A stretch of 64,000 bases of DNA from Natronococcus sp. A-GB7 (GTDB lineage: Archaea > Halobacteriota > Halobacteria > Halobacteriales > Natrialbaceae): assembly GCF_029688865.1 (NCBI RefSeq), contig NZ_JARUKV010000001.1, forward strand, positions 248,001-312,000, given 5' to 3'. The position numbers were made by a program, and so were the translations under genes. Shown piece after piece: positions 1 to 64,000 of this stretch. A model generated the notes under the pieces. That model ran no database searches. It had not been told where the DNA came from and was given only the letters and a program-made list of their open reading frames with translations. Each line of letters opens with the position of its first letter. Within the stretch, counting starts at the first letter, position 1.

Positions 1-1
1 C

Positions 2-1492
2 TGTTTCAAGGTCGGTGCGATCGCGGTACCGATCTTCTCTGGTTTCGGCGTCGACGCGACCGCGACTCGGATCGCCGACTCGGAGTGTTCGGTGCTGTTT
101 ACCGGCGACGGCTTCTACCGGCGGGGGAGCCCCGTCCGTCTCAAGGGGTCGGCCGACGAGGCGATCGAGGAGGCCGGGTACGTCGAGGACGTGATCGTCT
201 TCGATCGACTCGGTACCAGCAGTGACACCAGTGAGAACGACGTTCCCTGGACAGACGACCGCGACGAGTGGTGGGCCGACGCCGTCGAGAGCCGGTCCGA
301 CGAGTACGAGACGAAGTCGCTGGCCTCCGACCAGGAGTCGATGCTGCTGTACTCGTCGGGAACGACCGGGAAACCGAAGGGGATCGTCCACACCCACGCG
401 GGTGTCCAGGTCCAGTGTCCGAAGGAGGTCCACTTCGGGATGGATCTCAAGCCCTCGGATCGGTTCTTCTGGGTCTCCGACATCGGCTGGATGATGGGCC
501 CCTGGACGCTGATCGGGACCCACACCTTCGGCGGCACCGTCTTCATGTACGAGGGCGCGCCCGACCACCCGCAGCCGGATCGGTTCTGGGAGATGATCGA
601 CCGCCACGAGCTGACCCAGTTCGGGATCTCCCCGACGGCGATCCGGGCGCTTCGGAAACACGGCGACGACTGGCTCTCCGGCCACGACCTCTCCTCGCTC
701 CGGTTGCTGGGGTCGACGGGCGAACCCTGGGACCCCGAATCCTGGCAGTGGTTCTACGAGAACGTCGGCGGTGGCGAGGCGCCGATCATCAACATCTCCG
801 GGGGTACCGAGATCTGTGGCTGCTTCCTGATGCCGATGCCGACCGAACCCCTCAAGCCCTGTACGCTGGGCGGCCCCGGCCTCGGCATGGACATCGACAT
901 CGTCGACGCCACCGGCGAGTCGATCAAGGACGACAACGAACGGGGCTACCTCGTCGCCCGGGACTCCTGTCCGTCGATGACCAAGTCGCTGTGGTCGGGC
1001 GACGAGCGCTACCTCGAGGAGTACTGGTCCCGGTTCGACGACATGTGGAACCACGGCGACTGGGCCCAGAAGGACGAGGACGGGTTCTGGTTCCTCCACG
1101 GGCGGGCCGACGACGCGCTCAACGTCGCGGGACGGAAGGTCGGCCCCGCGGAGGTCGAGGGCGCGCTGATCGACCACGAGGCGGTCAACCAGGCCGCGGC
1201 GATCGGCGCCCCCGACGACACCACGGGCACGGCGGTCGTCACCTACGTCATCCTCGAGGACGGCTACGAGGAGAGCGACGACCTCCGCGGCGAACTGCGC
1301 GCGCAGGTCGGCGAGGAACTGGGCAAACCGTTCCGTCCGCGAGAGGTGCTGTTCGTCGACGAGTTCCCCAAGACTCAGTCGGGCAAGATCATCCGTCGGG
1401 CGATCGAAGCGACCTACACCGGCGAGGATCTGGGCGATATGAGCAGTATCGAGAACCCAGAGGCGCTCGAAAAGCTGGAAGAGGCCCAGTAG
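2..1492 (+). CDS. AMP-dependent acyl/acetyl-CoA synthetase, 5'-truncated by the window edge
   Basis: ANL-superfamily enzyme that activates a carboxylate to acyl-AMP and then acyl-CoA. The frame is open to the first base, so the N-terminus lies outside the window; the GTG at 92 is internal because family-like sequence (KVGAIAVPIFSGFG) precedes it. Visible motifs are the phosphate loop YSSGTTGKPKG, the adenine-binding GGTEICGCF, the hinge region NVAGRKVGPAEVEGAL, and the C-terminal PKTQSGKIIRRA, whose lysine is the catalytic and often acetylated residue. Overall it resembles acetyl-CoA synthetases, but chain-length preference cannot be read from the sequence. It ends with TAG and is followed by a long non-coding stretch, so it is probably the last gene of its unit. 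Confidence 0.93.
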   Translation, partial: CFKVGAIAVPIFSGFGVDATATRIADSECSVLFTGDGFYRRGSPVRLKGSADEAIEEAGYVEDVIVFDRLGTSSDTSENDVPWTDDRDEWWADAVESRSDEYETKSLASDQESMLLYSSGTTGKPKGIVHTHAGVQVQCPKEVHFGMDLKPSDRFFWVSDIGWMMGPWTLIGTHTFGGTVFMYEGAPDHPQPDRFWEMIDRHELTQFGISPTAIRALRKHGDDWLSGHDLSSLRLLGSTGEPWDPESWQWFYENVGGGEAPIINISGGTEICGCFLMPMPTEPLKPCTLGGPGLGMDIDIVDATGESIKDDNERGYLVARDSCPSMTKSLWSGDERYLEEYWSRFDDMWNHGDWAQKDEDGFWFLHGRADDALNVAGRKVGPAEVEGALIDHEAVNQAAAIGAPDDTTGTAVVTYVILEDGYEESDDLRGELRAQVGEELGKPFRPREVLFVDEFPKTQSGKIIRRAIEATYTGEDLGDMSSIENPEALEKLEEAQ

Positions 1493-1829
1493 GGCGATCG
1501 TCGCGGACCGTTCCCGCGTTCCGGAACGGCTCGCCGGCGTCGATCTTTTCGACGAGACCGTCGGGGTCTTCGCTCCCGGCACCTTCGGCCTATCGTTCCG
1601 ACACTCGAGACACGCAGGAAACCGACCCGACTCGAATCGGCCGCTCGGCTATAGCGGTGTCGGTACACGGTCGAGTTCGGTGCCGAGTACGGTTGGGTTC
1701 CATCCTCCGTCGGTGGGAATTCGCACAAGGGTATTAATCGGGCCGCTGCTTACAGGCCACATATCCACCCAGGGTGTACCATGACATGACCGAGTCGGGG
1801 ACTGGATCGAGGGAGGGAAACTGACAGGA
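1493..1829. other. Non-coding stretch after the acyl-CoA synthetase
   Basis: No convincing gene. A perfect 7-bp inverted repeat (1508-1514 CCGTTCC, 1523-1529 GGAACGG) lies 15 bases after the stop codon and could form a hairpin at the end of the transcript, though no T-run follows. A TATA-like GTATTAAT occurs near 1731-1738, about 95 bases before the short ORF at 1830. Confidence 0.4.
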
Positions 1830-1919
1830 ATGGACGGGATCGTAGCCCTCTCCCTCGCCGCGTCCGTCGGCATCGTCACACTGCTTTTCACGCGCGTCCG
1901 CTTCCCGGAGGTGCTCTAA
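1830..1919 (+). CDS. Possible 29-residue membrane microprotein
   Basis: A short ORF starting ATG GAC GGG and ending TAA encodes 29 residues: a hydrophobic segment (IVALSLAASVGIVTLLF), then a basic/aromatic end TRVRFPEVL. This is the layout of a single-pass membrane peptide. A purine-rich GGGAGGG lies 12-18 bases upstream. It sits 62 bases before the flavin/Fe-S oxidoreductase on the same strand, so the two could be co-transcribed. I do not recognise a family. Coding is inferred only from the hydrophobic pattern and the position; chance is possible. Confidence 0.35.
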   Translation: MDGIVALSLAASVGIVTLLFTRVRFPEVL

Positions 1920-1981
1920 CGAGTCAGGAACCGAACTCGAGCGACGGTATCGACTGTAGACCACACGCGACCACGAATCCG

Positions 1982-4900
1982 ATGGCAACAGACCCAATCG
2001 ACTCACGCGACCGATCGACGACCCGACCGGACCCTGCGTTCGATCCGCAGGCGAACTACGACTATCAGAGCGAGGACGTCGAACGACCGACGCTCGTCGA
2101 CGTCCTCGACCGACGCATCGCCGGCGAGGTTCGCGCGGACTCGTACTCACGAGAGCTGTACGCGACCGACGCGAGTATCTACGAGCTGACGCCGATCGCC
2201 GTCGTCTTCCCGCGTTCGACCGAGGACGTCGCCGCGGTCGTCGACTACTGCGCCCAGCGGGAGATCCCGGTGCTTCCACGGGGTGGCGGGACGAGCCTCG
2301 CGGGGCAGACGGTCAACGAGGCCGTCGTGCTCGATTTCACGACGCACATGGACGGCGTCGTCGACGTCGACCCCGACGCCCGCCGGGCAACCGCCCAGTC
2401 GGGGATCTACCTCGGAAGCCTCAACGAGTCGCTCGCCCCCCACGGACTGAAGTTCGCGCCCGATCCGGCCTGGGGCGACAAGAGCGCCCTCGGCGGGGCG
2501 ATCGGGAACAACTCGACGGGCGCCCACTCGCTGCAGTACGGCAAGACCGATGCCTACGTCGAGTCCTGCGAGGTCGTCCTCGCGGACGGCACCCGCACGC
2601 GGTTCGGCGAGGTCGCCGTAGCGGAGCTGCCCGACCTCGCCGACGGCGACGACCTCGAGTCGGCGATCTACGCCGAGGTCGCCCGGATCCTCGAGGAACG
2701 GGGTGAACTGATCGCGGAAACGTACCCCGATCTCAAGCGCAACGTCTCCGGCTACAATCTGGACTGGTTGGTCGAAGACGCAATAGGCGGAGAGCGCGGC
2801 GTCGGCGAACCAGATTCCGAGGGCGGGACGGTCAACCTCGCGAAGCTGCTCTGCGGGAGCGAGGGAACCCTCGCGATCGTCACCGAGGCGACCGTCTCGC
2901 TCGAGCCGATCCCCGCCGAGAAGAGCATGACGTTGCTCGCCTACGACAGCGTCCTCGACGCGATGGCCGACGTCGAGCCGATCGTCGACCACGACCCCGC
3001 CGCGGTCGAGGTACTCGACGACGTAATGATCGACCTCGCCCGTAACACGCCCGAGTTCGCGCCCGTTACCGAGATGCTGCCCAAGGGGACGGCCGCGGTC
3101 CTCATCGTCGAATTCTACGCCGAGGACGTGACCGACGGCGAACGTCAGGTCGCGAACCTGCTCGCCGATCGCTGTCCGACGGTCGACCCCGCCGGCGACG
3201 CCGACCCCGCCGACGAGCGGGTCGTTGCCACCGAGGACGTCCGGGCCTTCGACGCGATCGAGGCCTACGATTCGGAGAGCCGGGCGAAGATCTGGAAGCT
3301 GCGCAAGTCCGGGCTCCCAATCTTGCTCTCGCGGACGACCGACGAGAAACACGTCGCGTTCATCGAGGACACCGGGATCCCGCCCGAGAACCTCCGGGCG
3401 TTCGTCGCGGACTTCCAGGACGTCCTCGAGGATCACGACACCTACGCCAGCTTCTACGCCCACGCGGGTCCCGGGGTCCTCCACATCCGTCCGCTGGTCA
3501 ACACGAAGACCGAGGCGGGGCTCGAGCGGATGGAGTCGATCGCCGACGACGTGACCGACCTCGTGGTGGAGTACGACGGCTCGATCTCGGGCGAACACGG
3601 CGACGGTCGCGCCCGCACCCAGTGGAACCGCAAGCTGTACGGCGAGGAGCTGTGGGAGACCTTCCAGGAGCTGAAGACGGCGTTCGACCCCGACTGGCTG
3701 CTGAATCCAGGGCAGGTTGTCTTCCGTGACGAGAACCCGACAGACATGACTGAGCACCACCGGTTCGGCCCCGACTACGAGTTCGACGCCGGATTCGAGC
3801 CGCAACTCGAGTGGGACAACGACAACGGGTTCCAGGGGATGACCGAGCTCTGTCACGGCTGTGGCGGCTGTCGGGGCGAACAGTCCACCACCGGGGGCGT
3901 GATGTGTCCGACGTTCCGGGCAAGCCACGAGGAGATCCTCTCGACCCGCGGCCGGGCGAACGCGCTCCGCCAGGCGATGAGCGGCGATCTCGACCCCGAC
4001 GAGGCGTTCTCCGAGGAGTTCGTCGAGGAGGCGATGGACCTCTGTATTGGCTGCAAGGGGTGTAAACACGACTGTCCGAGCGGCGTCGACATGGCGAAGC
4101 TCAAGGCCGAAGTAACCCACGAGTACCACCAGCGCAACGGGATCTCGATCCGCGATCGGCTCTTCGCGCACTTCGAGACGCTTGCGAAGGTGGGTAGCGC
4201 GACGGCACCGGTCTCGAACTGGCTGTCGACGCTCCCCGGGAGCGGCCTGCTGACCGAGAAGGCGCTCGGGATCGCTCGCGAGCGCGACCTCCCCTCGTTC
4301 GAGCGCCGAACCTTCGCCAAGCGGGTCGCCGACCACGAGCCCGCCGTCCCCGCAGCTGAAGCCTCTCGACGCGCGCTGTTGATTCCGGACGTCTACACGA
4401 ACCACGAGCATCCCGAGGCCGGTGAGGCGGCTCTCGCGGTGCTCGAGGCCGCCGGCGTTCACGTCGAGGTTACGACGCCGCGGGACGTCGGTCGACCGGC
4501 GTTCTCGAAGGGGATGCTCGATCTCGCCGCCGAGAAGGCCCAGGGAACCGTCGACGGGCTCGAGCCGTTCGTCGAGAACGGGTGGGACGTGATCCTGATC
4601 GAACCCTCCGACGCGGTGATGCTCCAGTCGGATTACCCCGATCTGCTTGGCGGGCCCGCCGTCGATCGGATCGCGTCGAACACCTACGGCGTCTGTGAGT
4701 ACCTCGATCGGTTCGACCTCGACGCCGCGATCGAGTTCGACGCGCCCGCCGACCACCTCGTCTACCACGGCCACTGCCACCAGAAGGCACACGCCAAGGA
4801 CCACCACGCCGTCGGGGTGTTGCGCCGGGCCGGCTACGCGGTCGACCCGCTCGACTCGACGTGCTGTGGGATGGCGGGGAGTTTCGGCTACGAGGCCGAA

Positions 4901-5074
4901 CACTACTCGATGAGCCAGGCGATCGGCGACGTGCTGTACGAGCAGGTCGCGGCCAGCCCGGGCGAGCGGGTCGTCGCTCCCGGTGCGTCCTGCCGGACCC
5001 AGCTCGGGGACAGGCCAGGTGCACCCGAAGAGCCGCCGACGCCGATCGAGGTCGTCGCCGACGCGCTCGAGTGA
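1982..5074 (+). CDS. FAD-linked oxidase fused to Fe-S (GlpC-like) domains, D-lactate dehydrogenase-like
   Basis: Large two-module oxidoreductase of 1030 residues. Residues ~70-600 form an FAD-binding type 4 (PCMH-like) plus FAD-oxidase C module, with LPRGGGTSLAGQ as the flavin pyrophosphate loop and SGEHGDGRART near its end. Residues ~620-1000 form a ferredoxin/CCG module: Cys624, 627, 630 and 642 (Cx2Cx2Cx11CP), Cys688, 691, 694 and 698 (Cx2Cx2Cx3CP), and CCG at 961-962. This architecture matches D-lactate or 2-hydroxyglutarate dehydrogenases of the GlcD/GlpC fusion type, which pass electrons from a 2-hydroxyacid to the quinone pool or another carrier. The exact hydroxyacid is not determinable. 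The ATG at 1982 is used; the gene appears monocistronic apart from the tiny ORF before it. Confidence 0.9.
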   Translation: MATDPIDSRDRSTTRPDPAFDPQANYDYQSEDVERPTLVDVLDRRIAGEVRADSYSRELYATDASIYELTPIAVVFPRSTEDVAAVVDYCAQREIPVLPRGGGTSLAGQTVNEAVVLDFTTHMDGVVDVDPDARRATAQSGIYLGSLNESLAPHGLKFAPDPAWGDKSALGGAIGNNSTGAHSLQYGKTDAYVESCEVVLADGTRTRFGEVAVAELPDLADGDDLESAIYAEVARILEERGELIAETYPDLKRNVSGYNLDWLVEDAIGGERGVGEPDSEGGTVNLAKLLCGSEGTLAIVTEATVSLEPIPAEKSMTLLAYDSVLDAMADVEPIVDHDPAAVEVLDDVMIDLARNTPEFAPVTEMLPKGTAAVLIVEFYAEDVTDGERQVANLLADRCPTVDPAGDADPADERVVATEDVRAFDAIEAYDSESRAKIWKLRKSGLPILLSRTTDEKHVAFIEDTGIPPENLRAFVADFQDVLEDHDTYASFYAHAGPGVLHIRPLVNTKTEAGLERMESIADDVTDLVVEYDGSISGEHGDGRARTQWNRKLYGEELWETFQELKTAFDPDWLLNPGQVVFRDENPTDMTEHHRFGPDYEFDAGFEPQLEWDNDNGFQGMTELCHGCGGCRGEQSTTGGVMCPTFRASHEEILSTRGRANALRQAMSGDLDPDEAFSEEFVEEAMDLCIGCKGCKHDCPSGVDMAKLKAEVTHEYHQRNGISIRDRLFAHFETLAKVGSATAPVSNWLSTLPGSGLLTEKALGIARERDLPSFERRTFAKRVADHEPAVPAAEASRRALLIPDVYTNHEHPEAGEAALAVLEAAGVHVEVTTPRDVGRPAFSKGMLDLAAEKAQGTVDGLEPFVENGWDVILIEPSDAVMLQSDYPDLLGGPAVDRIASNTYGVCEYLDRFDLDAAIEFDAPADHLVYHGHCHQKAHAKDHHAVGVLRRAGYAVDPLDSTCCGMAGSFGYEAEHYSMSQAIGDVLYEQVAASPGERVVAPGASCRTQLGDRPGAPEEPPTPIEVVADALE

Positions 5075-5332
5075 CGGGGTAGTGGCTACTCGTCGAGGTC
5101 CAGGCAGCTCCTCGCGGTGAGCGACCCCGATTCTGACGCTAGTTCCGTCGGCGGAGCGGCGGCGACCCCCGGCTCGGTCGGGCCAACTGGACCGCGTTGT
5201 CCGGTTCGAGGATCTCGAGGACGGGCGGTGGCTCCGGCCGAACGGATATCGGAAGCGAACCCGACCTGCTCGGTGTTCCAGATCAGTCGCTGATGCGATC
5301 GCCGTACGAAACGCCCGCGGTCGCCTCGTTGA
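5075..5332. other. Intergenic region before the PhnD-like gene
   Basis: No gene recognised. Short open stretches on both strands look protein-like in places, for example a minus-strand frame ending CLDLDE at about 5091, but they lack a start and change frame, so they are not called. Confidence 0.4.
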
Positions 5333-5340
5333 TTTTATGA
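5333..5340 (+). promoter_or_regulatory. Archaeal TATA box for the PhnD-like gene
   Basis: TTTTATGA centred about 26 bases before the ATG at 5363, the spacing expected for a TATA box driving a leaderless or nearly leaderless transcript. Called from sequence and spacing only. Confidence 0.5.
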
Positions 5341-5362
5341 TGGGTGACTCTGGGTACCAAAT

Positions 5363-6379
5363 ATGGCGAAGCTACCACACCGTGGTACCAACACTCGACG
5401 AACGTTTCTGACCGCGACCGGCGGAGCCGCGCTCGCGGGGCTGGCCGGCTGCCTCGGAGAGGGTGATGGCGGCGGCAGGGAGGACGACGATCCGGTTCGG
5501 TTCGTCCTCAACCCGGCGGAGGAACAGACCGACATCGTCGAGGAGTACACGCCGATGAAGGAGTACCTCGAGGCCGAAACCGGCGCGGAGGTCGAACTCA
5601 TCCGCGCCGGCAGCTACGTCGAGACCTTCGAGGCGCTCAACACCAACCAGGCGGAGATCGCGGACACGTCGCCGACGGGGCTCCCGGGAAGCCAGGAGTT
5701 CGCGGACGTCCTCGGCATGCGGACGGCCTTCGGCGGCCCGCTGTACTTCTCGACGATCATCACCACGCCGGACAGCGACATCGAAACCATCGACGACCTC
5801 GCAGGCGAGACGATGGCCACCGGCGCGCTGCTGTCGTTCAGCGGGACGCTCGCGCCGGCGATGATGCTGAGCGAGGCCGGACTGGACATCGGCGACTTCC
5901 CGCAGGGTGACGCGAACGATCTCGAGATCCAGACCGCGGACGACCACGACACGACCCGCGAACAGATGATCAACGACGACACCGTCGCGGCCGCCGCGAC
6001 GGGTGCGTTCGCCTCCGCACCGCAGATCCCCCAGGAGCAGTTCGACGAACACGAGGAGTTCGTCGAACACTCCGCGGAGTACGACGACGCGGGGTCGGCG
6101 CTCGAGGACGAGGCGGAGGAACTGCAGCTGGTCGCCGTCTCGGATCCACTCCCGCGGGCGCCGATCACGGCCCGGAGCGACTGGGACGAGCCAGTTCGCG
6201 ACGACGTCAGGGAGGCGCTGCTCGACGCCGAGGAGGAAGACCTCATCCCGGAGGACGTCGATGAAGACTACGAGCTCTGGTTTACCGGCATCGAGGAGGC
6301 CGACAGGGACGACTACGAGCTAGTCGTCGAGCTCTTCGACGAACTGGGACTCGAGTTCGAGGACTTCGAAGACGAGTAG
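5363..6379 (+). CDS. phnD: PhnD-like phosphate/phosphite/phosphonate substrate-binding lipoprotein
   Basis: Extracytoplasmic solute receptor of the PhnD family (338 residues). The N-terminus has a twin-arginine motif (NTRRTFLTA), a short hydrophobic stretch and a lipobox ending LAGC, as in haloarchaeal Tat lipoproteins. The mature part begins with RFVLNPAEEQTDIVEEYTPM, the typical PhnD opening in which the protein scores low-abundance anions. The C-terminus is strongly acidic. No PhnC ATPase or PhnE permease gene adjoins it: the next gene is a membrane protein and then amine-oxidase DNA. It is therefore an orphan receptor whose partners must lie elsewhere, if they exist. The ligand could be phosphonate, phosphite or another oxyanion. 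Confidence 0.85.
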   Translation: MAKLPHRGTNTRRTFLTATGGAALAGLAGCLGEGDGGGREDDDPVRFVLNPAEEQTDIVEEYTPMKEYLEAETGAEVELIRAGSYVETFEALNTNQAEIADTSPTGLPGSQEFADVLGMRTAFGGPLYFSTIITTPDSDIETIDDLAGETMATGALLSFSGTLAPAMMLSEAGLDIGDFPQGDANDLEIQTADDHDTTREQMINDDTVAAAATGAFASAPQIPQEQFDEHEEFVEHSAEYDDAGSALEDEAEELQLVAVSDPLPRAPITARSDWDEPVRDDVREALLDAEEEDLIPEDVDEDYELWFTGIEEADRDDYELVVELFDELGLEFEDFEDE

Positions 6380-6486
6380 TTCCGGGCGCTAGAGGGGGTC
6401 GCAACAGCCCCCTCGAGTGGTATCGTAGTCGAAATCGAGGGTCGGCGGTTCCGGTGGCGTCGGTCGACAGGACCGCGATCGAACGT

Positions 6487-6592
6487 TCACCCGTCGAGTT
6501 CCATCGATTCCTGACGGTCGGCCTTCCACTGTTCGATGTCTCGATCGCGTGCTCCGGCGGGACGTCGATCGTCGGATTCTCCTCGAACAAGT
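6487..6592 (-). pseudogene. Remnant of the 3' end of a copper amine oxidase
   Basis: About 105 bases on the minus strand match the last ~35 codons of the intact amine oxidase that ends at 7214. Read in two frames they give HLFEENPTIDVPPEHAI and then DIEQWKADRQESMELDG followed by TGA. The intact gene has HFFEENPAIDVPPEHAI and DVEKWKTERQESMDLDE followed by TAG. One missing base near 6540 breaks the frame. Homology stops at about 6592, where the sequence becomes AT-rich. No other part of the oxidase is present here, so this is the surviving tail of a second, deleted copy rather than a functional gene. Confidence 0.8.
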
Positions 6593-6645
6593 GTATAACA
6601 TACCGAATGTTTCTAAGGATGGGTGTCGAGTCAACGTGTAGAGCC

Positions 6646-7125
6646 ATGTCCGACGACGAGACCGCCGGGCCGGATTCGACTCCGGTCGACGACGCGAACG
6701 ACGGGATAGAGTTCACGACGCCTGCGGTCGACGACGCCAGCGGGTACGGCCTCTCGATGACCCTGCTCGGCGGGGTGTTGCTCGCGCTCGCGTACTACGG
6801 CTACCTCGCCGTGAGTACCGTCGGATTCGGTGCTGTACCCGAGCCGTTCTACGTGCTGGCGCTCGCGTTGCTGTTCGTGGTCGAACTCTTTCGAAGCCCG
6901 GGGTACGACGGGGAAGCGCTCGTCCGGGCGGTCGCGTTCACCGCGGTCTACGGCGGACTGGTCGTGTTCGCCATCGAGGGCGGCGCGTACCTCTTCGAGC
7001 GACCCGAGGCGGCACTCGAGGGATTCGTCGGCGTGACCGTCCTCGCCGTCTCGATCGTCGTCGCCGCGCTCGCGTACTTCCTCTTTCTCGCGGTCGTCAA
7101 GCCGTCACTGGCGGCGGAGAACTGA
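6646..7125 (+). CDS. Haloarchaeal four-helix membrane protein of unknown function
   Basis: A 159-residue protein with an acidic cytosolic N-terminus and about four hydrophobic segments (YGLSMTLLGGVLLALAYYGY, then FYVLALALLFVVELF, AVAFTAVYGGLVVFAI and VTVLAVSIVVAALAYFLFL). The open frame extends to 6454, but that part runs through the amine-oxidase remnant on the other strand. The ATG at 6646, which starts MSDDETAGPDST, is the sensible start. The family is not recognised. It sits between the remnant and the convergent amine oxidase. Confidence 0.75.
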   Translation: MSDDETAGPDSTPVDDANDGIEFTTPAVDDASGYGLSMTLLGGVLLALAYYGYLAVSTVGFGAVPEPFYVLALALLFVVELFRSPGYDGEALVRAVAFTAVYGGLVVFAIEGGAYLFERPEAALEGFVGVTVLAVSIVVAALAYFLFLAVVKPSLAAEN

Positions 7126-7213
7126 CGGCCGGCCGGTGACCGTTTTGGGACGCCGCTCTGTGGGGACGAGGGCGGGCCGAACGACGCCCGGCAGTCGCTC
7201 GAGACGGCGATCG

Positions 7214-9247
7214 CTACTCGTCGAGATCCATCGACTCCTGCCGTTCCGTCTTCCACTTCTCGACGTCCTTGATCGCGTGCTCCGGCGGGACGTCGATCGC
7301 CGGGTTCTCCTCGAAGAAGTGGGCGGGCTGGAGCTTGAACGAGACTATCTTCGCGGGCAGGATCGGCCAGTCCTCTGGCACCGAGACGTGGGTCTGACAG
7401 AGGTTGTACCAGACGACGAGGTCCTCGTCCGCGATCGATCGGTCCGCCTCGGTCCAGGCCGGCAGCCCCTCGCCACCAGGGTTCTGGTTTGGATACTCGC
7501 CCGCGGGGTAGCGCTCGTCGTCGTCGTACCGCGTGACCCAGAGGTGTTTCTTCGCGAAGCCGGCCCGTTTCACCACGCCGGAGCCGGCCTGCATCGGGAA
7601 CGCGGTGTTGGTCCCGTCGCCGCCCATCAGTCGATAGCCGACTGGCTCGCCCGTCGCGTCGTTTCGGACGTCCTCGTTGACGATCTCCCAGTAGCGACCC
7701 GCGTGGGTGTCCGTCAGACGTTTGGCCTCGGACTCCCGTTCGAACCGCGTGCGGTCGACGTAGGCGGCGTTCCCGTGCGGGTTCAGGTGTTTTCGGTCGG
7801 CGTCGGCGTGGGGCGTCGGATCGTACCCGTCGGGCCCGTAAGGCACCTCCCGGAGGTTCACCTCCTGGACGGTGTTTTTCGGACCGTCGACCTCGAAATC
7901 GAGCCGGCAGTTGAACACGTGCTGGTGGAGCATCGACTTGTGGCCAGGACCGATCGTCTCGGCGTACCCCGTCTCGCGGTCGTCGCCGAGCAGCCCCGTC
8001 GCGTTACAGCCCGTCAGTCGGACCTCGCCCTCGACGCTTCCGTCCTGGTAGAAGTACCAGTAGAACCCGAAGTCGTAGTTCCCGATCGTCGAAATGAACG
8101 AGATCACGAGCCGTCGGTTGCGCCGCACCTCGTGGTCGCCGACCCGCCAGTCGTAGTGCTTCCAGAGGAGGCCGTAGTCCTCCTCGTGGAGACAGATCGC
8201 GTTCGGGATCAGCTGCGCGTTGCCGTCGGCGTCGTTGAGCGCGGCGTCCCAGTAGTGCATGTATCCCAGACAGTCACAGCCCTCGCTCAGCGAGTTCGCC
8301 AGCCGACCCAGTCCGTACTCGCCGACGTCGAAGGGAGCCTTCCAGTCGTGGTCCGGGTCGGGGTCGTTGTACGCGGTGACGACCTCCGGCCACGAGGCCC
8401 GCCGGAGGATCGTCCGCTCGTCGCCGTCGTCGTCGTAGCTGACGTCGTGAAGCACCAGCCCCTCGCGGTGGTTGAACCCCACTCGAACGCGCCAGTTCTG
8501 CCACTCGACGGTGTGACCGTCGACCTCCCAGCTCGGCCCCTCCGGCTGGATCACGTTGTACGGCTCGAGGTCCTCGCGGAGGTCGCGTTTCTCCTCGCGG
8601 TAGTAGCTCGTCCGGAGGGTCCCGACGACGTCCTCGGTTTTGGGCCCCGTGTCGACGAGCTTCACTACCTCGCGGTCGTCGAGGTCGACCCACGCGTGGA
8701 TCCCCGACAGCGGTCGGTTGTACGCCTCCGCACCCTCGTCCTCGGCGTCGCCTTGCACCCAGGCGATGCCGTGTGCCAGCCGTCGCTCCCGATCGATATC
8801 CTCGGGGACGAAGTCGTACCCCGCCGACCAGGCGGTGACGATCGCCAGATCGGGATCGGCACCGCGTCGGCGCACCGCCTCGCGGAACTCCTCGTTTTCC
8901 GTCACCGTCTGCTCGACCTCGACGAACTCCTCGCCGATCATCCGCGGCTGGCCGCGCTCGATCTCGCTCCACTCGACGACCGCCTCGTCGTCAAGCGAAA
9001 CGATCCCCTCGTAGGACGCCCCCTCTGTCTTGTCGCGGGCGACGATCCGTACCCGTCGCTCCGGTTTCGGCCCGCCGTCCTCGAACGCCCGAAGCGCCGC
9101 CTTCGGTGGTTCGGCGAGCGTGATCTCGATCGCACGCGCGTCCTCGGAGAGCCCGCGCTCCTCGGTCGCGATCGACCAGCTCCGTTCGATCTCCGTCGGC
9201 GCTAGCGGCTCGAGTGGATGGTCGGAACCGTCATCTGTGTGAGACAT
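7214..9247 (-). CDS. Copper-containing primary-amine oxidase
   Basis: Quinoenzyme that oxidises primary amines to aldehydes, releasing ammonia and hydrogen peroxide. At 677 residues it has normal family length. The cofactor site STIGNYDFGF places the tyrosine that self-processes to topaquinone at Tyr391. FDVGEYGLG supplies the catalytic base Asp307. The copper ligands are HQH (His441 and His443) and His620 in QTHVSVPEDWP. No signal peptide is visible, so it is probably cytoplasmic. The substrate amine is unknown. The gene is convergent with the membrane protein at 6646, and a decayed tail of a second copy lies beyond that gene's start. Confidence 0.95.
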   Translation of the reverse strand: MSHTDDGSDHPLEPLAPTEIERSWSIATEERGLSEDARAIEITLAEPPKAALRAFEDGGPKPERRVRIVARDKTEGASYEGIVSLDDEAVVEWSEIERGQPRMIGEEFVEVEQTVTENEEFREAVRRRGADPDLAIVTAWSAGYDFVPEDIDRERRLAHGIAWVQGDAEDEGAEAYNRPLSGIHAWVDLDDREVVKLVDTGPKTEDVVGTLRTSYYREEKRDLREDLEPYNVIQPEGPSWEVDGHTVEWQNWRVRVGFNHREGLVLHDVSYDDDGDERTILRRASWPEVVTAYNDPDPDHDWKAPFDVGEYGLGRLANSLSEGCDCLGYMHYWDAALNDADGNAQLIPNAICLHEEDYGLLWKHYDWRVGDHEVRRNRRLVISFISTIGNYDFGFYWYFYQDGSVEGEVRLTGCNATGLLGDDRETGYAETIGPGHKSMLHQHVFNCRLDFEVDGPKNTVQEVNLREVPYGPDGYDPTPHADADRKHLNPHGNAAYVDRTRFERESEAKRLTDTHAGRYWEIVNEDVRNDATGEPVGYRLMGGDGTNTAFPMQAGSGVVKRAGFAKKHLWVTRYDDDERYPAGEYPNQNPGGEGLPAWTEADRSIADEDLVVWYNLCQTHVSVPEDWPILPAKIVSFKLQPAHFFEENPAIDVPPEHAIKDVEKWKTERQESMDLDE

Positions 9248-9323
9248 TGCCAGCCAGATACGATCGCCTTCGATTTATAGCTATCCGGCGCCGCTACGGT
9301 CGGTTCTCGAGTTCGCCGGTCGG

Positions 9324-10391
9324 TCAGCGCCCCGGCGCCCAGAGTCCGATCCGGCGATCCAGCAGCGCGACGACGACGACGTGTGGCAGTGTCAACACTG
9401 CGATGCCGACCAGGTACACTCCCAGCAGGTCGTCGACGATTGCCGGCGTCGTCGGCACGAGGAGCGCGAGGGCGACGAACAGGACGAGCGCGCCGGCGGT
9501 CAACGGCGCGGCGTCGCGAGCGAACCGACCGAACGCACCGGCGAGCGGACCCTCGGCGAGCCGACTGCAGGCCGGCTCGTCGAGCAGCATCGCTCTGAGG
9601 ATGTGGCGAAGCGAGTGCCAGAACGGAAAGTACAGCCCGATCGCGAGAATTGGAGGGACGACCGCGAAGTATGCAACCAGTCCGAGCGTTTCGCCCGCCT
9701 CGAGCAGCCAGGGACCGTGGTCGTCGGCCGCGCGAAACCCGATCGCGAGCGATCCCAGTATCGACGCCGCAAGGACGACACCGACGACGAGGCGCACCTC
9801 GGGCGTAAAAGCAGGCTCGAGGGCCGCCACGGCGGCGGGATCGAACAGCCCCACCAGCGTCTGCGCGACGAAGGCGTACTCGGCTGGAAACGCGACCAGC
9901 GGAACGAGCATCGGGATCCCGCCGCGAACGAACGCTGTCAGCGCGCGGGCCGCCCGCGTCCGGAGGTGGTCCGCACCCGCGAGCACGACGAGCGCGTAGA
10001 CGTCGCCCTGGCCCCAGTGGACGAGCGTCAGCGCGATGAACGCCGCGAACGCGGCCGCGGGCGCGACCCACCAGACGACGGCGTACAGGCCGCCGACGGT
10101 CAGGTACAGGCCACCGACGAACGCCAGGGCTCGAGGAGTGACCGGGCGGCCGTACGCACGCGGGAGCACGAGATGGTCGACGGCGCCGTGAGGGAGCCCG
10201 AAGACGAGGACGCTCGCCGCGAACGGAAGCAGCTGTGCCCACAGTGGGATCGAGTCGGTGACAGCGGTAACGGCCGCGCCGACGGCCAGGGCCACGACAC
10301 CACCGACGACGGCGATCCGGGTGGCACGCTTCCGTGCGGTGCTGGTCACCGCATCACCGCCGAGGTCGCTCGAGGACGCCGGCTCACTCAT
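9324..10391 (-). CDS. blh: Brp/Blh-family beta-carotene 15,15'-dioxygenase
   Basis: Membrane enzyme that splits beta-carotene into two molecules of retinal. It has 355 residues, mostly hydrophobic, with about seven to nine helices. Family signatures are LPHGAVDHLVLPR (His68 to His73), LVHWGQGD and FWHSLRHILRAML, whose histidines are the expected iron ligands. It overlaps the upstream lycopene cyclase by 8 bases and is the last gene of the hop-crtY-blh operon, so it finishes the pathway that supplies the chromophore of the opsin. Confidence 0.93.
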   Translation of the reverse strand: MSEPASSSDLGGDAVTSTARKRATRIAVVGGVVALAVGAAVTAVTDSIPLWAQLLPFAASVLVFGLPHGAVDHLVLPRAYGRPVTPRALAFVGGLYLTVGGLYAVVWWVAPAAAFAAFIALTLVHWGQGDVYALVVLAGADHLRTRAARALTAFVRGGIPMLVPLVAFPAEYAFVAQTLVGLFDPAAVAALEPAFTPEVRLVVGVVLAASILGSLAIGFRAADDHGPWLLEAGETLGLVAYFAVVPPILAIGLYFPFWHSLRHILRAMLLDEPACSRLAEGPLAGAFGRFARDAAPLTAGALVLFVALALLVPTTPAIVDDLLGVYLVGIAVLTLPHVVVVALLDRRIGLWAPGR

Positions 10392-11175
10392 CGAGCGGTC
10401 GGCCGCCGAGTCGCCTCGCGACCGAGCGAACCGGTGAGCTGGCCGGATCGACGTCCAGGCGGTCGAGTACCCAGACGTAGAGAACGATTCCCTGCACGAT
10501 GAAGACGTTCGTCAGCAGGAAGAACAGCATCTCCTCGAGCGGTAGACCGGCGACGCCGACGCCGATCGTGTGCGTCTCCGAGATCATCCAGATGCCGAGC
10601 GAGATCGCGACCCAGTCGGCGAGCCACAGGTACAGCGTCGGCACGGCGATCGCGAGCACCACCTGTCGTCTCGCGCGGACGAGGTAGGTGAGACCGAACC
10701 CCCACTGGATCGCGAGGATCGGGCCGGCCCAGAACAGGATCGCCCCGAGGTAGAACGTCGAGGTCGTCCCGAGGAGGAGCCAGCCGGCCAGACAGAGCGC
10801 CGCGCCGGCGAGCACGCCGACGAGCCGGTGACTCCCCGGGAGATCCAGCGAGACGTCAGCGACGTCGAGCAGGTGAAAGAGCCAGAACGCCGTCAGCGCC
10901 GTCTGGAGGACGAAAAAGAGGTACTCCTCGACGGGGGTGTACCAGACCGTCGCGATGACGGCACCCTCGCCGTACCACCAGACCCCCTCGGGGATCAGCG
11001 CGTTCGTCCACGGCGTGGTGTACACCATCGCCAGCGCGACCAGGATCGCAAACCCCGAAAGCGACCGCCAGTTCCACCAGGCTCGCTCGCGTCTGACGGC
11101 GAGCCAGCCGAGCAGCGCGATCGGCGGAAGCGTGAAGACGAGGTGGAAGCCGAGGTAGGTAAGCGGGGGTGTCAT
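10384..11175 (-). CDS. crtY: Lycopene beta-cyclase (CrtYcd/CrtYB-type membrane protein)
   Basis: Integral membrane lycopene cyclase of 263 residues that converts lycopene to beta-carotene. The protein is an internal duplication of the lycopene-cyclase domain: the first half carries PWTNALIPEGVWWYG and PVEEYLFF, the second carries SETHTIGVG and PLEEMLFF. This is the fused form of the two-subunit actinobacterial CrtYc/CrtYd enzymes and is typical of haloarchaea. It lies 42 bases after halorhodopsin and overlaps blh, so opsin, carotene ring closure and carotene cleavage are probably one transcript. Confidence 0.94.
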   Translation of the reverse strand: MTPPLTYLGFHLVFTLPPIALLGWLAVRRERAWWNWRSLSGFAILVALAMVYTTPWTNALIPEGVWWYGEGAVIATVWYTPVEEYLFFVLQTALTAFWLFHLLDVADVSLDLPGSHRLVGVLAGAALCLAGWLLLGTTSTFYLGAILFWAGPILAIQWGFGLTYLVRARRQVVLAIAVPTLYLWLADWVAISLGIWMISETHTIGVGVAGLPLEEMLFFLLTNVFIVQGIVLYVWVLDRLDVDPASSPVRSVARRLGGRPLDE

Positions 11176-11217
11176 CGTGTGGAACTGTAGGGTGGCATCT
11201 GGTCGGTTGCGTCCGGG

Positions 11218-12072
11218 TCAGTCGTCGGCGGGGGTCCCGACCCCCTTCAGCGTGGTGCCGTAGTCGGCGTCACCGGTGATCGTTTCGGGCTCCTTGATGA
11301 CGTACATCACGATCAGCACGGTGACGATGTACTTGGTGATGATGTCGAGGACGCTGTAGCCCCAGGAGGTCATCCAGACCTCGAGCAGCGCGAACCCTTC
11401 GACGCCGAGCGCCCAGAGGATCGGGTAGCCGAACCAGCCGACGACGGTGAGGATCTTCAGCGTGTTGAACAGATCCCCGGTGCCGGTCCGCTCGGCCTCC
11501 CGGGTCCAGTCGACCATGATGACGTAGACGATCACCAGGAAGAAGGCCGAACTGAGCACGAACCACCACCAGCGCATGAGGTACGAGGAGGTGGTCAGCG
11601 CGGCGGCCAGGCCGGTGACACACATCGCGATCGTCATCGAGACGGTGGTCAGGATCTTCGTCAGATTCGAGCCGGCGATCATCCCGAGCACGATCAGGAT
11701 GAACGGCGTGGAGAACGTCCAGGTGAGGTAGCGCCCCCACATGGTAAGCACCTCCTCGCCCGCGAGCGGGTGACCTGCCGGCATCTCGATGAAACTCAAC
11801 GTCAGTCCCGACATGAGCCCGGTGTAACTCGAGATCGAGACGACCGAGATCAGCATCGTCGCGACGACGATCAGTTTCGTCCGCGGGTCGGTCACGCCCC
11901 GGGCCATGGCGACGATAAAGAGGATCGTCAGCCCCGCGAGGGCGATGTTTGCGACGAACGAGAGCGTGAGCAACGTGTCGTCGAGCACGTGTTCGAATAT
12001 CTCGGTCTGGGTCTCCGGTGCCTGTAGGATTATCTCCTGTGTGATCGCTGCCAGTGATCCGGTCAGTTGCAT
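11218..12072 (-). CDS. hop: Halorhodopsin, light-driven chloride pump
   Basis: Seven-helix retinal protein of 284 residues. Helix C reads RYLTWTFSTPFILIVLG, which puts Thr117 and Ser121 at the positions of bacteriorhodopsin Asp85 and Thr89. That pair defines halide pumps rather than proton pumps. The site of Asp96 is Val128, where Natronomonas halorhodopsin has Ala. Arg114 matches the essential helix-C arginine. Helix G carries Asp243 and the retinal-linking Lys247 in SVLDIITKY. The C-terminus GTPADD is identical to that of Natronomonas halorhodopsin from memory. It is first in the operon with crtY and blh. The assignment as a chloride pump is by family; transport was not measured. Confidence 0.95.
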   Translation of the reverse strand: MQLTGSLAAITQEIILQAPETQTEIFEHVLDDTLLTLSFVANIALAGLTILFIVAMARGVTDPRTKLIVVATMLISVVSISSYTGLMSGLTLSFIEMPAGHPLAGEEVLTMWGRYLTWTFSTPFILIVLGMIAGSNLTKILTTVSMTIAMCVTGLAAALTTSSYLMRWWWFVLSSAFFLVIVYVIMVDWTREAERTGTGDLFNTLKILTVVGWFGYPILWALGVEGFALLEVWMTSWGYSVLDIITKYIVTVLIVMYVIKEPETITGDADYGTTLKGVGTPADD

Positions 12073-12098
12073 GGCTACGCTGTCATGTTAGGTTCCAT

Positions 12099-12114
12099 CC
12101 GAAGTGAACGGGGT
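12099..12114 (-). promoter_or_regulatory. Weak candidate Bat upstream activator site before hop
   Basis: On the minus strand ACCCCGTTCACTTCGG lies 27 to 42 bases before the hop start codon. It shares the ACC and TTnGG ends of the Bat site described upstream of Halobacterium bop (ACCcnactagTTnGG) but is one base longer, so the match is imperfect. No clear TATA box stands beside it. Confidence 0.25.
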
Positions 12115-12188
12115 TCCATACTGGTAAGGGATCGCGATCCAGTGAGGGGTCCGAACGATTACGTCGAGTCGGTCGTCGTCCGTCGGAC

Positions 12189-12818
12189 TCACTGGGGCTG
12201 TGGGACGGCCGCCCGTCGGCGCTCGCCCTCGCCCGTGATCAGGAGGTAGAGCAACAGGAAAGCGAGCGTGATCGCGACCGCGAGACCGGAGGTGACCTGC
12301 GCGTCGACGGCGAAGAGGCCGCCGGCCTGGACGTAGAGCTGGACGCCGGAGCCGTAGAGAGCCACGGCCAGGCTCGGGGAAAGAAGGCCGATCAGGGCCA
12401 GCGTCACGCTCGCGGCGACGATGATCGTCCCCGTCGAGATGGCGACGGTCAGGATCGCCTCCTCGATCCGGATCACGTCCGTCGCCTGCTCGACGGAGAG
12501 TGCGTCTGTCTCGACCAGCCAGAGAAAGCGCAACAGGAGGATCGCACAGAGGCTCGTCGAGACGACGCCGGCGAGAGCGATCGTACTGAAACCGGGCTCG
12601 ATCGCACCTGAGGAGGCAGCGTCCCCCTCGAGCGATCCGATCAGACTCCGACGGGCGTACGTGGCGGGTGCGATCAGGATCGTCGACGCAACCGTCAGGA
12701 TGCAAAACAGCACCTTGCCCCGGAGCCCGAGCGGGTAGAATCGCCTCGTCGACAGCGCCGCTCGGGCGTACGCCTCGCCCGAGAGCACCGTCTCCGTGAC
12801 GTCGTCGTGGTCGGCCAT
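12189..12818 (-). CDS. Uncharacterised membrane protein upstream of halorhodopsin
   Basis: A 209-residue protein with about five hydrophobic segments: LFCILTVASTILIAPATYA, STIALAGVVSTSLCAILLL, ILTVAISTGTIIVAASV, a segment around LIGLLSPSLAVALYG and TSGLAVAITLAFLLLYLLI. An acidic stretch and a basic turn (STRRFYPLGLRGK) precede the first helix. The frame opens at 12923, but the ATG at 12818 (MADHDDVTETV) gives a clean N-terminus. It is on the same strand as halorhodopsin and 116 bases upstream of it, so it may share regulation. I do not recognise the family and assign no function. Confidence 0.7.
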   Translation of the reverse strand: MADHDDVTETVLSGEAYARAALSTRRFYPLGLRGKVLFCILTVASTILIAPATYARRSLIGSLEGDAASSGAIEPGFSTIALAGVVSTSLCAILLLRFLWLVETDALSVEQATDVIRIEEAILTVAISTGTIIVAASVTLALIGLLSPSLAVALYGSGVQLYVQAGGLFAVDAQVTSGLAVAITLAFLLLYLLITGEGERRRAAVPQPQ

Positions 12819-12983
12819 CGAAGCCGTCTGACGTCGTGGAGAGGGATAATGCTTCGCGCTCGCGAGGCGAACACCGTCGCGATCCGCGCCCGCCAGCGAC
12901 GTATTACTGGTTAGGTGTGACACTCACCGTCCATCTGCCCAAACGATCGAACGTCGTGAACGCGTTCGAACGGAGGGGCGGCG

Positions 12984-15293
12984 GTGCCAACTGATCTCAA
13001 GCGGGATCTCGGGCTGTTGTCGACGACAGCGCTCGCCATCGGGGCGATGGTCGGCAGCGGGATCTTCATCCTGCCGGCGATCGCCTACGTCGCCGCAGGC
13101 CCGGCCGCCGTCGTCGCGTTCCTGATCGCTGGCCTCCTGGTGCTCCCGGCGGCGATCAGCGCGGCCGAGATGGCGACCGCGATGCCCGAGGACGGCGGCG
13201 CGTACATCTACGTCGAGCGGGGGATGGGGCCCGTCCTCGGTACCGTCGCCGGGATCGGGACCTGGCTGATGCTCTCGCTGAAAAGTTCCCTCGCGCTCGT
13301 CGGTGGCGTCCCGTACCTGGCACAGCTCGCGCCGGTGCTCGCCGACTGGATCGTCGTGCTCGCGGTCGCTCTCGCGCTCTTTTTCACCCTGGTCAACATC
13401 GCCAGCGCGAAAGGGTCCGGCTCGATGCAGTTCGTCATCGTCGGCGTCATGCTCGCCGTCATGGCGTTTTTCATCGTCGGCGGCTTCTCGAGCCAGGCGT
13501 TCGCTCCGGAGCAGACGGCTGGCAGTTTCGACCTCACGGCCGACGGCATTCTCGCTGCGGTCGGCGTCGTGTTCGTCTCCTACGCCGGCGTGACGAAGGT
13601 GACTGCCGTGGCCGAGGAAGTGAAAGATCCCGGTCGGAACCTCCCGCTGGCGATGGTCGGCTCGCTGGTTTTCACCACGGCGCTTTACGTCGCCGTCGTG
13701 TGGATCGCGATCGCGCTCGCCGACCTCGAGCCCGGGGCCGGATTCGTCCCCGCGGCGCCGGGCGAGGAGACCGCGCCGATAGCGGCCGCTGCCGACGCCG
13801 CCTTCGGCCAGATCGGCGTCATCGCGGTCGTTCTCGCCGCCCTGCTCGCGCTCGCGTCGACGGCGAACGCGGGGTTGCTCGCCGCGTCACGGTTCCCGTT
13901 CGCGATGGCCCGCGACGGCCTCGTTCCGCCCCGATTCGAGTCGATAAGCGCCAGGTACAACACGCCGGCCAACGCCATCGCGCTGACCGGCGCCGTGATG
14001 GTCGTCCTCGTCACGGTCTTTCCGATCGAGCGGATCGCCCAGTTCGGCAGCGCCTTCCAGATCCTCGTGTTCATTCTGCTCAACGTGGCGCTGATCGGGT
14101 TCCGAGAGGGGGCGGTCGAGGAGTACTCACCCGCGTTCGTCTCGCCGCTGTACCCGTGGCTCCAACTGGTCGGGATCGGGGGTGGGATCCTCGTCCTGAC
14201 CCAGATGGGGCTCGTTCCCTTCCTCGGCTCGCTCGTGATCGTCGCCGGCTCGCTGGCCTGGTACTACCTCTACGCCCGTCCGCGGATCGATCGGGAGGGG
14301 GCGGCGCGATCGGGGGTCAGACAGAGCGTGGGCGAAAGCGCCGTCGAGCGGACGGCGGAGCTGTTCGCGGCGGATCGACGCCACGACGTCCTCGTCGCGC
14401 TTACCGACGTCACGAACGACCGGACCCGGACGAATCTGGTCAGGATCGCCGCCGACCTCTCGCGACTCAGGACGGGGTCGGTTACTGTCGCCCGGTTCGC
14501 CGACGTCCCCCATCGGGCGTTCACCGGGAGCGGGCCGTCGGTGACGCGACGCGAGACGCCCGACTGGCTTCCGGTCGACGATCCGCCGAGTTGGATGCGA
14601 GAGACCGACTGGTCGCTCAGACCGTCCGGCGGGACGGAGGTACGCGGTCCGGCCGGCGCGTCGTTCGACTACCTCGAGATCGAGAGCGAGGACGTCCCCG
14701 ACGCGATCATCGAGTTCGCCACCTTCGAGGGCTACGACCTGCTCGTGCTCGAGCGACGGCGGGAGGAGTTTCACCGGCCGCTCGCCGGGGGGCTGAACGA
14801 CCACGTCCTGCGAAACGCCCCCTGTGGCGTACTGCTGGTCGAAGACCGGGGGTTCGACGGCGTCGACGAGATCGCGGTCGTCGCGAGCCGCGGAGCCTAC
14901 GACCCGCTGAAACTGCTCGTCGCCGACGCCATCGCCGAGGAGACCGGCGCGGAGCTGGTCCTGTTGCAGGCGGTTCCGGCCGACGCACCGGGCCAGCGTC
15001 GCCAGGTCATCGAGGACTACCACGTGGACCTCATGCGAATCCTGACGGTGCCGGCCCGATCGCACGTCGTCGAGACCGACGACCGCGTCGAGGGACTCGC
15101 CCGGTTCGCCGAGTCGGCTGACCTCCTCGTGACCGGTACGGAGAGCCGCGGCATCGTGGGTGACGTGCTCGGCCGTCCCGGGGATCGGCTCGTGGATTCG
15201 GTCGACGTGACCGCGGTGATGGTCCAGCCGACCGACGAGCACCGCCCCGGGATCGTCCAGCGGCTCGTCCTCGACAAGCTGTTCGGCAGCTGA
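12984..15293 (+). CDS. APC-superfamily amino acid permease with C-terminal UspA domains
   Basis: A 769-residue protein with two parts. Residues ~1-430 form a 12-helix APC transporter that begins with the typical LSTTALAIGAMVGSGIFILP. Residues ~450-769 are cytosolic and resemble two universal-stress-protein folds, a common haloarchaeal fusion thought to sense nucleotide and gate transport. The start is GTG at 12984, preceded by a good Shine-Dalgarno GGAGG at 12972-12976. Substrate is unknown; amino acid or cation transport are both possible for this group. It is divergent from the unknown membrane protein at 12189. Confidence 0.9.
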   Translation: MPTDLKRDLGLLSTTALAIGAMVGSGIFILPAIAYVAAGPAAVVAFLIAGLLVLPAAISAAEMATAMPEDGGAYIYVERGMGPVLGTVAGIGTWLMLSLKSSLALVGGVPYLAQLAPVLADWIVVLAVALALFFTLVNIASAKGSGSMQFVIVGVMLAVMAFFIVGGFSSQAFAPEQTAGSFDLTADGILAAVGVVFVSYAGVTKVTAVAEEVKDPGRNLPLAMVGSLVFTTALYVAVVWIAIALADLEPGAGFVPAAPGEETAPIAAAADAAFGQIGVIAVVLAALLALASTANAGLLAASRFPFAMARDGLVPPRFESISARYNTPANAIALTGAVMVVLVTVFPIERIAQFGSAFQILVFILLNVALIGFREGAVEEYSPAFVSPLYPWLQLVGIGGGILVLTQMGLVPFLGSLVIVAGSLAWYYLYARPRIDREGAARSGVRQSVGESAVERTAELFAADRRHDVLVALTDVTNDRTRTNLVRIAADLSRLRTGSVTVARFADVPHRAFTGSGPSVTRRETPDWLPVDDPPSWMRETDWSLRPSGGTEVRGPAGASFDYLEIESEDVPDAIIEFATFEGYDLLVLERRREEFHRPLAGGLNDHVLRNAPCGVLLVEDRGFDGVDEIAVVASRGAYDPLKLLVADAIAEETGAELVLLQAVPADAPGQRRQVIEDYHVDLMRILTVPARSHVVETDDRVEGLARFAESADLLVTGTESRGIVGDVLGRPGDRLVDSVDVTAVMVQPTDEHRPGIVQRLVLDKLFGS

Positions 15294-15309
15294 TCCCGTT
15301 TCCTACCTG

Positions 15310-15501
15310 AAACAGCGAGAGAGTCCCGCCGTTTACGGCGGCCCGTGTGCCTCAAGTGGGACAGCCACGACTGGCTGGAGACACCACACTCTCACCGTCC
15401 CAACGAGGAGCACACAGACCCGCAAGTTGCCTCCGTGGACTCGGCGTAGCCGAGACTCCCAGCGTGAGGAAACCCCAGCGTTCACGCCGGGGAGGATGTC
15501 A
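15310..15501 (+). mobile_element. Right-end / omega-RNA-like remnant of an IS200/IS605 (IS1341-type tnpB) element
   Basis: The segment has no gene of its own but carries ordered hairpins: CCGCCGTTTACGGCGG near 15320-15336, CTCGGC-GTA-GCCGAG at 15440-15454, and CCCCAGCG-TTCA-CGCCGGGG type at 15473-15492, followed directly by AGGATGTCA. This terminal hairpin plus GGA(T/C)GTCA is the usual right end of haloarchaeal tnpB elements and the 3' end of their omega RNA. No tnpB coding region or left end remains. Its last bases (15499-15501) coincide with the stop codon of the neighbouring SRPBCC gene. The identification rests on remembered haloarchaeal right ends. Confidence 0.5.
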
Positions 15502-15936
15502 TTCCGACAGTTCGAGTCGGCTCTTGAGGTTCTCGAGCGTCGTTCGCAGCTCGCGCTCGTTGTACCGCCGGACGAACGGCTCGGCGGCTTTCGAGAGTAC
15601 CCGCCCCGGGAGGTCGTACGTTCCCGTGTACGTCAGTCGGGTGCCGTCGTCGTGTGCCTCGAGTTCGATATCGATCTCCCCCTCGAGGGTGCCCGACATC
15701 GCGAACGTGTGCCGTTCCGGCGGCTGGTGGATCGTCTGGACCAGTTCGCCGTCGAGGCCGACGCCGACCATCTCGTAGGTGAACTCGAGGCGCTTGCTCC
15801 CGTCTTCGATCGACTTCACGTTTCGGACGTCGGAGAGACTCGGCGTCACCTCGGCGTGGTTGTGGGGATCGTCGAGGTAGTCGAACGCTCGTTCGGGGTC
15901 GACGTCGATCTCGACGGTTTCGGATACCGTAACCAT
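15499..15936 (-). CDS. SRPBCC (START-like) domain protein
   Basis: A 145-residue single-domain protein of the SRPBCC/Bet v 1-like fold, which has a deep hydrophobic ligand pocket. It starts MVTVSETVEIDVDPERAFDY, a standard opening of polyketide-cyclase/dehydrase-like members, and ends with a long amphipathic helix (RELRTTLENLKSRLELSE). The ATG at 15936 fits the family better than the upstream start at 15960. No ligand can be proposed. The stop codon shares its bases with the end of the IS605-type remnant, so the element inserted exactly at the end of the gene. A second SRPBCC gene at 49021 also adjoins such a hairpin. Confidence 0.85.
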   Translation of the reverse strand: MVTVSETVEIDVDPERAFDYLDDPHNHAEVTPSLSDVRNVKSIEDGSKRLEFTYEMVGVGLDGELVQTIHQPPERHTFAMSGTLEGEIDIELEAHDDGTRLTYTGTYDLPGRVLSKAAEPFVRRYNERELRTTLENLKSRLELSE

Positions 15937-16115
15937 GTGCGAACGGTGGCGACGGCACAAAAGAACAATTTCCCTAACCAGTCCGGGTTCCGCGGCACAG
16001 AGCCACCGGAGCGATCGGTCGGTTGACGGCCGTATGCGGAGACAGTACCGCCGCGAGCGCGACGGGAACGTCTACCACCGGTCGTGACGGGAGCCCGCCC
16101 GGGGTCGCAGTCGGG

Positions 16116-18098
16116 TCAGCGACCGTTCGACCAGGAGTCGACGTAGGTGTCGACGAGCTTGCGCTCTGCCGCGCGAAGGTGCTGGTGAAAGGTCTGACGG
16201 GTGATATCCATCGTGTCGGCGATTTCGTCGCCGTCGGTCGGCCGCGGCCACTCGAAGTAGCCGTTCATGTGAGCAGTCTCGAGCGACACCTGCTGGCGGT
16301 CGGTCAACCGCTGTTCGAGATCGGACGCGAACTCCTCGGAAGTTCGCTCGCGCCGATCGTGTTCGACCTGCGATCGGAGTTCGACGCCGTCGTACAGCGA
16401 TTCGAGCAGTTCGAGCACCGCCCGAACGTCGTACTTCAGCGGGAGGTCGACGACGACCCGCGCCCGGGTCGGGTTCGCGGTGACCCGAGAGACCGACGCC
16501 CCGTAGTCGGCCAGTTCGTCGAAGGGCGTCGCCACGTCGACCGCGAGGGCGAGCGTGTGGACGTCGTCGGTCCGGGCGACCTCCCGCACGTCCTCGACGT
16601 ACGAGAGCGTCGCGAGATCCGGTACCGCCCCCTCACAGCGAATGGTCACGAACAGTTCCGTCTCCTCGCCCGCCGACGTCATCCCGACGTACTCGACCTC
16701 GCCGTTGACCGCGGCCGCGACGGCCGACAGCGGGAACGACGGGTCGGCGATCGACACCGTTACCTCGACGACGCGATCGGCCGTCAGGACCTTCGAGATC
16801 TCGATCGCGTTGAATCGGGTACCGATCATCGCGCCGATCGAGTCGAACAGCCGACCCTCGCGGGCGTCCAGGGCTGACTCGGAGTCACCGTAGACGCCGA
16901 GCAGCCCGTACCGCTTGTGGCCGTAGACGAGCGGAACGACGGCGATTCGGCACGCGCCGACGGCGGCCACGTCGAACGTCTCGGCGTCGCACTCCCGGAC
17001 CGACTGCCGGGCGATCTCGTTCGTCTCGACGGCCCGCGAGACGGCGTCCGGGAGGTCCGCGAGCGATCGGCTCCCCGTTTCCGATTCGAGTCCGGCCGTT
17101 CCGGTCAGTTCCAGGGTCTCGCCGACCGAGTCGACCGAGCCGATCCAGGCGGCAACGTACCCCTCGGCGTCGACGAGCTCGTCGCAGATCCGTTGCTCGA
17201 CGATCGGTCGGTCGTTCTCCTCGACCAGGACGCGCGTGATCTCGCTGAGAACGCCGTTGACTCGCGTGAGGATTCGCTCGAGCGCCTCCTTCTCGTCGAC
17301 GAGTTTCTCGGCACGCTCCTCCGCGAGACGCTCCGCGGTCTTGCGATCGGTGACGTCCTTCTGGAACCCGACGTAGTGAACGAGCTCCCCGTCCTCGTCG
17401 TGGATCGGTGCGACGGTTAGCTCGTTCCACCACGGGGTGCCGTCGGACCGATAGTTTTTGAGTTCGACGGTGGTTGGCTCCTCCCGGTCGAGCGCCACCG
17501 ATAGCGTCTTTCGGGCCTCGGGATCGGTGCCGGGACCCTGCAGGAACCGCGGGTTCCGTCCCAGGATCTCCTCCCGGGCGTAGCCGGTGATCTCCTCCCA
17601 GGCGTCGTTGATGTAGACGATCGGGTTGTCCGGCAACGAGGGATCGGTCATGGTGATGCCGACGGACGCGTCGTCGATCGCCCGAACGATCTCCTCGGGG
17701 GCCGGCTCGTGGTCGGAGACGTCCCGTTCGACCACCTCCGTCGCGGACGTGACCGCGGCCACCTCTCCGGCGAGTTCCTCCTGAGAGCCGTCGCCGTTTT
17801 TGGCGACGAACCGGTCGACGCCCGCCTCGAACGCGTCCTCGGCGACCTCTCCGTCGGCGTACATCACGAACGGGAGCTCCGGCTCCACCTCCCGAACCGC
17901 GTCGAACAGCGAAAGCCCGTCGTCGCCGGACAGGGACTGTTCGCTGACCAGGCAGTCGAACCCCTCGCTCGACAGCACCGCGAGCGCCCGCGTCGCGGAG
18001 TCGACCGCCGTCACCCGACACCCCGCGTCCTCGAGCGCCCCCGCCGCTCGGTCCACCCCGTCCTCCGAACGAACGAGGAGCGTGCGAGCTCCAGTCAT
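16116..18098 (-). CDS. Bat-like bacterioopsin-activator regulator (receiver, PAS, GAF, HTH-10)
   Basis: Multi-domain haloarchaeal transcription regulator of 660 residues. Residues 1-125 are receiver-like but the phospho-acceptor position reads DCLVSEQS, with Glu53 where Asp is expected, so this may be a constitutive or pseudo-receiver. Residues ~135-265 form a PAS domain with a LOV-like GRNPRFLQGPGTD in which the photoactive Cys is Pro183. A coiled linker leads to a GAF domain (~280-430). The C-terminal half contains the bacterioopsin-activator domain and the HTH-10 ending in DEIADTMDITRQTFHQHLR. It lies 4 kb from halorhodopsin on the same strand, so control of hop-crtY-blh is a reasonable inference. 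Confidence 0.88.
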   Translation of the reverse strand: MTGARTLLVRSEDGVDRAAGALEDAGCRVTAVDSATRALAVLSSEGFDCLVSEQSLSGDDGLSLFDAVREVEPELPFVMYADGEVAEDAFEAGVDRFVAKNGDGSQEELAGEVAAVTSATEVVERDVSDHEPAPEEIVRAIDDASVGITMTDPSLPDNPIVYINDAWEEITGYAREEILGRNPRFLQGPGTDPEARKTLSVALDREEPTTVELKNYRSDGTPWWNELTVAPIHDEDGELVHYVGFQKDVTDRKTAERLAEERAEKLVDEKEALERILTRVNGVLSEITRVLVEENDRPIVEQRICDELVDAEGYVAAWIGSVDSVGETLELTGTAGLESETGSRSLADLPDAVSRAVETNEIARQSVRECDAETFDVAAVGACRIAVVPLVYGHKRYGLLGVYGDSESALDAREGRLFDSIGAMIGTRFNAIEISKVLTADRVVEVTVSIADPSFPLSAVAAAVNGEVEYVGMTSAGEETELFVTIRCEGAVPDLATLSYVEDVREVARTDDVHTLALAVDVATPFDELADYGASVSRVTANPTRARVVVDLPLKYDVRAVLELLESLYDGVELRSQVEHDRRERTSEEFASDLEQRLTDRQQVSLETAHMNGYFEWPRPTDGDEIADTMDITRQTFHQHLRAAERKLVDTYVDSWSNGR

Positions 18099-18277
18099 AG
18101 TTCGGCGCTTGTGGCTCGGGCGAATAAACGGTTACCCCTATCAGGTTCCGCTGTGACCCCGGTCCGGGAGCACGAGGGGGAGCCGAACCCTGGTACTCGT
18201 AACGTGGCTCCCCGTTCTGGACACGAGACGACGCCGTCCCGTTACGTTTTACCCGACCCGGCCCGAATCGGGGTGCA

Positions 18278-19771
18278 ATGACTGCCCAGACCGTCCAGCA
18301 GGGCGACCTCGTCACCGTCATCGGGCTCGAGGTCCACGTCCAGCTGGAGACCGACACGAAGATTTTCTGTAGCTGTGCGACCGAGGCGACCGACGAGCCG
18401 AACGACCACGTCTGTCCGGTCTGTCTCGGCCTCCCCGGTGCGCTCCCGGTGCTCAACGAGGGCGCCGTCGAGGCCGCAGTGAAGATCGGGAAGGCGATCG
18501 ACGCCGACATTCCGGAGGAAACGCGGTTCCACCGGAAGAACTACTACTACCCCGACCTGCCGAAGAACTTCCAGATCACCCAGTACGACGAGCCGATCTG
18601 CCAGGAGGGAAAACTCGAGATCAGCGTCGAAGGTGACCGCCGAACCGTGACGATCGAACGGGCCCACCTCGAGGAGGATCCGGGCAGCCTCCAGCACGTC
18701 GGCGGTGGCGGCGGGATCGACTCCGCGGAGTACACGCTCGTCGACTACAACCGCGCGGGGACGCCGCTGATGGAGATCGTCACCGCGCCCGACTTCCGCA
18801 GCCCCGACGAGGTGCGGGCGTTTCTCTCGGAGCTCGAGGAAGTCCTCGAGTACCTGGGCGTCTTCGACGCCGAACGCGACGGCAGCCTCCGGATCGACGC
18901 CAACCTCTCGATCATCCCCGAGGATGAGATCGAGAGCGACGACGTCACCGAGATCGGTCCGGACGCTCTCGCCGCGGCCAACCGCACCGAGGTCAAGAAC
19001 ATCTCGAGTCACAAGGGCGCCCAGAAGGCCCTGGCCTACGAGGAGACCCGCCAGAAGAACGCGATCCAGCGGGGCCGAGCCGTCGAGCAGGAGACTCGCC
19101 ACTGGGACGAGTCGCGGGGGATCACGGTCTCGATGCGATCGAAGGAAGAGGAGAAGGATTACCGCTACTTCGAGGAGGCCGACCTGCCGCCGCTGCGGGT
19201 CTCGGGCTGGAAGGAGGAGATCGCGATTCCCGAACTTCCGACCGCCCGCCGGGAGCGCTTCGAGGACGAGTACGGCCTGAGCGACGAGGCCGCCTCGAAG
19301 CTCACCTCGACGAAACAGGTCGCGGACTTCTACGAGGACGTCGCCGGCGAGTACGACCCCGATCTGGCGGCGACGTGGGTCGCCGACAACCTGCTCGGCG
19401 AACTCAACTACCGCGACATGGAGATCACGGACATCGAGGGCCGCCTCGAGGAGGTCACTCGACTCGTCGAGCTCGTCGCCGAAGACGAGATCACGGCGAA
19501 AAACGCCCGCGAGACGGTGCTGCGGTCGATGCTCGACGACGGGGCGGGTCCCGACGAGATCGTCGAGGCCGAAGGGCTCGGCAAGACCGGCGAGGACGAG
19601 GTTCAGCAGGCGGTCGTCGAAGCGGTCGAGGAGAACCCCGATGCGGTCGCGGACTACGAGTCCGGCGACGACGGTGCGATCAACTTCCTGGTCGGCCAGG
19701 TGATGCAGAAGACGGGTGGGAGCGCGGATCCGGGCGACGTCAACCAGCTGCTGCGGGCCGAACTCGAGTAA
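18278..19771 (+). CDS. gatB: Asp-tRNA(Asn)/Glu-tRNA(Gln) amidotransferase subunit B
   Basis: GatB (497 residues) recognises mischarged tRNA and, with GatA and GatC, converts Glu-tRNAGln and Asp-tRNAAsn to the amide forms. The N-terminal catalytic cradle reads VIGLEVHVQLETDTKIFC with the zinc cysteines CSC and CPVC. The HRKNYYYPDLPKNFQITQYD block is the invariant GatB signature. A YqeY-like helical tail (~350-497) binds the tRNA elbow. gatA and gatC are not adjacent; the amidase at 21194 is a different amidase-family member. A TATA-like GTTTTAC about 28 bases before the ATG suggests a leaderless transcript. Confidence 0.97.
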   Translation: MTAQTVQQGDLVTVIGLEVHVQLETDTKIFCSCATEATDEPNDHVCPVCLGLPGALPVLNEGAVEAAVKIGKAIDADIPEETRFHRKNYYYPDLPKNFQITQYDEPICQEGKLEISVEGDRRTVTIERAHLEEDPGSLQHVGGGGGIDSAEYTLVDYNRAGTPLMEIVTAPDFRSPDEVRAFLSELEEVLEYLGVFDAERDGSLRIDANLSIIPEDEIESDDVTEIGPDALAAANRTEVKNISSHKGAQKALAYEETRQKNAIQRGRAVEQETRHWDESRGITVSMRSKEEEKDYRYFEEADLPPLRVSGWKEEIAIPELPTARRERFEDEYGLSDEAASKLTSTKQVADFYEDVAGEYDPDLAATWVADNLLGELNYRDMEITDIEGRLEEVTRLVELVAEDEITAKNARETVLRSMLDDGAGPDEIVEAEGLGKTGEDEVQQAVVEAVEENPDAVADYESGDDGAINFLVGQVMQKTGGSADPGDVNQLLRAELE

Positions 19772-20095
19772 GCGTACCGAACGCGAAGCGGTGAACGGGC
19801 AGCGCCCGCGAGAAGCGATCACTGAAACAACGCTTTTCGTCGATCCTCACCGAACGAATCGGTGTGCGTCAAGTCGGTATCGATCGACCCCGCGAGTGGC
19901 TCACGATCGAGGACCTCGTCGGACGCATCGGAGAACGGGCGACGCGATCGCGTCGCCCCAGCACCGGCGGTCGCCGGACGCTGAGCGGGACCTCGAGCGT
20001 CTCGCGACGATCGGCGAGGTGCGCCGAAACGAGGATCCCTAACTCGCGTTCCGGTACCACTCGAGTTATCACCGATCGACGAGTGACACCTCCGT
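19772..20095. other. Intergenic stretch with a possible frameshifted small ORF
   Basis: A frame starting GTG at 19864 reads REWLTIEDLVGRIGERATR. After about 19960 protein-like sequence continues in another frame as DAERDLERLATIGEVRRNEDP, ending TAA at 20040-20042. Together they look like a broken ~60-residue winged-helix-like peptide, but no intact product or recognised family exists. Confidence 0.3.
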
Positions 20096-21085
20096 ATGGA
20101 CAGGATCACGCTGGGCAACGAGGAGTTCGAAGGCCGAAACAACGCCTACGTGCTCGCCGACGACGAGACCGACGAACTTGCGCTGGTCGATACCGGGGTC
20201 GCGACCGACGCCATCCGGACCGACCTCCGGGACGGGCTGGCCGAACGGGGCTACGAGTTCGCCGACGTCGACGACATCGTCCTCACCCACTTCCACGTCG
20301 ACCACGCCGGACTGGCCGGCGAGATCCAACGCGAGAGCGGTGCAACGGTGTACGTCCACGAGGCAGACGCCCCCCTCGTCGAGCAGGACGAGGCGGCCGT
20401 CGCCGCCCTCGAGGACCGCCGCGAGACGATGCTCGAGGAGTGGGGGCTCCCCGAGGACGCCCGCGAAGAGCTGCTCGCGTTTCTCGACGGCTCGGTCCAC
20501 ATCGAGGGGCTGCCCGCGGAGCCGACCCCCATCGAGGACGGCACCGTACTGGAGGTCGGCGGGACGACCCTCGAGACGGTCCACGCGCCCGGCCACGCGG
20601 CGGGACTGTGCTGTTTCGAGATCGAGGACGGAGCGTCGGCCGACGGCACCGCTTCGGAGGCGTTCGTCGGCGACACTGTTCTCCCCGTCTACACCCCGAA
20701 CGTCGGCGGTGCCGACGTTCGGGTCGATCGCCCCCTCGAGCGCTACGCCGAGACGCTGCGGGCGTTCATCGACCGGGAGTACGATCGGGTCTGGCCGGGC
20801 CACCGCGACCCCATCGAGGAACCCTCCGAGCGCGCGCGGACGATCCTCGACCACCACCGCGAGCGGACCGGGAACGTCCTGGACGTCCTCGAGGAACACG
20901 GCCCTGCCGACGCCTGGACGGTCAGCGCCCACCTCTTTGGCGATCTCGAGGGGATCCACATCGTCCACGGCCCCGGCGAGGCCTACGCCCACCTCGACCA
21001 CCTTCGCCACGAGGACGTCGTCGCGTACGACGACGGCGAGTACCGGCTGCTCGAGCGGCCGACCGATCTCGAGGCACTCGTCTAG
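20096..21085 (+). CDS. Metallo-beta-lactamase-fold hydrolase (glyoxalase II-like)
   Basis: A 329-residue enzyme of the MBL-fold family. The zinc motif is THFHVDHAG (~residues 63-71), with later metal ligands in APGHAAG and GHRDPI. The C-terminal third (SERARTILDHHRERTGNVLDVLEEHG) resembles the winged-helix tail of LACTB2/hydroxyacylglutathione-hydrolase-like members, which hydrolyse thioesters or RNA. The acidic early part MDRITLGNEEFEGRNNAYVL is typical of haloarchaeal copies. Substrate unknown. It is followed 109 bases later by an amidase on the same strand. Confidence 0.9.
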   Translation: MDRITLGNEEFEGRNNAYVLADDETDELALVDTGVATDAIRTDLRDGLAERGYEFADVDDIVLTHFHVDHAGLAGEIQRESGATVYVHEADAPLVEQDEAAVAALEDRRETMLEEWGLPEDAREELLAFLDGSVHIEGLPAEPTPIEDGTVLEVGGTTLETVHAPGHAAGLCCFEIEDGASADGTASEAFVGDTVLPVYTPNVGGADVRVDRPLERYAETLRAFIDREYDRVWPGHRDPIEEPSERARTILDHHRERTGNVLDVLEEHGPADAWTVSAHLFGDLEGIHIVHGPGEAYAHLDHLRHEDVVAYDDGEYRLLERPTDLEALV

Positions 21086-21193
21086 CTCCACGAATCCTCA
21101 GAGCGACGGCCTCCCCGCGATCGGCTCTCGCGACGGAATCGACTGCGCAGGGTCATGCTGAATCCCTTTTTGTCGTAGCGGTGACGGAAACGT

Positions 21194-22711
21194 ATGCCAA
21201 TCCGTCCGCCATCCGAGGACGACGTCCTGGAGCTGGGCGAGGAGCTGTTCCTCGATCTCACGCCGGACGAAGTCGAGTTCTACCACGAGCAGCTCACCGA
21301 CAATCTCGAGGAGTACGAGACGATCCAGGCGTACGATCCCGAGCCTCGTGGGCCGATCACGCGAACCCGACCCCGAAACCCGGGAACCCGGCTCGACGAC
21401 GACGAAGACCCGCACAACGCCTGGGTTACGAAGTGCGAGGTCGAGGGCGACGAGGACGGACCGCTGTCGGACTGGGAGGTCGCGATCAAGGACAACGTCG
21501 CGGTCGCCGGCGTCGAGATGACCTGCGGCTCGAACGTCGTCGAGGGCTACGTTCCCAACGCCGACGCGACGGTGGTCAGCCGGCTGCTCGAGGCCGGGGC
21601 CGACGTCGTCGGGAAGGCGAACATGGACGACATGGCCGTCACCCGGGTCGGTCACACCGCGTTCGGCCCGATCACGAACCCCCGCGACGACGACTACCTC
21701 GCGGGCGGCTCGAGCGGCGGCAGCGCTGTCGCGGTCGTCGAGGGCGAGGCCGACGCCGCGATCGGGAGCGACCAGGGCGGAAGCATCCGGATCCCCGCCT
21801 CGCTGTGTGGTATCGTCGGCCACAAGCCCACCTACGGGCTGGTCCCCTACACCGGCTGCGTCGGCCTCGAGCACACGATCGACCACCCGGGCCCGATGGC
21901 CCCCGACGTCGAGACGGCCGCAAAGATGCTTACGGCGATCGCCGGGAGCAACGCGGCCCATCTCCGACGGCCGACGGACGTCCCGACCGAACGCTACGAG
22001 GACGCGCTGGATGGCGACGTCTCGGACCTTTCGGTGGGTGTTCTCGAGGAGGGGTTCGACAAACCCGACGGTGATCCGGGCGTCGACGAACAGGTTCGAG
22101 ACGCGATCGAGCTGCTCGAGGAGCGCGGCGCGACCGTCGAGGAGGTCTCGATTCCGCTACACGAGGACGCCGATACGATCCACAAGATCTGTACGAACGA
22201 GGGGCTGGTCGCCGCGATGATGGGCCAGGGCGTCGGTCACGGCTGGAAGGCCTGGTACAGCACCTCGTGGGTCGAGGCGTTCGGCAAGTTCCAGCGCGCG
22301 CAGGGCTACGACTTCCCGCCGAACCTCAAGCTCAAGCTGCTCCAGGGGCTGTACACCCTCAGTCGGTACCACTCCAGGTACTACGCGGCCGGCATGAACC
22401 TGATGCTCGAGCTGGCCGAACGGTACGACGCGGTCCTCGAGGAGTACGACGTCCTCGCGATGCCGACGACGGACGTGACCGCGCCCGCACACGATCCCGA
22501 CCGGGACGCGTTCGATCGGCTCCTCGAGACTGACGTCCCTGCGAACACCTCGCCGTTCAACCGCACGGGCCACCCCGGCATCAGCGTCCCCGCGGGCGAG
22601 GTCGACGGGCTCCCGATCGGGTTGATGCTCGTCGGCGCGCGGTTCGAGGACGCGACGGTGTTGAACGCCGGCTACGCGGTCGAACAGGCTCGGACCGAAG
22701 TCGGCCAGTAG
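21194..22711 (+). CDS. Amidase-signature family hydrolase
   Basis: A 505-residue serine amidase. The Ser-cisSer-Lys triad is visible: Lys99 in VAIKDNVAVAG, the cis-serine Ser173 in AGGSSGGSAVA and the nucleophile Ser197 in GSDQGGSIRIPAS. The spacing (74 and 24 residues) agrees with known amidases. It carries an N-terminal helical extension of ~80 residues not found in GatA, and it lacks GatC nearby, so it is better called a general amidase (amide or nitrile-derived substrate) than a tRNA amidotransferase subunit. The substrate cannot be told. A TATA-like CCTTTTTG lies ~22 bases before the ATG. Confidence 0.93.
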   Translation: MPIRPPSEDDVLELGEELFLDLTPDEVEFYHEQLTDNLEEYETIQAYDPEPRGPITRTRPRNPGTRLDDDEDPHNAWVTKCEVEGDEDGPLSDWEVAIKDNVAVAGVEMTCGSNVVEGYVPNADATVVSRLLEAGADVVGKANMDDMAVTRVGHTAFGPITNPRDDDYLAGGSSGGSAVAVVEGEADAAIGSDQGGSIRIPASLCGIVGHKPTYGLVPYTGCVGLEHTIDHPGPMAPDVETAAKMLTAIAGSNAAHLRRPTDVPTERYEDALDGDVSDLSVGVLEEGFDKPDGDPGVDEQVRDAIELLEERGATVEEVSIPLHEDADTIHKICTNEGLVAAMMGQGVGHGWKAWYSTSWVEAFGKFQRAQGYDFPPNLKLKLLQGLYTLSRYHSRYYAAGMNLMLELAERYDAVLEEYDVLAMPTTDVTAPAHDPDRDAFDRLLETDVPANTSPFNRTGHPGISVPAGEVDGLPIGLMLVGARFEDATVLNAGYAVEQARTEVGQ

Positions 22712-22761
22712 GGCCGACGACGGAGCCGATGCGTGCAGTCGCGTGACTCGAATCGGAGCGT

Positions 22762-23466
22762 TCAGACCGACGACGTCAGTCCCCCGTCGACGCGGATGTT
22801 CTGGCCGGTGACGTAGCTCGAGGCGGGCGAGAGCAGGTACGCGACGGCGTCTGCGATCTCCCCGGTTCGCGCCGGTCGCCCCATCGGGATCCGCGCTCGA
22901 GTCTCCTCGTCGACGTCGTAGCTGTCGACGAACCCGGGCTGGACCGTGTTCATCCGGATTCCACTCGCCGCGTACCGGTCGGCGTAGAGCTTGGTGAAGC
23001 TCCCGAGTCCGGCTCGAAGCACCGACGACACGGGGAACTCGAGCGACGGTTCGAACGCCGAGAACGTGGAGACGTTCACGATCGACCCGTGACCCTGCCC
23101 CTCCATGATGGGCGTGACGAGCCGAGCCAGACGCACGACGTTCAACAACACGAGATCCGTCCCCTCGTACCACTCCTCGTCGGTAATCTCGAGGAGGTCG
23201 CCCGAGGGCGGATGACCCGTGTTGTTTACCACCGCGTCGATGCCTCCGTAGCGTTCGTGGGTCGTCTCGACGAGGGCCGCCAGGTCGTCGGGATCGGTCA
23301 CCGACCCCTCGAACCCGTCCCCGCCGAGGTCGTTTGCGACTTCGACGGCGCTACCCGACGGCGACAGCAGCACCGGCGTGTATCCTTCATCGGCCAGTCG
23401 CCGGGCGCAGGCCTCCCCGATACCGCTTCCGGCCGCCGTTACGATCGCAATCTTCTGGTCGGCCAT
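22762..23466 (-). CDS. Atypical short-chain dehydrogenase/reductase
   Basis: A 234-residue Rossmann enzyme. The cofactor loop TAAGSGIGEACARRLADEG and the structural NNTG motif are intact, and Ser133 is at the catalytic serine position. The YxxxK pair is not present: the aligned region FPVSSVLRAGLGSFTKL gives Ser147 and Arg151. This form occurs in a known side branch of SDRs, so it is probably a real but unusual oxidoreductase or a non-catalytic cofactor binder. The ATG at 23466 (MADQKIAIVTA) is used; the frame extends further upstream without homology. It faces the amidase convergently. Confidence 0.9.
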   Translation of the reverse strand: MADQKIAIVTAAGSGIGEACARRLADEGYTPVLLSPSGSAVEVANDLGGDGFEGSVTDPDDLAALVETTHERYGGIDAVVNNTGHPPSGDLLEITDEEWYEGTDLVLLNVVRLARLVTPIMEGQGHGSIVNVSTFSAFEPSLEFPVSSVLRAGLGSFTKLYADRYAASGIRMNTVQPGFVDSYDVDEETRARIPMGRPARTGEIADAVAYLLSPASSYVTGQNIRVDGGLTSSV

Positions 23467-23488
23467 ATGACCACTACCCTGACACCCA

Positions 23489-23496
23489 TTATAAAA
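23489..23496 (-). promoter_or_regulatory. TATA box for the atypical SDR gene
   Basis: On the minus strand TTTTATAA lies 23-30 bases before the ATG at 23466, ideal for a leaderless haloarchaeal transcript. Confidence 0.6.
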
Positions 23497-23564
23497 GTCA
23501 GCTCGCCGCGCGGACCTCGTTCCGACCGAGTGTGAAGCAGACGGTCGGCCCCACCGATGAACCG

Positions 23565-24356
23565 CTACAGCTCCCGCAGCGTCTCGAGGTCCCGCTCGTC
23601 GTGTCCGCAGACGATCGTGGCGTCGTGGCGCCGTTGTTCCTCCTCGAGCAGCCGATGGCTCTCGAACCAGGAACGCTTGCACCACAGCAGGCTCCCGCCC
23701 ATCGGGTGTTCGTCCTCGTAGTTCTCCCGGACGTAGGCCTGGTCGCCCGCGATCAGGACGGTGCCTGCGTCCTCGAGTTCGAGACGAACCCCCAGGAGAC
23801 CGGGCGTGTGCCCCGGGAGCCGGACGAACTCGAGGTCGCGAAAGTGCTGCTCGCGGTCGCCGTGGACGATCTCCCAGTTCAGGTCGCGATCGAAGTCGCC
23901 CGCGACGTAGGCGTCGCTGCCGGCATCCGTCTTGGCGCTGTAGTAGGCGTACTTGAGCTCCCGTTCGTGGACGAAGATCGGCACGTCGGTCCCCTCGAAG
24001 GCGTACAGGCCGCCCGCGTGGTCGAGATGGAGGTGGCTCTGGATTACGCAGTCGATCTCCTCGAGCGCGTAGCCGGCCGACTCGAGGTCGTCCTCGAGGG
24101 GCCGGAGTCCAGTGTGTTCGAAGGCTGCGTACAACTCCGCGGGCCAGTGGCCCGAATCCGCCTCGGGGTGGGAGCCGGTGTCCCAGAGGATCGTCGCCTC
24201 GGGGTGATCGATCACGAGGTTGTAGACGGGGCCGTCGCCCATCGTCGTCTCGGGGTTTGGGTCGGCGGCCGATCCCATCGTGTGGCCCTCGAGAATGTGG
24301 TTGTAGTCGGTCGTGATCGTGCCGCGCTCGAGCGGCGTGAGTGTCGCCTCGACCAT
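23565..24356 (-). CDS. Metallo-beta-lactamase-fold hydrolase, N-acyl-homoserine-lactonase-like
   Basis: A 263-residue MBL-fold protein of the AHL-lactonase (AiiA/AhlS) subgroup. The zinc motif is QSHLHLDHAGG, followed by LPGHTPG and IAGDQAYV as further metal ligands, and a C-terminal VCGHDERD. The long N-terminal part (VYNLVIDHPEATILWDTGSH) matches the lactonase layout. Lactone hydrolysis is likely by family, but haloarchaeal substrates are not established, so quorum-quenching activity is only a possibility. It is 98 bases upstream of the SDR on the same strand. Confidence 0.88.
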   Translation of the reverse strand: MVEATLTPLERGTITTDYNHILEGHTMGSAADPNPETTMGDGPVYNLVIDHPEATILWDTGSHPEADSGHWPAELYAAFEHTGLRPLEDDLESAGYALEEIDCVIQSHLHLDHAGGLYAFEGTDVPIFVHERELKYAYYSAKTDAGSDAYVAGDFDRDLNWEIVHGDREQHFRDLEFVRLPGHTPGLLGVRLELEDAGTVLIAGDQAYVRENYEDEHPMGGSLLWCKRSWFESHRLLEEEQRRHDATIVCGHDERDLETLREL

Positions 24357-24474
24357 ACCGCTCCTACGGTCGGTCGGAAGTTAGGTGTGGGCCTTCGTCG
24401 GTCGCCCATCGAATCGGTACGTCCGCTGGAGATGCCTGCCACAGCGGTACCCGCCGTGAGGCCCACCGAACGGT

Positions 24475-24612
24475 ATGGTCAGAGTATCGACGATCGTCGC
24501 CCTGCTCGGTGTTGCACTGCTTCTGGTCCCGGTCCCGCCGTTTATTACCGCTGCGATCGGTATTCCGGTGATTCTGGCCGGGGTCGGCCTCCGACTGCTG
24601 ACGGACCACTGA
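24475..24612 (+). CDS. 45-residue hydrophobic membrane protein
   Basis: ATG at 24475 to TGA at 24612. The product MVRVSTIVALLGVALLLVPV continues with PPFITAAIGIPVILAGVGLRLLTDH, so two hydrophobic segments are separated by a Pro-Pro turn. This pattern, with a basic N-terminus and the ending LRLL(T)D, recurs in small haloarchaeal membrane proteins as I remember them, so it is probably real. It stands alone between a divergent lactonase-like gene and an FAD oxidoreductase. Function unknown. Confidence 0.65.
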   Translation: MVRVSTIVALLGVALLLVPVPPFITAAIGIPVILAGVGLRLLTDH

Positions 24613-24679
24613 CGGGTTCGGGGTTCGCCCGGCGACCGCGACGGGTACGACTTTCCGTCTCGGTTTCCAACCCCCGAGT

Positions 24680-25978
24680 ATGACTCAGACGCCGCGAGCC
24701 GTCGTCGCCGGCGGCGGGCTCGCCGGACTCGTCGCTGCACGGCATCTCGCCGGTGCGGGACTGGACGTAACGTTGCTCGAACGGTCGGAAAACGTCGGCG
24801 GACGGGTTTGGACCCGTGAGCACAAGGGGTTCCGGTTCGACCGCGGATTTCAGGTACTGTTCCCGTCGTACCCCGCCGTCCAGCGGGAGCTCGATCTCGA
24901 GCATCTCGACCTGCGCCGGTTCGCACCGGGAGCGTGCCTCGCTCGATCCGGCCACCGATCGACGCTCTCGGATCCGATCCGGAACCCGCGAGCGTTGCTC
25001 GCGACGTTGTCGAACACGGACGTCTCGGTGGGGGACAAGCTCCGCGTCGCACGACTGGCGGTCGAACTCGCGCGACGCGACCCGGAGGCGATCTTCGAGC
25101 GTTCCGAACCGGACACGACTATCGAGGGATTCCTCCGTGACCGCGGATTCTCCGACCGGTTTATTCACAACTTCGTCGCCCCCTTCTACGGCGGGATCAC
25201 CCTCGACCGATCGCTGTCGACCTCGAGTCGGGTCTTCGAGTACACGTTTCGGACGCTGCTGACGAGCCGCGCGGCCGTTCCCGCGACCGGAATGGCCGCG
25301 ATCCCGGCCCAGCTGGCCCAGCACGCGCGGGACGCCGGCGCCAGCATCCAACTCGAGACCGAGGTGACCGACGTCTCGGTCGAGGGGGCAAACGGGGGGT
25401 CGGCGACGGTGACCGCGACCGAGAGCGAGTACGACGCCGACGCGGTCGTGGTCGCGACCGACCCGCCCGCAGCGCAGGAGCTGACGGGCGTCGAGTCGGT
25501 TCCTACCGACGCCCGGTCCTGCGTCACCCAGTACTACGAGCTACCGGCGGGAACGGATCTCGAGGACGGGGGGAAGCTCATCCTCAACACGGCCGACGAG
25601 GGCCCGAACCAGATCGTTCCCCACAGCGCGGTCGCTCCCGAGTACGCCCCCGACGGCGCCGAACTGATCAGCGCGACCTACCTCGGGGAGCGCGAGGAGA
25701 GCGACGCGGAGCTCGAGGCGATCACCCGCGAAACCCTCGATGCGTGGTACCCGGACCGTCGGTTCGACGCGCTCGAGACCCGGCGGACCGACCGAATCGA
25801 GTTTGCACAGTTCGCACAGCCGCCGGGCTTTCGCGATCGACTGCCCGATCCCCGCGATCCGGACGGCCCCGTCTATCTGGCGGGTGATTACACCGAGTGG
25901 TCGTCGATTCAGGGCGCGATGAAGAGCGGCCGCCTCGCGGCGAAGGCAGCGGTAGACGACCTCCGCAGGAGTCGTTGA
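24680..25978 (+). CDS. FAD-dependent amine-oxidase/phytoene-desaturase-like oxidoreductase
   Basis: A 432-residue flavoprotein that opens with the dinucleotide-binding fold AVVAGGGLAGLVAARHLAGA and the second glycine motif GRVWTREHKG. The C-terminus has YLAGDYTEWSSIQGAMKSG, the usual FAD-closing motif of the protoporphyrinogen oxidase/phytoene desaturase/amine oxidase superfamily. A carotenoid or related lipid substrate is possible but not shown. It is isolated from the carotenoid operon by 12 kb. No transmembrane segment is evident. Confidence 0.88.
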   Translation: MTQTPRAVVAGGGLAGLVAARHLAGAGLDVTLLERSENVGGRVWTREHKGFRFDRGFQVLFPSYPAVQRELDLEHLDLRRFAPGACLARSGHRSTLSDPIRNPRALLATLSNTDVSVGDKLRVARLAVELARRDPEAIFERSEPDTTIEGFLRDRGFSDRFIHNFVAPFYGGITLDRSLSTSSRVFEYTFRTLLTSRAAVPATGMAAIPAQLAQHARDAGASIQLETEVTDVSVEGANGGSATVTATESEYDADAVVVATDPPAAQELTGVESVPTDARSCVTQYYELPAGTDLEDGGKLILNTADEGPNQIVPHSAVAPEYAPDGAELISATYLGEREESDAELEAITRETLDAWYPDRRFDALETRRTDRIEFAQFAQPPGFRDRLPDPRDPDGPVYLAGDYTEWSSIQGAMKSGRLAAKAAVDDLRRSR

Positions 25979-26051
25979 ACACCGTCGTACTCCCGCTCGC
26001 ACTCGAGCGGTGAGTGAAGCGTTTCGCGGACCGCTGTAGCCGAACGTGCGG

Positions 26052-26456
26052 TCAGAGCCGATCCTGGAACAGAACCCCGTTGGTAACGAGCAACACGCTC
26101 ATCACGGCGACTTCGAAGGACGCGACCCCGGCGAACCAGAACCCGAGCGCGACGCCGTTGAACCCGAGTGCGATAGCCGGCGCACTCGTCCGGATCGCAC
26201 TCAGGTAGCGATCGATCCGATCGTCGGTTCCGCCGTCGACCGATCGGTCCGCCTCGGCTCCCGCTTCGGATCTCGCTTCGCGATCGTCGCCGACCTGACA
26301 GTCGTCCCCGCCGCGGGCCTCGTCGGGCGCCAGAAACTCGGTTCCACAGCGCCGACAGCTGATGTACCGCCTCGAGAACGGCATCGGGTAGTCCGCCGGG
26401 CAGTTCGGACAGACGAGACGATCCGCGACCGGACGGTGTTCTACGGGTTCGGCCAT
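26052..26456 (-). CDS. Zinc-ribbon protein with C-terminal membrane segments
   Basis: A 134-residue protein: an N-terminal zinc ribbon (Cys-Pro-Asn-Cys and Cys-Arg-Arg-Cys-Gly, LVCPNCPADYPMPFSRRYIS), an acidic disordered linker of about 40 residues, then two hydrophobic segments (SAPAIALGFNGVALGFWFAG and FEVAVMSVLLVTNGVLF). The ATG at 26456 is chosen because the region upstream is an AT-rich promoter rather than coding sequence. Family and function not recognised. Confidence 0.7.
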   Translation of the reverse strand: MAEPVEHRPVADRLVCPNCPADYPMPFSRRYISCRRCGTEFLAPDEARGGDDCQVGDDREARSEAGAEADRSVDGGTDDRIDRYLSAIRTSAPAIALGFNGVALGFWFAGVASFEVAVMSVLLVTNGVLFQDRL

Positions 26457-26530
26457 CTTGCTACCGAAGGGTATGTATGGTGTGGTATATGTCTTTCTGA
26501 AAATATAGTCTTTAAATTTTATATCTGTGG
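26457..26530 (-). promoter_or_regulatory. AT-rich promoter region of the zinc-ribbon gene
   Basis: This 74-base gap is strikingly AT-rich. On the minus strand it holds ATATAAAATTTAAAGAC and further TATA-like steps (ACTATATTTTC, CATATACC) at several distances before the ATG at 26456. One or more are probably TATA boxes. The stop of the metallophosphoesterase adjoins it, so it may also be that gene's termination zone. Confidence 0.5.
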
Positions 26531-27250
26531 TTAGAGGAGACGGCGTGACTCTCCTAACGGCGGGAACCACAGGACGTCCCCACTCGAGCGATCGTGGACG
26601 GCCGGGTAGTACCCGTCGAGATCACCGACCAGGGGCGACTGCAGGTCGCTCGATCGGAGTCGGTTGACGGTTCGGCCGCCCGCGAGTCGGGTAAACGCCG
26701 GAAGAATCAGGGATGCCGCGCGGCCGTCGCCGCCGGGATCGTACAGAAAACAGGGCCGTTTTCGCCCGTCGATCTCGAGCGCCGGATGTTCGTGTCCGAT
26801 AACGTACCGCGTCGCGTCGCGAACGTCGTCCGGAGGCGACTCGTGGCCGTGGCAGACGACCGTCTCCCCGTCGGCCAGCCGGTACGCGGGTGTCGTCTCG
26901 CCGTCGAGCACCGACTCGAGCATCGTATCGTGGTTGCCGGGCGTAACGACCAGCGAGGCACCGGCGCCCTCGACGCTGTCGACGAGCCGGGTAATCGATC
27001 GGTCGACGCCGCGAGGGACTCGGGAAAACGAGTGTAGCAGATCGCCGGCGATCACGACCGTTTCGGGGCTCCGGGCGGCAAGCAGTCCCTCGAGCCTGTC
27101 GCCGACGTCTTCCTCGCCGCCGATCGGTGCCTGGACTCTCGAGGCGGCGCCGCGTCCGAGGTGAAGATCCGCGAGGACGAGGGTCTCGGCGCGGGGAAAG
27201 TAGACGGCTCGATCCTCCAGTTCGAAGGGGACGTCGACGGCGTCAGTCAT
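26531..27250 (-). CDS. Calcineurin-like metallophosphoesterase (YjhB/MJ0037 type)
   Basis: A 239-residue two-metal phosphoesterase. Metal motifs are LADLHLGRG, VVIAGDLLH, TPGNHDTML and VCHGHE with GHEHPALEI, the complete set for catalysis. It resembles archaeal phosphoesterases sometimes called ICC-like or SbcD-like, which act on nucleotides or DNA ends. The ATG at 27250 overlaps the artA stop codon (ATGA), so the pair is translationally coupled. A functional link between archaeosortase and phosphoesterase is not obvious. Confidence 0.9.
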   Translation of the reverse strand: MTDAVDVPFELEDRAVYFPRAETLVLADLHLGRGAASRVQAPIGGEEDVGDRLEGLLAARSPETVVIAGDLLHSFSRVPRGVDRSITRLVDSVEGAGASLVVTPGNHDTMLESVLDGETTPAYRLADGETVVCHGHESPPDDVRDATRYVIGHEHPALEIDGRKRPCFLYDPGGDGRAASLILPAFTRLAGGRTVNRLRSSDLQSPLVGDLDGYYPAVHDRSSGDVLWFPPLGESRRLL

Positions 27251-28263
27251 GGGTCGCGAGAGCCGCCGTCGGTTCGGACGTCCGCGCTGAGGGCCGTCTC
27301 GAGGTCGTACTCGGTGCCCGTGAGCACGAACAGCACCTCCTCGAGGGGCTCGAGGACCTCGGGGAGGATCTTGACCACCAGGTAGGTGACGCCGATCAGG
27401 GCGACGACCGCCAGCAACTGGGAGATGTAGTTGTGCGCGACGAGGTAGGAGACGCGGGCCTCCTCGGCGCCCATGTAGGTCGTTACCAGCGAGACGACGA
27501 GGTCCTGCTGGAACCAGCCGTGTGGGGTCGCCAGGCCGATGAAGACGTTCCGGACGAGGTTCAGCAGCCAGATGACGCCGATCGCGAGCGCGAACGCGGT
27601 CAGCTTTCGCCGGAGGGGGGCCGAGACCGCAGCGATCAGCCCGCCGAAGATGGCCATGCTCCCGAGCCCGGTACAGGCGAGTACGATGTACGTCGTTCGG
27701 CCCGTCGCGGTCTCCTCGGAGTCGAAGTTGAACCGACTCTCGTACCCGTTTACGCCCTCGTTGATACCGGGGCTGTGACCCAGCAGCTCCATCCCGTAGT
27801 GGGTCTGGACCGCGGTCGTCTCGATCAGCCACTGGCGGACGATGGGGATCGTCTCCGCGGGCAGGTAGATCAGCCCCATGAGCGCGACGGCCTTGGTCAG
27901 CACGAACAGCGACTCCCGGCCGTCCCACAGCAGGTAGCCCGTGTAGGCACACAGCGGTAACGCGACGAGCGCCAGCACCGTCTGGAGGGGGCTCTGTGCG
28001 TCGTAGTAGTAGTACGGCACCATCGTCAGCCAGTACGCTCCGAACAGCAGCCAGGCGACCCCCGCGATCGGGCGGGCGGGGGCCGCGACGTCCGACCACC
28101 GAACGAGCAACGCGAGGCCGAAGGCGACGATGGCGATCCAGGCCAGCGCGTCGATCGGCTGGACGCTCTGGAGCGCCGAGCCGACCGCCCCGTTGCCCGC
28201 CGACGCGACGCCGACGGCGGTCTCGAGTCCGACCGACGTCGAGGAGGGCGGCGACATAGTCAT
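27247..28263 (-). CDS. artA: Archaeosortase A
   Basis: Membrane transpeptidase (338 residues, about eight helices) that cleaves the C-terminal PGF motif of surface proteins and attaches them to an archaetidyl lipid. The catalytic Cys197 is in IVLACTGLGSMAIFGG and Arg238 in LLNLVRNVFI. By spacing, the third active-site position, Arg253 in Haloferax ArtA as I recall, falls on His277 in LVAHNYISQ; His is the residue used by bacterial exosortases. The C-terminal acidic tail is cytosolic. No PGF-CTERM substrate is visible in this window. It is transcribed with the metallophosphoesterase and divergent from an HTH regulator. Confidence 0.93.
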   Translation of the reverse strand: MTMSPPSSTSVGLETAVGVASAGNGAVGSALQSVQPIDALAWIAIVAFGLALLVRWSDVAAPARPIAGVAWLLFGAYWLTMVPYYYYDAQSPLQTVLALVALPLCAYTGYLLWDGRESLFVLTKAVALMGLIYLPAETIPIVRQWLIETTAVQTHYGMELLGHSPGINEGVNGYESRFNFDSEETATGRTTYIVLACTGLGSMAIFGGLIAAVSAPLRRKLTAFALAIGVIWLLNLVRNVFIGLATPHGWFQQDLVVSLVTTYMGAEEARVSYLVAHNYISQLLAVVALIGVTYLVVKILPEVLEPLEEVLFVLTGTEYDLETALSADVRTDGGSRDP

Positions 28264-28364
28264 TCTTTCTGATGTACTCTCGCGGTATCAACTTGTTGCC
28301 TCGACGACCGAAACGGACCGGCGACTGCGTACCTTTTTTGCCGCGCTGGGGGAAAACGACCCGT

Positions 28365-29144
28365 ATGGTCGACGTCCTCGATAACAAACGGGCTGCGACG
28401 CGGTTTCGGATCCTCGTCCAGATCGCCGAGCGCCAGCCCGCCGTCAGCCAGGGAGAGATCGCCGAGGAAGTCGGCGTCACGAGCCAGGCCGTAAGCGAGT
28501 ACATCCGCGAACTCGTCGACGACGGGCTCGTCGAGAAGGAGGGCCGCTCTCGGTATCGGGTCACCAAGGAAGGGGTCGACTGGCTCTTCCAGGCCGCAGG
28601 CGACGTTCGACGGTTCGCCGATCACGTCACCGAGGACGTGCTGGGCGCGATGGGCGAGGATACGGCGATCGCAGTCGAGGCCCTCGAGGAGGGAGATATC
28701 GTCTCGCTGTCGATTCGAAACGGACTCCTCCACGCCGAGCCCGGCGAGACCGGTCCGGCGACGGGGGTCGCGACGACCGACGCCGAGGCCGGCACCGACG
28801 TCGGCGTCACGAGCTTCGAGGGCGTCATCGACCTCGAGCCCGGCTCCGTCACCGTCCTGCAGGTGCCCGCGGTGCGGTCGGGCGGCAGCCGCGAGATCAG
28901 CGCCGAAACGATCACCGAGCACTGCGAGGACGCCGACCTCGTCCTCGCGACGGGTGTCGAGGCGGTCGTCGCCTGCCGACAGGCCGAGGTCGATCCCGCC
29001 GTCACCTTCGCCGTCGGCGAGGTCGCGACCGACGCCGCCGAACGCGGACTCGGGGTCACCACAGTCGCGACGACCGAGGCCGTCGGTCGGGTCACCGATA
29101 CGCTGCGGGACGCCGCCGTCTCCTACGAAGTCCTCGAGGGATAA
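28365..29144 (+). CDS. Winged-helix (MarR/TrmB-like) regulator with DUF7839-type sensor domain
   Basis: A 259-residue regulator. Residues ~8-70 form the wHTH (ATRFRILVQIAERQPAVSQG, EIAEEVGVTSQAVSEYIREL) with wing GRSRYRVTKEG. Residues ~110-259 form an effector domain of paired beta elements, typical of a haloarchaeal family often annotated as MarR-like. The ATG at 28365 is chosen; the frame upstream reaches into the artA promoter. The two start codons are 101 bases apart and divergent, so it could regulate artA, but no operator is identified. Confidence 0.88.
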   Translation: MVDVLDNKRAATRFRILVQIAERQPAVSQGEIAEEVGVTSQAVSEYIRELVDDGLVEKEGRSRYRVTKEGVDWLFQAAGDVRRFADHVTEDVLGAMGEDTAIAVEALEEGDIVSLSIRNGLLHAEPGETGPATGVATTDAEAGTDVGVTSFEGVIDLEPGSVTVLQVPAVRSGGSREISAETITEHCEDADLVLATGVEAVVACRQAEVDPAVTFAVGEVATDAAERGLGVTTVATTEAVGRVTDTLRDAAVSYEVLEG

Positions 29145-29207
29145 CAGTCGCAAGGGGGACAGTCTAGGAATTCGCGTTCCGTTACGTGTAGATATCTGCC
29201 CCGTCTG

Positions 29208-29405
29208 TCACGCAGCAGTCGCCTCGTCCGTGAGTTCGGACTCCACCGTGTTCCGGTGCCCGGACAGCCAAGTGCTCAGGGCCACTGCGACCCCGGTCAG
29301 AAGGCCGACCCGCAGCCCGAGCCGCTTCCCGCCGACCACGCCGGCGACGGCGGTCGCAACCACGAACGCAACGAAACCGCTCACGAGAACGTCGTTCGAT
29401 GCCAT
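29208..29405 (-). CDS. Small two-helix membrane protein
   Basis: A 65-residue protein with two hydrophobic segments (VLVSGFVAFVVATAVAGVVG and LGLRVGLLTGVAVALSTWLS) joined by the basic turn GKRLG, and an acidic C-terminus. The glycine-rich helix pair suggests a small channel-like or assembly-forming protein. Family not recognised; coding is supported by length, hydrophobicity and a clean ATG. Confidence 0.65.
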   Translation of the reverse strand: MASNDVLVSGFVAFVVATAVAGVVGGKRLGLRVGLLTGVAVALSTWLSGHRNTVESELTDEATAA

Positions 29406-29625
29406 ACGTTTATCATTTCGGACAGAATCAAAGTCCCATCGGCCGAGAACGGCCGACTCCTCGGTGAACGACGCCGGCGATTCTCGAGGGCCGGAAGGTG
29501 TCGGCCCCGTGTCCTATGCGTCGGCGCTACTGTACCAGCTGATCGATGGATACGCGGGAGGTCCGCCTCTTCCCCACCCGAATACGACCGTCGGCAGCGA
29601 ACCCGTACTGCCGACTACCGGTACG

Positions 29626-31005
29626 TCAGTCCCCTCGAGTCCCGCGGTCCTCGAGAACCTCGCTCGCGACCCGTTCCCCCGAGCGGATCGCTCCCTCCAT
29701 GAATCCGCGCCACTCGAGCGCCGTCTCCGAGCCGGCCCAGCGGACGCGGCCGACGGGCTCGCGGAGCGCGTCGCCACAGGTCGTGAGCGTCCCCGGCGTC
29801 ATCGCGGCGTTGTACCCGCCCGTCGACCACCGCGTCGTCGACCAGGCCTCGTCGTCGTACTCCAGTGGATCGGTCGCTCGCGGTCCGAGGTAGCGGCCGA
29901 GTTCCTCGAGCACCCGCTCTCGGCGTTCGGTCTCGGGTCGGTCGCTCCACTCGAGGGCGTCGGCCCCAGCGACGAACCCGACGATGAGTCCCCGATCCCC
30001 GCCGGGGAGCGTCGCGTCCGCGACCTCGGTCACAATACCGTTGGTAGCCAGCACAGATCCTGAGTAACCGTTCTCGCGCCAGAACGGCTCCTCGTAGGCG
30101 GCAAAACACTTGACTACCGCACCCATCGGCATCCGCTGGACTAACCCTCGTCGGCGGGCGGGCAGCGACGGCTCGTGGTCGATCCGATCGATCAGCGGCG
30201 GCGGGACGGCGACGATGGCGTCCGAGACCGCGTACGTCCCGTCGTCCGTCTCGAGGGTCACGTCGTCGCCCCGCCGATCGAGCCGGCGAACCGGTTCGGT
30301 CAGTCGGATCGCGTTGCCGAGACCGTCGGCCAGTCCCTCCGAGAGCTGCTGGGTGCTCCCGGCGAGTCGATACGCCTGCGTTGCGCTAGTCGACTCGCTG
30401 GGGATCTCGAGCCCGCCGCCGGCGTCGACGGCCGCGAGGAAGTACAGCAGCGAGATCGCGCTCGGTTCGACGGTGAACTCGGCGCGGACGAACGCATCGA
30501 ACGCCTCCCGCGCGGCCTCGGACGCCATCGCCTCCCGCTTCCAGGACTCGAGGGTAGTCGCGTCCCTCCTGTCGGCGTCGGGCGCCTCGGAAGGCGACTC
30601 GAGGGGGACGTCGCGACGCAGGCTCTCGATCCGTTCGAGCGCCGTCTGCAGCTCCGAGGCCGATTCCTCGGGGAGCGCCCGAAAGCGGTTCTCGTGGTCG
30701 AACAGCTCGCCCGCGACGGCGACCCGATCGACGCCGTCGTCGTACTGCTCGCACAGCTCGAGGCCGAACTCCTCGACGAACTCGAGGACGCGCTCGTGGT
30801 CGGCCCCGATCCACTCGGCGCCGCGGTCGATCGCGTCGCCCGTCGACAGCGAACCCGCGGCCGTCCGACCGCCGACGCGGTCTCTGGCCTCGAGGACGAC
30901 TATCTCGAGGCCGGCGTCGGTCAGCTCCCGTGCCGCCGTCAGCCCGGCGAGCCCCGCGCCGACGACGCCGACGTCGTAGCGTTCGGTCGTTCGAGAATCG
31001 GTCAT
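29626..31005 (-). CDS. Flavin-containing monoamine-oxidase family protein
   Basis: A 459-residue FAD enzyme. The start DVGVVGAGLAGLTAARELTD and ARDRVGGRT are the dinucleotide motifs; the end carries GRVRWAGSETALEWRGFMEG, the usual FAD-closing GSE motif of monoamine oxidases. It oxidises a primary or secondary amine (or a related substrate) with hydrogen peroxide as product. The substrate is not predictable. No membrane anchor is seen. Copper amine oxidase at 7214 is unrelated in fold. Confidence 0.92.
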   Translation of the reverse strand: MTDSRTTERYDVGVVGAGLAGLTAARELTDAGLEIVVLEARDRVGGRTAAGSLSTGDAIDRGAEWIGADHERVLEFVEEFGLELCEQYDDGVDRVAVAGELFDHENRFRALPEESASELQTALERIESLRRDVPLESPSEAPDADRRDATTLESWKREAMASEAAREAFDAFVRAEFTVEPSAISLLYFLAAVDAGGGLEIPSESTSATQAYRLAGSTQQLSEGLADGLGNAIRLTEPVRRLDRRGDDVTLETDDGTYAVSDAIVAVPPPLIDRIDHEPSLPARRRGLVQRMPMGAVVKCFAAYEEPFWRENGYSGSVLATNGIVTEVADATLPGGDRGLIVGFVAGADALEWSDRPETERRERVLEELGRYLGPRATDPLEYDDEAWSTTRWSTGGYNAAMTPGTLTTCGDALREPVGRVRWAGSETALEWRGFMEGAIRSGERVASEVLEDRGTRGD

Positions 31006-31165
31006 ATGTGGTCCGTGGGTCGGCGCAAAAATAGCGTTCGCGGTTCCCGCGGTGATTCCCGAAGCCGACCGACCCGAGATGGTGGGTGAAACGCGCTACT
31101 GCGGTGCAAGGTGTAGCGAGTGTACCAAGTAATCTGTGGAGTGTTTGGATGTCTCAGTACTGCTC

Positions 31166-31516
31166 TCAGTCTTTGGGTTCGACCTTGCCTGCGAAGGTTT
31201 GGAAGTCGATCGTCTCTTCGGGGATATAGAACGTGTCAGTACAGAACTCGTAGCTATTGTCCGGCGTTTCGGCGTGCCACAGGAGGTAGGCGAACTCATC
31301 CTCGACGATGGTGTCATCCACCTCGATGGTCGTCCCTTCCTGGGAAAGCTCGTCGAACAGATCCGCAAACAGCTCCTCGATTTCGTCGAGACCTCGGAAG
31401 ACTCCCATGTTCGTAACGACGACCGAGCCATCGCCGTAGTCGGCCATGGTCTCTTCGAGTTCCTGATTGGCGAACGCGTCAAGGTGGTGGTCGAGCACGG
31501 CGTTTGTATCACTCAT
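31166..31516 (-). CDS. NTF2/SnoaL-like small protein
   Basis: A 116-residue protein of the nuclear-transport-factor-2 fold, beginning with the helix NAVLDHHLDAFANQELEETM and continuing with a curved sheet (SVVVTNMGVFRGLDEIEEL). Such proteins bind or act on small ligands; no catalytic pair can be assigned. Base composition is visibly lower in G+C than the neighbours and both flanks are gene-poor, so recent acquisition is likely. Confidence 0.82.
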   Translation of the reverse strand: MSDTNAVLDHHLDAFANQELEETMADYGDGSVVVTNMGVFRGLDEIEELFADLFDELSQEGTTIEVDDTIVEDEFAYLLWHAETPDNSYEFCTDTFYIPEETIDFQTFAGKVEPKD

Positions 31517-32048
31517 AGCTTGTCGTCCAGATACGCGTACAACGAACAGTCATATAGTGTTTGCACGGAGTAGCACCAACTTCGTTCTGTTCAACGGGGT
31601 AGAGATCCTCCTTTTTCACTCGCCGCGCTGAATACGCACTTTCCATCTTGGACGGCGCTTAGAACATCTGTTAGATGTAGCAGGATAGCCGCCAGTCAAT
31701 ACGCAGCTCTATGCAACGCGTATTGGTCTCGAGCGTAACTGTACTCGAGAGTGATAGCTGCTACGTATAGGCGAAGCAGATATCACCACCAGCATCCGCG
31801 AGCGGAGCGAGCGGTTTCCCGCCGAAGCGGGCGAAGCCCGCGGAGGCGGCTTTTTAGCGTAGATTTTTGGAGGAGTGGTGAGCGAGCAACGCGAGCGAAC
31901 CCGACGAGAAAAAGGTACGTGGGCATCTGCAGGTAACGAGTCGGCCGATTCAGATTCTCGCCCTGTATTGAGTAGCGAAACCGCGTGACTGTTTGCTGAG
32001 AAAGCGAGCGTGCCGCCCGACCTCGCTCGCGGGCCCCGAACGAAGCCG
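31517..32048. other. Gene-poor lower-GC region with hairpins
   Basis: About 530 bases without a gene. It contains an 8-bp perfect inverted repeat CAATACGC...GCGTATTG around 31697-31725 and a CTCGAG pair nearby, then the repeat-like block at 31797-31918. No transposase could be read. It probably represents decayed mobile DNA. Confidence 0.45.
31797..31918. repeat. Haloarchaeal dispersed-repeat-like block
   Basis: A GC-rich tract made of CGAGCG units, then a strong hairpin (CCGCC at 31820-31824, GCGGGC-GAA-GCCCGC at 31828-31842, GGCGG at 31846-31850) followed at once by CTTTTTAGCGTAGATTTTTG and a further GCGAGC-rich stretch ending in GACGAGAAAAAGGT. I remember similar blocks recurring in other haloarchaeal genomes, but only one copy is in this window, so the repeat status is unproven. 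The hairpin plus T-run could also end transcripts. Confidence 0.35.
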
Positions 32049-32819
32049 CTATCCGATGTAGCGCAGGTCGTCGTCCGTCGGCACGTCCATCTGCTGTTGT
32101 TGCTGTTCCATCTCCTGGATCTTGCCGATGACGTCCTCCATCTCGTCGGCGCGCTCGTCGAGGCTCTCGTAGTCGAGTTCGAACCCGAGCAGCTCCTCGA
32201 GCACCTCGAGCACGGCGCGCGCGCTCTTGGGGTCGACGAGATAGCCGCTGGTCTCGCCCATCAGGCAGGCGGCCTCGAAACCCCGGCGCTCGCCCAGCCC
32301 GAGCAGGAGTCCGGAGACGCCGACGATACCGCCGGCGGGCTCGTCCTCGCGGAACTCGACGCCCGCGTCCTCGAGGGACTCGACCAGCGACTCGTCGCTG
32401 ACGGCGCCGACGACGGCGTACTCGTCGATCAGTTCGCCGGTCGGCACGCCGCCGAGCGCGTACAGCTCGCTCGCGCCGAACTCCTCGGCGACGTCGAGAA
32501 ACGCCGACGCCAGCACGTAATGACCCTCGTTCGTCTGGGCCTGGTGGTCACCCGTCAGTACGAGTAGGTCGCGACCGTCGGGCACCGAAATCGCGTGGAT
32601 CTCGGCGCAGGTCAGGTCGGCGACGCCGTCCTCGATGCTCACCTTCGGCGGGAACTCGTGGGAGTAGATCCGCCGGACGAGGGTGCTCTCGCCCTCGAGC
32701 TCCTCGAGCAGGTGCTCGGCCGCGAGGCTGCCGACGTGTCCGACGCCGGGCAGCCCCTCGACGAGTACGGGGTCGTCCAGTTCGACCTCGGCGACCGCGT
32801 CGATCTCGAGTTCGTCCAT
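32049..32819 (-). CDS. PAC2-family proteasome assembly chaperone
   Basis: A 256-residue PAC2-domain protein homologous to archaeal PbaA/PbaB, which help proteasome or other complex assembly. Typical elements are VLVEGLPGVGHVGSLAAEHL at the start and GVSGLLLGLGERRGFEAACL with GETSGY later. The tail is helical and glutamine-rich (KIQEMEQQQQQMD), followed by an acidic end. It is the last gene of the L44e-S27e-aIF2alpha-Nop10-PAC2 cluster; only 6 bases separate it from nop10, which supports one transcript. Confidence 0.9.
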   Translation of the reverse strand: MDELEIDAVAEVELDDPVLVEGLPGVGHVGSLAAEHLLEELEGESTLVRRIYSHEFPPKVSIEDGVADLTCAEIHAISVPDGRDLLVLTGDHQAQTNEGHYVLASAFLDVAEEFGASELYALGGVPTGELIDEYAVVGAVSDESLVESLEDAGVEFREDEPAGGIVGVSGLLLGLGERRGFEAACLMGETSGYLVDPKSARAVLEVLEELLGFELDYESLDERADEMEDVIGKIQEMEQQQQQMDVPTDDDLRYIG

Positions 32820-32825
32820 ACGCTA

Positions 32826-33005
32826 TCAGCGGCTGCGACGTTTAAGAGCGCGTCGGTACTCGCCGTGGGCGTCCTCGGGGTCGAACGGTGCCGGCGCGCT
32901 GTTTACGGCCTCGGAACCGCAGTCGGGACAGGTCGAAGAAAGGGTGTACACCGGGCGGTCGTGGACGTCGCGCCACGCCGAACAGACCCGGATGTCGGAT
33001 TTCAT
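32826..33005 (-). CDS. nop10: H/ACA RNP component Nop10
   Basis: A 59-residue protein missing from simple length-filtered gene lists. It starts [20 protein letters not shown], continues with the zinc pair TCPDCG and ends with the conserved [20 protein letters not shown]. Nop10 binds Cbf5 and positions guide RNA in pseudouridylation complexes. The first cysteine pair of other archaeal Nop10 is reduced to a single Cys (CSAW), as I recall for haloarchaea. Its ATG overlaps the aIF2 alpha stop codon (ATGA), a standard archaeal order. Confidence 0.93.
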
Positions 33006-33802
33006 TCGTCGTCGGTGCGTCGTTCGCGGTGGAACTCGCCGGAGCCACCCTCACCCTCGATCGCGGCGACTGCACGCCGAGCGCTCTCCTCGAGCTGAGA
33101 CTCGGCGGTCTTGTAGTTGGGCGCACGGACGTTGATCCGGTACTCCGGAGCGCCGACGTAGCTAACTTCGAGGTCGACCTCGTCGGGGACCTCTCCGTTG
33201 CCCTCGGCGGCCTCCAGGGCGGTTCGGATCCCGTCGACACCGGTCGGGGAGGCGTTCTCGAGGTCGACGTAGCCGGTGACGGTGACGTACGGCACCGAGA
33301 CGTTCTCGCGGGCGGTTTCGACGAGCGCGCCGATCTCGTCCGCAGAGAGGTCGGTTCCCTCGAGGGCTTCCTCGCCGTGGATCGCGGCCTGCTTGAACCC
33401 GTCGTAGAGGCTGCCGTGGGCACCGATCAGTTCGTTGGCGACGGCGGTGTAGGTCTCGTCGTCGGCGTCCTCGCCGAGCGCGAGGCTCATCCAGTTGTCG
33501 GCCTTCTGTTCGTTTTTCCAGTCCTGGATCTTGTCGGAGCGCTGGTGATCGTTGACGTCTTTCAGCGAGAGGTCGATCTGCTGGGACTCGGTGTCGACGT
33601 CGAGTACCTTGCAGACGACGATCTGGCCCTCGCGAACGTGATCGCGGACGTTCTTGATCCAGCCGCTCGCGACCTCGGAGATGTGGATCAGCCCGCGCTG
33701 GTCCTGGTACTCCTCGAGGTCGACGAAGACACCGAAGTCCTCGATCTCGTCGATCTTGCCGACGACGAGCTCGCCGGTGTCGGGCCAGCCGCTGTACTTC
33801 AT
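33002..33802 (-). CDS. eif2a: Translation initiation factor aIF2 subunit alpha
   Basis: The alpha subunit (266 residues) of the heterotrimer that brings initiator Met-tRNA to the ribosome. Residues 1-85 are an S1 OB domain ([20 protein letters not shown] and [15 protein letters not shown]), followed by a helical domain and the alpha/beta domain that binds the gamma subunit. The ATG at 33802 overlaps the rps27e stop (ATGA); the longer upstream frame is rejected because it runs through rps27e. The initiator tRNA gene itself is 1.4 kb away. Confidence 0.97.
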
Positions 33803-33972
33803 CGTGACTCGACTGTCTCGAGGATCTCGTGGTCGATCTCGGCCTTGCCGCCGGTCGGTCGCGCCAGCGTCGTTCCGCAGACGGCACACGCGACCTCCGT
33901 GGAGGCCTTGCCGAAGACGGTCTGTTCGTTCTCGCAGTCACTGCATCGAACGCTGTAGAAATTTCCTGCCAT
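33799..33972 (-). CDS. rps27e: Ribosomal protein S27e
   Basis: A 57-residue zinc-ribbon protein of the small subunit: [20 protein letters not shown] with the second pair [19 protein letters not shown]. All four cysteines are present. It overlaps aIF2 alpha by 4 bases and follows rpl44e by 5 bases, the canonical archaeal order. Confidence 0.97.
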
Positions 33973-33977
33973 TGTGA

Positions 33978-34259
33978 TCACTCCTGGAACTCGAGTCGGC
34001 CGGCGCGCCATCCCTCTCGGAGGTGGGCCTTGCCACACTCGCTGCAGCGGTACTTCAGGTCCGTTTTCTTCGTTGGCTTCTCGCCGCCGGGCACCTTCGA
34101 GAACCGACCGGCGTTCCCGATCGTCGCGGTGTTGCGCCGGGTGCGGCGCGCGTCCCATTTCATCCCCGAGGAGCGGCCGGTACGGGACTTCTCGACCTCG
34201 TGCTCGTGGTGTGCGTTGCAGTGCGGACAGTACGTATTGAATCGGCGTGGCATCTGCAT
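33978..34259 (-). CDS. rpl44e: Ribosomal protein L44e
   Basis: A 93-residue large-subunit protein near the E site. It starts [20 protein letters not shown] and ends with [20 protein letters not shown], giving two CxxC pairs for zinc. The first ATG (34259) is preferred because haloarchaeal L44e carries MQMPRRF. First gene of the translation cluster, with a TATA box at 34295-34300. Confidence 0.97.
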
Positions 34260-34294
34260 CGTTAGCTCACTTGACGTGGGCTAAGACAGCGCTG

Positions 34295-34300
34295 TTTAAA
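34295..34300 (-). promoter_or_regulatory. TATA box of the rpl44e translation cluster
   Basis: TTTAAA 36-41 bases before the rpl44e ATG, in minus-strand context CGGGTTTTAAACAGCGC. It is placed for a short leader and back to back with the promoter of the HAH_0734-type gene. Confidence 0.6.
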
Positions 34301-34347
34301 ACCCGTTTGGTTCACCGTCGCCGGGCGGTTCCCCGACCTTCGAAGCG

Positions 34348-34353
34348 TTTAAT
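34348..34353 (+). promoter_or_regulatory. TATA box of the HAH_0734-family gene
   Basis: TTTAAT 25-30 bases before the ATG at 34378 (context GCGTTTAATCCC), correct spacing for a leaderless mRNA. Confidence 0.6.
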
Positions 34354-34377
34354 CCCCTCTCGCGTAAACGCATTCGC

Positions 34378-34644
34378 ATGAAGCGTCTCATCATCCACGG
34401 GGACCCGGGTATCCGCAAAGGGGCCATCGTGGAGTACGACGGGGAGGAGGTGGTGTGTTTCGCCGTGACGCGCAACGGCGAGTGGCACGGCCCCGAGAAG
34501 GTCCAGCTGTGGTGTACCGTCGGCGCCGACTCGGAGTTCGAGGACTTCGAGAAGCGCAACTTCACCCCTCACTTCCTCGACGTCGACCGCGTCGACGCGG
34601 AGGAGATCGACGTCGTCCGCGCGAAAGCCGACCTCGAGCTATAG
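34378..34644 (+). CDS. HAH_0734-family conserved haloarchaeal protein
   Basis: An 88-residue small protein, MKRLIIHGDPGIRKGAIVEY to the acidic, helical end DAEEIDVVRAKADLEL. Its central part ECFAVTRNGEWHGP-like sequence (here VVCFAVTRNGEWHGPEKVQL) is characteristic of the family named after Haloarcula HAH_0734. It is almost always next to the L44e cluster and divergent from it, as here, which hints at a translation-related role, but no function is known. Confidence 0.87.
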   Translation: MKRLIIHGDPGIRKGAIVEYDGEEVVCFAVTRNGEWHGPEKVQLWCTVGADSEFEDFEKRNFTPHFLDVDRVDAEEIDVVRAKADLEL

Positions 34645-34695
34645 CCACGAACGCCGGTCGTTCTCTCGAGACCGACACTCCAGCCAGGGACGGCG

Positions 34696-35142
34696 ATGTC
34701 ACGATCACCTACGGACGCGCTCCGGGTGCGAATCCGGGCGTTGCTCTCGGCGACCCGGTTCACCCAGTTCGCGAGCGTCGGGCTCGTCGGCGCGACCGTC
34801 GACAACCTCGTTCTCGTCGCGCTCGTCGAACTCACCGTTCTGGGGCCAGTCGTCGCGAAGGTGATCGCCTGGGAGTTCGCCATCGCGGTGATCTTCGTGA
34901 TCAACGAACGCTGGACGTTCGCGAGCCACGGCGCCTGGACGCCTCGAGCGCTCGGCCGGCGGTTTCTCCGGTCGAACCTGGTTCGGTTTGCGGGCTTTCT
35001 CGTCACGCTGAGCGTGCTGACTCTGCTGGTGTACGGCTTCGACGTCTGGTATCTGGCGGCGAACCTCGTCGGAATGGGGGTCGGCTTCTTCGTCAACTAC
35101 ACCTGTGAGAGCCTCTACACGTGGAAGGTCCACCAGGGTTGA
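34696..35142 (+). CDS. GtrA-family membrane protein
   Basis: A 148-residue protein with four transmembrane segments (FASVGLVGATVDNLVLVALV, FAIAVIFVINERWTF, FLVTLSVLTLLVYGF and NLVGMGVGFFVNYTCE). GtrA proteins assist transfer of sugar-lipid carriers across membranes in cell-surface glycosylation. No glycosyltransferase adjoins it. It ends 66 bases before the initiator tRNA. Confidence 0.88.
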   Translation: MSRSPTDALRVRIRALLSATRFTQFASVGLVGATVDNLVLVALVELTVLGPVVAKVIAWEFAIAVIFVINERWTFASHGAWTPRALGRRFLRSNLVRFAGFLVTLSVLTLLVYGFDVWYLAANLVGMGVGFFVNYTCESLYTWKVHQG

Positions 35143-35178
35143 CGACAGAAACCCACATACGGCGGCCGAATCACAACC

Positions 35179-35186
35179 CTTAACTA
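35179..35186 (+). promoter_or_regulatory. Box A (TATA-like) of the initiator tRNA gene
   Basis: CTTAACTA lies 23-30 bases before the tRNA 5' end, where archaeal tRNA genes carry their TATA-like element. Confidence 0.4.
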
Positions 35187-35208
35187 GCGCACCGGGTTAC
35201 GAGGAAGT

Positions 35209-35283
35209 AGCGGGATGGGATAGCCAGGAGATTCCGGCGGGCTCATAACCCGCAGACCGGTAGTTCAAATCTACCTCCCGCTA
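35209..35283 (+). tRNA. Initiator tRNA-Met (CAT)
   Basis: A 75-base gene. The acceptor stem AGCGGGA pairs with TCCCGCT at 35276-35282 and A35283 is the discriminator; CCA is not encoded. The anticodon arm is GCGGG-CTCATAA-CCCGC with anticodon CAT, and the three consecutive G-C pairs mark an initiator. The first pair is A-U, another archaeal initiator trait. The T arm reads CGGTAGTTCAAATCTACC. It is immediately followed by a short T-run and then by large palindromes. Confidence 0.96.
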
Positions 35284-35412
35284 CTTTTGACGAATTCAAC
35301 GACGAACGACGAGCACGGCGAGGAGTGAGTCCGGAATTCGTCAAAGTAGTATGGGGTAGATTTGAAGCAGGGAGCAGCTTTGCTGCGACCGTGGTTCAAA
35401 TCTACCCCCCGT
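35284..35412. repeat. Two palindromes after initiator tRNA, one carrying tRNA T-arm sequence
   Basis: First inverted repeat: TTTGACGAATTC (35286-35297) and GAATTCGTCAAA (35334-35345), 12 of 12. Second: GGGGTAGATTTGAA (35353-35366) and TTCAAATCTACCCC (35395-35408), 14 of 14, enclosing a further perfect hairpin GCAGC-TTT-GCTGC (35374-35386). The right arm, GTTCAAATCTACC plus CCCG, repeats the T arm and acceptor strand of the tRNA (35267-35280) in direct orientation. This resembles a scar left by a tRNA-targeting integrase or a rearranged tRNA fragment. Confidence 0.6.
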
Positions 35413-35758
35413 TTCCACCTCGAGAACGGTCGAGCCGCCCTCGGACAACCGATTCGGGACGTACGGTCGTCCGACCGCAGCCGACTCGAGGGGAGGCCTG
35501 TTTTCCAAACAGTCACCGTCGCCACCAGCTCCTTGCTGCCATCCGACGACTCCCTTCACGCGGGTCACGGTAGCGAGGACGACGTCGAGTGGACCGAACT
35601 CGAGCCGTTCGCGAGTTCGCGCCCGAAAGACGGGACGAGCGACCGCTCGAGGGGTTCGACGAGATCGGCGGCGATGCGGCTGCCGGAACGAGTAGGGCGG
35701 GAGTATCCGGTCCGCTCGAGCCGTCCCGTTTTTCACGACACCGTCACAACTGACGGCT
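35413..35758. other. Non-coding region between tRNA palindromes and next gene
   Basis: About 345 bases with no recognised gene; open frames lack family features. CTCGAG-type steps are frequent as everywhere in this genome. A CCCGTTTTTC T-run lies 28-35 bases before the ATG at 35759. Confidence 0.4.
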
Positions 35759-36634
35759 ATGAGAGAGTCGATTCGGGCGGCGCTGGCTCGCGTCCGAAAC
35801 CCCGAGTACACCGGCGAGAACAGGTGCGTTCCGTGTACGATCGTCAACGTCTCGCTCGCCGCCGTGGCGAGCGCCATCGTCGGTAGCGTCTCACGAAAGG
35901 GTGGCGCCGCGGCGTTCGCGGGCTCGCTGGCCGCGATCGGCTTGCGGGGCTACCTCGTTCCCGGAACGCCGGCGCTGACGAAGCGGTACCTTCCGGCGCC
36001 GATCCTCGAGCAGTTCGATACGCACCCCCTCGAGGAGACCGACGAGGACGCCGAGGAGCTGACGACCGAGACCATCGAGGAGTACGACCGCCAGCGTGAA
36101 CGGGCAGTCGATCCCGAGCGGTTCCTGCTGGAGGTCGGCGCCGTCGAGGCCCGGGGGAACGATCTCAGCTTTACCGACGAGCTCGCCGATCGGATCGACG
36201 ATCGGCTCCGAGCGCTGCCCGACGACCCGCTCGAGCCGGAACTCGTTGCCGAACTGTACGGGCTCGAGCCTGCGACGGTAACGGTCGTGGACCGTTCTTA
36301 CCCCGCCGTCAGAATCGGCCGGCGGATTCACAAGTGGCCGTCGACGGCTGCCCTGCTCGCGGATCTCGCGACCCACCGCGCGCTCGAGGAGCTGACCGAA
36401 CGCTGGCGGGAGGTTCCGCAGGCCCAGCGGATCGAACTGCTCGAGGTGTTGCGATCGTTCCGCGAGCGCTGTCCGTCCTGTGAGGGGCCGATCACGCTGA
36501 CCGAGGACACCGTCGACTCCTGTTGTCAGACCTACGCGGTCCACGCGCTCAACTGCGATGGCTGCGGACAGCCGCTGCTCGAGTTCGATCCGAACGGTAC
36601 CGATCATGGTTCGAGCGGCGGCTTCCAGCCGTAG
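35759..36634 (+). CDS. Haloarchaeal protein with membrane hairpin and C-terminal zinc finger
   Basis: A 291-residue protein. Near the N-terminus NRCVPCTIVNVSLAAVASAI carries a CxxC-like pair and leads into two hydrophobic segments ending at GLRGYLVPGTP. The middle is acidic and helical. The C-terminus has Cys-rich ERCPSCEGPITL, DSCCQTYAVHALNCDGCGQP, a probable two-zinc ribbon. I remember similar haloarchaeal proteins with the ENRC-PCT motif and RGYLVPGTP, but no function is known to me. Confidence 0.75.
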   Translation: MRESIRAALARVRNPEYTGENRCVPCTIVNVSLAAVASAIVGSVSRKGGAAAFAGSLAAIGLRGYLVPGTPALTKRYLPAPILEQFDTHPLEETDEDAEELTTETIEEYDRQRERAVDPERFLLEVGAVEARGNDLSFTDELADRIDDRLRALPDDPLEPELVAELYGLEPATVTVVDRSYPAVRIGRRIHKWPSTAALLADLATHRALEELTERWREVPQAQRIELLEVLRSFRERCPSCEGPITLTEDTVDSCCQTYAVHALNCDGCGQPLLEFDPNGTDHGSSGGFQP

Positions 36635-36646
36635 GGATCCGCCGAA

Positions 36647-37189
36647 TCAGGCGTCGTCGAGTTCGACGGTAATCGTCGTCTCGTCGTACAGTCCCTTCTC
36701 GTCGGCGTCGGCGACGTTCAGGCCGGCACCGATCGTGTGGGTTCCGGGCTCGGCGGCTTCCCACTCGTCGTCCGCGATTCGAAAGCGCTGGTGCCAGCGC
36801 TTCGTGAACTGTTTTCGTTCGCCCCGGTCGAACCGGAAGCCTCGCGGTTCCGCGGGTGGATCGTGGATCGGTATCTCGGCGGCATCGGTGAGTCCGTCGA
36901 CGCTCCAGCGCCAGAGGATCGGCGAGCGCGTCGTCACCGTGATCGGGAACGGCATCGAGTTTCGCATCGTTACTCGAAACGGGATCGCGGCCCCAATCGG
37001 ATACGTCGACCGCGGCGTCGAGACGTCGACCGAAATCGCTCGGTGACAGAGTCGGTCGGGAACGAACCGGCGGCTCAGGCTCGTGCTGTCGATCGACCGC
37101 ATCGACTGCGGCTCGGTCTCTCGCTCTCGAGGGGAGAAGGGTTCGTCGTCGTCCCGGCGGAGGGCGCTCGACTCGTAGATCCGACGCAT
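36647..37189 (-). CDS. Conserved haloarchaeal hypothetical protein, Ig-like fold suspected
   Basis: A 180-residue soluble protein rich in beta-forming segments (PIGAAIPFRVTMRNSMPFPI, PGTHTIGAGLNVADADEKG). The alternating pattern and phrases about gain and loss of a hydrophobic face suggest an Ig-like or DUF-type sandwich, but no motif allows a function. It is convergent with the zinc-finger gene and 47 bases from the end of the Dpp operon on the same strand, so it is probably separate. Confidence 0.65.
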   Translation of the reverse strand: MRRIYESSALRRDDDEPFSPRERETEPQSMRSIDSTSLSRRFVPDRLCHRAISVDVSTPRSTYPIGAAIPFRVTMRNSMPFPITVTTRSPILWRWSVDGLTDAAEIPIHDPPAEPRGFRFDRGERKQFTKRWHQRFRIADDEWEAAEPGTHTIGAGLNVADADEKGLYDETTITVELDDA

Positions 37190-37236
37190 TGGCGGATACA
37201 GGCGCGACGAGAACTAAAACGTTCGGAACCGAGCGG

Positions 37237-38603
<1,367 letters not shown>

Positions 38604-38607
<4 letters not shown>

Positions 38608-39689
38608 CGTCGATCACCCTCCGGGTTCGGGGCGGTCGCGTCGGCGCGGGTCTCGTGGCCGTCGCCGACCGTGACCTCGTAGTCGAGTCCCTCCTGGAGT
38701 TCACCGGTGTACTCGAGACACGCCGCCGCGCGTTCGGCATCCACGCCGGACGCGTCCTGGCCCGTCTCCGGATCCAGAAGCGGGGGTTCACGCTTGGTAC
38801 AGACGTCCTCGGCGTACGGACACCGGGGGTGGAAGCTACAGCCGGGCGGGAGCTCGACGAGATCCGGCATCGTGCCGGGAATCGTCTGCAGTCGCTCGCG
38901 TCTGTCGCCGACGCGAGGGATCGAGCTCATCAAGCCGACCGTGTAAGGGTGTTTGGGATCGTAGTACAGCTCCTCGACGGGCGCCTTCTCGACGGGACTG
39001 CCCGCGTACATGACCATCACTCGGTCACAGACCTCGGCGACGACGCCCAGGTCGTGGGTGATGAGCTGGATCGCCGTGTCGAACTCGTCGGCCAGGCTCT
39101 CGAGTTCCTCCAGGATCTGGGCCTCGATCGTCACGTCCAGTGCGGTCGTCGGCTCGTCACAGAGCAACAGGTCGGGGTCACAGGACAGCGCCATCGCGAT
39201 CACCGCCCGCTGTTGCATCCCGCCGGAGAACTCGTGGGGGTAGTCGGAGTACCGCGACTCGGCCTCGGGGATGCCGACGGTGTCGAGGAGCTGGATCGTC
39301 CGCTCGCGGGCCTCCTCCTCGTCGTGGTCGAGGTGGTGTCTGACCGCCTCGCCGATCTGTTCGCCGACGGTGTAGACGGGGTTCAGCGCCGTCTGGGCGT
39401 CCTGGAAGATCATCGCGATCTCGTTGCCCCGGACGTCCCTGATCTCCTCCTCGCTCATCTCGAGCAAGTCCTCGCCCTTGAACAGGATCTCGCCGCTCTC
39501 GATGCGACCCGGGCTCTCGATGAGCCGCATCAGCGAGAGGGCGGTGACGCTTTTCCCGGCCCCGCTCTCGCCGACGACGCCGAACTTCTCGCCGCGTTCG
39601 ATGCGATAGGAGAGGTCGTCGACGGCGGTGACGACGCCCTCCTGCGTGTAGAACTTGACCGTGAGATCGTTGACCTCGAGTAGTGCCAT
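38604..39689 (-). CDS. dppD: Dipeptide/oligopeptide ABC transporter ATPase, DppD/OppD type
   Basis: A 361-residue ATPase that pairs with DppF. Walker A FGVVGESGAGKSV, signature EFSGGMQQRAVIA, Walker B LLLCDEPTTALD. The C-terminal cysteines are GCSFHPRCPYAEDVC and a later Cys after ~30 residues. The ATG at 39689 is chosen: it follows the dppC stop by one base and gives MALLEVNDLTVKFYT, whereas the GTG at 39698 would overlap dppC by 8 bases. Confidence 0.94.
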
Positions 39690-39690
39690 C

Positions 39691-40740
39691 TTAGCCACCT
39701 CCCTGCCCTTCGATGCCGGTCTCCTGGGCGTCGAAGGCGTCGTTGACCCCGTCGCCGATCATGTTCATCGCCATCACGAACAGGAAGATCGCGCCGCCGG
39801 GGAAGACCGTGGCCCACCAGGGGATCGAACCGCCGGGGCCCTGGATGAGCGTCTCTCGCGTCTGATCGAGCATCGTCCCCCACTCGGCGGTTCCGGGCGG
39901 CATGCCGAGCCCGAGGAAGCCGAGCGCGGCGACGCCGATGACGACGGTGCCGATGTTGAGCGTTCCGTAGACGATCAGCGGCGGCATCGCGTTCGGGACG
40001 ATGTGTTTGAAGATCACCGATCGATCGCGCGCCCCTAACGCCTTCGCCGCCATAACGTACTCGTTTTCCTTGATCGTCAGGACCTCGCCGCGGATGAGGC
40101 GGGCGTAGGTAATCCAGCCCGGAATCGCGAACGCGGCGACGAGCTGCCAGTAGCCGCCGCCGAGCGTGGCGACGATGATCAGCGCCAGGATGAGACCGGG
40201 GAACGCGTAGACGGTGTCGACGATCCGCATCAGGATCTCGTCGGTCCAGCCGCCGTAATATCCCGAGATCGCGCCGTAGACCAGTCCGAACGTGGCGCTG
40301 AGTCCGACGACGATGAAGCCGATCGAGATACTGTACCGGCCGCCGTACAGGAGCCGTGAGAACAGATCACGGCCGTCGCCGTCGGTCCCCATCGGGTGAG
40401 AGAGCGTCGGCGAGTCGTAGACGCCCGCCGACGAGTCGGGGTTCATGTACATGATCGTCGTCGGATCGTAGGGCGCAAGCGAGAACGGCTGGACGGTCAT
40501 TCCCATCACCGATATCGGACGGGCGAAGACCGCGAGCAGGGTGAGAACGCCGACGACGAACAGTCCGATCAGCGCCGACCGGTTGCGCTTGAACCGCTTC
40601 CAGGCCCGCTCGAACCGGCCCTCGGTTTCGCCGCCGCTCTCTTCGGTCCAATCCGACAGCGGATCGCGCTGTCGGACCTGCTCCGGGTCGAACCCGGTCA
40701 CTCGGATTCGTCCGCGCTCGGTGTGTTGCTTGCTACTCAT
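39691..40740 (-). CDS. dppC: Dipeptide/oligopeptide ABC transporter permease, DppC type
   Basis: A 349-residue inner-membrane permease. After a cytosolic N-terminal segment and first helix (RNRSALIGLFVVGVLTLLAV) comes the binding-protein-dependent permease domain, with the coupling helix EYVMAAKALGARDRSVIFKH contacting the ATPases. It overlaps dppB by 8 bases. Confidence 0.94.
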   Translation of the reverse strand: MSSKQHTERGRIRVTGFDPEQVRQRDPLSDWTEESGGETEGRFERAWKRFKRNRSALIGLFVVGVLTLLAVFARPISVMGMTVQPFSLAPYDPTTIMYMNPDSSAGVYDSPTLSHPMGTDGDGRDLFSRLLYGGRYSISIGFIVVGLSATFGLVYGAISGYYGGWTDEILMRIVDTVYAFPGLILALIIVATLGGGYWQLVAAFAIPGWITYARLIRGEVLTIKENEYVMAAKALGARDRSVIFKHIVPNAMPPLIVYGTLNIGTVVIGVAALGFLGLGMPPGTAEWGTMLDQTRETLIQGPGGSIPWWATVFPGGAIFLFVMAMNMIGDGVNDAFDAQETGIEGQGGG

Positions 40741-41689
40741 ATCTGATCCTCGGATCGAGAACCGCGTACAGGATGTCCGCCAGCAGATTCGCCAGGACGA
40801 TGAACACGCCGGTAAACAGCGTGATCGCCATGATCAGGTTGATCTCGCGCTGGTTGATCGCTTCGATGAACTCTCGGCCGAGTCCCGGCCAGTTGAACAC
40901 CACCTCGACGACAACCGACCCGGCGACGATGCTCGCGGTCAGCGTCGCCGCCAGCGTCACAACGGAAATCAGCGAGTTCCGCAGCACGTGCTTGAGGATC
41001 ACCTGTCGCTCCGGGAGCCCCTTCGCTCGCGCCGCGGTGACGTACTCCTTGTTCAGCTCCTCAGCCATCGACGTACGCATCACGCGCATGATACTCGCCG
41101 CCGCCGCGGTCCCGATCGTGATCCCCGGAAGGATCAGATAGAACAGCATCTGAGGGTGGTACAGCGGCAAGCGAGAGGGTGGCAACACGGTCCAGATCTC
41201 GAGCCAGAGCGCGCCGATCAGGATCAACATCAGGCCGAGCCAGAAGTTCGGGATCGAGATGCCCGACAGCGCGACGAACCGGCTGACGGTGTCGGCGAAC
41301 TGATCCTTGTTGACGGCCGCGTAGATCCCGGTCGGGATCGCGATCACGAGACCGAACACCCAGCCGAACAGGCCGAGGACGATGGTCTCGGGAAGCCGCG
41401 CGAGGATAACCGACGAGACGTCCTGGCCGGAGCTGATGACCTCGCCGAAGTCGCCGGTCAGGACGTTCCCCATCCAGGTCAGATACTGCTCCCAGACCGG
41501 CCCGTCGAGACCGTATCGGGAGCGCATCTGGGCCTCGTCGGCTGCGGTCATATGGGGGTTCATCGCAGTCATCTGGCTGATCGGATCACCCGGCGTGAGA
41601 TGCACCAGTCCGAAGGTGATCACCGAGACGCCGAACAGAATCGGAACGATCGATAACAGTCGCTTCAGTATGAAACGTCGTAAACTCAT
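40733..41689 (-). CDS. dppB: Dipeptide/oligopeptide ABC transporter permease, DppB type
   Basis: A 318-residue permease with the usual first helix (LKRLLSIVPILFGVSVITFG), the HLTPGDP motif and coupling helix EYVTAARAKGLPERQVILKH. The ATG at 41689 (MSLRRFILKRLL) is chosen over an upstream start at 41710. The binding-protein gene ends 39 bases upstream. Confidence 0.95.
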   Translation of the reverse strand: MSLRRFILKRLLSIVPILFGVSVITFGLVHLTPGDPISQMTAMNPHMTAADEAQMRSRYGLDGPVWEQYLTWMGNVLTGDFGEVISSGQDVSSVILARLPETIVLGLFGWVFGLVIAIPTGIYAAVNKDQFADTVSRFVALSGISIPNFWLGLMLILIGALWLEIWTVLPPSRLPLYHPQMLFYLILPGITIGTAAAASIMRVMRTSMAEELNKEYVTAARAKGLPERQVILKHVLRNSLISVVTLAATLTASIVAGSVVVEVVFNWPGLGREFIEAINQREINLIMAITLFTGVFIVLANLLADILYAVLDPRIRYE

Positions 41690-41728
41690 GATATTTCTCG
41701 AACACTGCAAACGGCTACCGGGGCGACC

Positions 41729-43666
41729 TCAGTCGAGGTCGTAGTCGTCGATCACTTCTTCGATTAGCTCCGCGGCGGCTTCGGGATCGTACTCGTTGTG
41801 GGGCCGGATGTTCTCCTCGAGGGCGTCGGCGTCGGTCGTCCCGTTCTCCTCGGCGAGCTCCGGCAGGTCGGTCCAGGCGGGACGCGCCCAGCCGTTGAGC
41901 ACGTTGTCGACGATCTCCTGGCGCGGCACGAGGTGGTTGACGGCCCGGCGGAGACGCTCGTCGTCCCACGGCTCGACGTTCATCGGGTACTGGATGTACT
42001 CGTAGCCGCCGGCCTCGACGCTGTCGATGACGTAGTCGTCGTCCTCCTCGAAGTCGTCGAGGACGCCCGTGGCCAGCCCGTAGGTGATGTCGATCTCGTC
42101 GCTCTGGAGCGCTCCGGCGCGACTCGAGTCGTCGGGAACGATCTCGAACTCGAGTTCGTCGATGACGGGGCCGTTCGGGAAGTCCTCGGGCCCGTCGAAC
42201 CACTCCTTGCTCTCGAGGCCGATCTCCTCGAGCCAGTAGCCGTCGTTTTTCGTGTACTCGATGTACTGTCCCTCGGAGTAGTCGCTGAGTTCGTACGGTC
42301 CGGTCCCGATCGGATCGTTGTCGGCGCCAGGGTCGAGCTCGCCGCCCTCGAGTTCGGCCTGCTCGAGCGAGTGGATGTACAGTCCGGGCAGCTCGCGTTC
42401 GGCCTCGGCGTCGGGGATCTGCGCGTAGAGGTTGACGGTGTACTCGTCGACCTCCTCGGCGTACAGCAGCGAGTCGTACGTCTGGGCCTCGAGGTCGGAG
42501 TTCTCGTAGCGCTCGGCGGTCGCGACGACGTGCTCGGCGGTGAGCTCCTCGCCGTTGGTGAACTCGATTCCCTCGTGGAGCTCGTACTGGAACTGCATCC
42601 CGAAGGTGCCGTCGTCGACGGCGTCGCCGGCCTGCTCCGGCGTGAGGACCCGAACCGTGTCGTCCTCGATCGGGTTGTCCTCGGGGTGAGTGACGACGAT
42701 CTGCTCGTCGGTATCGAGGACGCCTTCCTCGTCGGCGTCGACCTCGATCATGTACTCCTCGTAGTCGGCTCGGTCGACGTCCTGGGTCTCGACGAGCTCG
42801 TAGTCCTCGGCGAGCCACGGGTAGAGGTTCCCCTCGCTGTCGCTGACGACCAGCTGCTCGAAGATCAGCACCTGGACGATCGTCGAGTTCGCGCCGGTCG
42901 TGTACGGCGGGTCGAACAGCTCGGGATCCTCGGTGAGTCCGCCCCGGAGGGTACCGCCCTCCTCGAGGTCCGAGAGGTCGGTCTCGTCGGGGTGGGCGTC
43001 CTCGTCGATCCAGGTGACGACCTCGTCCTGGGGGGCGTAGAGGCCGTATTCGAACGTGCTCTCGGTGAACGGGTTCTGACGGAACCCGTGAACGTTAGTG
43101 TTCATCACGCCGGCCTGCAGGTCGAAGTGCGTGATCGAGCTGTACCGTTCCTCGGCGAGGTACTCCCAGATCTCGTCGTAGCGCTCGCGTCGTTCCTCGT
43201 CGTCGTCAGCCACGTCGACGCCGTAGCGGGCGTCGTCCAACATCTGGTCGAGGTCGGCGTCGCTGATCCCGTTCAGGTTACAACACTGTCCGATGTTGTC
43301 GCTGTGGTGGAGCGCCTGACAGAAGCTTTCGGGGTTGAACGTCCCCGACAGCCCGATACAGGGGACGTACCCGTTCTCGGCGTACTCGGGGTCCATCACC
43401 CGCTGAGTGTAGTCGTTGAACTCGTAGGTGTCGATCTCGGTCGTGAAGTAGCCCGACTCCTCCAGGGAGGTCGCGATCAGGTCGACCATCTGGACCCGGT
43501 CGTCGTTGTCGGAGTTGACCTCCAACTGGACGTGAATCGGTGCGTCGTCGTCGCCGTCGTCCCCACCAAGACAGCCGGCGACCGCCGCGATACTTACCCC
43601 ACCAGCACCCTGCAGTAATCGCCGTCTATCGATATCGATTGAGGATTGCTTGTGATCCTGCACCAT
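41729..43666 (-). CDS. dppA: Dpp-type substrate-binding lipoprotein with circularly permuted order
   Basis: A 645-residue solute-binding protein (SBP_bac_5 family), first gene of the operon. Tat motif DIDRRRLLQG, lipobox AAVAGC with Cys32. Residues ~43-220 correspond to the canonical C-terminal lobe (IHVQLEVNSDNDDRVQMVDL, HSDNIG, SDADLDQMLDDAR, ITHFDLQAGVMNTNVHGF). Residues ~237-645 correspond to the canonical N-terminal portion (GGTLRGGLTEDPELFDPPYT, GNLYPWLAEDYELVE, GIEFTNGEELTAEHV, DPIGTGPYEL, RLRRAVNHLVPRQEI) and the protein stops at EYDPEAAAELIEEVIDDYDL, exactly where a canonical homologue continues into its C-lobe. The substrate is probably a peptide but not proven. Confidence 0.9.
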   Translation of the reverse strand: MVQDHKQSSIDIDRRRLLQGAGGVSIAAVAGCLGGDDGDDDAPIHVQLEVNSDNDDRVQMVDLIATSLEESGYFTTEIDTYEFNDYTQRVMDPEYAENGYVPCIGLSGTFNPESFCQALHHSDNIGQCCNLNGISDADLDQMLDDARYGVDVADDDEERRERYDEIWEYLAEERYSSITHFDLQAGVMNTNVHGFRQNPFTESTFEYGLYAPQDEVVTWIDEDAHPDETDLSDLEEGGTLRGGLTEDPELFDPPYTTGANSTIVQVLIFEQLVVSDSEGNLYPWLAEDYELVETQDVDRADYEEYMIEVDADEEGVLDTDEQIVVTHPEDNPIEDDTVRVLTPEQAGDAVDDGTFGMQFQYELHEGIEFTNGEELTAEHVVATAERYENSDLEAQTYDSLLYAEEVDEYTVNLYAQIPDAEAERELPGLYIHSLEQAELEGGELDPGADNDPIGTGPYELSDYSEGQYIEYTKNDGYWLEEIGLESKEWFDGPEDFPNGPVIDELEFEIVPDDSSRAGALQSDEIDITYGLATGVLDDFEEDDDYVIDSVEAGGYEYIQYPMNVEPWDDERLRRAVNHLVPRQEIVDNVLNGWARPAWTDLPELAEENGTTDADALEENIRPHNEYDPEAAAELIEEVIDDYDLD

Positions 43667-43687
43667 GATCTTTCATGTGTAAAGCTG

Positions 43688-43697
43688 ATATATATAT
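43688..43697 (-). promoter_or_regulatory. TATA box of the dpp operon
   Basis: ATATATATAT, 22 to 31 bases before the dppA ATG at 43666, the best TATA box in the window and placed for a leaderless mRNA. The rest of the 202-base gap (43667-43868) is AT-rich and has a 6-bp inverted repeat AGTTTC...GAAACT at 43839-43859, with no gene. Confidence 0.65.
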
Positions 43698-43868
43698 GTA
43701 TTGCTTCAGGACGGCGCAACACTTACCCCGTCTAATTCGGCGTTACTCTGGCGGATGGACGTCCAGTAGGATCACCAGTACGGGACGATCGTTGGAAAGA
43801 TCCGGTTGCCTGTTAAAGGAATAGAAAACTATCCTAGAGTTTCAATCGTCTAGAAACTAACGTGTAAC

Positions 43869-44435
43869 TCAATCGCCCTCTTCGTCGACGATGACGACCT
43901 CGCCGTCGACGACGTCGACGTTGATCAGCGTCTTGGCGTCGTAGCCGGCGTCCGCGACCTTGTTCTCGCCGCCGGCCTTCTTGATCACTGCAACCGTGTC
44001 GATGACCTCCGCACCGATCTCGTCGAGCGCCTCGAGCACCGCCGCCAGCGTCCCGCCCGTCGAGAGGACGTCGTCGAGGACGAGCACCCGTTCGCCCTCG
44101 CGAACGTCGTTGATGTACATCTCGTTCTCGGAGTAGCCCGTCTCCTGGAAGATCGCGACCTCATCGTCGAGCCCGTACTGCCGTTTCCGGATGACGGTCA
44201 GCGGGATGTCGGTCATCAGCGACACCGCGGTGGAGATATGGATCCCCATCGCCGCGGGCGTGACGATCCGGTCGACGTCCTCGAGATCGGCCTTCCGGAT
44301 GATGCGGATGACGATCTCCCGCAGCAGGCCGGGGTCGAGCTTCGGGACGCCGTCACTGATCGGGTGGACGAAGTAGTGGTAGCCGTCTTTCTCGATGATC
44401 GGCGCCTCGAGGAGCGACCGCTTCAGCTGGTCCAT
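43869..44435 (-). CDS. hpt: Hypoxanthine/guanine phosphoribosyltransferase
   Basis: A 188-residue purine-salvage enzyme that joins hypoxanthine or guanine to PRPP. The PRPP loop is [20 protein letters not shown], followed by a flexible loop and the C-terminal strand [12 protein letters not shown]-like segment. The ATG at 44435 ([20 protein letters not shown]) is the family start; the longer frame is spurious. Some archaeal members prefer adenine, so the base preference is by family only. Confidence 0.93.
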
Positions 44436-44594
44436 GTCGTGGGTCGGACGGTAGGCGAGTAAAAGTTGACGATACACGCCGGAGCCGTCCGCGCCGAATC
44501 GTCCGTATTGCGGCTCTATCACCGGCATCGAGCGCTGTGAGCGAGCCACACGGCCGTCGGAGCGCGATCTCGGAACCCCGACGTGTCGCCGGCC

Positions 44595-45794
44595 CTACGT
44601 CTCGAGGACCGCCGCCAGCGAGTCGGCGACCTCGAGGGAGAGCCCCGTTTTCGAGCCCGTGTACGACGACGTCCCCTCCTCCCGTACCAGCAGCGCGCGC
44701 GTCCGATCCGATCCCATGACGCTTGCGTCGTTGGCGACGACGAACTCGAGAGCCGTTCGCTCGAGGGTCTCCCTGGCCCGCTCGACCATCGCCTCGTCGT
44801 CCCCCGAGGTCTCGGTCTTGAAGCCGACGATCGCCAGGTCGGGATGGGCCTCGCGGATCTCGTCGATGAGCTTCGGCGTCGGCTCGAGCTCCAGGGAGAG
44901 CTCCTGACCGGAGCGGATCTTCTCCGGACTGGACTCGAGGGTGTAGTCGCCGATGGCGGCGACCGACGCCAGCGCGTCGGCGTCGTCGCAGGCGTCGGCC
45001 GTTGCCGCGAGCATCTCCGCGGCGCTCTCGACCCGTTCGACCTCGACGCCAGGGATCGACTCCCACTCCGACCCGCCGCCCGCCTCGAGCGAGTGCGGGC
45101 CGACGACGCCGTGGACTAGCGTCACGTCGGCGCCCCGAACCGCACAGGCTCTGGCGACGGCCCGGCCCGTCTTCCCCGACGACCGGTTCGTCAGCACGCG
45201 AACGGGATCGATCGACTCGCTCGTCGCGCCGCTGGTGACGACGACGTGACGCCCCTCGAGCGGGCGGTCGTCGACCGCGCGGGCGACGCTCGCGACGATC
45301 GCCGCCTCGCTGGCGATCTTGGCTTTCCCTTCCTCGATTCGGGGATCGACGAACTCGACACCCCAGTCCTCGACCGTTTCGATCGCCTCGAGCACGCCGG
45401 GATGGTCGTACATCGGCTCGTGCATCGCGGGGGCGATCACGACCGGCGTGTCGGCGCCGAGCGCCGTCGTCGCGGTCGTGGTTACGGGCGTGTCGTCGAC
45501 CGCACCCGCGATCTTGCCGACGGTGTTCGCCGTCGCGGGCGCGATCAGGAACACGTCGGCCCAGCCGTCGTACCCGCAGAGCTCGACGTGCTCGACGCTA
45601 CCCGTGATTTCAGTGACGACGTCGTTCTCGGTCGCGAACTCGACGGCCCAGGGGTGGATGATCCCCCGTGCACTCCCAGTCATCACCCCTCGCACCGCTG
45701 CGCCGTGGCGTCGCAGCTCGTGGGCCAACTCGACCGTCTTCACGGCCGCGATCGACCCCGTCACTCCGAGCGCGACGTTGACTCCCTCGAGCAT
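44595..45794 (-). CDS. coaBC: Bifunctional phosphopantothenoylcysteine decarboxylase/synthetase
   Basis: A 399-residue coenzyme A biosynthesis enzyme. The N-terminal CoaC half is a flavin decarboxylase (GVTGSIAAVKTVELAHELRR, ATANTVGKIAGAVDD and active-site region PAMHEPMYDHP). The C-terminal CoaB half is the CTP-type ligase (VTSGATSESIDPVRVLTNRS, SGKTGRAVARA). Archaeal CoaBC of this fused kind is expected. It lies 51 bases after the siderophore-type synthetase on the same strand. Confidence 0.95.
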   Translation of the reverse strand: MLEGVNVALGVTGSIAAVKTVELAHELRRHGAAVRGVMTGSARGIIHPWAVEFATENDVVTEITGSVEHVELCGYDGWADVFLIAPATANTVGKIAGAVDDTPVTTTATTALGADTPVVIAPAMHEPMYDHPGVLEAIETVEDWGVEFVDPRIEEGKAKIASEAAIVASVARAVDDRPLEGRHVVVTSGATSESIDPVRVLTNRSSGKTGRAVARACAVRGADVTLVHGVVGPHSLEAGGGSEWESIPGVEVERVESAAEMLAATADACDDADALASVAAIGDYTLESSPEKIRSGQELSLELEPTPKLIDEIREAHPDLAIVGFKTETSGDDEAMVERARETLERTALEFVVANDASVMGSDRTRALLVREEGTSSYTGSKTGLSLEVADSLAAVLET

Positions 45795-45845
45795 TCGTCC
45801 CCTACTCTCGCTCGGGACGTGTTAAGCGTAGCGAGGACCGCGACC

Positions 45846-47957
45846 TTACGGGTCGATCAGATCCCGTCCGCGCGCCGAGAGCGGGTTCGCGACCTCGCTG
45901 GTCACGTACTCGTGGCGCTTGCCCCGCAGGCGCATCGCGGTCAGGGCCTTGTGGGGCGTCGACGCCGCGAACAGCGCGCGTTCGTCGCGCTCGAGGCGGT
46001 CCGCGGGAACCGACCCCTCGGCTCGGATCGCCTCGAACGCGCGCTCGCAGCGATCCGCGATCCGCTCCCAGCAGACCCGCTCGTCGACCGGGAACTCGTC
46101 GGCGACCGTCGCGACCAGCTCCGCGAGGTGGTTCTGGAACAGCGCGTAGTGCAGCTTCCGGTAACAGTCCACGGCGTCGTCGGCCTCGAGGTCCGAATCC
46201 GGGTAAGGATCGAGCGAGAGGCCGCGCTCGGCGAGCCGATCCCGGTGGACGCGGATCCCGCCGAGATCGCGAACCAGCGTCGCGACGGGCTCGGCGTCCT
46301 CGAGGACGATCAGACTGTTCTGGAGGTGGCTCTCGAGGGCGACCCCGTACTCGCTCAGCAGGGCCAGCTGCTCGGGGACGACGACGGCGGCGTAGCGCTC
46401 GAGGAACAACAGCGCCGCCTCACCGGCCGTCGACGCCCCCGTTCGATCGCCGTAGCGCTCGATCAGCTCGCAGACGAGCGGGCGCCCGGTCGTCGGCGCG
46501 TCGGCGACCAGGCTCGAGGCGACCACCGGAACGCCGTCTTCGGGGACGAGCGGATGCTCGGCCGGGTTCTCCCGCAGCAGCCCCGAGAGGTGACGGGCGT
46601 CGTCGAACGCCTCGCCCTCGGGGTGGGGACCGCCCGGCGGATAGTAACAGGTTGCGGCCGGCTCGGCGAGCAGCCCCAGTCGATCGAGGTCCTCTCGCCG
46701 CTCGATCTCCCGGACGACGTCGGTTACCTGCGGCCCGTTCGAGACGGCGTGGGGCGACAGCGTCCGCACGACGTTGGTCGTCTGAACCGGAATCGCGAGC
46801 TTGAGATGTGGGAGCGGACCGTCGGCGGTCCGCTCGGTTTCGTAGGGAACGACGGTCCGGAGGTTGAGCTGTGGCGTCACCGGTACCGCGTAGTCGGCGA
46901 TCGGAACGACCCGTCCGTCCTCGATCCCGTCCGCGTACCGTTCGGGAATCGTTCGGTGGTACTGCAGCGGGTGGACGGGGACGACCGCGTACGACTCCCT
47001 CGCGCGACCCGCGGGGATCGCTCGCTCGAGTGCGCCCTCGAGGCCCTCGAACGTCGCGTACAGGCGATCGGTCAGCCGTCCGTCCTCGGCCGCTTCTGCT
47101 CGTGTCTCGAGGGCGTACTCCCGGTCGACGGCGACGAACCGGAGATCGACCCGATCGGTGAACTCGGGCGCGTACGCGAGGCCGTCGGCGGCGTTCATGC
47201 CCCGACGGATCTTTCCGGCGGGGTGGAACGGGTGGCCGTCGGTGACGATCCGTTCGAAGGCGGTCGCGGCGTCGGCACTCGGGACGCCCGTCGCGACGGC
47301 CTCGAGGATCGACTCGCTCGCGGCGACGGCCGTCTCGACGGCTCGCGCGTGGACGGGCCTCGCCAGCCGCGCTAACGCGAGGTTAGCGACGCTCTCGGAA
47401 ACCTCGAGGCGGATCCGCTCGGCCTGCTCGGCGTCGCTGAACGCCCCCTCGCGCTCGAGCAGCGGAACGAGGTCGACCGGATGCTCGAGCCCTCGACGTC
47501 CGCCATCGAATCCCGCCGACTCGGGCGACCGGCGCATCGGTCCGGCGAACCGAAAGCGGTCGTAGCCGTGTCTCGCCGCGATCGGAGCCACCAGCACCGT
47601 TTCGGAGGCCGGCAACGGTATCAGCGCGAGCCGACACCACCACTCGGGTAGCGGATCGACGAGCGACCGGAGTTCGGTCGCCTCGAGACCCTCGAGCGGA
47701 GCCGGCTCGTCCGGAACGGTTGGATCTGCCGGGTCGACGAACCTGAAGTCGGGGAGGCCCGCCGGCCGGCCGCGAAGCAGTCCCCGAACGAAGCGGCGGA
47801 GGATCTCTCGGCGGGCCCCTGGAAGCGCCTCGAGGTACGCCGCCTCGGCCGGAACGCTGAGATCGTTCGCACGCGCGTAGCCGGTAGCCGCGCCGAGGCT
47901 CTCCCGCTCGGCGCTCGTTCGGAGCCGAACCGACTCGCCGTCGAGGCGTTCGCTCAT
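45846..47957 (-). CDS. IucA/IucC-family siderophore synthetase
   Basis: A 703-residue NRPS-independent siderophore (NIS) synthetase, an ATP-dependent ligase that forms amide or ester bonds between citrate-type acids and amines. The ATP/citrate motif TDGHPFHPAGKIRRGMN is intact near residues 230-250, and the C-terminal FhuF-like region contains the ESHLQN motif. No partner monooxygenase, acetyltransferase, transporter or receptor is adjacent, unlike in full siderophore clusters, so the product is unknown. A flavoprotein lies just upstream. Confidence 0.92.
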   Translation of the reverse strand: MSERLDGESVRLRTSAERESLGAATGYARANDLSVPAEAAYLEALPGARREILRRFVRGLLRGRPAGLPDFRFVDPADPTVPDEPAPLEGLEATELRSLVDPLPEWWCRLALIPLPASETVLVAPIAARHGYDRFRFAGPMRRSPESAGFDGGRRGLEHPVDLVPLLEREGAFSDAEQAERIRLEVSESVANLALARLARPVHARAVETAVAASESILEAVATGVPSADAATAFERIVTDGHPFHPAGKIRRGMNAADGLAYAPEFTDRVDLRFVAVDREYALETRAEAAEDGRLTDRLYATFEGLEGALERAIPAGRARESYAVVPVHPLQYHRTIPERYADGIEDGRVVPIADYAVPVTPQLNLRTVVPYETERTADGPLPHLKLAIPVQTTNVVRTLSPHAVSNGPQVTDVVREIERREDLDRLGLLAEPAATCYYPPGGPHPEGEAFDDARHLSGLLRENPAEHPLVPEDGVPVVASSLVADAPTTGRPLVCELIERYGDRTGASTAGEAALLFLERYAAVVVPEQLALLSEYGVALESHLQNSLIVLEDAEPVATLVRDLGGIRVHRDRLAERGLSLDPYPDSDLEADDAVDCYRKLHYALFQNHLAELVATVADEFPVDERVCWERIADRCERAFEAIRAEGSVPADRLERDERALFAASTPHKALTAMRLRGKRHEYVTSEVANPLSARGRDLIDP

Positions 47958-48045
47958 CGTCGCTCCGTCCGGACGATCGGCAGCGGGCTGTTCTCAATTT
48001 CCGGACCGAGGGCCGCTGCGGCGGCCGGCATCCGGCGGGTGCGGT

Positions 48046-48834
48046 TCATTCCCGGTCACGCTCGACGCTCGGGTGCATCGTCGGTCGCTCCTCGAGCGGT
48101 TCCGAGAGCGCCTCGACCATCGTTTCGCGGGCGCGTTCGTCTCGCCGTCGGCGCTCCTCGTCGTCGATCTCCTCACACGCCGGGGGTACCTCGCGGCCGC
48201 GGCCGGTGAAGTACCCCTCCGGGACGACCCAGTCCTGGTAGTAGTTGACGTCGGCGTCGTGGATCACCGCGAAGCCGACCTTCGCGCCGTGACCTGCGGC
48301 GACGATCGCCTGGTGGGGCTCGTCGGCGATCCGGCCCGCGGCGTAGACGCCGTCGACGGCGGTCCGGCCGCCATCGTCGACGCTGACGAAGTGTTTGTTC
48401 CCGCGCTGGAGCCGGCCGACGTCCAGCGGCACGAGGTAGTCGCTGTCCGGCCAGGAGGCCGCGATCACCCGCCGAGCCTCGAGCGGGTCACCCCCGTCGG
48501 TCTCGAGGACGAACCCGTCCTCGAGGTCGGTCTCGGCGGCGGGTTCCCCGAGTTCTCGGGGCTCCGATGCGGCGGCGCTATCGACGGGCTCGACGCTCGT
48601 CACCGTGCCGAGTTCGAACGTCACGCCGGCGGTTTTGGCCTGGTCACGGGTCAGCTGGAGGTACCGACGGGCGTCGATCCCGTCCGGAAAGCCGGGGTAG
48701 TTCTCGAGGCTGGCGTTGCGCGCGAGGATCGACTCGCCCCCGTCGACGACCAGCGTGTCCAGTCCCGCGCGCGCAGTGAAGATCGACGCGGCGAGGCCGG
48801 CGACGCCTCCACCGACGATACAGACATCTCGCAT
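48046..48834 (-). CDS. Thioredoxin-reductase-like FAD oxidoreductase without CxxC
   Basis: A 262-residue flavoprotein with an N-terminal FAD motif CIVGGGVAGLAASIFTARAG and C-terminal VYAAGRIADEPHQAIVAAGHG, the closing motif of the TrxR/FprA group. The redox-active CxxC of true thioredoxin reductase is not present and the NAD domain is shortened. The ATG at 48834 is used; the frame extends upstream into the next gene's DNA. Function unknown; ferric-chelate or quinone reduction are possibilities beside the siderophore gene, but this is speculative. Confidence 0.85.
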   Translation of the reverse strand: MRDVCIVGGGVAGLAASIFTARAGLDTLVVDGGESILARNASLENYPGFPDGIDARRYLQLTRDQAKTAGVTFELGTVTSVEPVDSAAASEPRELGEPAAETDLEDGFVLETDGGDPLEARRVIAASWPDSDYLVPLDVGRLQRGNKHFVSVDDGGRTAVDGVYAAGRIADEPHQAIVAAGHGAKVGFAVIHDADVNYYQDWVVPEGYFTGRGREVPPACEEIDDEERRRRDERARETMVEALSEPLEERPTMHPSVERDRE

Positions 48835-48940
48835 ACGTGGCCGTTGACGGCCCGCCGTATAGAAGATTCCCAACCAGGTGCGTCCTCGAGCGCGAACCGT
48901 CGGTGTTCGTTCCGTCGCGACGCGTGACACAAATATAGCG

Positions 48941-48973
48941 GAAGCCCACGACTTCAGTCGTGGGAGGACGTCA
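48941..48973 (+). mobile_element. Lone IS200/IS605-type right-end hairpin
   Basis: A perfect 9-bp hairpin CCCACGACT-TC-AGTCGTGGG (48945-48964), flanked by GAAG and AGGACGTCA. This is the standard right-end/omega-RNA 3' hairpin of haloarchaeal tnpB elements as I remember it. No tnpB or left end is present. It stands 47 bases before the SRPBCC gene, the second such pairing in the window. Confidence 0.55.
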
Positions 48974-49020
48974 CTCTCCGAATGGGAATCCTTACTATCG
49001 GCGACCGTCTTATATGGGTC

Positions 49021-49542
49021 GTGGACAGGATCCTGCTCAGTACGGTCGCGTACCGCCCGCCAGAGGAGGTGTTCCCGTACGTTCAGTCGTTCGTCGACTA
49101 TCCGCGGTACACGGAACATCTCGAGGAGGTGCGCGTTCGCGGAAACGGCGACGTCGGCTCGGTCTACGACCTCCGGGTCGCCTGGTGGAAACTCAACTAC
49201 ACCGCCCGATCGAAGGTGACCGCGATCGACGCCCCCCGATCGCTCGAGTGGCACCTGCTCAACGACGTCGACGCCAGCGGCGAGTGGCGCGTCGAACCGG
49301 AACCCGACGCCGCGCCCGCGGGCATCGAGACGGCGAGTCGGATCTACTTCGACGCAACTTACGATCCGTACTCGGCCGACGAGAGCGCCCTCTCACTGCC
49401 CCGGTTCGTCTCGCTGGACTGGGTCGTCCGAAAGGCCGAGCCCAAGCTCCTGAACGAGGCCGAAACCGTCGTCGAACGGCTGGTCGCCGATATCGAGGGC
49501 CAGTACCGGGACGTCGAGCTGACGGTCCACGAGATGCCGTAA
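49021..49542 (+). CDS. SRPBCC (START-like) domain protein
   Basis: A 173-residue ligand-pocket protein related in fold to the one at 15499. It begins MDRILLSTVAYRPPEEVFPY and keeps the WWKLNYTARSKVTAID strand pair and a C-terminal amphipathic helix. The GTG at 49021 is preferred because homologous proteins start at this point; an ATG at 48982 would add 13 residues without family match. It may bind lipids or polyketide-like molecules. Confidence 0.83.
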   Translation: MDRILLSTVAYRPPEEVFPYVQSFVDYPRYTEHLEEVRVRGNGDVGSVYDLRVAWWKLNYTARSKVTAIDAPRSLEWHLLNDVDASGEWRVEPEPDAAPAGIETASRIYFDATYDPYSADESALSLPRFVSLDWVVRKAEPKLLNEAETVVERLVADIEGQYRDVELTVHEMP

Positions 49543-49720
49543 CCGACTGTTACTCCGAACTGTCGCTGTTATCGGTCCCCGACCGCCGAGGAACCGCTCC
49601 GGCTCGTATGCAGGCGCGAGCCGACTCGTTCGTTCCGACGGCGACGGAACCCACTGGGTATATAAAGGCGTTACATAGGTAGTCCGTATTCTCTCGGGGG
49701 TCGGTAGTCTGTCACTCTGT
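49543..49720. other. Intergenic region with promoter of the receiver gene
   Basis: No gene. Contains the TATA box listed next; the remaining sequence is GC-rich without recognisable features. Confidence 0.4.
49659..49666 (+). promoter_or_regulatory. Strong TATA box upstream of the leader ORF and receiver
   Basis: TATATAAA in context GGGTATATAAAGGCG. Transcription should begin near 49690, giving about 30 bases before the leader ORF at 49721. Confidence 0.65.
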
Positions 49721-49828
49721 ATGGGACGCTCGAGCACACGCCGGTCGGCGACGGACGTACGCTCCTCTGCGATCGATAGCCTCTCGACGGACACCGCAAG
49801 CGCACGGTTCACGCTCGAGGAGCGATGA
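49721..49828 (+). CDS. Possible 35-residue leader ORF coupled to the receiver gene
   Basis: ATG at 49721 to TGA at 49828 gives a basic, serine-rich 35-residue peptide starting MGRSSTRRSATDVRSSAIDS. Its stop overlaps the receiver ATG (ATGA), so ribosomes could be handed over. It lies between a strong TATA box and the receiver. No homologue is recognised and an overlap like this can occur by chance. Confidence 0.3.
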   Translation: MGRSSTRRSATDVRSSAIDSLSTDTASARFTLEER

Positions 49829-50298
49829 CCGACGACGAGGTCTCGAGGCGCACTCCCCCCGCGGAACCCCGATCCGAGGAGGCAGAGATCCTCCTCGTCG
49901 AGGACAACCCCGGTGACGTCCGCCTGCTCCAGGAAGCGCTGGCGGTCACCGATATCCCACACCAGCTTCACGTCGTCACCAACGGCGACGAGGCAGTCGA
50001 GTTCGTCTACCAGCGCGACGAGTACGCCGATGCACCCCAGCCCGACCTGATCCTGCTCGATCTGAACCTTCCGCACACGGACGGCCACGAGGTGCTCACC
50101 GAGGTGAAGTCGGATCCGGACCACAGCAGAATTCCGATCATCGTCCTCTCGAGCTCGAACGACGACGACGACATCCAGCGGGCCTACGCGGCCGGCGCCA
50201 ACGCCTACCTGACGAAACCCGTCGATCCCGACGAACTCGTCGAACGGGTCGAACTGATCCAGACGTTCTGGTTTTCGCTCGCGCAGCTTCCGGACTGA
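49825..50298 (+). CDS. Single-domain response regulator (Rcp1-like)
   Basis: A 157-residue receiver without an output domain. Acidic pair in EILLVEDNPGD, phospho-acceptor Asp79 in DLILLDLNLPHTDGHEV, Lys in AYLTKPVDPDELVE. The insertion-containing form RDEYADAPQPD is typical of Rcp1-like receivers that serve phytochrome-like or other histidine kinases. No kinase is adjacent, so the partner is elsewhere. Confidence 0.92.
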   Translation: MTDDEVSRRTPPAEPRSEEAEILLVEDNPGDVRLLQEALAVTDIPHQLHVVTNGDEAVEFVYQRDEYADAPQPDLILLDLNLPHTDGHEVLTEVKSDPDHSRIPIIVLSSSNDDDDIQRAYAAGANAYLTKPVDPDELVERVELIQTFWFSLAQLPD

Positions 50299-50395
50299 GA
50301 GCGGTCGGGAGAGTGCAAGTTCGTTCCGCGAAATCCCGCGGCTTCTCCGGTGGACGCCTGCAAAAAAGCGACGCCGTCGGTGTACCCGATCGACG

Positions 50396-50932
50396 TCAGT
50401 ACTGACTGCCGCTGACCCCGATGTCGTAGTCGTCGACGTCCTCGGCGTCCTCCAGAATCATGATCTCGAACGCCCAGGTCTGGTCGCCGTCGAGGTCCTG
50501 GGTGTTGGTCATGTACCGGTCGAGCTGGTGGCCGTCCGGATCGTAGATCCGAACGCCGACTTCGACGTAGTCGAACTGCTCGTCTCCGGTGTTCTCGATA
50601 ATACCCTCGACCTCGATATCGTCGCTGAACTCGTCTTCCTCGATCACGAGCTCGTGCTCGAGGATCTCGAGGTCGCCGAACTCGAGGACGTCCTCGCCCT
50701 CATCGCGGCCCTCGACGTCCTCCTCGTCGAGTTCCTCCTCACCACCGTCGTCGGTCTCGTCGTCATCGTCACCGTTCTCGTCGCCACCGTTTCCGTCGCC
50801 GCCGTTCTCCTCATCACCGTTTCCATCACCGTCCTGATACTCGTCGTCACCGTTGTCGTCGTCGCTGGCACAGCCCGCCAGAACGCTGGTCAGCACCACT
50901 GATCCACCAAGTAGCACGTTTCTTCGATCCAC
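50396..50932 (-). CDS. Lipoprotein with acidic linker and FxLYD domain
   Basis: A 178-residue extracellular lipoprotein. GTG at 50932 gives MDRRNVLLGGSVVLTSVLAG with a twin-arginine start and lipobox LAGC. A ~60-residue linker of Asp, Glu, Gly and Asn follows, then an FxLYD beta domain (residues ~95-178; IEGIIENTGDEQFDYVEV-like). A longer TTG start at 50959 is possible but blurs the signal. Role unknown; such lipoproteins often attach to the cell surface in haloarchaea. Confidence 0.85.
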   Translation of the reverse strand: MDRRNVLLGGSVVLTSVLAGCASDDDNGDDEYQDGDGNGDEENGGDGNGGDENGDDDDETDDGGEEELDEEDVEGRDEGEDVLEFGDLEILEHELVIEEDEFSDDIEVEGIIENTGDEQFDYVEVGVRIYDPDGHQLDRYMTNTQDLDGDQTWAFEIMILEDAEDVDDYDIGVSGSQY

Positions 50933-51067
50933 GAGACAGTCAACGTCGACGACATACAAAAGGTTATTGAATTGATATGAGTACGCCGAGTACTTTCGCT
51001 ACAATTTTCACATCAACGTATTAACTGATGGCGTGAGGTCGCTCGAACCGGGCACCACTCGTCGCTC

Positions 51068-52135
51068 TCAGAGCGTGTACTCGTGGTCGCCGTCCTCGCT
51101 CTCGAGGAACGCCTCGAGCAGGTCGATCGTCGCCGCGATATCGTCGACGTGGGCGGTCTCGGTGACGGTGTGGAGGTACCGCGTCGGGATCGAGATCGCG
51201 CCGACGGGCTTCGCGCCCGCGGTGTTCTGGAAGCCGGCGGTGTCGGTCCCGCCCGCGGGCAGGATCTCGAGCTGGAAGTCGATCCCCCGCTCGTCGGCGA
51301 CGGCCTGCATCCGACGGTGGACCTTCGGGTTCGTGATGACGCTCGAGTCCTTGAGCTTGATCGCGGTCCCCCCGCCGAGTTCGGTGACGTGGTCGCCGTC
51401 GTCGAACCCGGGGAGGTCGTTGGCGACGGTGACGTCGAGCGCGACCGCGAGGTCGGGATCGACGTCGACGCCTAGCGCGTTCGCACCCCGGAGCCCGACC
51501 TCCTCCTGGACGGTCGCACAGAAGTGGATCGTGGCGTCGGGCGCCTCGAGCCGGCGGGCGGCCTCGAGCATCGCGAACAGACAGACCCGGTCGTCCAGGG
51601 CCTTCCCCGTGATCGTCTCACCGACGCGTTCGGTGGTCTGGTCCATCGTGACGAGATCGCCCGGCGAGATCCGCTCGTCGGCCTCCTCGTAGGGGAGGCC
51701 GACGTCGACGTCGACGTCCTCGACCTTGGCCTTCTTCTCTCGCTCTTCGTCGTCCAAAGTGTGGGGCGGGGGCGAACCGATGACCCCCGGTAGGTCGCCG
51801 TCCTCGGTGTGGATCGTCACCCGCTGGGCCTTCAGGACGCGCGCGTCCCACCCGCCCAGCGCGTCGAGTTCGACGAAGCCGAACCCGTCGTCCTCGCCGC
51901 GGACGTTGCGGACCATGAAGCCGATCTCGTCCATGTGTGCGGCGACGGCCACGGAGTACTCCGACTCGCCCTCGAGCGTTCCCACGACGTTGCCCATCGC
52001 GTCGGTTCGAACGCGGTCGACGCTGTCCTCGAGTTCCTCGACGACGAGTTCGCGGACGCGGTCCTCGTAGCCGGGGACCCCGCTGGTCTCGGTCAGCTCC
52101 TCGAGAAGTTCGCTGTCGAACGGAGGGGATTCCAT
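51068..52135 (-). CDS. M42-family aminopeptidase (TET type)
   Basis: A 355-residue co-catalytic metallopeptidase forming tetrahedral dodecamers in archaea; it trims peptides from the proteasome. Metal and catalytic motifs are AAHMDEIGFMVRNV, KALDDRVCLFAMLE, ATVQEEVGLRGA and ALDVTVANDLPG, with the C-terminal YLHTVTETAHVDDI. It starts with ATG at 52135, with a TATA-like CTTATCACC ~25 bases upstream. Confidence 0.95.
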   Translation of the reverse strand: MESPPFDSELLEELTETSGVPGYEDRVRELVVEELEDSVDRVRTDAMGNVVGTLEGESEYSVAVAAHMDEIGFMVRNVRGEDDGFGFVELDALGGWDARVLKAQRVTIHTEDGDLPGVIGSPPPHTLDDEEREKKAKVEDVDVDVGLPYEEADERISPGDLVTMDQTTERVGETITGKALDDRVCLFAMLEAARRLEAPDATIHFCATVQEEVGLRGANALGVDVDPDLAVALDVTVANDLPGFDDGDHVTELGGGTAIKLKDSSVITNPKVHRRMQAVADERGIDFQLEILPAGGTDTAGFQNTAGAKPVGAISIPTRYLHTVTETAHVDDIAATIDLLEAFLESEDGDHEYTL

Positions 52136-52268
52136 GCCCGAACGTGCGGACGAACCGGTGATAAGCGCGTGGAAACCGATCGGTGCCCGATACGGAGTTG
52201 AACTCGAGGAAGAGTTAATTCACAGCCTGAGCGGCCAATACTGCCGATGTTGAGATATTAACCGCGGG

Positions 52269-52277
52269 GTATTAACG
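52269..52277 (+). promoter_or_regulatory. TATA box of the thiolase operon
   Basis: GTATTAACG about 20-25 bases before the ATG at 52294, suitable for a leaderless mRNA. A second GATATTAAC lies ~15 bases further upstream. Confidence 0.5.
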
Positions 52278-52293
52278 GGTCGGTCCACAAGGG

Positions 52294-53469
52294 ATGCGTA
52301 TGTCTGACGTACGTGTCGCAGGTTCCGGGCTGACCGCGTTCGGTCACAGTCCCGAGCGGACGAGCCGGGACCTCTTCGCGGAGGCGACCGTTACCGCCTT
52401 CGAAGAAAGCGGCGTCCCGAGAGGAGACGTCGACGCACTGTTGTACGGAAACTTCATGGGCGAGCTGTCGGAACACCAGGGCCACCACGGCCCCCTGATG
52501 GCCGAGGCCGCGGGGATCCAGGCGCCGGCGACCCGCTACGAGTCGGCGTGCGCCTCGAGCGGGGCCGCCGTCCGCGACGCCGTCTTCCGGATCCGCAACG
52601 GCGAGGACGACGTCGTCCTCGTCGGGGGCGCCGAGCGGATGACCAACCTCGGCACCGCGGGCGCGACGGAGGCGCTTGCGATCGCGGCCGACGACCTCTG
52701 GGAGGTCCGTGCGGGGATGACCTTCCCCGGCGCCTACGCCCTGATGGCACAGGCGTACTTCGACGAGTACGGCGGGGAGCACGAGGACCTGGCCCACGTC
52801 GCGATGAAGAACCACGAGAACGCCCTGACCAACGAGAAGGCCCAGTACCAGAGCGCGATCGAGATCGAGGACGTCCTCGAGGCGCCCCCAGTTTCGGAGC
52901 CGCTCGGACTGTACGACTCCTGTCCGATCTCCGACGGCGCCGCCGCGACCGTGCTGGTCAGCGAGGAGTACGCCGAGGAACACGACCTCGACGCGCCGGT
53001 CTCGATCTCGGGTACGGGACAGGGCGGCGACCGCATGGCCCTGCACGACCGGGAGTACCTCGCGCGCTCGCCTGCCGCCCGCGAGGCCGGCGAGGAAGCC
53101 TACACCGACGCGGGGATCGACGCGGCCGACGTCGACGTCGCCGAGGTCCACGACTGCTTTACCATCGCCGAGGTGCTAGCGATCGAGGCGCTCGACCTCG
53201 AGCCGATCGGCGAGGGGATCTCGGCCGCCCGCGACGAGCGGACGACGGCCGACGGCGAGACGCCGATCAACCTCTCGGGCGGGCTGAAAGCGAAGGGCCA
53301 CCCCGTCGGGGCGACCGGCGTCTCCCAGATCGCCGAGCTCGCCGACCTGCTGGCGGGTGACCACCCCAACAGCGAGTTCGTCGACGACGCGACGACCGGC
53401 GTCGCACACAACGCGGGTGGTACCGTCGCCAGCGCGACCGTTCACGTGCTGGAGGTGAGCGACCGATGA
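52294..53469 (+). CDS. Thiolase-family acyl-CoA acetyltransferase (SCP-x-like)
   Basis: A 391-residue thiolase of the archaeal type used in mevalonate or acyl-CoA metabolism. Catalytic Cys in RYESACASSGAAVRDAV, the HDCFTIAE region, and the C-terminal KAKGHPVGATGVSQIAELA. In archaea such proteins work with a zinc-ribbon OB-fold partner, here the next gene, and often with HMG-CoA synthase. ATG at 52300 is an equally possible start. Confidence 0.93.
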   Translation: MRMSDVRVAGSGLTAFGHSPERTSRDLFAEATVTAFEESGVPRGDVDALLYGNFMGELSEHQGHHGPLMAEAAGIQAPATRYESACASSGAAVRDAVFRIRNGEDDVVLVGGAERMTNLGTAGATEALAIAADDLWEVRAGMTFPGAYALMAQAYFDEYGGEHEDLAHVAMKNHENALTNEKAQYQSAIEIEDVLEAPPVSEPLGLYDSCPISDGAAATVLVSEEYAEEHDLDAPVSISGTGQGGDRMALHDREYLARSPAAREAGEEAYTDAGIDAADVDVAEVHDCFTIAEVLAIEALDLEPIGEGISAARDERTTADGETPINLSGGLKAKGHPVGATGVSQIAELADLLAGDHPNSEFVDDATTGVAHNAGGTVASATVHVLEVSDR

Positions 53470-53855
53470 GCGACGACGACGTCCAGGACGCCGGCTTCGA
53501 CGAGTGGCTCGACGCCGCCGAAGAGGGCAAAGCCTACTGCCTCGAGTGTCCGGAGGGTCACGCCTCGCTGCCGCCCCGCCGGGTCTGTCCGGACTGTGGC
53601 GCGACCGACCTCGAGGAGACCGTGCTACCCGACAGCGGCGAGATCGAGACGTTCACCGTCACCCACGTCCCGACCCCCGCCTTCGAGGAGGACGCCCCCT
53701 ACGCGACGGCCGTCGCCGCGTTCGGTCCCGTGCGACTGACCGGCCAGGTCGTCGGCGCGGACCTCGAGACCGTCGAGACCGGCCTCGAGGTCGAACTCGA
53801 GATCACGGTCTCCGAGACGACCGGCGAGCGCGTCCTCGGGTTCAGCCCGGCCTGA
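53466..53855 (+). CDS. Zinc-ribbon OB-fold (DUF35) partner of thiolase
   Basis: A 129-residue protein: rubredoxin-like zinc ribbon (YCLECPEGHASLPPRRVCPD with CGATDLE) followed by an OB fold (TFTVTHVPTPAFEEDAPYAT, RLTGQVVGAD). DUF35 proteins scaffold thiolase and HMG-CoA synthase and channel acetoacetyl-CoA. The 4-base overlap with the thiolase (ATGA) shows co-translation. Confidence 0.94.
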   Translation: MSDDDVQDAGFDEWLDAAEEGKAYCLECPEGHASLPPRRVCPDCGATDLEETVLPDSGEIETFTVTHVPTPAFEEDAPYATAVAAFGPVRLTGQVVGADLETVETGLEVELEITVSETTGERVLGFSPA

Positions 53856-53905
53856 CGGGCGGGTTCGGAAAACCCAGAACCGTTACTATCCTTCGCAGGT
53901 GAGTC

Positions 53906-54160
53906 GTGGGAGTTTCTGGACGTGCATCCCCTGTAGCTGAACTCGACGAGGTTCAGCGCGGAGACGTCCGCGAGGCGTGTGACGAACTCGATCTCGAGTG
54001 TTTTCTCGTCGAGGAGGCGACTGACCGGGGACTCACGCTGGCGTCCGTTCCCGTTCCGACGGGCGCCGTCGACGGAGCGTTACGGGAGCTCCGCGAGCAG
54101 GGTCTCGAGGCCGAGATCGAAGATGATAGTTCACCCGAAATCGGGAAGATCAGGGCCTGA
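53906..54160 (+). CDS. Small hypothetical protein
   Basis: An 84-residue protein beginning at GTG 53906, MGVSGRASPVAELDEVQRGD, with an acidic character, a helix-strand pattern (ACDELDLECFLVEEATDRG) and a C-terminal EIGKIRA. It resembles a ferredoxin-like or ACT-like half domain but I do not recognise it. Codon usage matches the neighbours, which supports coding. Confidence 0.5.
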   Translation: MGVSGRASPVAELDEVQRGDVREACDELDLECFLVEEATDRGLTLASVPVPTGAVDGALRELREQGLEAEIEDDSSPEIGKIRA

Positions 54161-54217
54161 TCTGATAACGAAAGCGTATGGCTTTTCAGTCAGACGCCCG
54201 GTTATCCAGTACTCACA

Positions 54218-55072
54218 ATGGACACCCTCTACGAGCAGACACAAGAGGAGATCAGCCCCGTAGACCTTCGATTTTCCGAAGACGAGATAGAAGCGCAGGT
54301 CGATCACCTGACCGACTTCGTTCGGGAACGCGTCGATGCGATGGGCGCGGACGGTGCGGAGATCGCGCTTTCGGGCGGCATCGATAGTACGGCGACCGCC
54401 TACCTCGCCGTCGAGGCACTCGGTGCGGAGAACGTCCACGGCGTGCTCCTCCCCAAGGAGGTAAACGAGGACGAGAACATGAGCGACGCCGAACGCGTCG
54501 CCGAAGAACTGGGGATCGAGTACGACGTGATCGGCATCGACTCGATCATGGAGGAGGTCCTGGCCCAGGGCGACGCCAAGACCGAGAACCCCTCCGAGGA
54601 CGAGTGGGAGGGACGCTACGTCGGCAACACAAGCGCTCGCGTCCGGATGACGCTCATCTACCTGCTGGCCAACCGCGAGAACCGGATCGTGCTCGGCACC
54701 GGGAACCGCGCCGAGCTCGCGACCGGCTACGTGACGAAGTACGGCGACGGCGGCGTCGACTGCAACCCGCTTGCCAACCTCTACAAACAGCAGGTCCGCC
54801 AGGTCGCGGCCCACCTGGGCGTCGACGAGTCGGTCGTCCAGAAGACGCCGACCGGCGGAATGGTCGACTACGGTACCGACGAGGAGGAGATGGGGATGAG
54901 CTACGACACGCTCGACGCCGTTCTCGCGTTCTACGTCGACGGCAACCTCCCCGCGTCGGTGACGGCCCGACTGACCGACACCTCGATCGAGGCAGTCGAG
55001 CGTATCCAGGAGTTCCACGAGGAAAGCGCTCACAAGCGGACGCCGCCGACGGAACCGGAACCGCTGTACTAA
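54218..55072 (+). CDS. nadE: NAD+ synthase (NadE)
   Basis: A 284-residue ammonia-dependent NAD synthetase. The ATP pyrophosphatase P-loop is IALSGGIDSTATAYLAVEAL; further motifs are NTSARVRMTLIYLLANRENR, VLGTGNRAEL and the lysine-rich QKTPTGG. No glutaminase domain is attached, so ammonia or another subunit supplies nitrogen. ATG at 54218. Confidence 0.97.
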   Translation: MDTLYEQTQEEISPVDLRFSEDEIEAQVDHLTDFVRERVDAMGADGAEIALSGGIDSTATAYLAVEALGAENVHGVLLPKEVNEDENMSDAERVAEELGIEYDVIGIDSIMEEVLAQGDAKTENPSEDEWEGRYVGNTSARVRMTLIYLLANRENRIVLGTGNRAELATGYVTKYGDGGVDCNPLANLYKQQVRQVAAHLGVDESVVQKTPTGGMVDYGTDEEEMGMSYDTLDAVLAFYVDGNLPASVTARLTDTSIEAVERIQEFHEESAHKRTPPTEPEPLY

Positions 55073-55149
55073 GTTCTTCTCGCCTCGAGTCGCACGGTTT
55101 CTCTCTCGTCGTGAACCCGACAGCAGCGAGCGCTCGAGTCGGTCGTTCG

Positions 55150-56142
55150 TCAGGCCTCGAGATCGGAGTCGGAGCCGATGCCGGAGTCCGAGCTGGCCCC
55201 GGAGTCGACGCTCAGGTCGCCCTCGAGCAGCTCCGTGGTCAGGTATTCGACGAACTTCTCGGGGTGTTCGGCGTGGGGGAGCTGTGTCGCGTAGTCGATG
55301 ACGACGAGGTCGCGGTCGGCCGCGTCGGCGAGGGTCCGTCCCTCCCGGAGCGGGACGAGTTCGGCGTCCCGGCCCCAGACGAGCGTAGTCGGCGTCTCGA
55401 GGGCCGCGAGTTCAGTCTGGAGATCGAAGTCGGGATCGAGCGTTCCCGCGGCGAACGAAGCGGGGGCGTACCGGGCGCCGGGCTGGTGGGCGCTCGTCCA
55501 GGCGTACTCGACTTCCTCGTCGTCGATCCGCTCCGGGTTGTAGTAGCCGTCGCGGTCGTAGAAGTACCGGATCGAGGGTTTGCTCGCGAGCAGGTTGAAC
55601 AGCGTCGTGCCGACGACGGGCGAGCGGATCAGGGTTCGCAGCCACGGGCGGCCGTCGCCAGTGTCGCCGGTCGGGCCGATCAACACCAGGTGCTCGAACT
55701 CGCCGTCCTCGGCCGCGTCGACGGCGAACGCCCCGGTCATCGAGGACGCGATGACGATCGGTTCGTCGGTGACGTCGGCCGCGAAGTCGCGGATAAACTC
55801 GGCGTACAGCCCCGCGGAGTAGACAAGTGGCGGTCGCTCCGAGCGCCCGAACCCGGGCAGATCGACGGCGACGACGCGGTAGTTCTCGGCCAGCAGCTCG
55901 ATGACGGGTTCGAACTCGTAGTTGCTGGCGCCGGCGTGGATCCCGTGGAGGAGCAGTAGATCGTCGTCGTTCGGATCGCCGGCGACGGTGTAGCTCACCT
56001 CCATCCCCCGCCAGCGGTACGTTCGCTCGAGGCCGGGCAGTCGGTGCTCGAACTCGCTGGCACGACGCTTCAGAAGTCGGTTGCCGAGCACGGCGGCCCC
56101 GACCGTTCCGACGATACCTCCCAGAACTGTTCGGACTCGCAT
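55150..56142 (-). CDS. Alpha/beta hydrolase with N-terminal membrane anchor
   Basis: A 330-residue alpha/beta hydrolase. Residues 1-24 (MRVRTVLGGIVGTVGAAVLG) form a signal anchor. Oxyanion motif LLLHGIHAG, nucleophile elbow VIASSMTGAFA (Ser in A-S-S-M-T rather than G-x-S-x-G), an Asp in VWGRDAELV and His in QLPHAEHPEKF. The C-terminal tail is a Ser-Asp repeat. Esterase or lipase-like activity is likely; substrate unknown. ATG at 56142 is chosen because the longer frame overlaps MeaB. Confidence 0.9.
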   Translation of the reverse strand: MRVRTVLGGIVGTVGAAVLGNRLLKRRASEFEHRLPGLERTYRWRGMEVSYTVAGDPNDDDLLLLHGIHAGASNYEFEPVIELLAENYRVVAVDLPGFGRSERPPLVYSAGLYAEFIRDFAADVTDEPIVIASSMTGAFAVDAAEDGEFEHLVLIGPTGDTGDGRPWLRTLIRSPVVGTTLFNLLASKPSIRYFYDRDGYYNPERIDDEEVEYAWTSAHQPGARYAPASFAAGTLDPDFDLQTELAALETPTTLVWGRDAELVPLREGRTLADAADRDLVVIDYATQLPHAEHPEKFVEYLTTELLEGDLSVDSGASSDSGIGSDSDLEA

Positions 56143-56188
56143 ACCAACTCGTACCGCGGCGATTACCTTAGGCCTGCGGTTGGCACAG

Positions 56189-57262
56189 CTACGGGTCGCG
56201 GGTTTCGAGCTCCGCGAGGCAGTCTTCGACCGGCGAGAGCACCTCGTCGGCGACGGTGTAGGGGTCAGTCTCGCCCGCGGCGACCGAAGCGGCGAGGTCG
56301 TCGATCCCGCCCGCGCGCTCGAGTTCGTCCTCGAGCATAGCGTGGACGTCCTCGCGCAGCAGGGTTCGGATCTCCTCGGCCGAACGCTGGCGGGCCTTCT
56401 CCGCACGGGCGCCGGAGTCGACGAGGTACTCCCGGTGGGCCGCGAGCTCGTCGATGAACTCGTCGACGCCGGTGCCATCGGTGGCGACCGTCTCGACGAT
56501 GGGCGTCGTCCACGTCGCACGCTCCTCGTGTTCGTTCTGCGTCGCGACTGCGGAGCCGCCGTGGGCGTCGGCGGCGTCCGCACCGTGGTGGCCGCCGCCG
56601 CCGAAGCCGCCCCCGGAGTCGAGTTCGATCATCTCCCGGAGCTCCTGGACCGTTCGATCGGAGCCCCGACGGTCCGCCTTGTTGACCACGAAGACGTCCG
56701 CGATCTCGAGGATGCCCGCCTTGAGCGTCTGGACGTCGTCGCCCGACCCCGGCGGGACGAGCACGGCGACGGTATCGGCGGTACGGACGATGTCGATCTC
56801 GTTCTGTCCGGCGCCGACGGTCTCGATGATGATCTTGTCCTTCCCAAAGGCGTCCATCGCCTTCACCGCATCGGCGGTGGCGGTCGAGAGCCCGCCCAGC
56901 GTCCCACGGGCGCTCATCGAGCGCACGAAGACGTCCATATCGCCGACCGTCGAGGCCATCCGGATTCGGTCGCCGAGCACTGCACCCCCCGTGAACGGCG
57001 AGGAGGGGTCGATCGCGATGACGCCGACGGTCTCGCCGCGCTCGCGGTAGGTCTCGGCGAGCTTGTCGACCAGCGTCGACTTCCCCGCGCCGGGGCTGCC
57101 CGTGATCCCGATCACCTCGGCTTCGCCCGTTTGGGCGTACAGCTCGGAGATCAGCTCCCGGTAGCCCGGCGCGCGGTTCTCGATCTTCGAGATCGTCCGG
57201 GCCAGCGCGCGGTGTTTGCCCTCGAGGAGCTCCGCCAGCAGCGTCTCGTCGTCGGCGTTCAT
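56189..57262 (-). CDS. meaB: Methylmalonyl-CoA-mutase-associated GTPase MeaB
   Basis: A 357-residue G3E-type GTPase that protects methylmalonyl-CoA mutase and helps load its cobalamin. P-loop VIGITGSPGAGKSTLVDKLA, IIIETVGAGQNEIDIV, VFVVNKADRRGSDRT and GTGVDEFIDEL are intact. A Gly/His-rich loop (residues ~230-255) is inserted. Start ATG at 57262 overlaps the B12-binding gene's stop (ATGA), so both are one unit. Confidence 0.95.
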   Translation of the reverse strand: MNADDETLLAELLEGKHRALARTISKIENRAPGYRELISELYAQTGEAEVIGITGSPGAGKSTLVDKLAETYRERGETVGVIAIDPSSPFTGGAVLGDRIRMASTVGDMDVFVRSMSARGTLGGLSTATADAVKAMDAFGKDKIIIETVGAGQNEIDIVRTADTVAVLVPPGSGDDVQTLKAGILEIADVFVVNKADRRGSDRTVQELREMIELDSGGGFGGGGHHGADAADAHGGSAVATQNEHEERATWTTPIVETVATDGTGVDEFIDELAAHREYLVDSGARAEKARQRSAEEIRTLLREDVHAMLEDELERAGGIDDLAASVAAGETDPYTVADEVLSPVEDCLAELETRDP

Positions 57263-57675
57263 CGGTCGGGAGCGTTCTCGCGGACGAACTCGATCGTCTC
57301 CTCGATCGACGTCCCGGGACCGAAGATGGCCGACACGCCCTCGGCCTCGAGTTCGGGGCGGTCCTCCTCGGGGATGACGCCGCCGACGAGAACGAGGGTG
57401 TCGTCTTTGGCGTCGTACTCCTCGAGGCCGCTCATGATCTTCGGGACGAGCGTGTCGTGGGCGCCCGAGAGGATCGAGATCCCCAGGACGTCGACGTCCT
57501 CCTGGACGGCCGCCTGGACGATCTCCTCGGGGGCTTTGTGCAGCCCCGAGTAGATGACCTCGAACCCGGCGTCGCGGAACGCGCGCGCGATGACGTGTGC
57601 CCCGCGGTCGTGCCCGTCGAGACCGACCTTGGCGACCAGACAACGGATCGACTCCTGCTCCTGTTCACTGCTCAT
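57259..57675 (-). CDS. B12-binding small subunit of methylmalonyl-CoA mutase
   Basis: A 138-residue cobalamin-binding protein. The DxHxxG motif is KVGLDGHDRGAHVIARAF, and the SxL (ISILSGAH) and GGVIPEED elements bind the nucleotide tail. In archaea this is a separate subunit of the mutase that converts methylmalonyl-CoA to succinyl-CoA. The catalytic large subunit is not in this window. Confidence 0.95.
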   Translation of the reverse strand: MSSEQEQESIRCLVAKVGLDGHDRGAHVIARAFRDAGFEVIYSGLHKAPEEIVQAAVQEDVDVLGISILSGAHDTLVPKIMSGLEEYDAKDDTLVLVGGVIPEEDRPELEAEGVSAIFGPGTSIEETIEFVRENAPDR

Positions 57676-57905
57676 ACGCTCCCTTCCCGAGCCGGCTGTT
57701 TGACTTTAACGGAAATTCCTGCAGATTTCTCCGTCCCGGTTCGCCCGTCAGCCGAGGATCGGTTCGGTCGCGACCGAAACGGTACCGAACCGGACAGCTC
57801 CGAGCGATCGTGACAACAGCCACCATTCCGAACCAAAGGCCTAAGAGCGAAACCAGCTTACATTCACCCAATGAGTATCGTACATCTATTGCGGAGGGAT
57901 CTCTC

Positions 57906-58577
57906 ATGGGCGTCGAAATAAAAGAAACTAGAGTAACCGACGCCGAGTTCGAAGCGATGCGGGAGTTCGTCTTCGAGTACCTCGCCGCGAGCGTCGAGAA
58001 AGAAGAGGAGGGCGGACGGATGCGCTGGTACCCCTGGCACTCCGCGGAGTACCGGCACAACCACATCCTCAACGTCGTCTCGCTGGCCGAGGAGATCGCC
58101 CGGAAGGAGGGCGCCGACGTCGACATCACCCGCGTCGCCGCGCTCTTTCACGACGTAGCGAAACTCGAGACCGACCAGGACCTCCACCCGGAGGCCGGCG
58201 CCCGCGTCGCCCGCGAGTACCTCGAGTCCCGCGCGGAGTATCCCGACTCCTTTATCGACCAGGTGTGTCGCGCCGTCGAACAGCACGCCTACCAGGGCGA
58301 TCTGAACGACGTTTCGCTCGAAACCCAGTGTCTGATCGAGGCCGACCTGCTGGACAAGATCGGCGCCAACGGGACCGCCCTCATGCTGTTGCGAATGGGG
58401 TACGAGGCCCGCACGCATATGGACACCGACGAGATGGTCGAGCGCGTCTTAGAGCGCGGCTACGACGCGGCTTCACGGGTCGAGAGCGACACCGCCGAGG
58501 GGATCGCCCACCAGCGACTCAAGCGCGTCAAGTGGTTCCGCGAGTGGCTCGAGGACGAGATCGCGGCGATGGGCTGA
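57906..58577 (+). CDS. HD-domain phosphohydrolase
   Basis: A 223-residue HD-superfamily metal phosphohydrolase. Metal residues are visible in RHNHILNVVSLAEEIA, the HD pair ALFHDVAKLETD, and VEQHAYQGD. Such proteins hydrolyse nucleotides or act in signalling. ATG at 57906 has a strong Shine-Dalgarno GGAGG at 57892-57896, unusual in this leaderless-rich genome. A 16-residue ORF at 57871-57921 covers the site. Confidence 0.9.
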   Translation: MGVEIKETRVTDAEFEAMREFVFEYLAASVEKEEEGGRMRWYPWHSAEYRHNHILNVVSLAEEIARKEGADVDITRVAALFHDVAKLETDQDLHPEAGARVAREYLESRAEYPDSFIDQVCRAVEQHAYQGDLNDVSLETQCLIEADLLDKIGANGTALMLLRMGYEARTHMDTDEMVERVLERGYDAASRVESDTAEGIAHQRLKRVKWFREWLEDEIAAMG

Positions 58578-58637
58578 GACGGCGTCGAAACGACCCTTTT
58601 CGTGTGATGTGCGGCTCGAGCGACGCGTCCGGCCTCG

Positions 58638-59312
58638 TCAGACGAGTCCCATCGCTCCGACCGCGAGGAAGACGACGCCGAAGCCCGCCAGCACGAGCGC
58701 GCTGCCCGCGGCGACGATCGGCGCCAGCGCGTCGACCCGCCGACCGGCCGATACCAGTCCCGCAGGGTAGAGGACGATCCAGACCGCGATCCCGCCGAAG
58801 AAGCCGGCCAGCAACGCGGGCGAGCCGGTTTCGACGACGAGTGTCCCCTCGAGGGCGGCGCCGACGGCCGGGACGTGTGCGAGGACGTCCAGCGATCCCG
58901 GTCGGAGCAGGCCGACGCCGGCGGTGAGCCAGAACCCGATCTGGTAGGGGTTGGTCAGCGACAGCGCGAACGTCTTGCGAAACCCGGTCGAGGTCGCGTG
59001 GCCCCCGTCGGTAAAGGAAGTCGCGGCTCGCGCCTCCCGGATCGCGCCGACGGCGAAGTAACACATGAGCACTCCGCCCAGCAGGTAGAGGACCGGACGA
59101 ACGAGCGGGTAGCGGTCGATCACGGCCACGACGCCGGCCAGCGTGAGGACGAAGAAGAGCACGTCGGCGAGCATCGCGCCCAGTCCCGCCCGGAAGCCGG
59201 CCGACCAGCCGCGGACGACGCTCTCCTCGGCGATAATCGCGTTCATCGGTCCCGGGGGTGCGGCGAGTGCGATACCGAAGAGGACGCCGGCGAGCGCGGT
59301 TGCGACTGGCAC
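58638..59312 (-). CDS. LysE-family exporter
   Basis: A 224-residue membrane protein with six helices and the LysE/RhtB signature AAPPGPMNAIIAEESVVRGW near the N-terminus, NPYQIGFWLTAGVGL in the middle. LysE proteins export amino acids or related solutes. GTG at 59312 is the start. Substrate unknown. Confidence 0.9.
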   Translation of the reverse strand: MPVATALAGVLFGIALAAPPGPMNAIIAEESVVRGWSAGFRAGLGAMLADVLFFVLTLAGVVAVIDRYPLVRPVLYLLGGVLMCYFAVGAIREARAATSFTDGGHATSTGFRKTFALSLTNPYQIGFWLTAGVGLLRPGSLDVLAHVPAVGAALEGTLVVETGSPALLAGFFGGIAVWIVLYPAGLVSAGRRVDALAPIVAAGSALVLAGFGVVFLAVGAMGLV

Positions 59313-59363
59313 GTGTTCGGTCTACTCTCCGCCGCCGATCGTGAAAAACGCCGCGTTCGACGG

Positions 59364-59516
59364 CTACTCGAGGCTGCCGGGAACGAACTGGCAGCCACAG
59401 GGCGAGGCTACCCCCTCGGTCGGCCCCGTCAGCGTTACCGTCACGATCGGCCGCCCGCAGACGGGGCAGTCGGGAAGCGTTCCCGGAGACTCCGAGTCGG
59501 CGGCGTCGCGGGTCAT
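59364..59516 (-). CDS. Zinc-finger microprotein
   Basis: A 50-residue protein too short for common gene finders, from ATG 59516 to TAG 59364: acidic N-terminus, then CPVCGRPIVTVTLTGPTEGV and CGCQFVPGSLE, giving a Cys-x2-Cys plus Cys-x-Cys zinc site. Haloarchaea are known to carry many such zinc-finger microproteins with regulatory roles, so this is a solid candidate. It lies 51 bases upstream of the LysE gene on the same strand. Confidence 0.75.
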   Translation of the reverse strand: MTRDAADSESPGTLPDCPVCGRPIVTVTLTGPTEGVASPCGCQFVPGSLE

Positions 59517-59830
59517 CGTTCACCCCGGTTCGGCGTTTGCGGTCGTCTCGAGCGAGGCGTTGAACGTGTTGCGCGGTCGTGGATCATGGATACAGCTCGG
59601 TTCCCACTCGAGACGGTGGCTCCCGAGTCGGCGTTCGACTGAACGTTCACCCGAGCGAATTTATTTCTATTGGCGATTGTCGTTAGCTGTGTCGTGACCG
59701 CCTCGCGGCTGTGTCGGACGGCGGTTAGTTCTTTGGCGCCAACGCTCGATACTGCGTGTATGAATCGACTCCGTGACGGTCCGTCGGCGGGCACGCCCCG
59801 GAACCGACGTCCGGAGACGACGAGGGAGCG

Positions 59831-60457
59831 ATGGGACTGAACCGCCGAACGCTGCTCGCGGTCGCCGGCGCGAGTGCGGTCGCGGGCTGTCTCGAGGACG
59901 ACACGGCGGATGAGTCCGACTCCGACGACAGCGGTGACGACGTCGACGACGAGCCCGAATCGCCGCCGTTCGAACTTCGAACGGTCGACGCACCCGAAAG
60001 CGAGGCCGGAACGACGACCGTCCCGGGCGAGGGGCAGGTCACGTTTCTCAACCCGACGCGGACGCTGTGTCCGACGAGCGAGGGGCTGATCGAGACGATC
60101 GGCGACGCCAGAGCCGACCTCGAGTCCCGGTACGACGTCGGTCCCGAAGGCGACGTTCGGTTCGTCTCGATGGTCGACCCCCGATCCGGTCCGGACCCCA
60201 CCGAGGAGGAACTGGCCGACTGGTGGGAGGAACACGGCGGCGAGTGGACGGTCGGGATCGACGAGAACGGGACGATCAACGACTACTACGAGGTTCGCGG
60301 GTTCCCGACGGTGCTGGCCCTCGACGCCGACGGCGAGGTCCACTGGCGGGATACGGGCGGCACCGGCGCCAGCAACATGGTGAGGGGAGTCGAGCGCGCC
60401 CTCGAGGCCGAGTCTGAAGCTCCGGATCCGGAGGACGCGAACGAGTCGGAAGGGTAA
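59831..60457 (+). CDS. Thioredoxin-fold lipoprotein with CxxS site (first of a tandem pair)
   Basis: A 208-residue Tat lipoprotein (NRRTLLAVAGASAVAGC, Cys20) with an acidic linker, then a thioredoxin-like domain (~residues 45-195). The active-site position reads RTLCPTSEG: Cys80 and Ser83, so the resolving Cys is lost. The cis-proline motif GFPTVLALDADG is intact. It aligns along its length with the next gene, which keeps CGNC. A GGGAG Shine-Dalgarno precedes the ATG. Role probably in extracytoplasmic redox or metal handling. Confidence 0.88.
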   Translation: MGLNRRTLLAVAGASAVAGCLEDDTADESDSDDSGDDVDDEPESPPFELRTVDAPESEAGTTTVPGEGQVTFLNPTRTLCPTSEGLIETIGDARADLESRYDVGPEGDVRFVSMVDPRSGPDPTEEELADWWEEHGGEWTVGIDENGTINDYYEVRGFPTVLALDADGEVHWRDTGGTGASNMVRGVERALEAESEAPDPEDANESEG

Positions 60458-60574
60458 CTGAACCGGAGGATCCTTTTCCGTTCGTCCCCTACGTGAGGCC
60501 ATGAACTGCCCTCCCGTCCGTCGGCCCACTGACGGCGTCGCCCCGTTCGGTCGCACTCGAGGGGTGAGTGACCG

Positions 60575-61276
60575 ATGAGACGGCGCGACCTCGTCGCCGG
60601 GATCGGCAGCCTCGGCGTGCTCGCGGGCGCAGGGTCGATCGTGCGCTACGGCCCGCCGTCGGTCGGCGGCGACGGCGAGGCCGACGGAGAGACCGAGGAC
60701 GACGGGGAGGAGGACGAGGAGTGGCCGATCGAGGTCGAGACGATCGAGGCCCGGGGGAGCGAGGCCGGGACGCTGACCGTTCCCTCCGAGGACGTCATGG
60801 TCCTCATGTTCTTCGTCAACGGCTGTGGCAACTGCCAGGTTCAAGCCGGACGCCTCGCCGACGCCAGGGGGGAACTCGAGGCCGATCACGGCGACGACGT
60901 CCGGTTCCTGTCGCTGACCTACGACTCCGAGGAGCAGATTCCGCCCGACGAACTCCGGGAGTGGTGGGAGACCCACGGCGGGAACGGCTTCCTGAGCTAC
61001 GAGGCCTCGAGACCGATGCAGGAGTACGCGGCCGTCGGCTACCCCGTGACGATCGTCATCGATCCCGACGGGGAGGAACACTGGCGCGAAACGGGGACGA
61101 CCAGCGGCCGCGAGGTCGCCGCGGAGGTCGAAAGCGTCCTCGAGGCGACGGCCGACGAGAACGGCGAAGCCGAGACCGAGGACCTGTCGGACGACGAGAC
61201 TGAGAACGGTGCCGACGACGGAGCGGAGGGCGATACGGACGCCTCCGAAAACGAGAGCGACTCGGAAACGGACTGA
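60575..61276 (+). CDS. Thioredoxin-fold protein with CGNC site (second of a tandem pair)
   Basis: A 233-residue exported or membrane-anchored protein with Tat-like MRRRDLVAGIGSLGVLAGAG but no lipobox Cys, an acidic linker, and a thioredoxin domain with active site FFVNGCGNCQVQ (Cys84 and Cys87) and cis-proline VGYPVTIVIDPDG. A ~45-residue acidic tail ends the protein. It is a paralogue of the gene 117 bases upstream, and together they may form a disulfide relay. A 25-residue ORF (60501-60578) overlaps its start. Confidence 0.88.
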   Translation: MRRRDLVAGIGSLGVLAGAGSIVRYGPPSVGGDGEADGETEDDGEEDEEWPIEVETIEARGSEAGTLTVPSEDVMVLMFFVNGCGNCQVQAGRLADARGELEADHGDDVRFLSLTYDSEEQIPPDELREWWETHGGNGFLSYEASRPMQEYAAVGYPVTIVIDPDGEEHWRETGTTSGREVAAEVESVLEATADENGEAETEDLSDDETENGADDGAEGDTDASENESDSETD

Positions 61277-61283
61277 AACGGCG

Positions 61284-63767
61284 CTACGCCTTCGCCTGCC
61301 AGCTTCGGACCCGATCCGCGCTAACGCCGTCGACGTCGTCGGCGACCGCGTCGGGGTCGGCGTCGCTCAGATCATCGAGGCTCTCGATACCCGCGTCGAC
61401 GAGCTTCTCGACGGTCTTGGCGCCGACGCCGTCGAGGCTCTCGAGGTCCGACCCGCTGTCGGCCTCGCGGGCCTGGAACTCCTGGTAGTTACAGATCGGA
61501 CAGCCCAGCTCCCAGGGTTCGTCGCCGCTGTGGACGACGAGTTCGGGGAGGTCGTGCTCCTCGCAGCGGTCGTCGGTGACCTCGATCTCGCCCCGGCGAG
61601 GCAGCGGTAGCGAGTACTCGCAGTCGGGGTAGCGCGTACAGCCGACCAGGCGCGAGCCGCTCTGGAGGGTCTTGACGACGAGCTCGCCGTCGTGCTCGTC
61701 ACCGCAGTCGGGACAGCTACCCAGAATCTCGCCCTCGCCCGCCTCGTCGGCCTTACAGAGCGGGCAGCCGTGGACGAACGTCTGCCGTCCCGCGAGCATC
61801 TTCACCTCGTTGAGCCCGTGGTCCTCGCACTCGCCGTCCATGATCAGCGGCTTGCCCGTCGAAGGCAGCGGCAGCGTGTTCTCGCAGTCGGGGTAGCCGT
61901 CACAACCGATGAAGTAGGAACCGTGACGGCTCTGGCGGACGAGCAGGTCCTCGCCACACTCCGGACAGGGTCCCAGCCGCTTGTCGTCTTTGAGCGACTT
62001 GCGGAGGTGGTCGCCGATCTCCTCGCGGGAGTCGGCCAGGTTCGCGAAGATCTCCTCGAGCATCTCCCGGGACTCGTCGGTCACGTCCTCGAGGTCGGCC
62101 TCGCCGGAGGCGATCGCGTCCATGTCGGCCTCGAGCTGGGCGGTCATCCCCTCGCTGACGACCCGATCGGCGTAGTTCTCGGCCGCGTCGACGACGGCCA
62201 TCGCCAGCTTGGTCGGACGGGGCGGGTCGCTCTCGATGTAGCCCCGGTCGTACAGTTTCTCGAGCGTGTTGTGGCGGGTCGACTTCGTTCCCAGCCCGAG
62301 ATCCTCCATGGTCTCGATGAGCCGCGACTGCCCGTACCGACGGGGCGGCTGGGTCTCTTTCTCCTCGCATTCGACGTCTTCGATCGAAAGCTCCTCGCCC
62401 GTCTCGACGTCGGGGACGTAGTTCTCCGTGGTGTTGAAGTAGGGGTAGACGTCGTGGTAGCCCGGTTCGACGAGGCGCTTGCCGTTTGCCTTCAGGCGGG
62501 CGTCGTCGACCTCGGCGACGACCTTGAGGTGCTCCCATTCGGCGGGGTCGGCGACGGTCGCGTAGAACCGGCGGACGACCAGCTCGTAGATCTCCCACTC
62601 GTCGTCGCTGACGTCCCCGCCGCGGCTCGGAATCTCGCCCGTCGGGTGGATCGGCGGGTGGTCGGTCGTCTCCTCGTCGCCCTCCGTGGGCCGGATCTCG
62701 TCGGCCTCGAGCAGCGAGTCGGCCGAGTCGCCAAGCGTCGAGTGGCCGACGAACTCCTCGAGCAGTTCCTCGGGGTCTAAGTCGTCGGGGTAGACGGTGT
62801 TGTCGGTGCGGGGGTAGGTGATGTAGCCGGCGGTGTACAGATCCTCGGCGATCGACATCGCGCGCTTGGCCGAATAGCCGATGGCGCTGGCCGCGCGGAT
62901 GAACTGGGTCGTGTTGAACGGCGCGGGCGGGGCGTCGGTTCGCGTGCGACGGTTGACGTCGACGACCGTCGCAGCGTCGCGACTCGAGAGGGTCTCGTAG
63001 ACCTCGTCGGCGCGGGCCTCCGCCCAGACGCGCTCGGCCTCGTTGTCGTCCTCGTCGCGGTAGAAGTACTGGGCCTCGAACGTCGTCTCCGCCTGTCGGA
63101 GGTCGGCGAACAGCTCCCAGTACGTCTCGGGATCGAACGCCTGGATCTCCCGTTCGCGGTCGACGATCAGCTTGAGGGTGGGTGACTGGACTCGGCCCAC
63201 GGAGATGAAGTCGTTGCCGAGCTGGCCCGCCGACAGGGAGAGGAATCGGGTGAGCGCGGCGCCCCAGATCAGGTCGATGATCTGGCGGGCCTCGCCCGCC
63301 GCGGCGAGGTCGAAGTCCAGCTCGTCGGGCTCGTCGAAGGCGTTTTGGACCTCGTTCTCGGTGATCGAGGAGAACCGCACTCGCCGGATCGGGACGTCCT
63401 CGTCGACCTCGCGGACGATGTCGTACGCTTCCTTCCCGATGAGTTCGCCCTCGCGGTCGTAGTCGGTCGCGATCGCGACGCGCTCGGCCCGCCGGGCGAG
63501 GATCCGCAGCGTCGCGACGATGTTCTCCTTCGTGGCGGTCTTCTCGATGTTCGCGTCGATGAGCTCGACGGGTTCGACGTCGCGCCAGTCCGAGTACTCC
63601 GAGGGGAAGTCGACGCCGACGACGTGGCCCGACAGCCCCACGCAGCGCTTGCCGCCCCACTCGTAGACGTTGACGCCGTTCTCGCGGCTCGAGTCGTACG
63701 TCCCGCCGCTCAGGATGTCGGCGATCCGGCGTGCGGCGTTGTCCTTCTCCGTAATGATCAGTTCCAC
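61284..63767 (-). CDS. topA: DNA topoisomerase I (type IA)
   Basis: An 827-residue enzyme that relaxes negative supercoils. Toprim residues are Glu7 (IITEKDN), and Asp102/Asp104/Glu108 (ATDYDREGELIG); catalytic Tyr318 is in YITYPRTDN. The C-terminal third holds several Cys-rich ribbons (CPECGEDLL, CDGYPDC, CPLC, CPDCGDE, CTRYPDC and CPIC), followed by a helix-hairpin-helix (LESLDGVGAKTVEKLVDAGI). Start is GTG at 63767. A 20-codon ORF (63820-63758) overlaps it. Confidence 0.97.
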   Translation of the reverse strand: MELIITEKDNAARRIADILSGGTYDSSRENGVNVYEWGGKRCVGLSGHVVGVDFPSEYSDWRDVEPVELIDANIEKTATKENIVATLRILARRAERVAIATDYDREGELIGKEAYDIVREVDEDVPIRRVRFSSITENEVQNAFDEPDELDFDLAAAGEARQIIDLIWGAALTRFLSLSAGQLGNDFISVGRVQSPTLKLIVDREREIQAFDPETYWELFADLRQAETTFEAQYFYRDEDDNEAERVWAEARADEVYETLSSRDAATVVDVNRRTRTDAPPAPFNTTQFIRAASAIGYSAKRAMSIAEDLYTAGYITYPRTDNTVYPDDLDPEELLEEFVGHSTLGDSADSLLEADEIRPTEGDEETTDHPPIHPTGEIPSRGGDVSDDEWEIYELVVRRFYATVADPAEWEHLKVVAEVDDARLKANGKRLVEPGYHDVYPYFNTTENYVPDVETGEELSIEDVECEEKETQPPRRYGQSRLIETMEDLGLGTKSTRHNTLEKLYDRGYIESDPPRPTKLAMAVVDAAENYADRVVSEGMTAQLEADMDAIASGEADLEDVTDESREMLEEIFANLADSREEIGDHLRKSLKDDKRLGPCPECGEDLLVRQSRHGSYFIGCDGYPDCENTLPLPSTGKPLIMDGECEDHGLNEVKMLAGRQTFVHGCPLCKADEAGEGEILGSCPDCGDEHDGELVVKTLQSGSRLVGCTRYPDCEYSLPLPRRGEIEVTDDRCEEHDLPELVVHSGDEPWELGCPICNYQEFQAREADSGSDLESLDGVGAKTVEKLVDAGIESLDDLSDADPDAVADDVDGVSADRVRSWQAKA

Positions 63768-64000
63768 CGCCGATCACCCCGCGGCTCGAGCGGGAGGTCC
63801 GGGAAACGAGTCGTCGTCATGGTCGCTCGGTACGATTGAGTCTCTGATAACGCTTTCGGCAAAACCGGCAGACAGCGCGGGTGTGCGTGCGTTACGCGGG
63901 CGTTGCGCTCGCGCGTGCACGAGGTGTCAGCAGAGAACAAAGAGAGAGAGAGGGTCCGACGAGACAACAGCGGAGGAGCGACCGTCCTACGCCGGCACCG
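63768..64000. other. Upstream region of topA, to the window end
   Basis: No gene recognised. Contains the 20-codon ORF ending at the topA start, and a short GA-repeat (AGAGAGAGAG) near 63945-63955. The right edge of the window may cut a neighbouring gene. Confidence 0.35.

Follow-up and report, generated by a model that had tools for sequence, protein, structure and literature searches.

Results

The Binding-Protein Gene and Its Operon

The window, which here means the whole 64,000-nucleotide stretch of Natronococcus DNA that was analyzed, contains a gene (ATG start, TGA stop) at the head of an intact dppBCDF operon (Table 1). Its product is very likely a lipid-anchored SBP_bac_5 (family 5, cluster C) binding lipoprotein, DppA-type, of a Dpp/Opp-type ABC importer; substrate binding and delivery are inferred, and there are no binding data. 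PF00496 (SBP_bac_5) is the only Pfam family that matches this binding protein (SBP) at E <= 0.001. The BPD_transp_1 permeases and oligo_HPY ATPases occur directly downstream, as the first-pass annotation had held in calling the operon complete, and this link is kept in relatives. A siderophore synthetase gene of the IucA/IucC plus FhuF type is located at 45846-47957, three genes upstream of that for the SBP.

The protein starts with MVQDHKQSSIDIDRRRLLQG..AVAGC and ends with ..EYDPEAAAELIEEVIDDYDLD. We refer to the opening, the middle, and the C-terminal segment of canonical family-5 proteins as blocks A, B, and C. In the window protein, the signal and lipobox are followed by block C, then block A, and finally block B, the start of which lies at about residue 321/326. 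The end of block B is a helix that continues into block C in canonical forms. The dppB ATG is located 39 bp past the SBP stop, and there is no space for a residual C block.

Table 1. Features of the SBP gene and its surroundings in the window
Feature	Position	Strand	Basis
SBP_bac_5 lipoprotein gene, very likely circularly permuted, C-A-B block order, 645 aa	41729..43666	-	structure-sequence and Pfam matches; order conserved in homologues
Twin-arginine type signal (RRR) and lipobox (AGC); lipid-anchor Cys is residue 32	43571..43666	-	sequence reading; C-A-B homologues arranged alike
Acidic linker, 10 residues (33-42), from lipidated Cys to block C	43541..43570	-	junction comparison
Block C, residues 43-225, C-terminal segment of canonical family-5 binding proteins	42992..43540	-	homology matches
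C-to-A linker, residues ~226-236, like the canonical mature N-terminus (e.g., VDFADLQEGG)	42959..42991	-	junction comparison
Block A, residues 237-320, canonical opening	42707..42958	-	homology matches
Block B, residues 321-645, canonical middle	41732..42706	-	Pfam, junctions, model
AT-rich TATA-like stretch, ~25-35 bp 5' of the start codon	43688..43700	-	sequence reading only
dppB permease	40733..41689	-	Pfam
dppC permease	39691..40740	-	Pfam
dppD ATPase	38604..39698	-	Pfam
dppF ATPase	37237..38607	-	Pfam
Phosphoribosyltransferase gene, upstream	43869..44549	-	left neighbor common to C-A-B, A-B-C, and B-C-A forms; marks the locus as orthologous

Evidence for the Rotated Order

In phmmer searches against 5u4o, 3m8u, and 1xoc, residues 357-600 of the window protein align with the middle of the chain and residues 40-209 with its C-terminus, while residues 234-293 align with the chain N-terminus of 5u4o and 1xoc. 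When residues 43-225 are searched alone, they match only the last third of 3m8u (351-505, E = 3e-5); block C on its own has no significant match in Pfam. PF00496 matches the protein in one stretch (residues 356-637, E = 1.3e-52, profile 16-275), so that of its 368 profile positions the match stops at 275, as compared to 339-358 in canonical relatives. The canonical N-to-C order of the segments is absent, and the order is C-A-B within a single open reading frame. The motifs quoted in the first-pass annotation are all found where it had placed them, and rejoining 237-645 to 43-220 gives 587 residues, as it had calculated. It had also named two results that would have refuted a permutation, and neither was obtained. 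Residues 43-220 are not an unrelated separate fold, since they are homologous to the segment that ends canonical chains, and residues 237-645 are not a complete normal SBP, as the C-terminal segment is missing and the protein ends where canonical homologues continue.

The junctions locate the cut. The canonical joint between B and C reads ..EEVVDDLGLDT-PIEIQLEVNADN.., and C-A-B genes end at ..EEVIEDHDLD, followed by the stop, and resume after the lipobox with ..DAPFDIQLEVNSDN. The cut site is a loop that leads from a helix (628-641 in the model) to a strand (44-51). On the basis of general knowledge of the family, we place the new termini in domain III (the C-lobe), toward the end of the canonical chain. 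The C-to-A linker, ..WMDEDAHPDDTDLSDLQEGGTLR, resembles the native C-terminus followed by the former N-terminus of the mature protein (canonical genes have VDFADLQEGGTLR), with the signal absent. The acidic new linker that had been proposed is present as a short acidic segment at ~226-236 joining the two native termini.

The lipid-anchor tether also differs, with a median length of 29 residues for A-B-C proteins, where 24-41 residues separate Cys and block A, versus 11 in C-A-B proteins overall; the C-A-B tether has 7-12 residues in Natrialbaceae members and up to 36 elsewhere. The window protein would be anchored through a short linker on its C-lobe, beside a late-chain strand, with the anchor in what we take to be domain III, again from family knowledge, versus domain I for the native N-terminus. 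We infer that substrate would be bound and delivered to DppBC as by a normal DppA.

Predicted Structure

Structure prediction, which the first-pass annotation had suggested as a check, was carried out on the native order and compared with that of a canonical sister, L122. AlphaFold2 predicts one confident fold for the window protein (50-row alignment, pLDDT 89.1, pTM 0.85), and for L122 the corresponding values are 86.2 and 0.83. With the window protein rotated, the secondary-structure state is the same as that of L122 in 568 of 591 aligned residues (96%); without the rotation, the alignment spans only 484 residues. Foldseek, which is order-dependent, matches L122 to 1xoc over the full length (623 columns, TMt 0.83) and the permuted model to 1xoc over 433 columns (TMt 0.51), which is about two thirds of the model. 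Such partial recovery of a predicted model is the signature expected of a rotation. The best PDB matches of the permuted model are family-5 type SBPs. The models thus predict that the two-lobed family-5 fold is retained despite the rotation, although the support for equivalence in three dimensions is limited to pTM, secondary structure, and homology.

Conservation of the Permuted Order

The survey comprised 125 family genomes and 392 order genomes, with neighborhoods up to 20 kb. Among 87 loci, 41 are C-A-B, 45 are A-B-C, and 1 is B-C-A. There are therefore at least 41 single-ORF homologues with the C-A-B order, and later family scans added more of both the C-A-B and A-B-C forms. The C-A-B form is found in three haloarchaeal families (coded f1, f4, and f5). 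In a scan of GTDB contigs, homologues 67-98% identical to the window protein, from Natronococcus, Natronorubrum, Halobiforma, and MAGs, are collinear with it over residues 1-645; the Halostagnicola match (L007) has the canonical order. Whether the permuted order is conserved, a question that the first-pass annotation had left to a homologue search, is thus answered in the affirmative across genera and families, and conservation in so many genomes shows that the order is due neither to chance nor to misassembly. In every form dppB is directly downstream, and the phosphoribosyltransferase gene is upstream in many loci of each type. As these surroundings are the same, the forms are orthologues at one locus. 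In each block dN/dS is 0.05-0.32 in all close pairs tested; blocks A, B, and C are all under purifying selection.

Some genomes contain additional dpp operons. At L073, L075, and L076 (G022, G019, and G018), the C-A-B operon is accompanied by a canonical paralogous dpp operon ~11 kb away in the opposite orientation, at 40-44% identity, which provides a natural internal control. In several f5 genomes (upstream flanks of L097, L100, and L105), a second, distant dpp operon in divergent orientation lies directly upstream of the permuted operon. Block C also contains a vicinal Cys-Cys-Asn motif (GQCCN, window 43280-43285, residues 128-129), both Cys of which are invariant in 52 of 52 homologues of the final tree, in any block order. 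Nearby are two more frequent Cys, at residues 103 (28/52) and 116 (39/52). A disulfide, metal, or ligand role for these cysteines is possible.

A Third Rotation

The B-C-A form is known from one MAG contig only (L094, genome G138, 76% complete; 2909-4909, minus strand). This SBP consists of signal, lipobox, Thr/Pro linker, B, C, A, and stop, is in frame across all junctions, and has the same operon context. The PF00496 match runs to profile position 332 in this form. Its termini are located in a variable acidic loop between A and B, unlike those of the C-A-B proteins. Its sister, L158 (G542), is canonical (support 100/100).

History of the Block Order

In a tree restricted to Natrialbaceae, the C-A-B genes form one clade with weak support (59/57). 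In the all-family tree, however, canonical genes fall inside the C-A-B clade, namely L122 and an f14/f4 clade. L122 (A-B-C) and L095 (C-A-B) are sisters (100/100) with 73% identity, and they pair in separate trees of A+B (99/95), C (99/90), and dppB+dppC (100/99). C-A-B monophyly is rejected by the AU test (p = 7e-5), and more weakly when L122 is left out (p = 0.016). A single origin of C-A-B as one clade, which had been entertained, fell once other families were added and returns only without L122 and the f14/f4 canonical genes.

The final tree contains 52 rows, with 39 of 49 inner branches starred. Throughout the 5-95% bootstrap range, it requires three changes between C-A-B and A-B-C, and one more for B-C-A. 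On the trees, the block order at this locus has therefore changed at least four times, the third rotation included; the direction of these changes is inferred. More than one change of order is well supported. The cheapest history has one C-A-B gain and two reversions to canonical, at a cost of 3, its direction being unproven; independent C-A-B gains cost ~7 on the final tree by hand count. The B-C joint of L122 (EELEGDIDFPIEV) and its N-linker appear newly made, which favors reversion in L122, but the nested f14/f4 canonical genes have an ancestral-looking B-C joint, which argues against reversion there. Because the junctions disagree between L122 and the f14/f4 genes, the direction of change is undecided. 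Both the repeated change and the third rotation go beyond what could be seen by the first-pass annotation.

Discussion

Alternative Explanations

We consider it very likely (probability ~0.93) that the window chain is a true circular permutation of a canonical family-5 binding protein, as the first-pass annotation had proposed. The swapped order, its conservation, the canonical orthologues at the same operon position, the purifying selection, and the confident single fold of the prediction carry this reading; there are no experimental structure, ligand, or expression data. An assembly artefact or a decaying pseudogene is all but excluded, since no evidence was found to support either, and 41 or more genomes, drawn from many assemblies, carry the gene as a single open reading frame, with purifying selection in all blocks. 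A chimera, in which block C of another paralogue was fused before a truncated SBP, would be formally possible from one genome alone. It is very unlikely, however, as the A+B and C trees share major groupings, the two parts are equally similar, or nearly so, to their counterparts in close canonical orthologues (60% and 60% for G099, for example), and paralogues from the same genome are only ~29% identical.

Other alternatives accept the permutation and concern its history. The C-A-B order may have originated several times independently at the same loop, with the nested canonical genes never having been permuted. In favor of this are the ancestral-looking B-C joint (EDLGLEYPLEV, DDTGIETPIEV; outgroup DDLGLDTPIEI) and N-terminus (VDFADLQEGG; compare IDFEDIIEGG) of the nested f14/f4 genes. 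Against it are the ~7 gains needed in place of one gain and two losses and the xxPxxTDLSDLQEGG element common to the C-A-B linkers of f1, f4, and f5, though the latter may itself come from the old N-terminus. On balance we lean away from independent origins. It is also possible that the C-A-B and A-B-C orders represent two old allele types, between which homologous recombination has swapped blocks without any re-permutation, and block-wise exchange of this kind could conceivably mimic the nesting of canonical genes. Haloarchaea are known to recombine freely, and in the dppBC tree, too, the types are intermingled, with L077 in a position other than that in the SBP tree. However, the L122-L095 pairing recurs in the A+B, C, and dppBC trees, and several concordant replacements that spared the order would be needed to produce it; we consider such an exchange rather unlikely. 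Set against these alternatives is a bolder reading, recurrent permutation at one haloarchaeal locus that includes a true return to the ancestral order, with three rotations coexisting in the same operon position. We regard this as no more probable than its negation, and no less; if true, it makes chain order a reversible evolutionary character rather than a once-only accident.

Origin of the Permuted Gene

The simplest route to the window gene would be permutation by duplication with retention of the signal. In this scheme, the SBP gene would be duplicated in frame, copy 1 would lose the stretch from the lipobox to block C, and a stop would arise after block B of copy 2. The tandem duplication put forward in the first-pass annotation is plausible in that the C-to-A linker resembles the old mature N-terminus, but it remains an inference, as no remnant or intermediate has been found. 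No remnants of A, B, or C flank the SBP genes, the only matches being in neighboring SBP operons, and the gap from the stop to dppB is -24 to 94 bp. Three weak remnant matches (L097, L100, and L105) were rejected, as they belong to neighboring divergent dpp operons. Among the 87 loci, there is no tandem-duplicated or part-trimmed intermediate, and no split halves were found apart from contig-edge fragments.

Comparison with Known Systems

Circular permutation is usually inferred from distant protein pairs. Here, permuted and canonical orthologues with 57-73% identity occupy the same operon, so that the path, cost, and direction of permutation can be tested in living relatives. There is a practical consequence as well, in that order-dependent searches drop the last quarter of permuted SBPs (the Pfam match stops at profile 275/368).

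The window protein shares with the canonical family-5, cluster C proteins DppA, OppA, AppA, and NikA its Pfam family, predicted fold, lipoprotein signal, dppBCDF operon, and, once rejoined, normal length. It differs from them in that the chain is rotated, so that a late-chain loop, and not the canonical ends, now provides the termini and the site of the lipid anchor, and in that the tether is shorter in the Natrialbaceae C-A-B members. Permutation by duplication is known from saposin/swaposin and DNA methyltransferases (PMC3320104), for which the proposed mechanism of origin is the same; in the SBP, however, the rearrangement took place at a single operon locus, with the added constraint that signal peptide and lipobox keep their place at the front. 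In the literature searched, no permuted SBP has previously been described from family 5 or from haloarchaea. A further likeness is Tp0684 (MglB-2, "Type Ic / Cluster Bc") of Treponema pallidum, a tethered ABC-importer binding protein whose natural circular permutation was shown by crystallography and whose topology its authors linked to tethering (PMC4990184). The passages of that paper that bear on this make no mention of several rotations or of order reversal among orthologues (PMC4990184). Tp0684 is a bacterial, sugar-binding cluster B protein of an unrelated family with a different cut, and the window SBP is not cluster B. Whether the position of the lipid anchor matters for docking of the SBP with the permease, as suggested for tethered Tp0684, can likewise be tested with the haloarchaeal forms. 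A permuted binding protein as such is therefore already known from Tp0684, and what is new here is its occurrence in family 5 and in archaea, together with a recurrently labile order.
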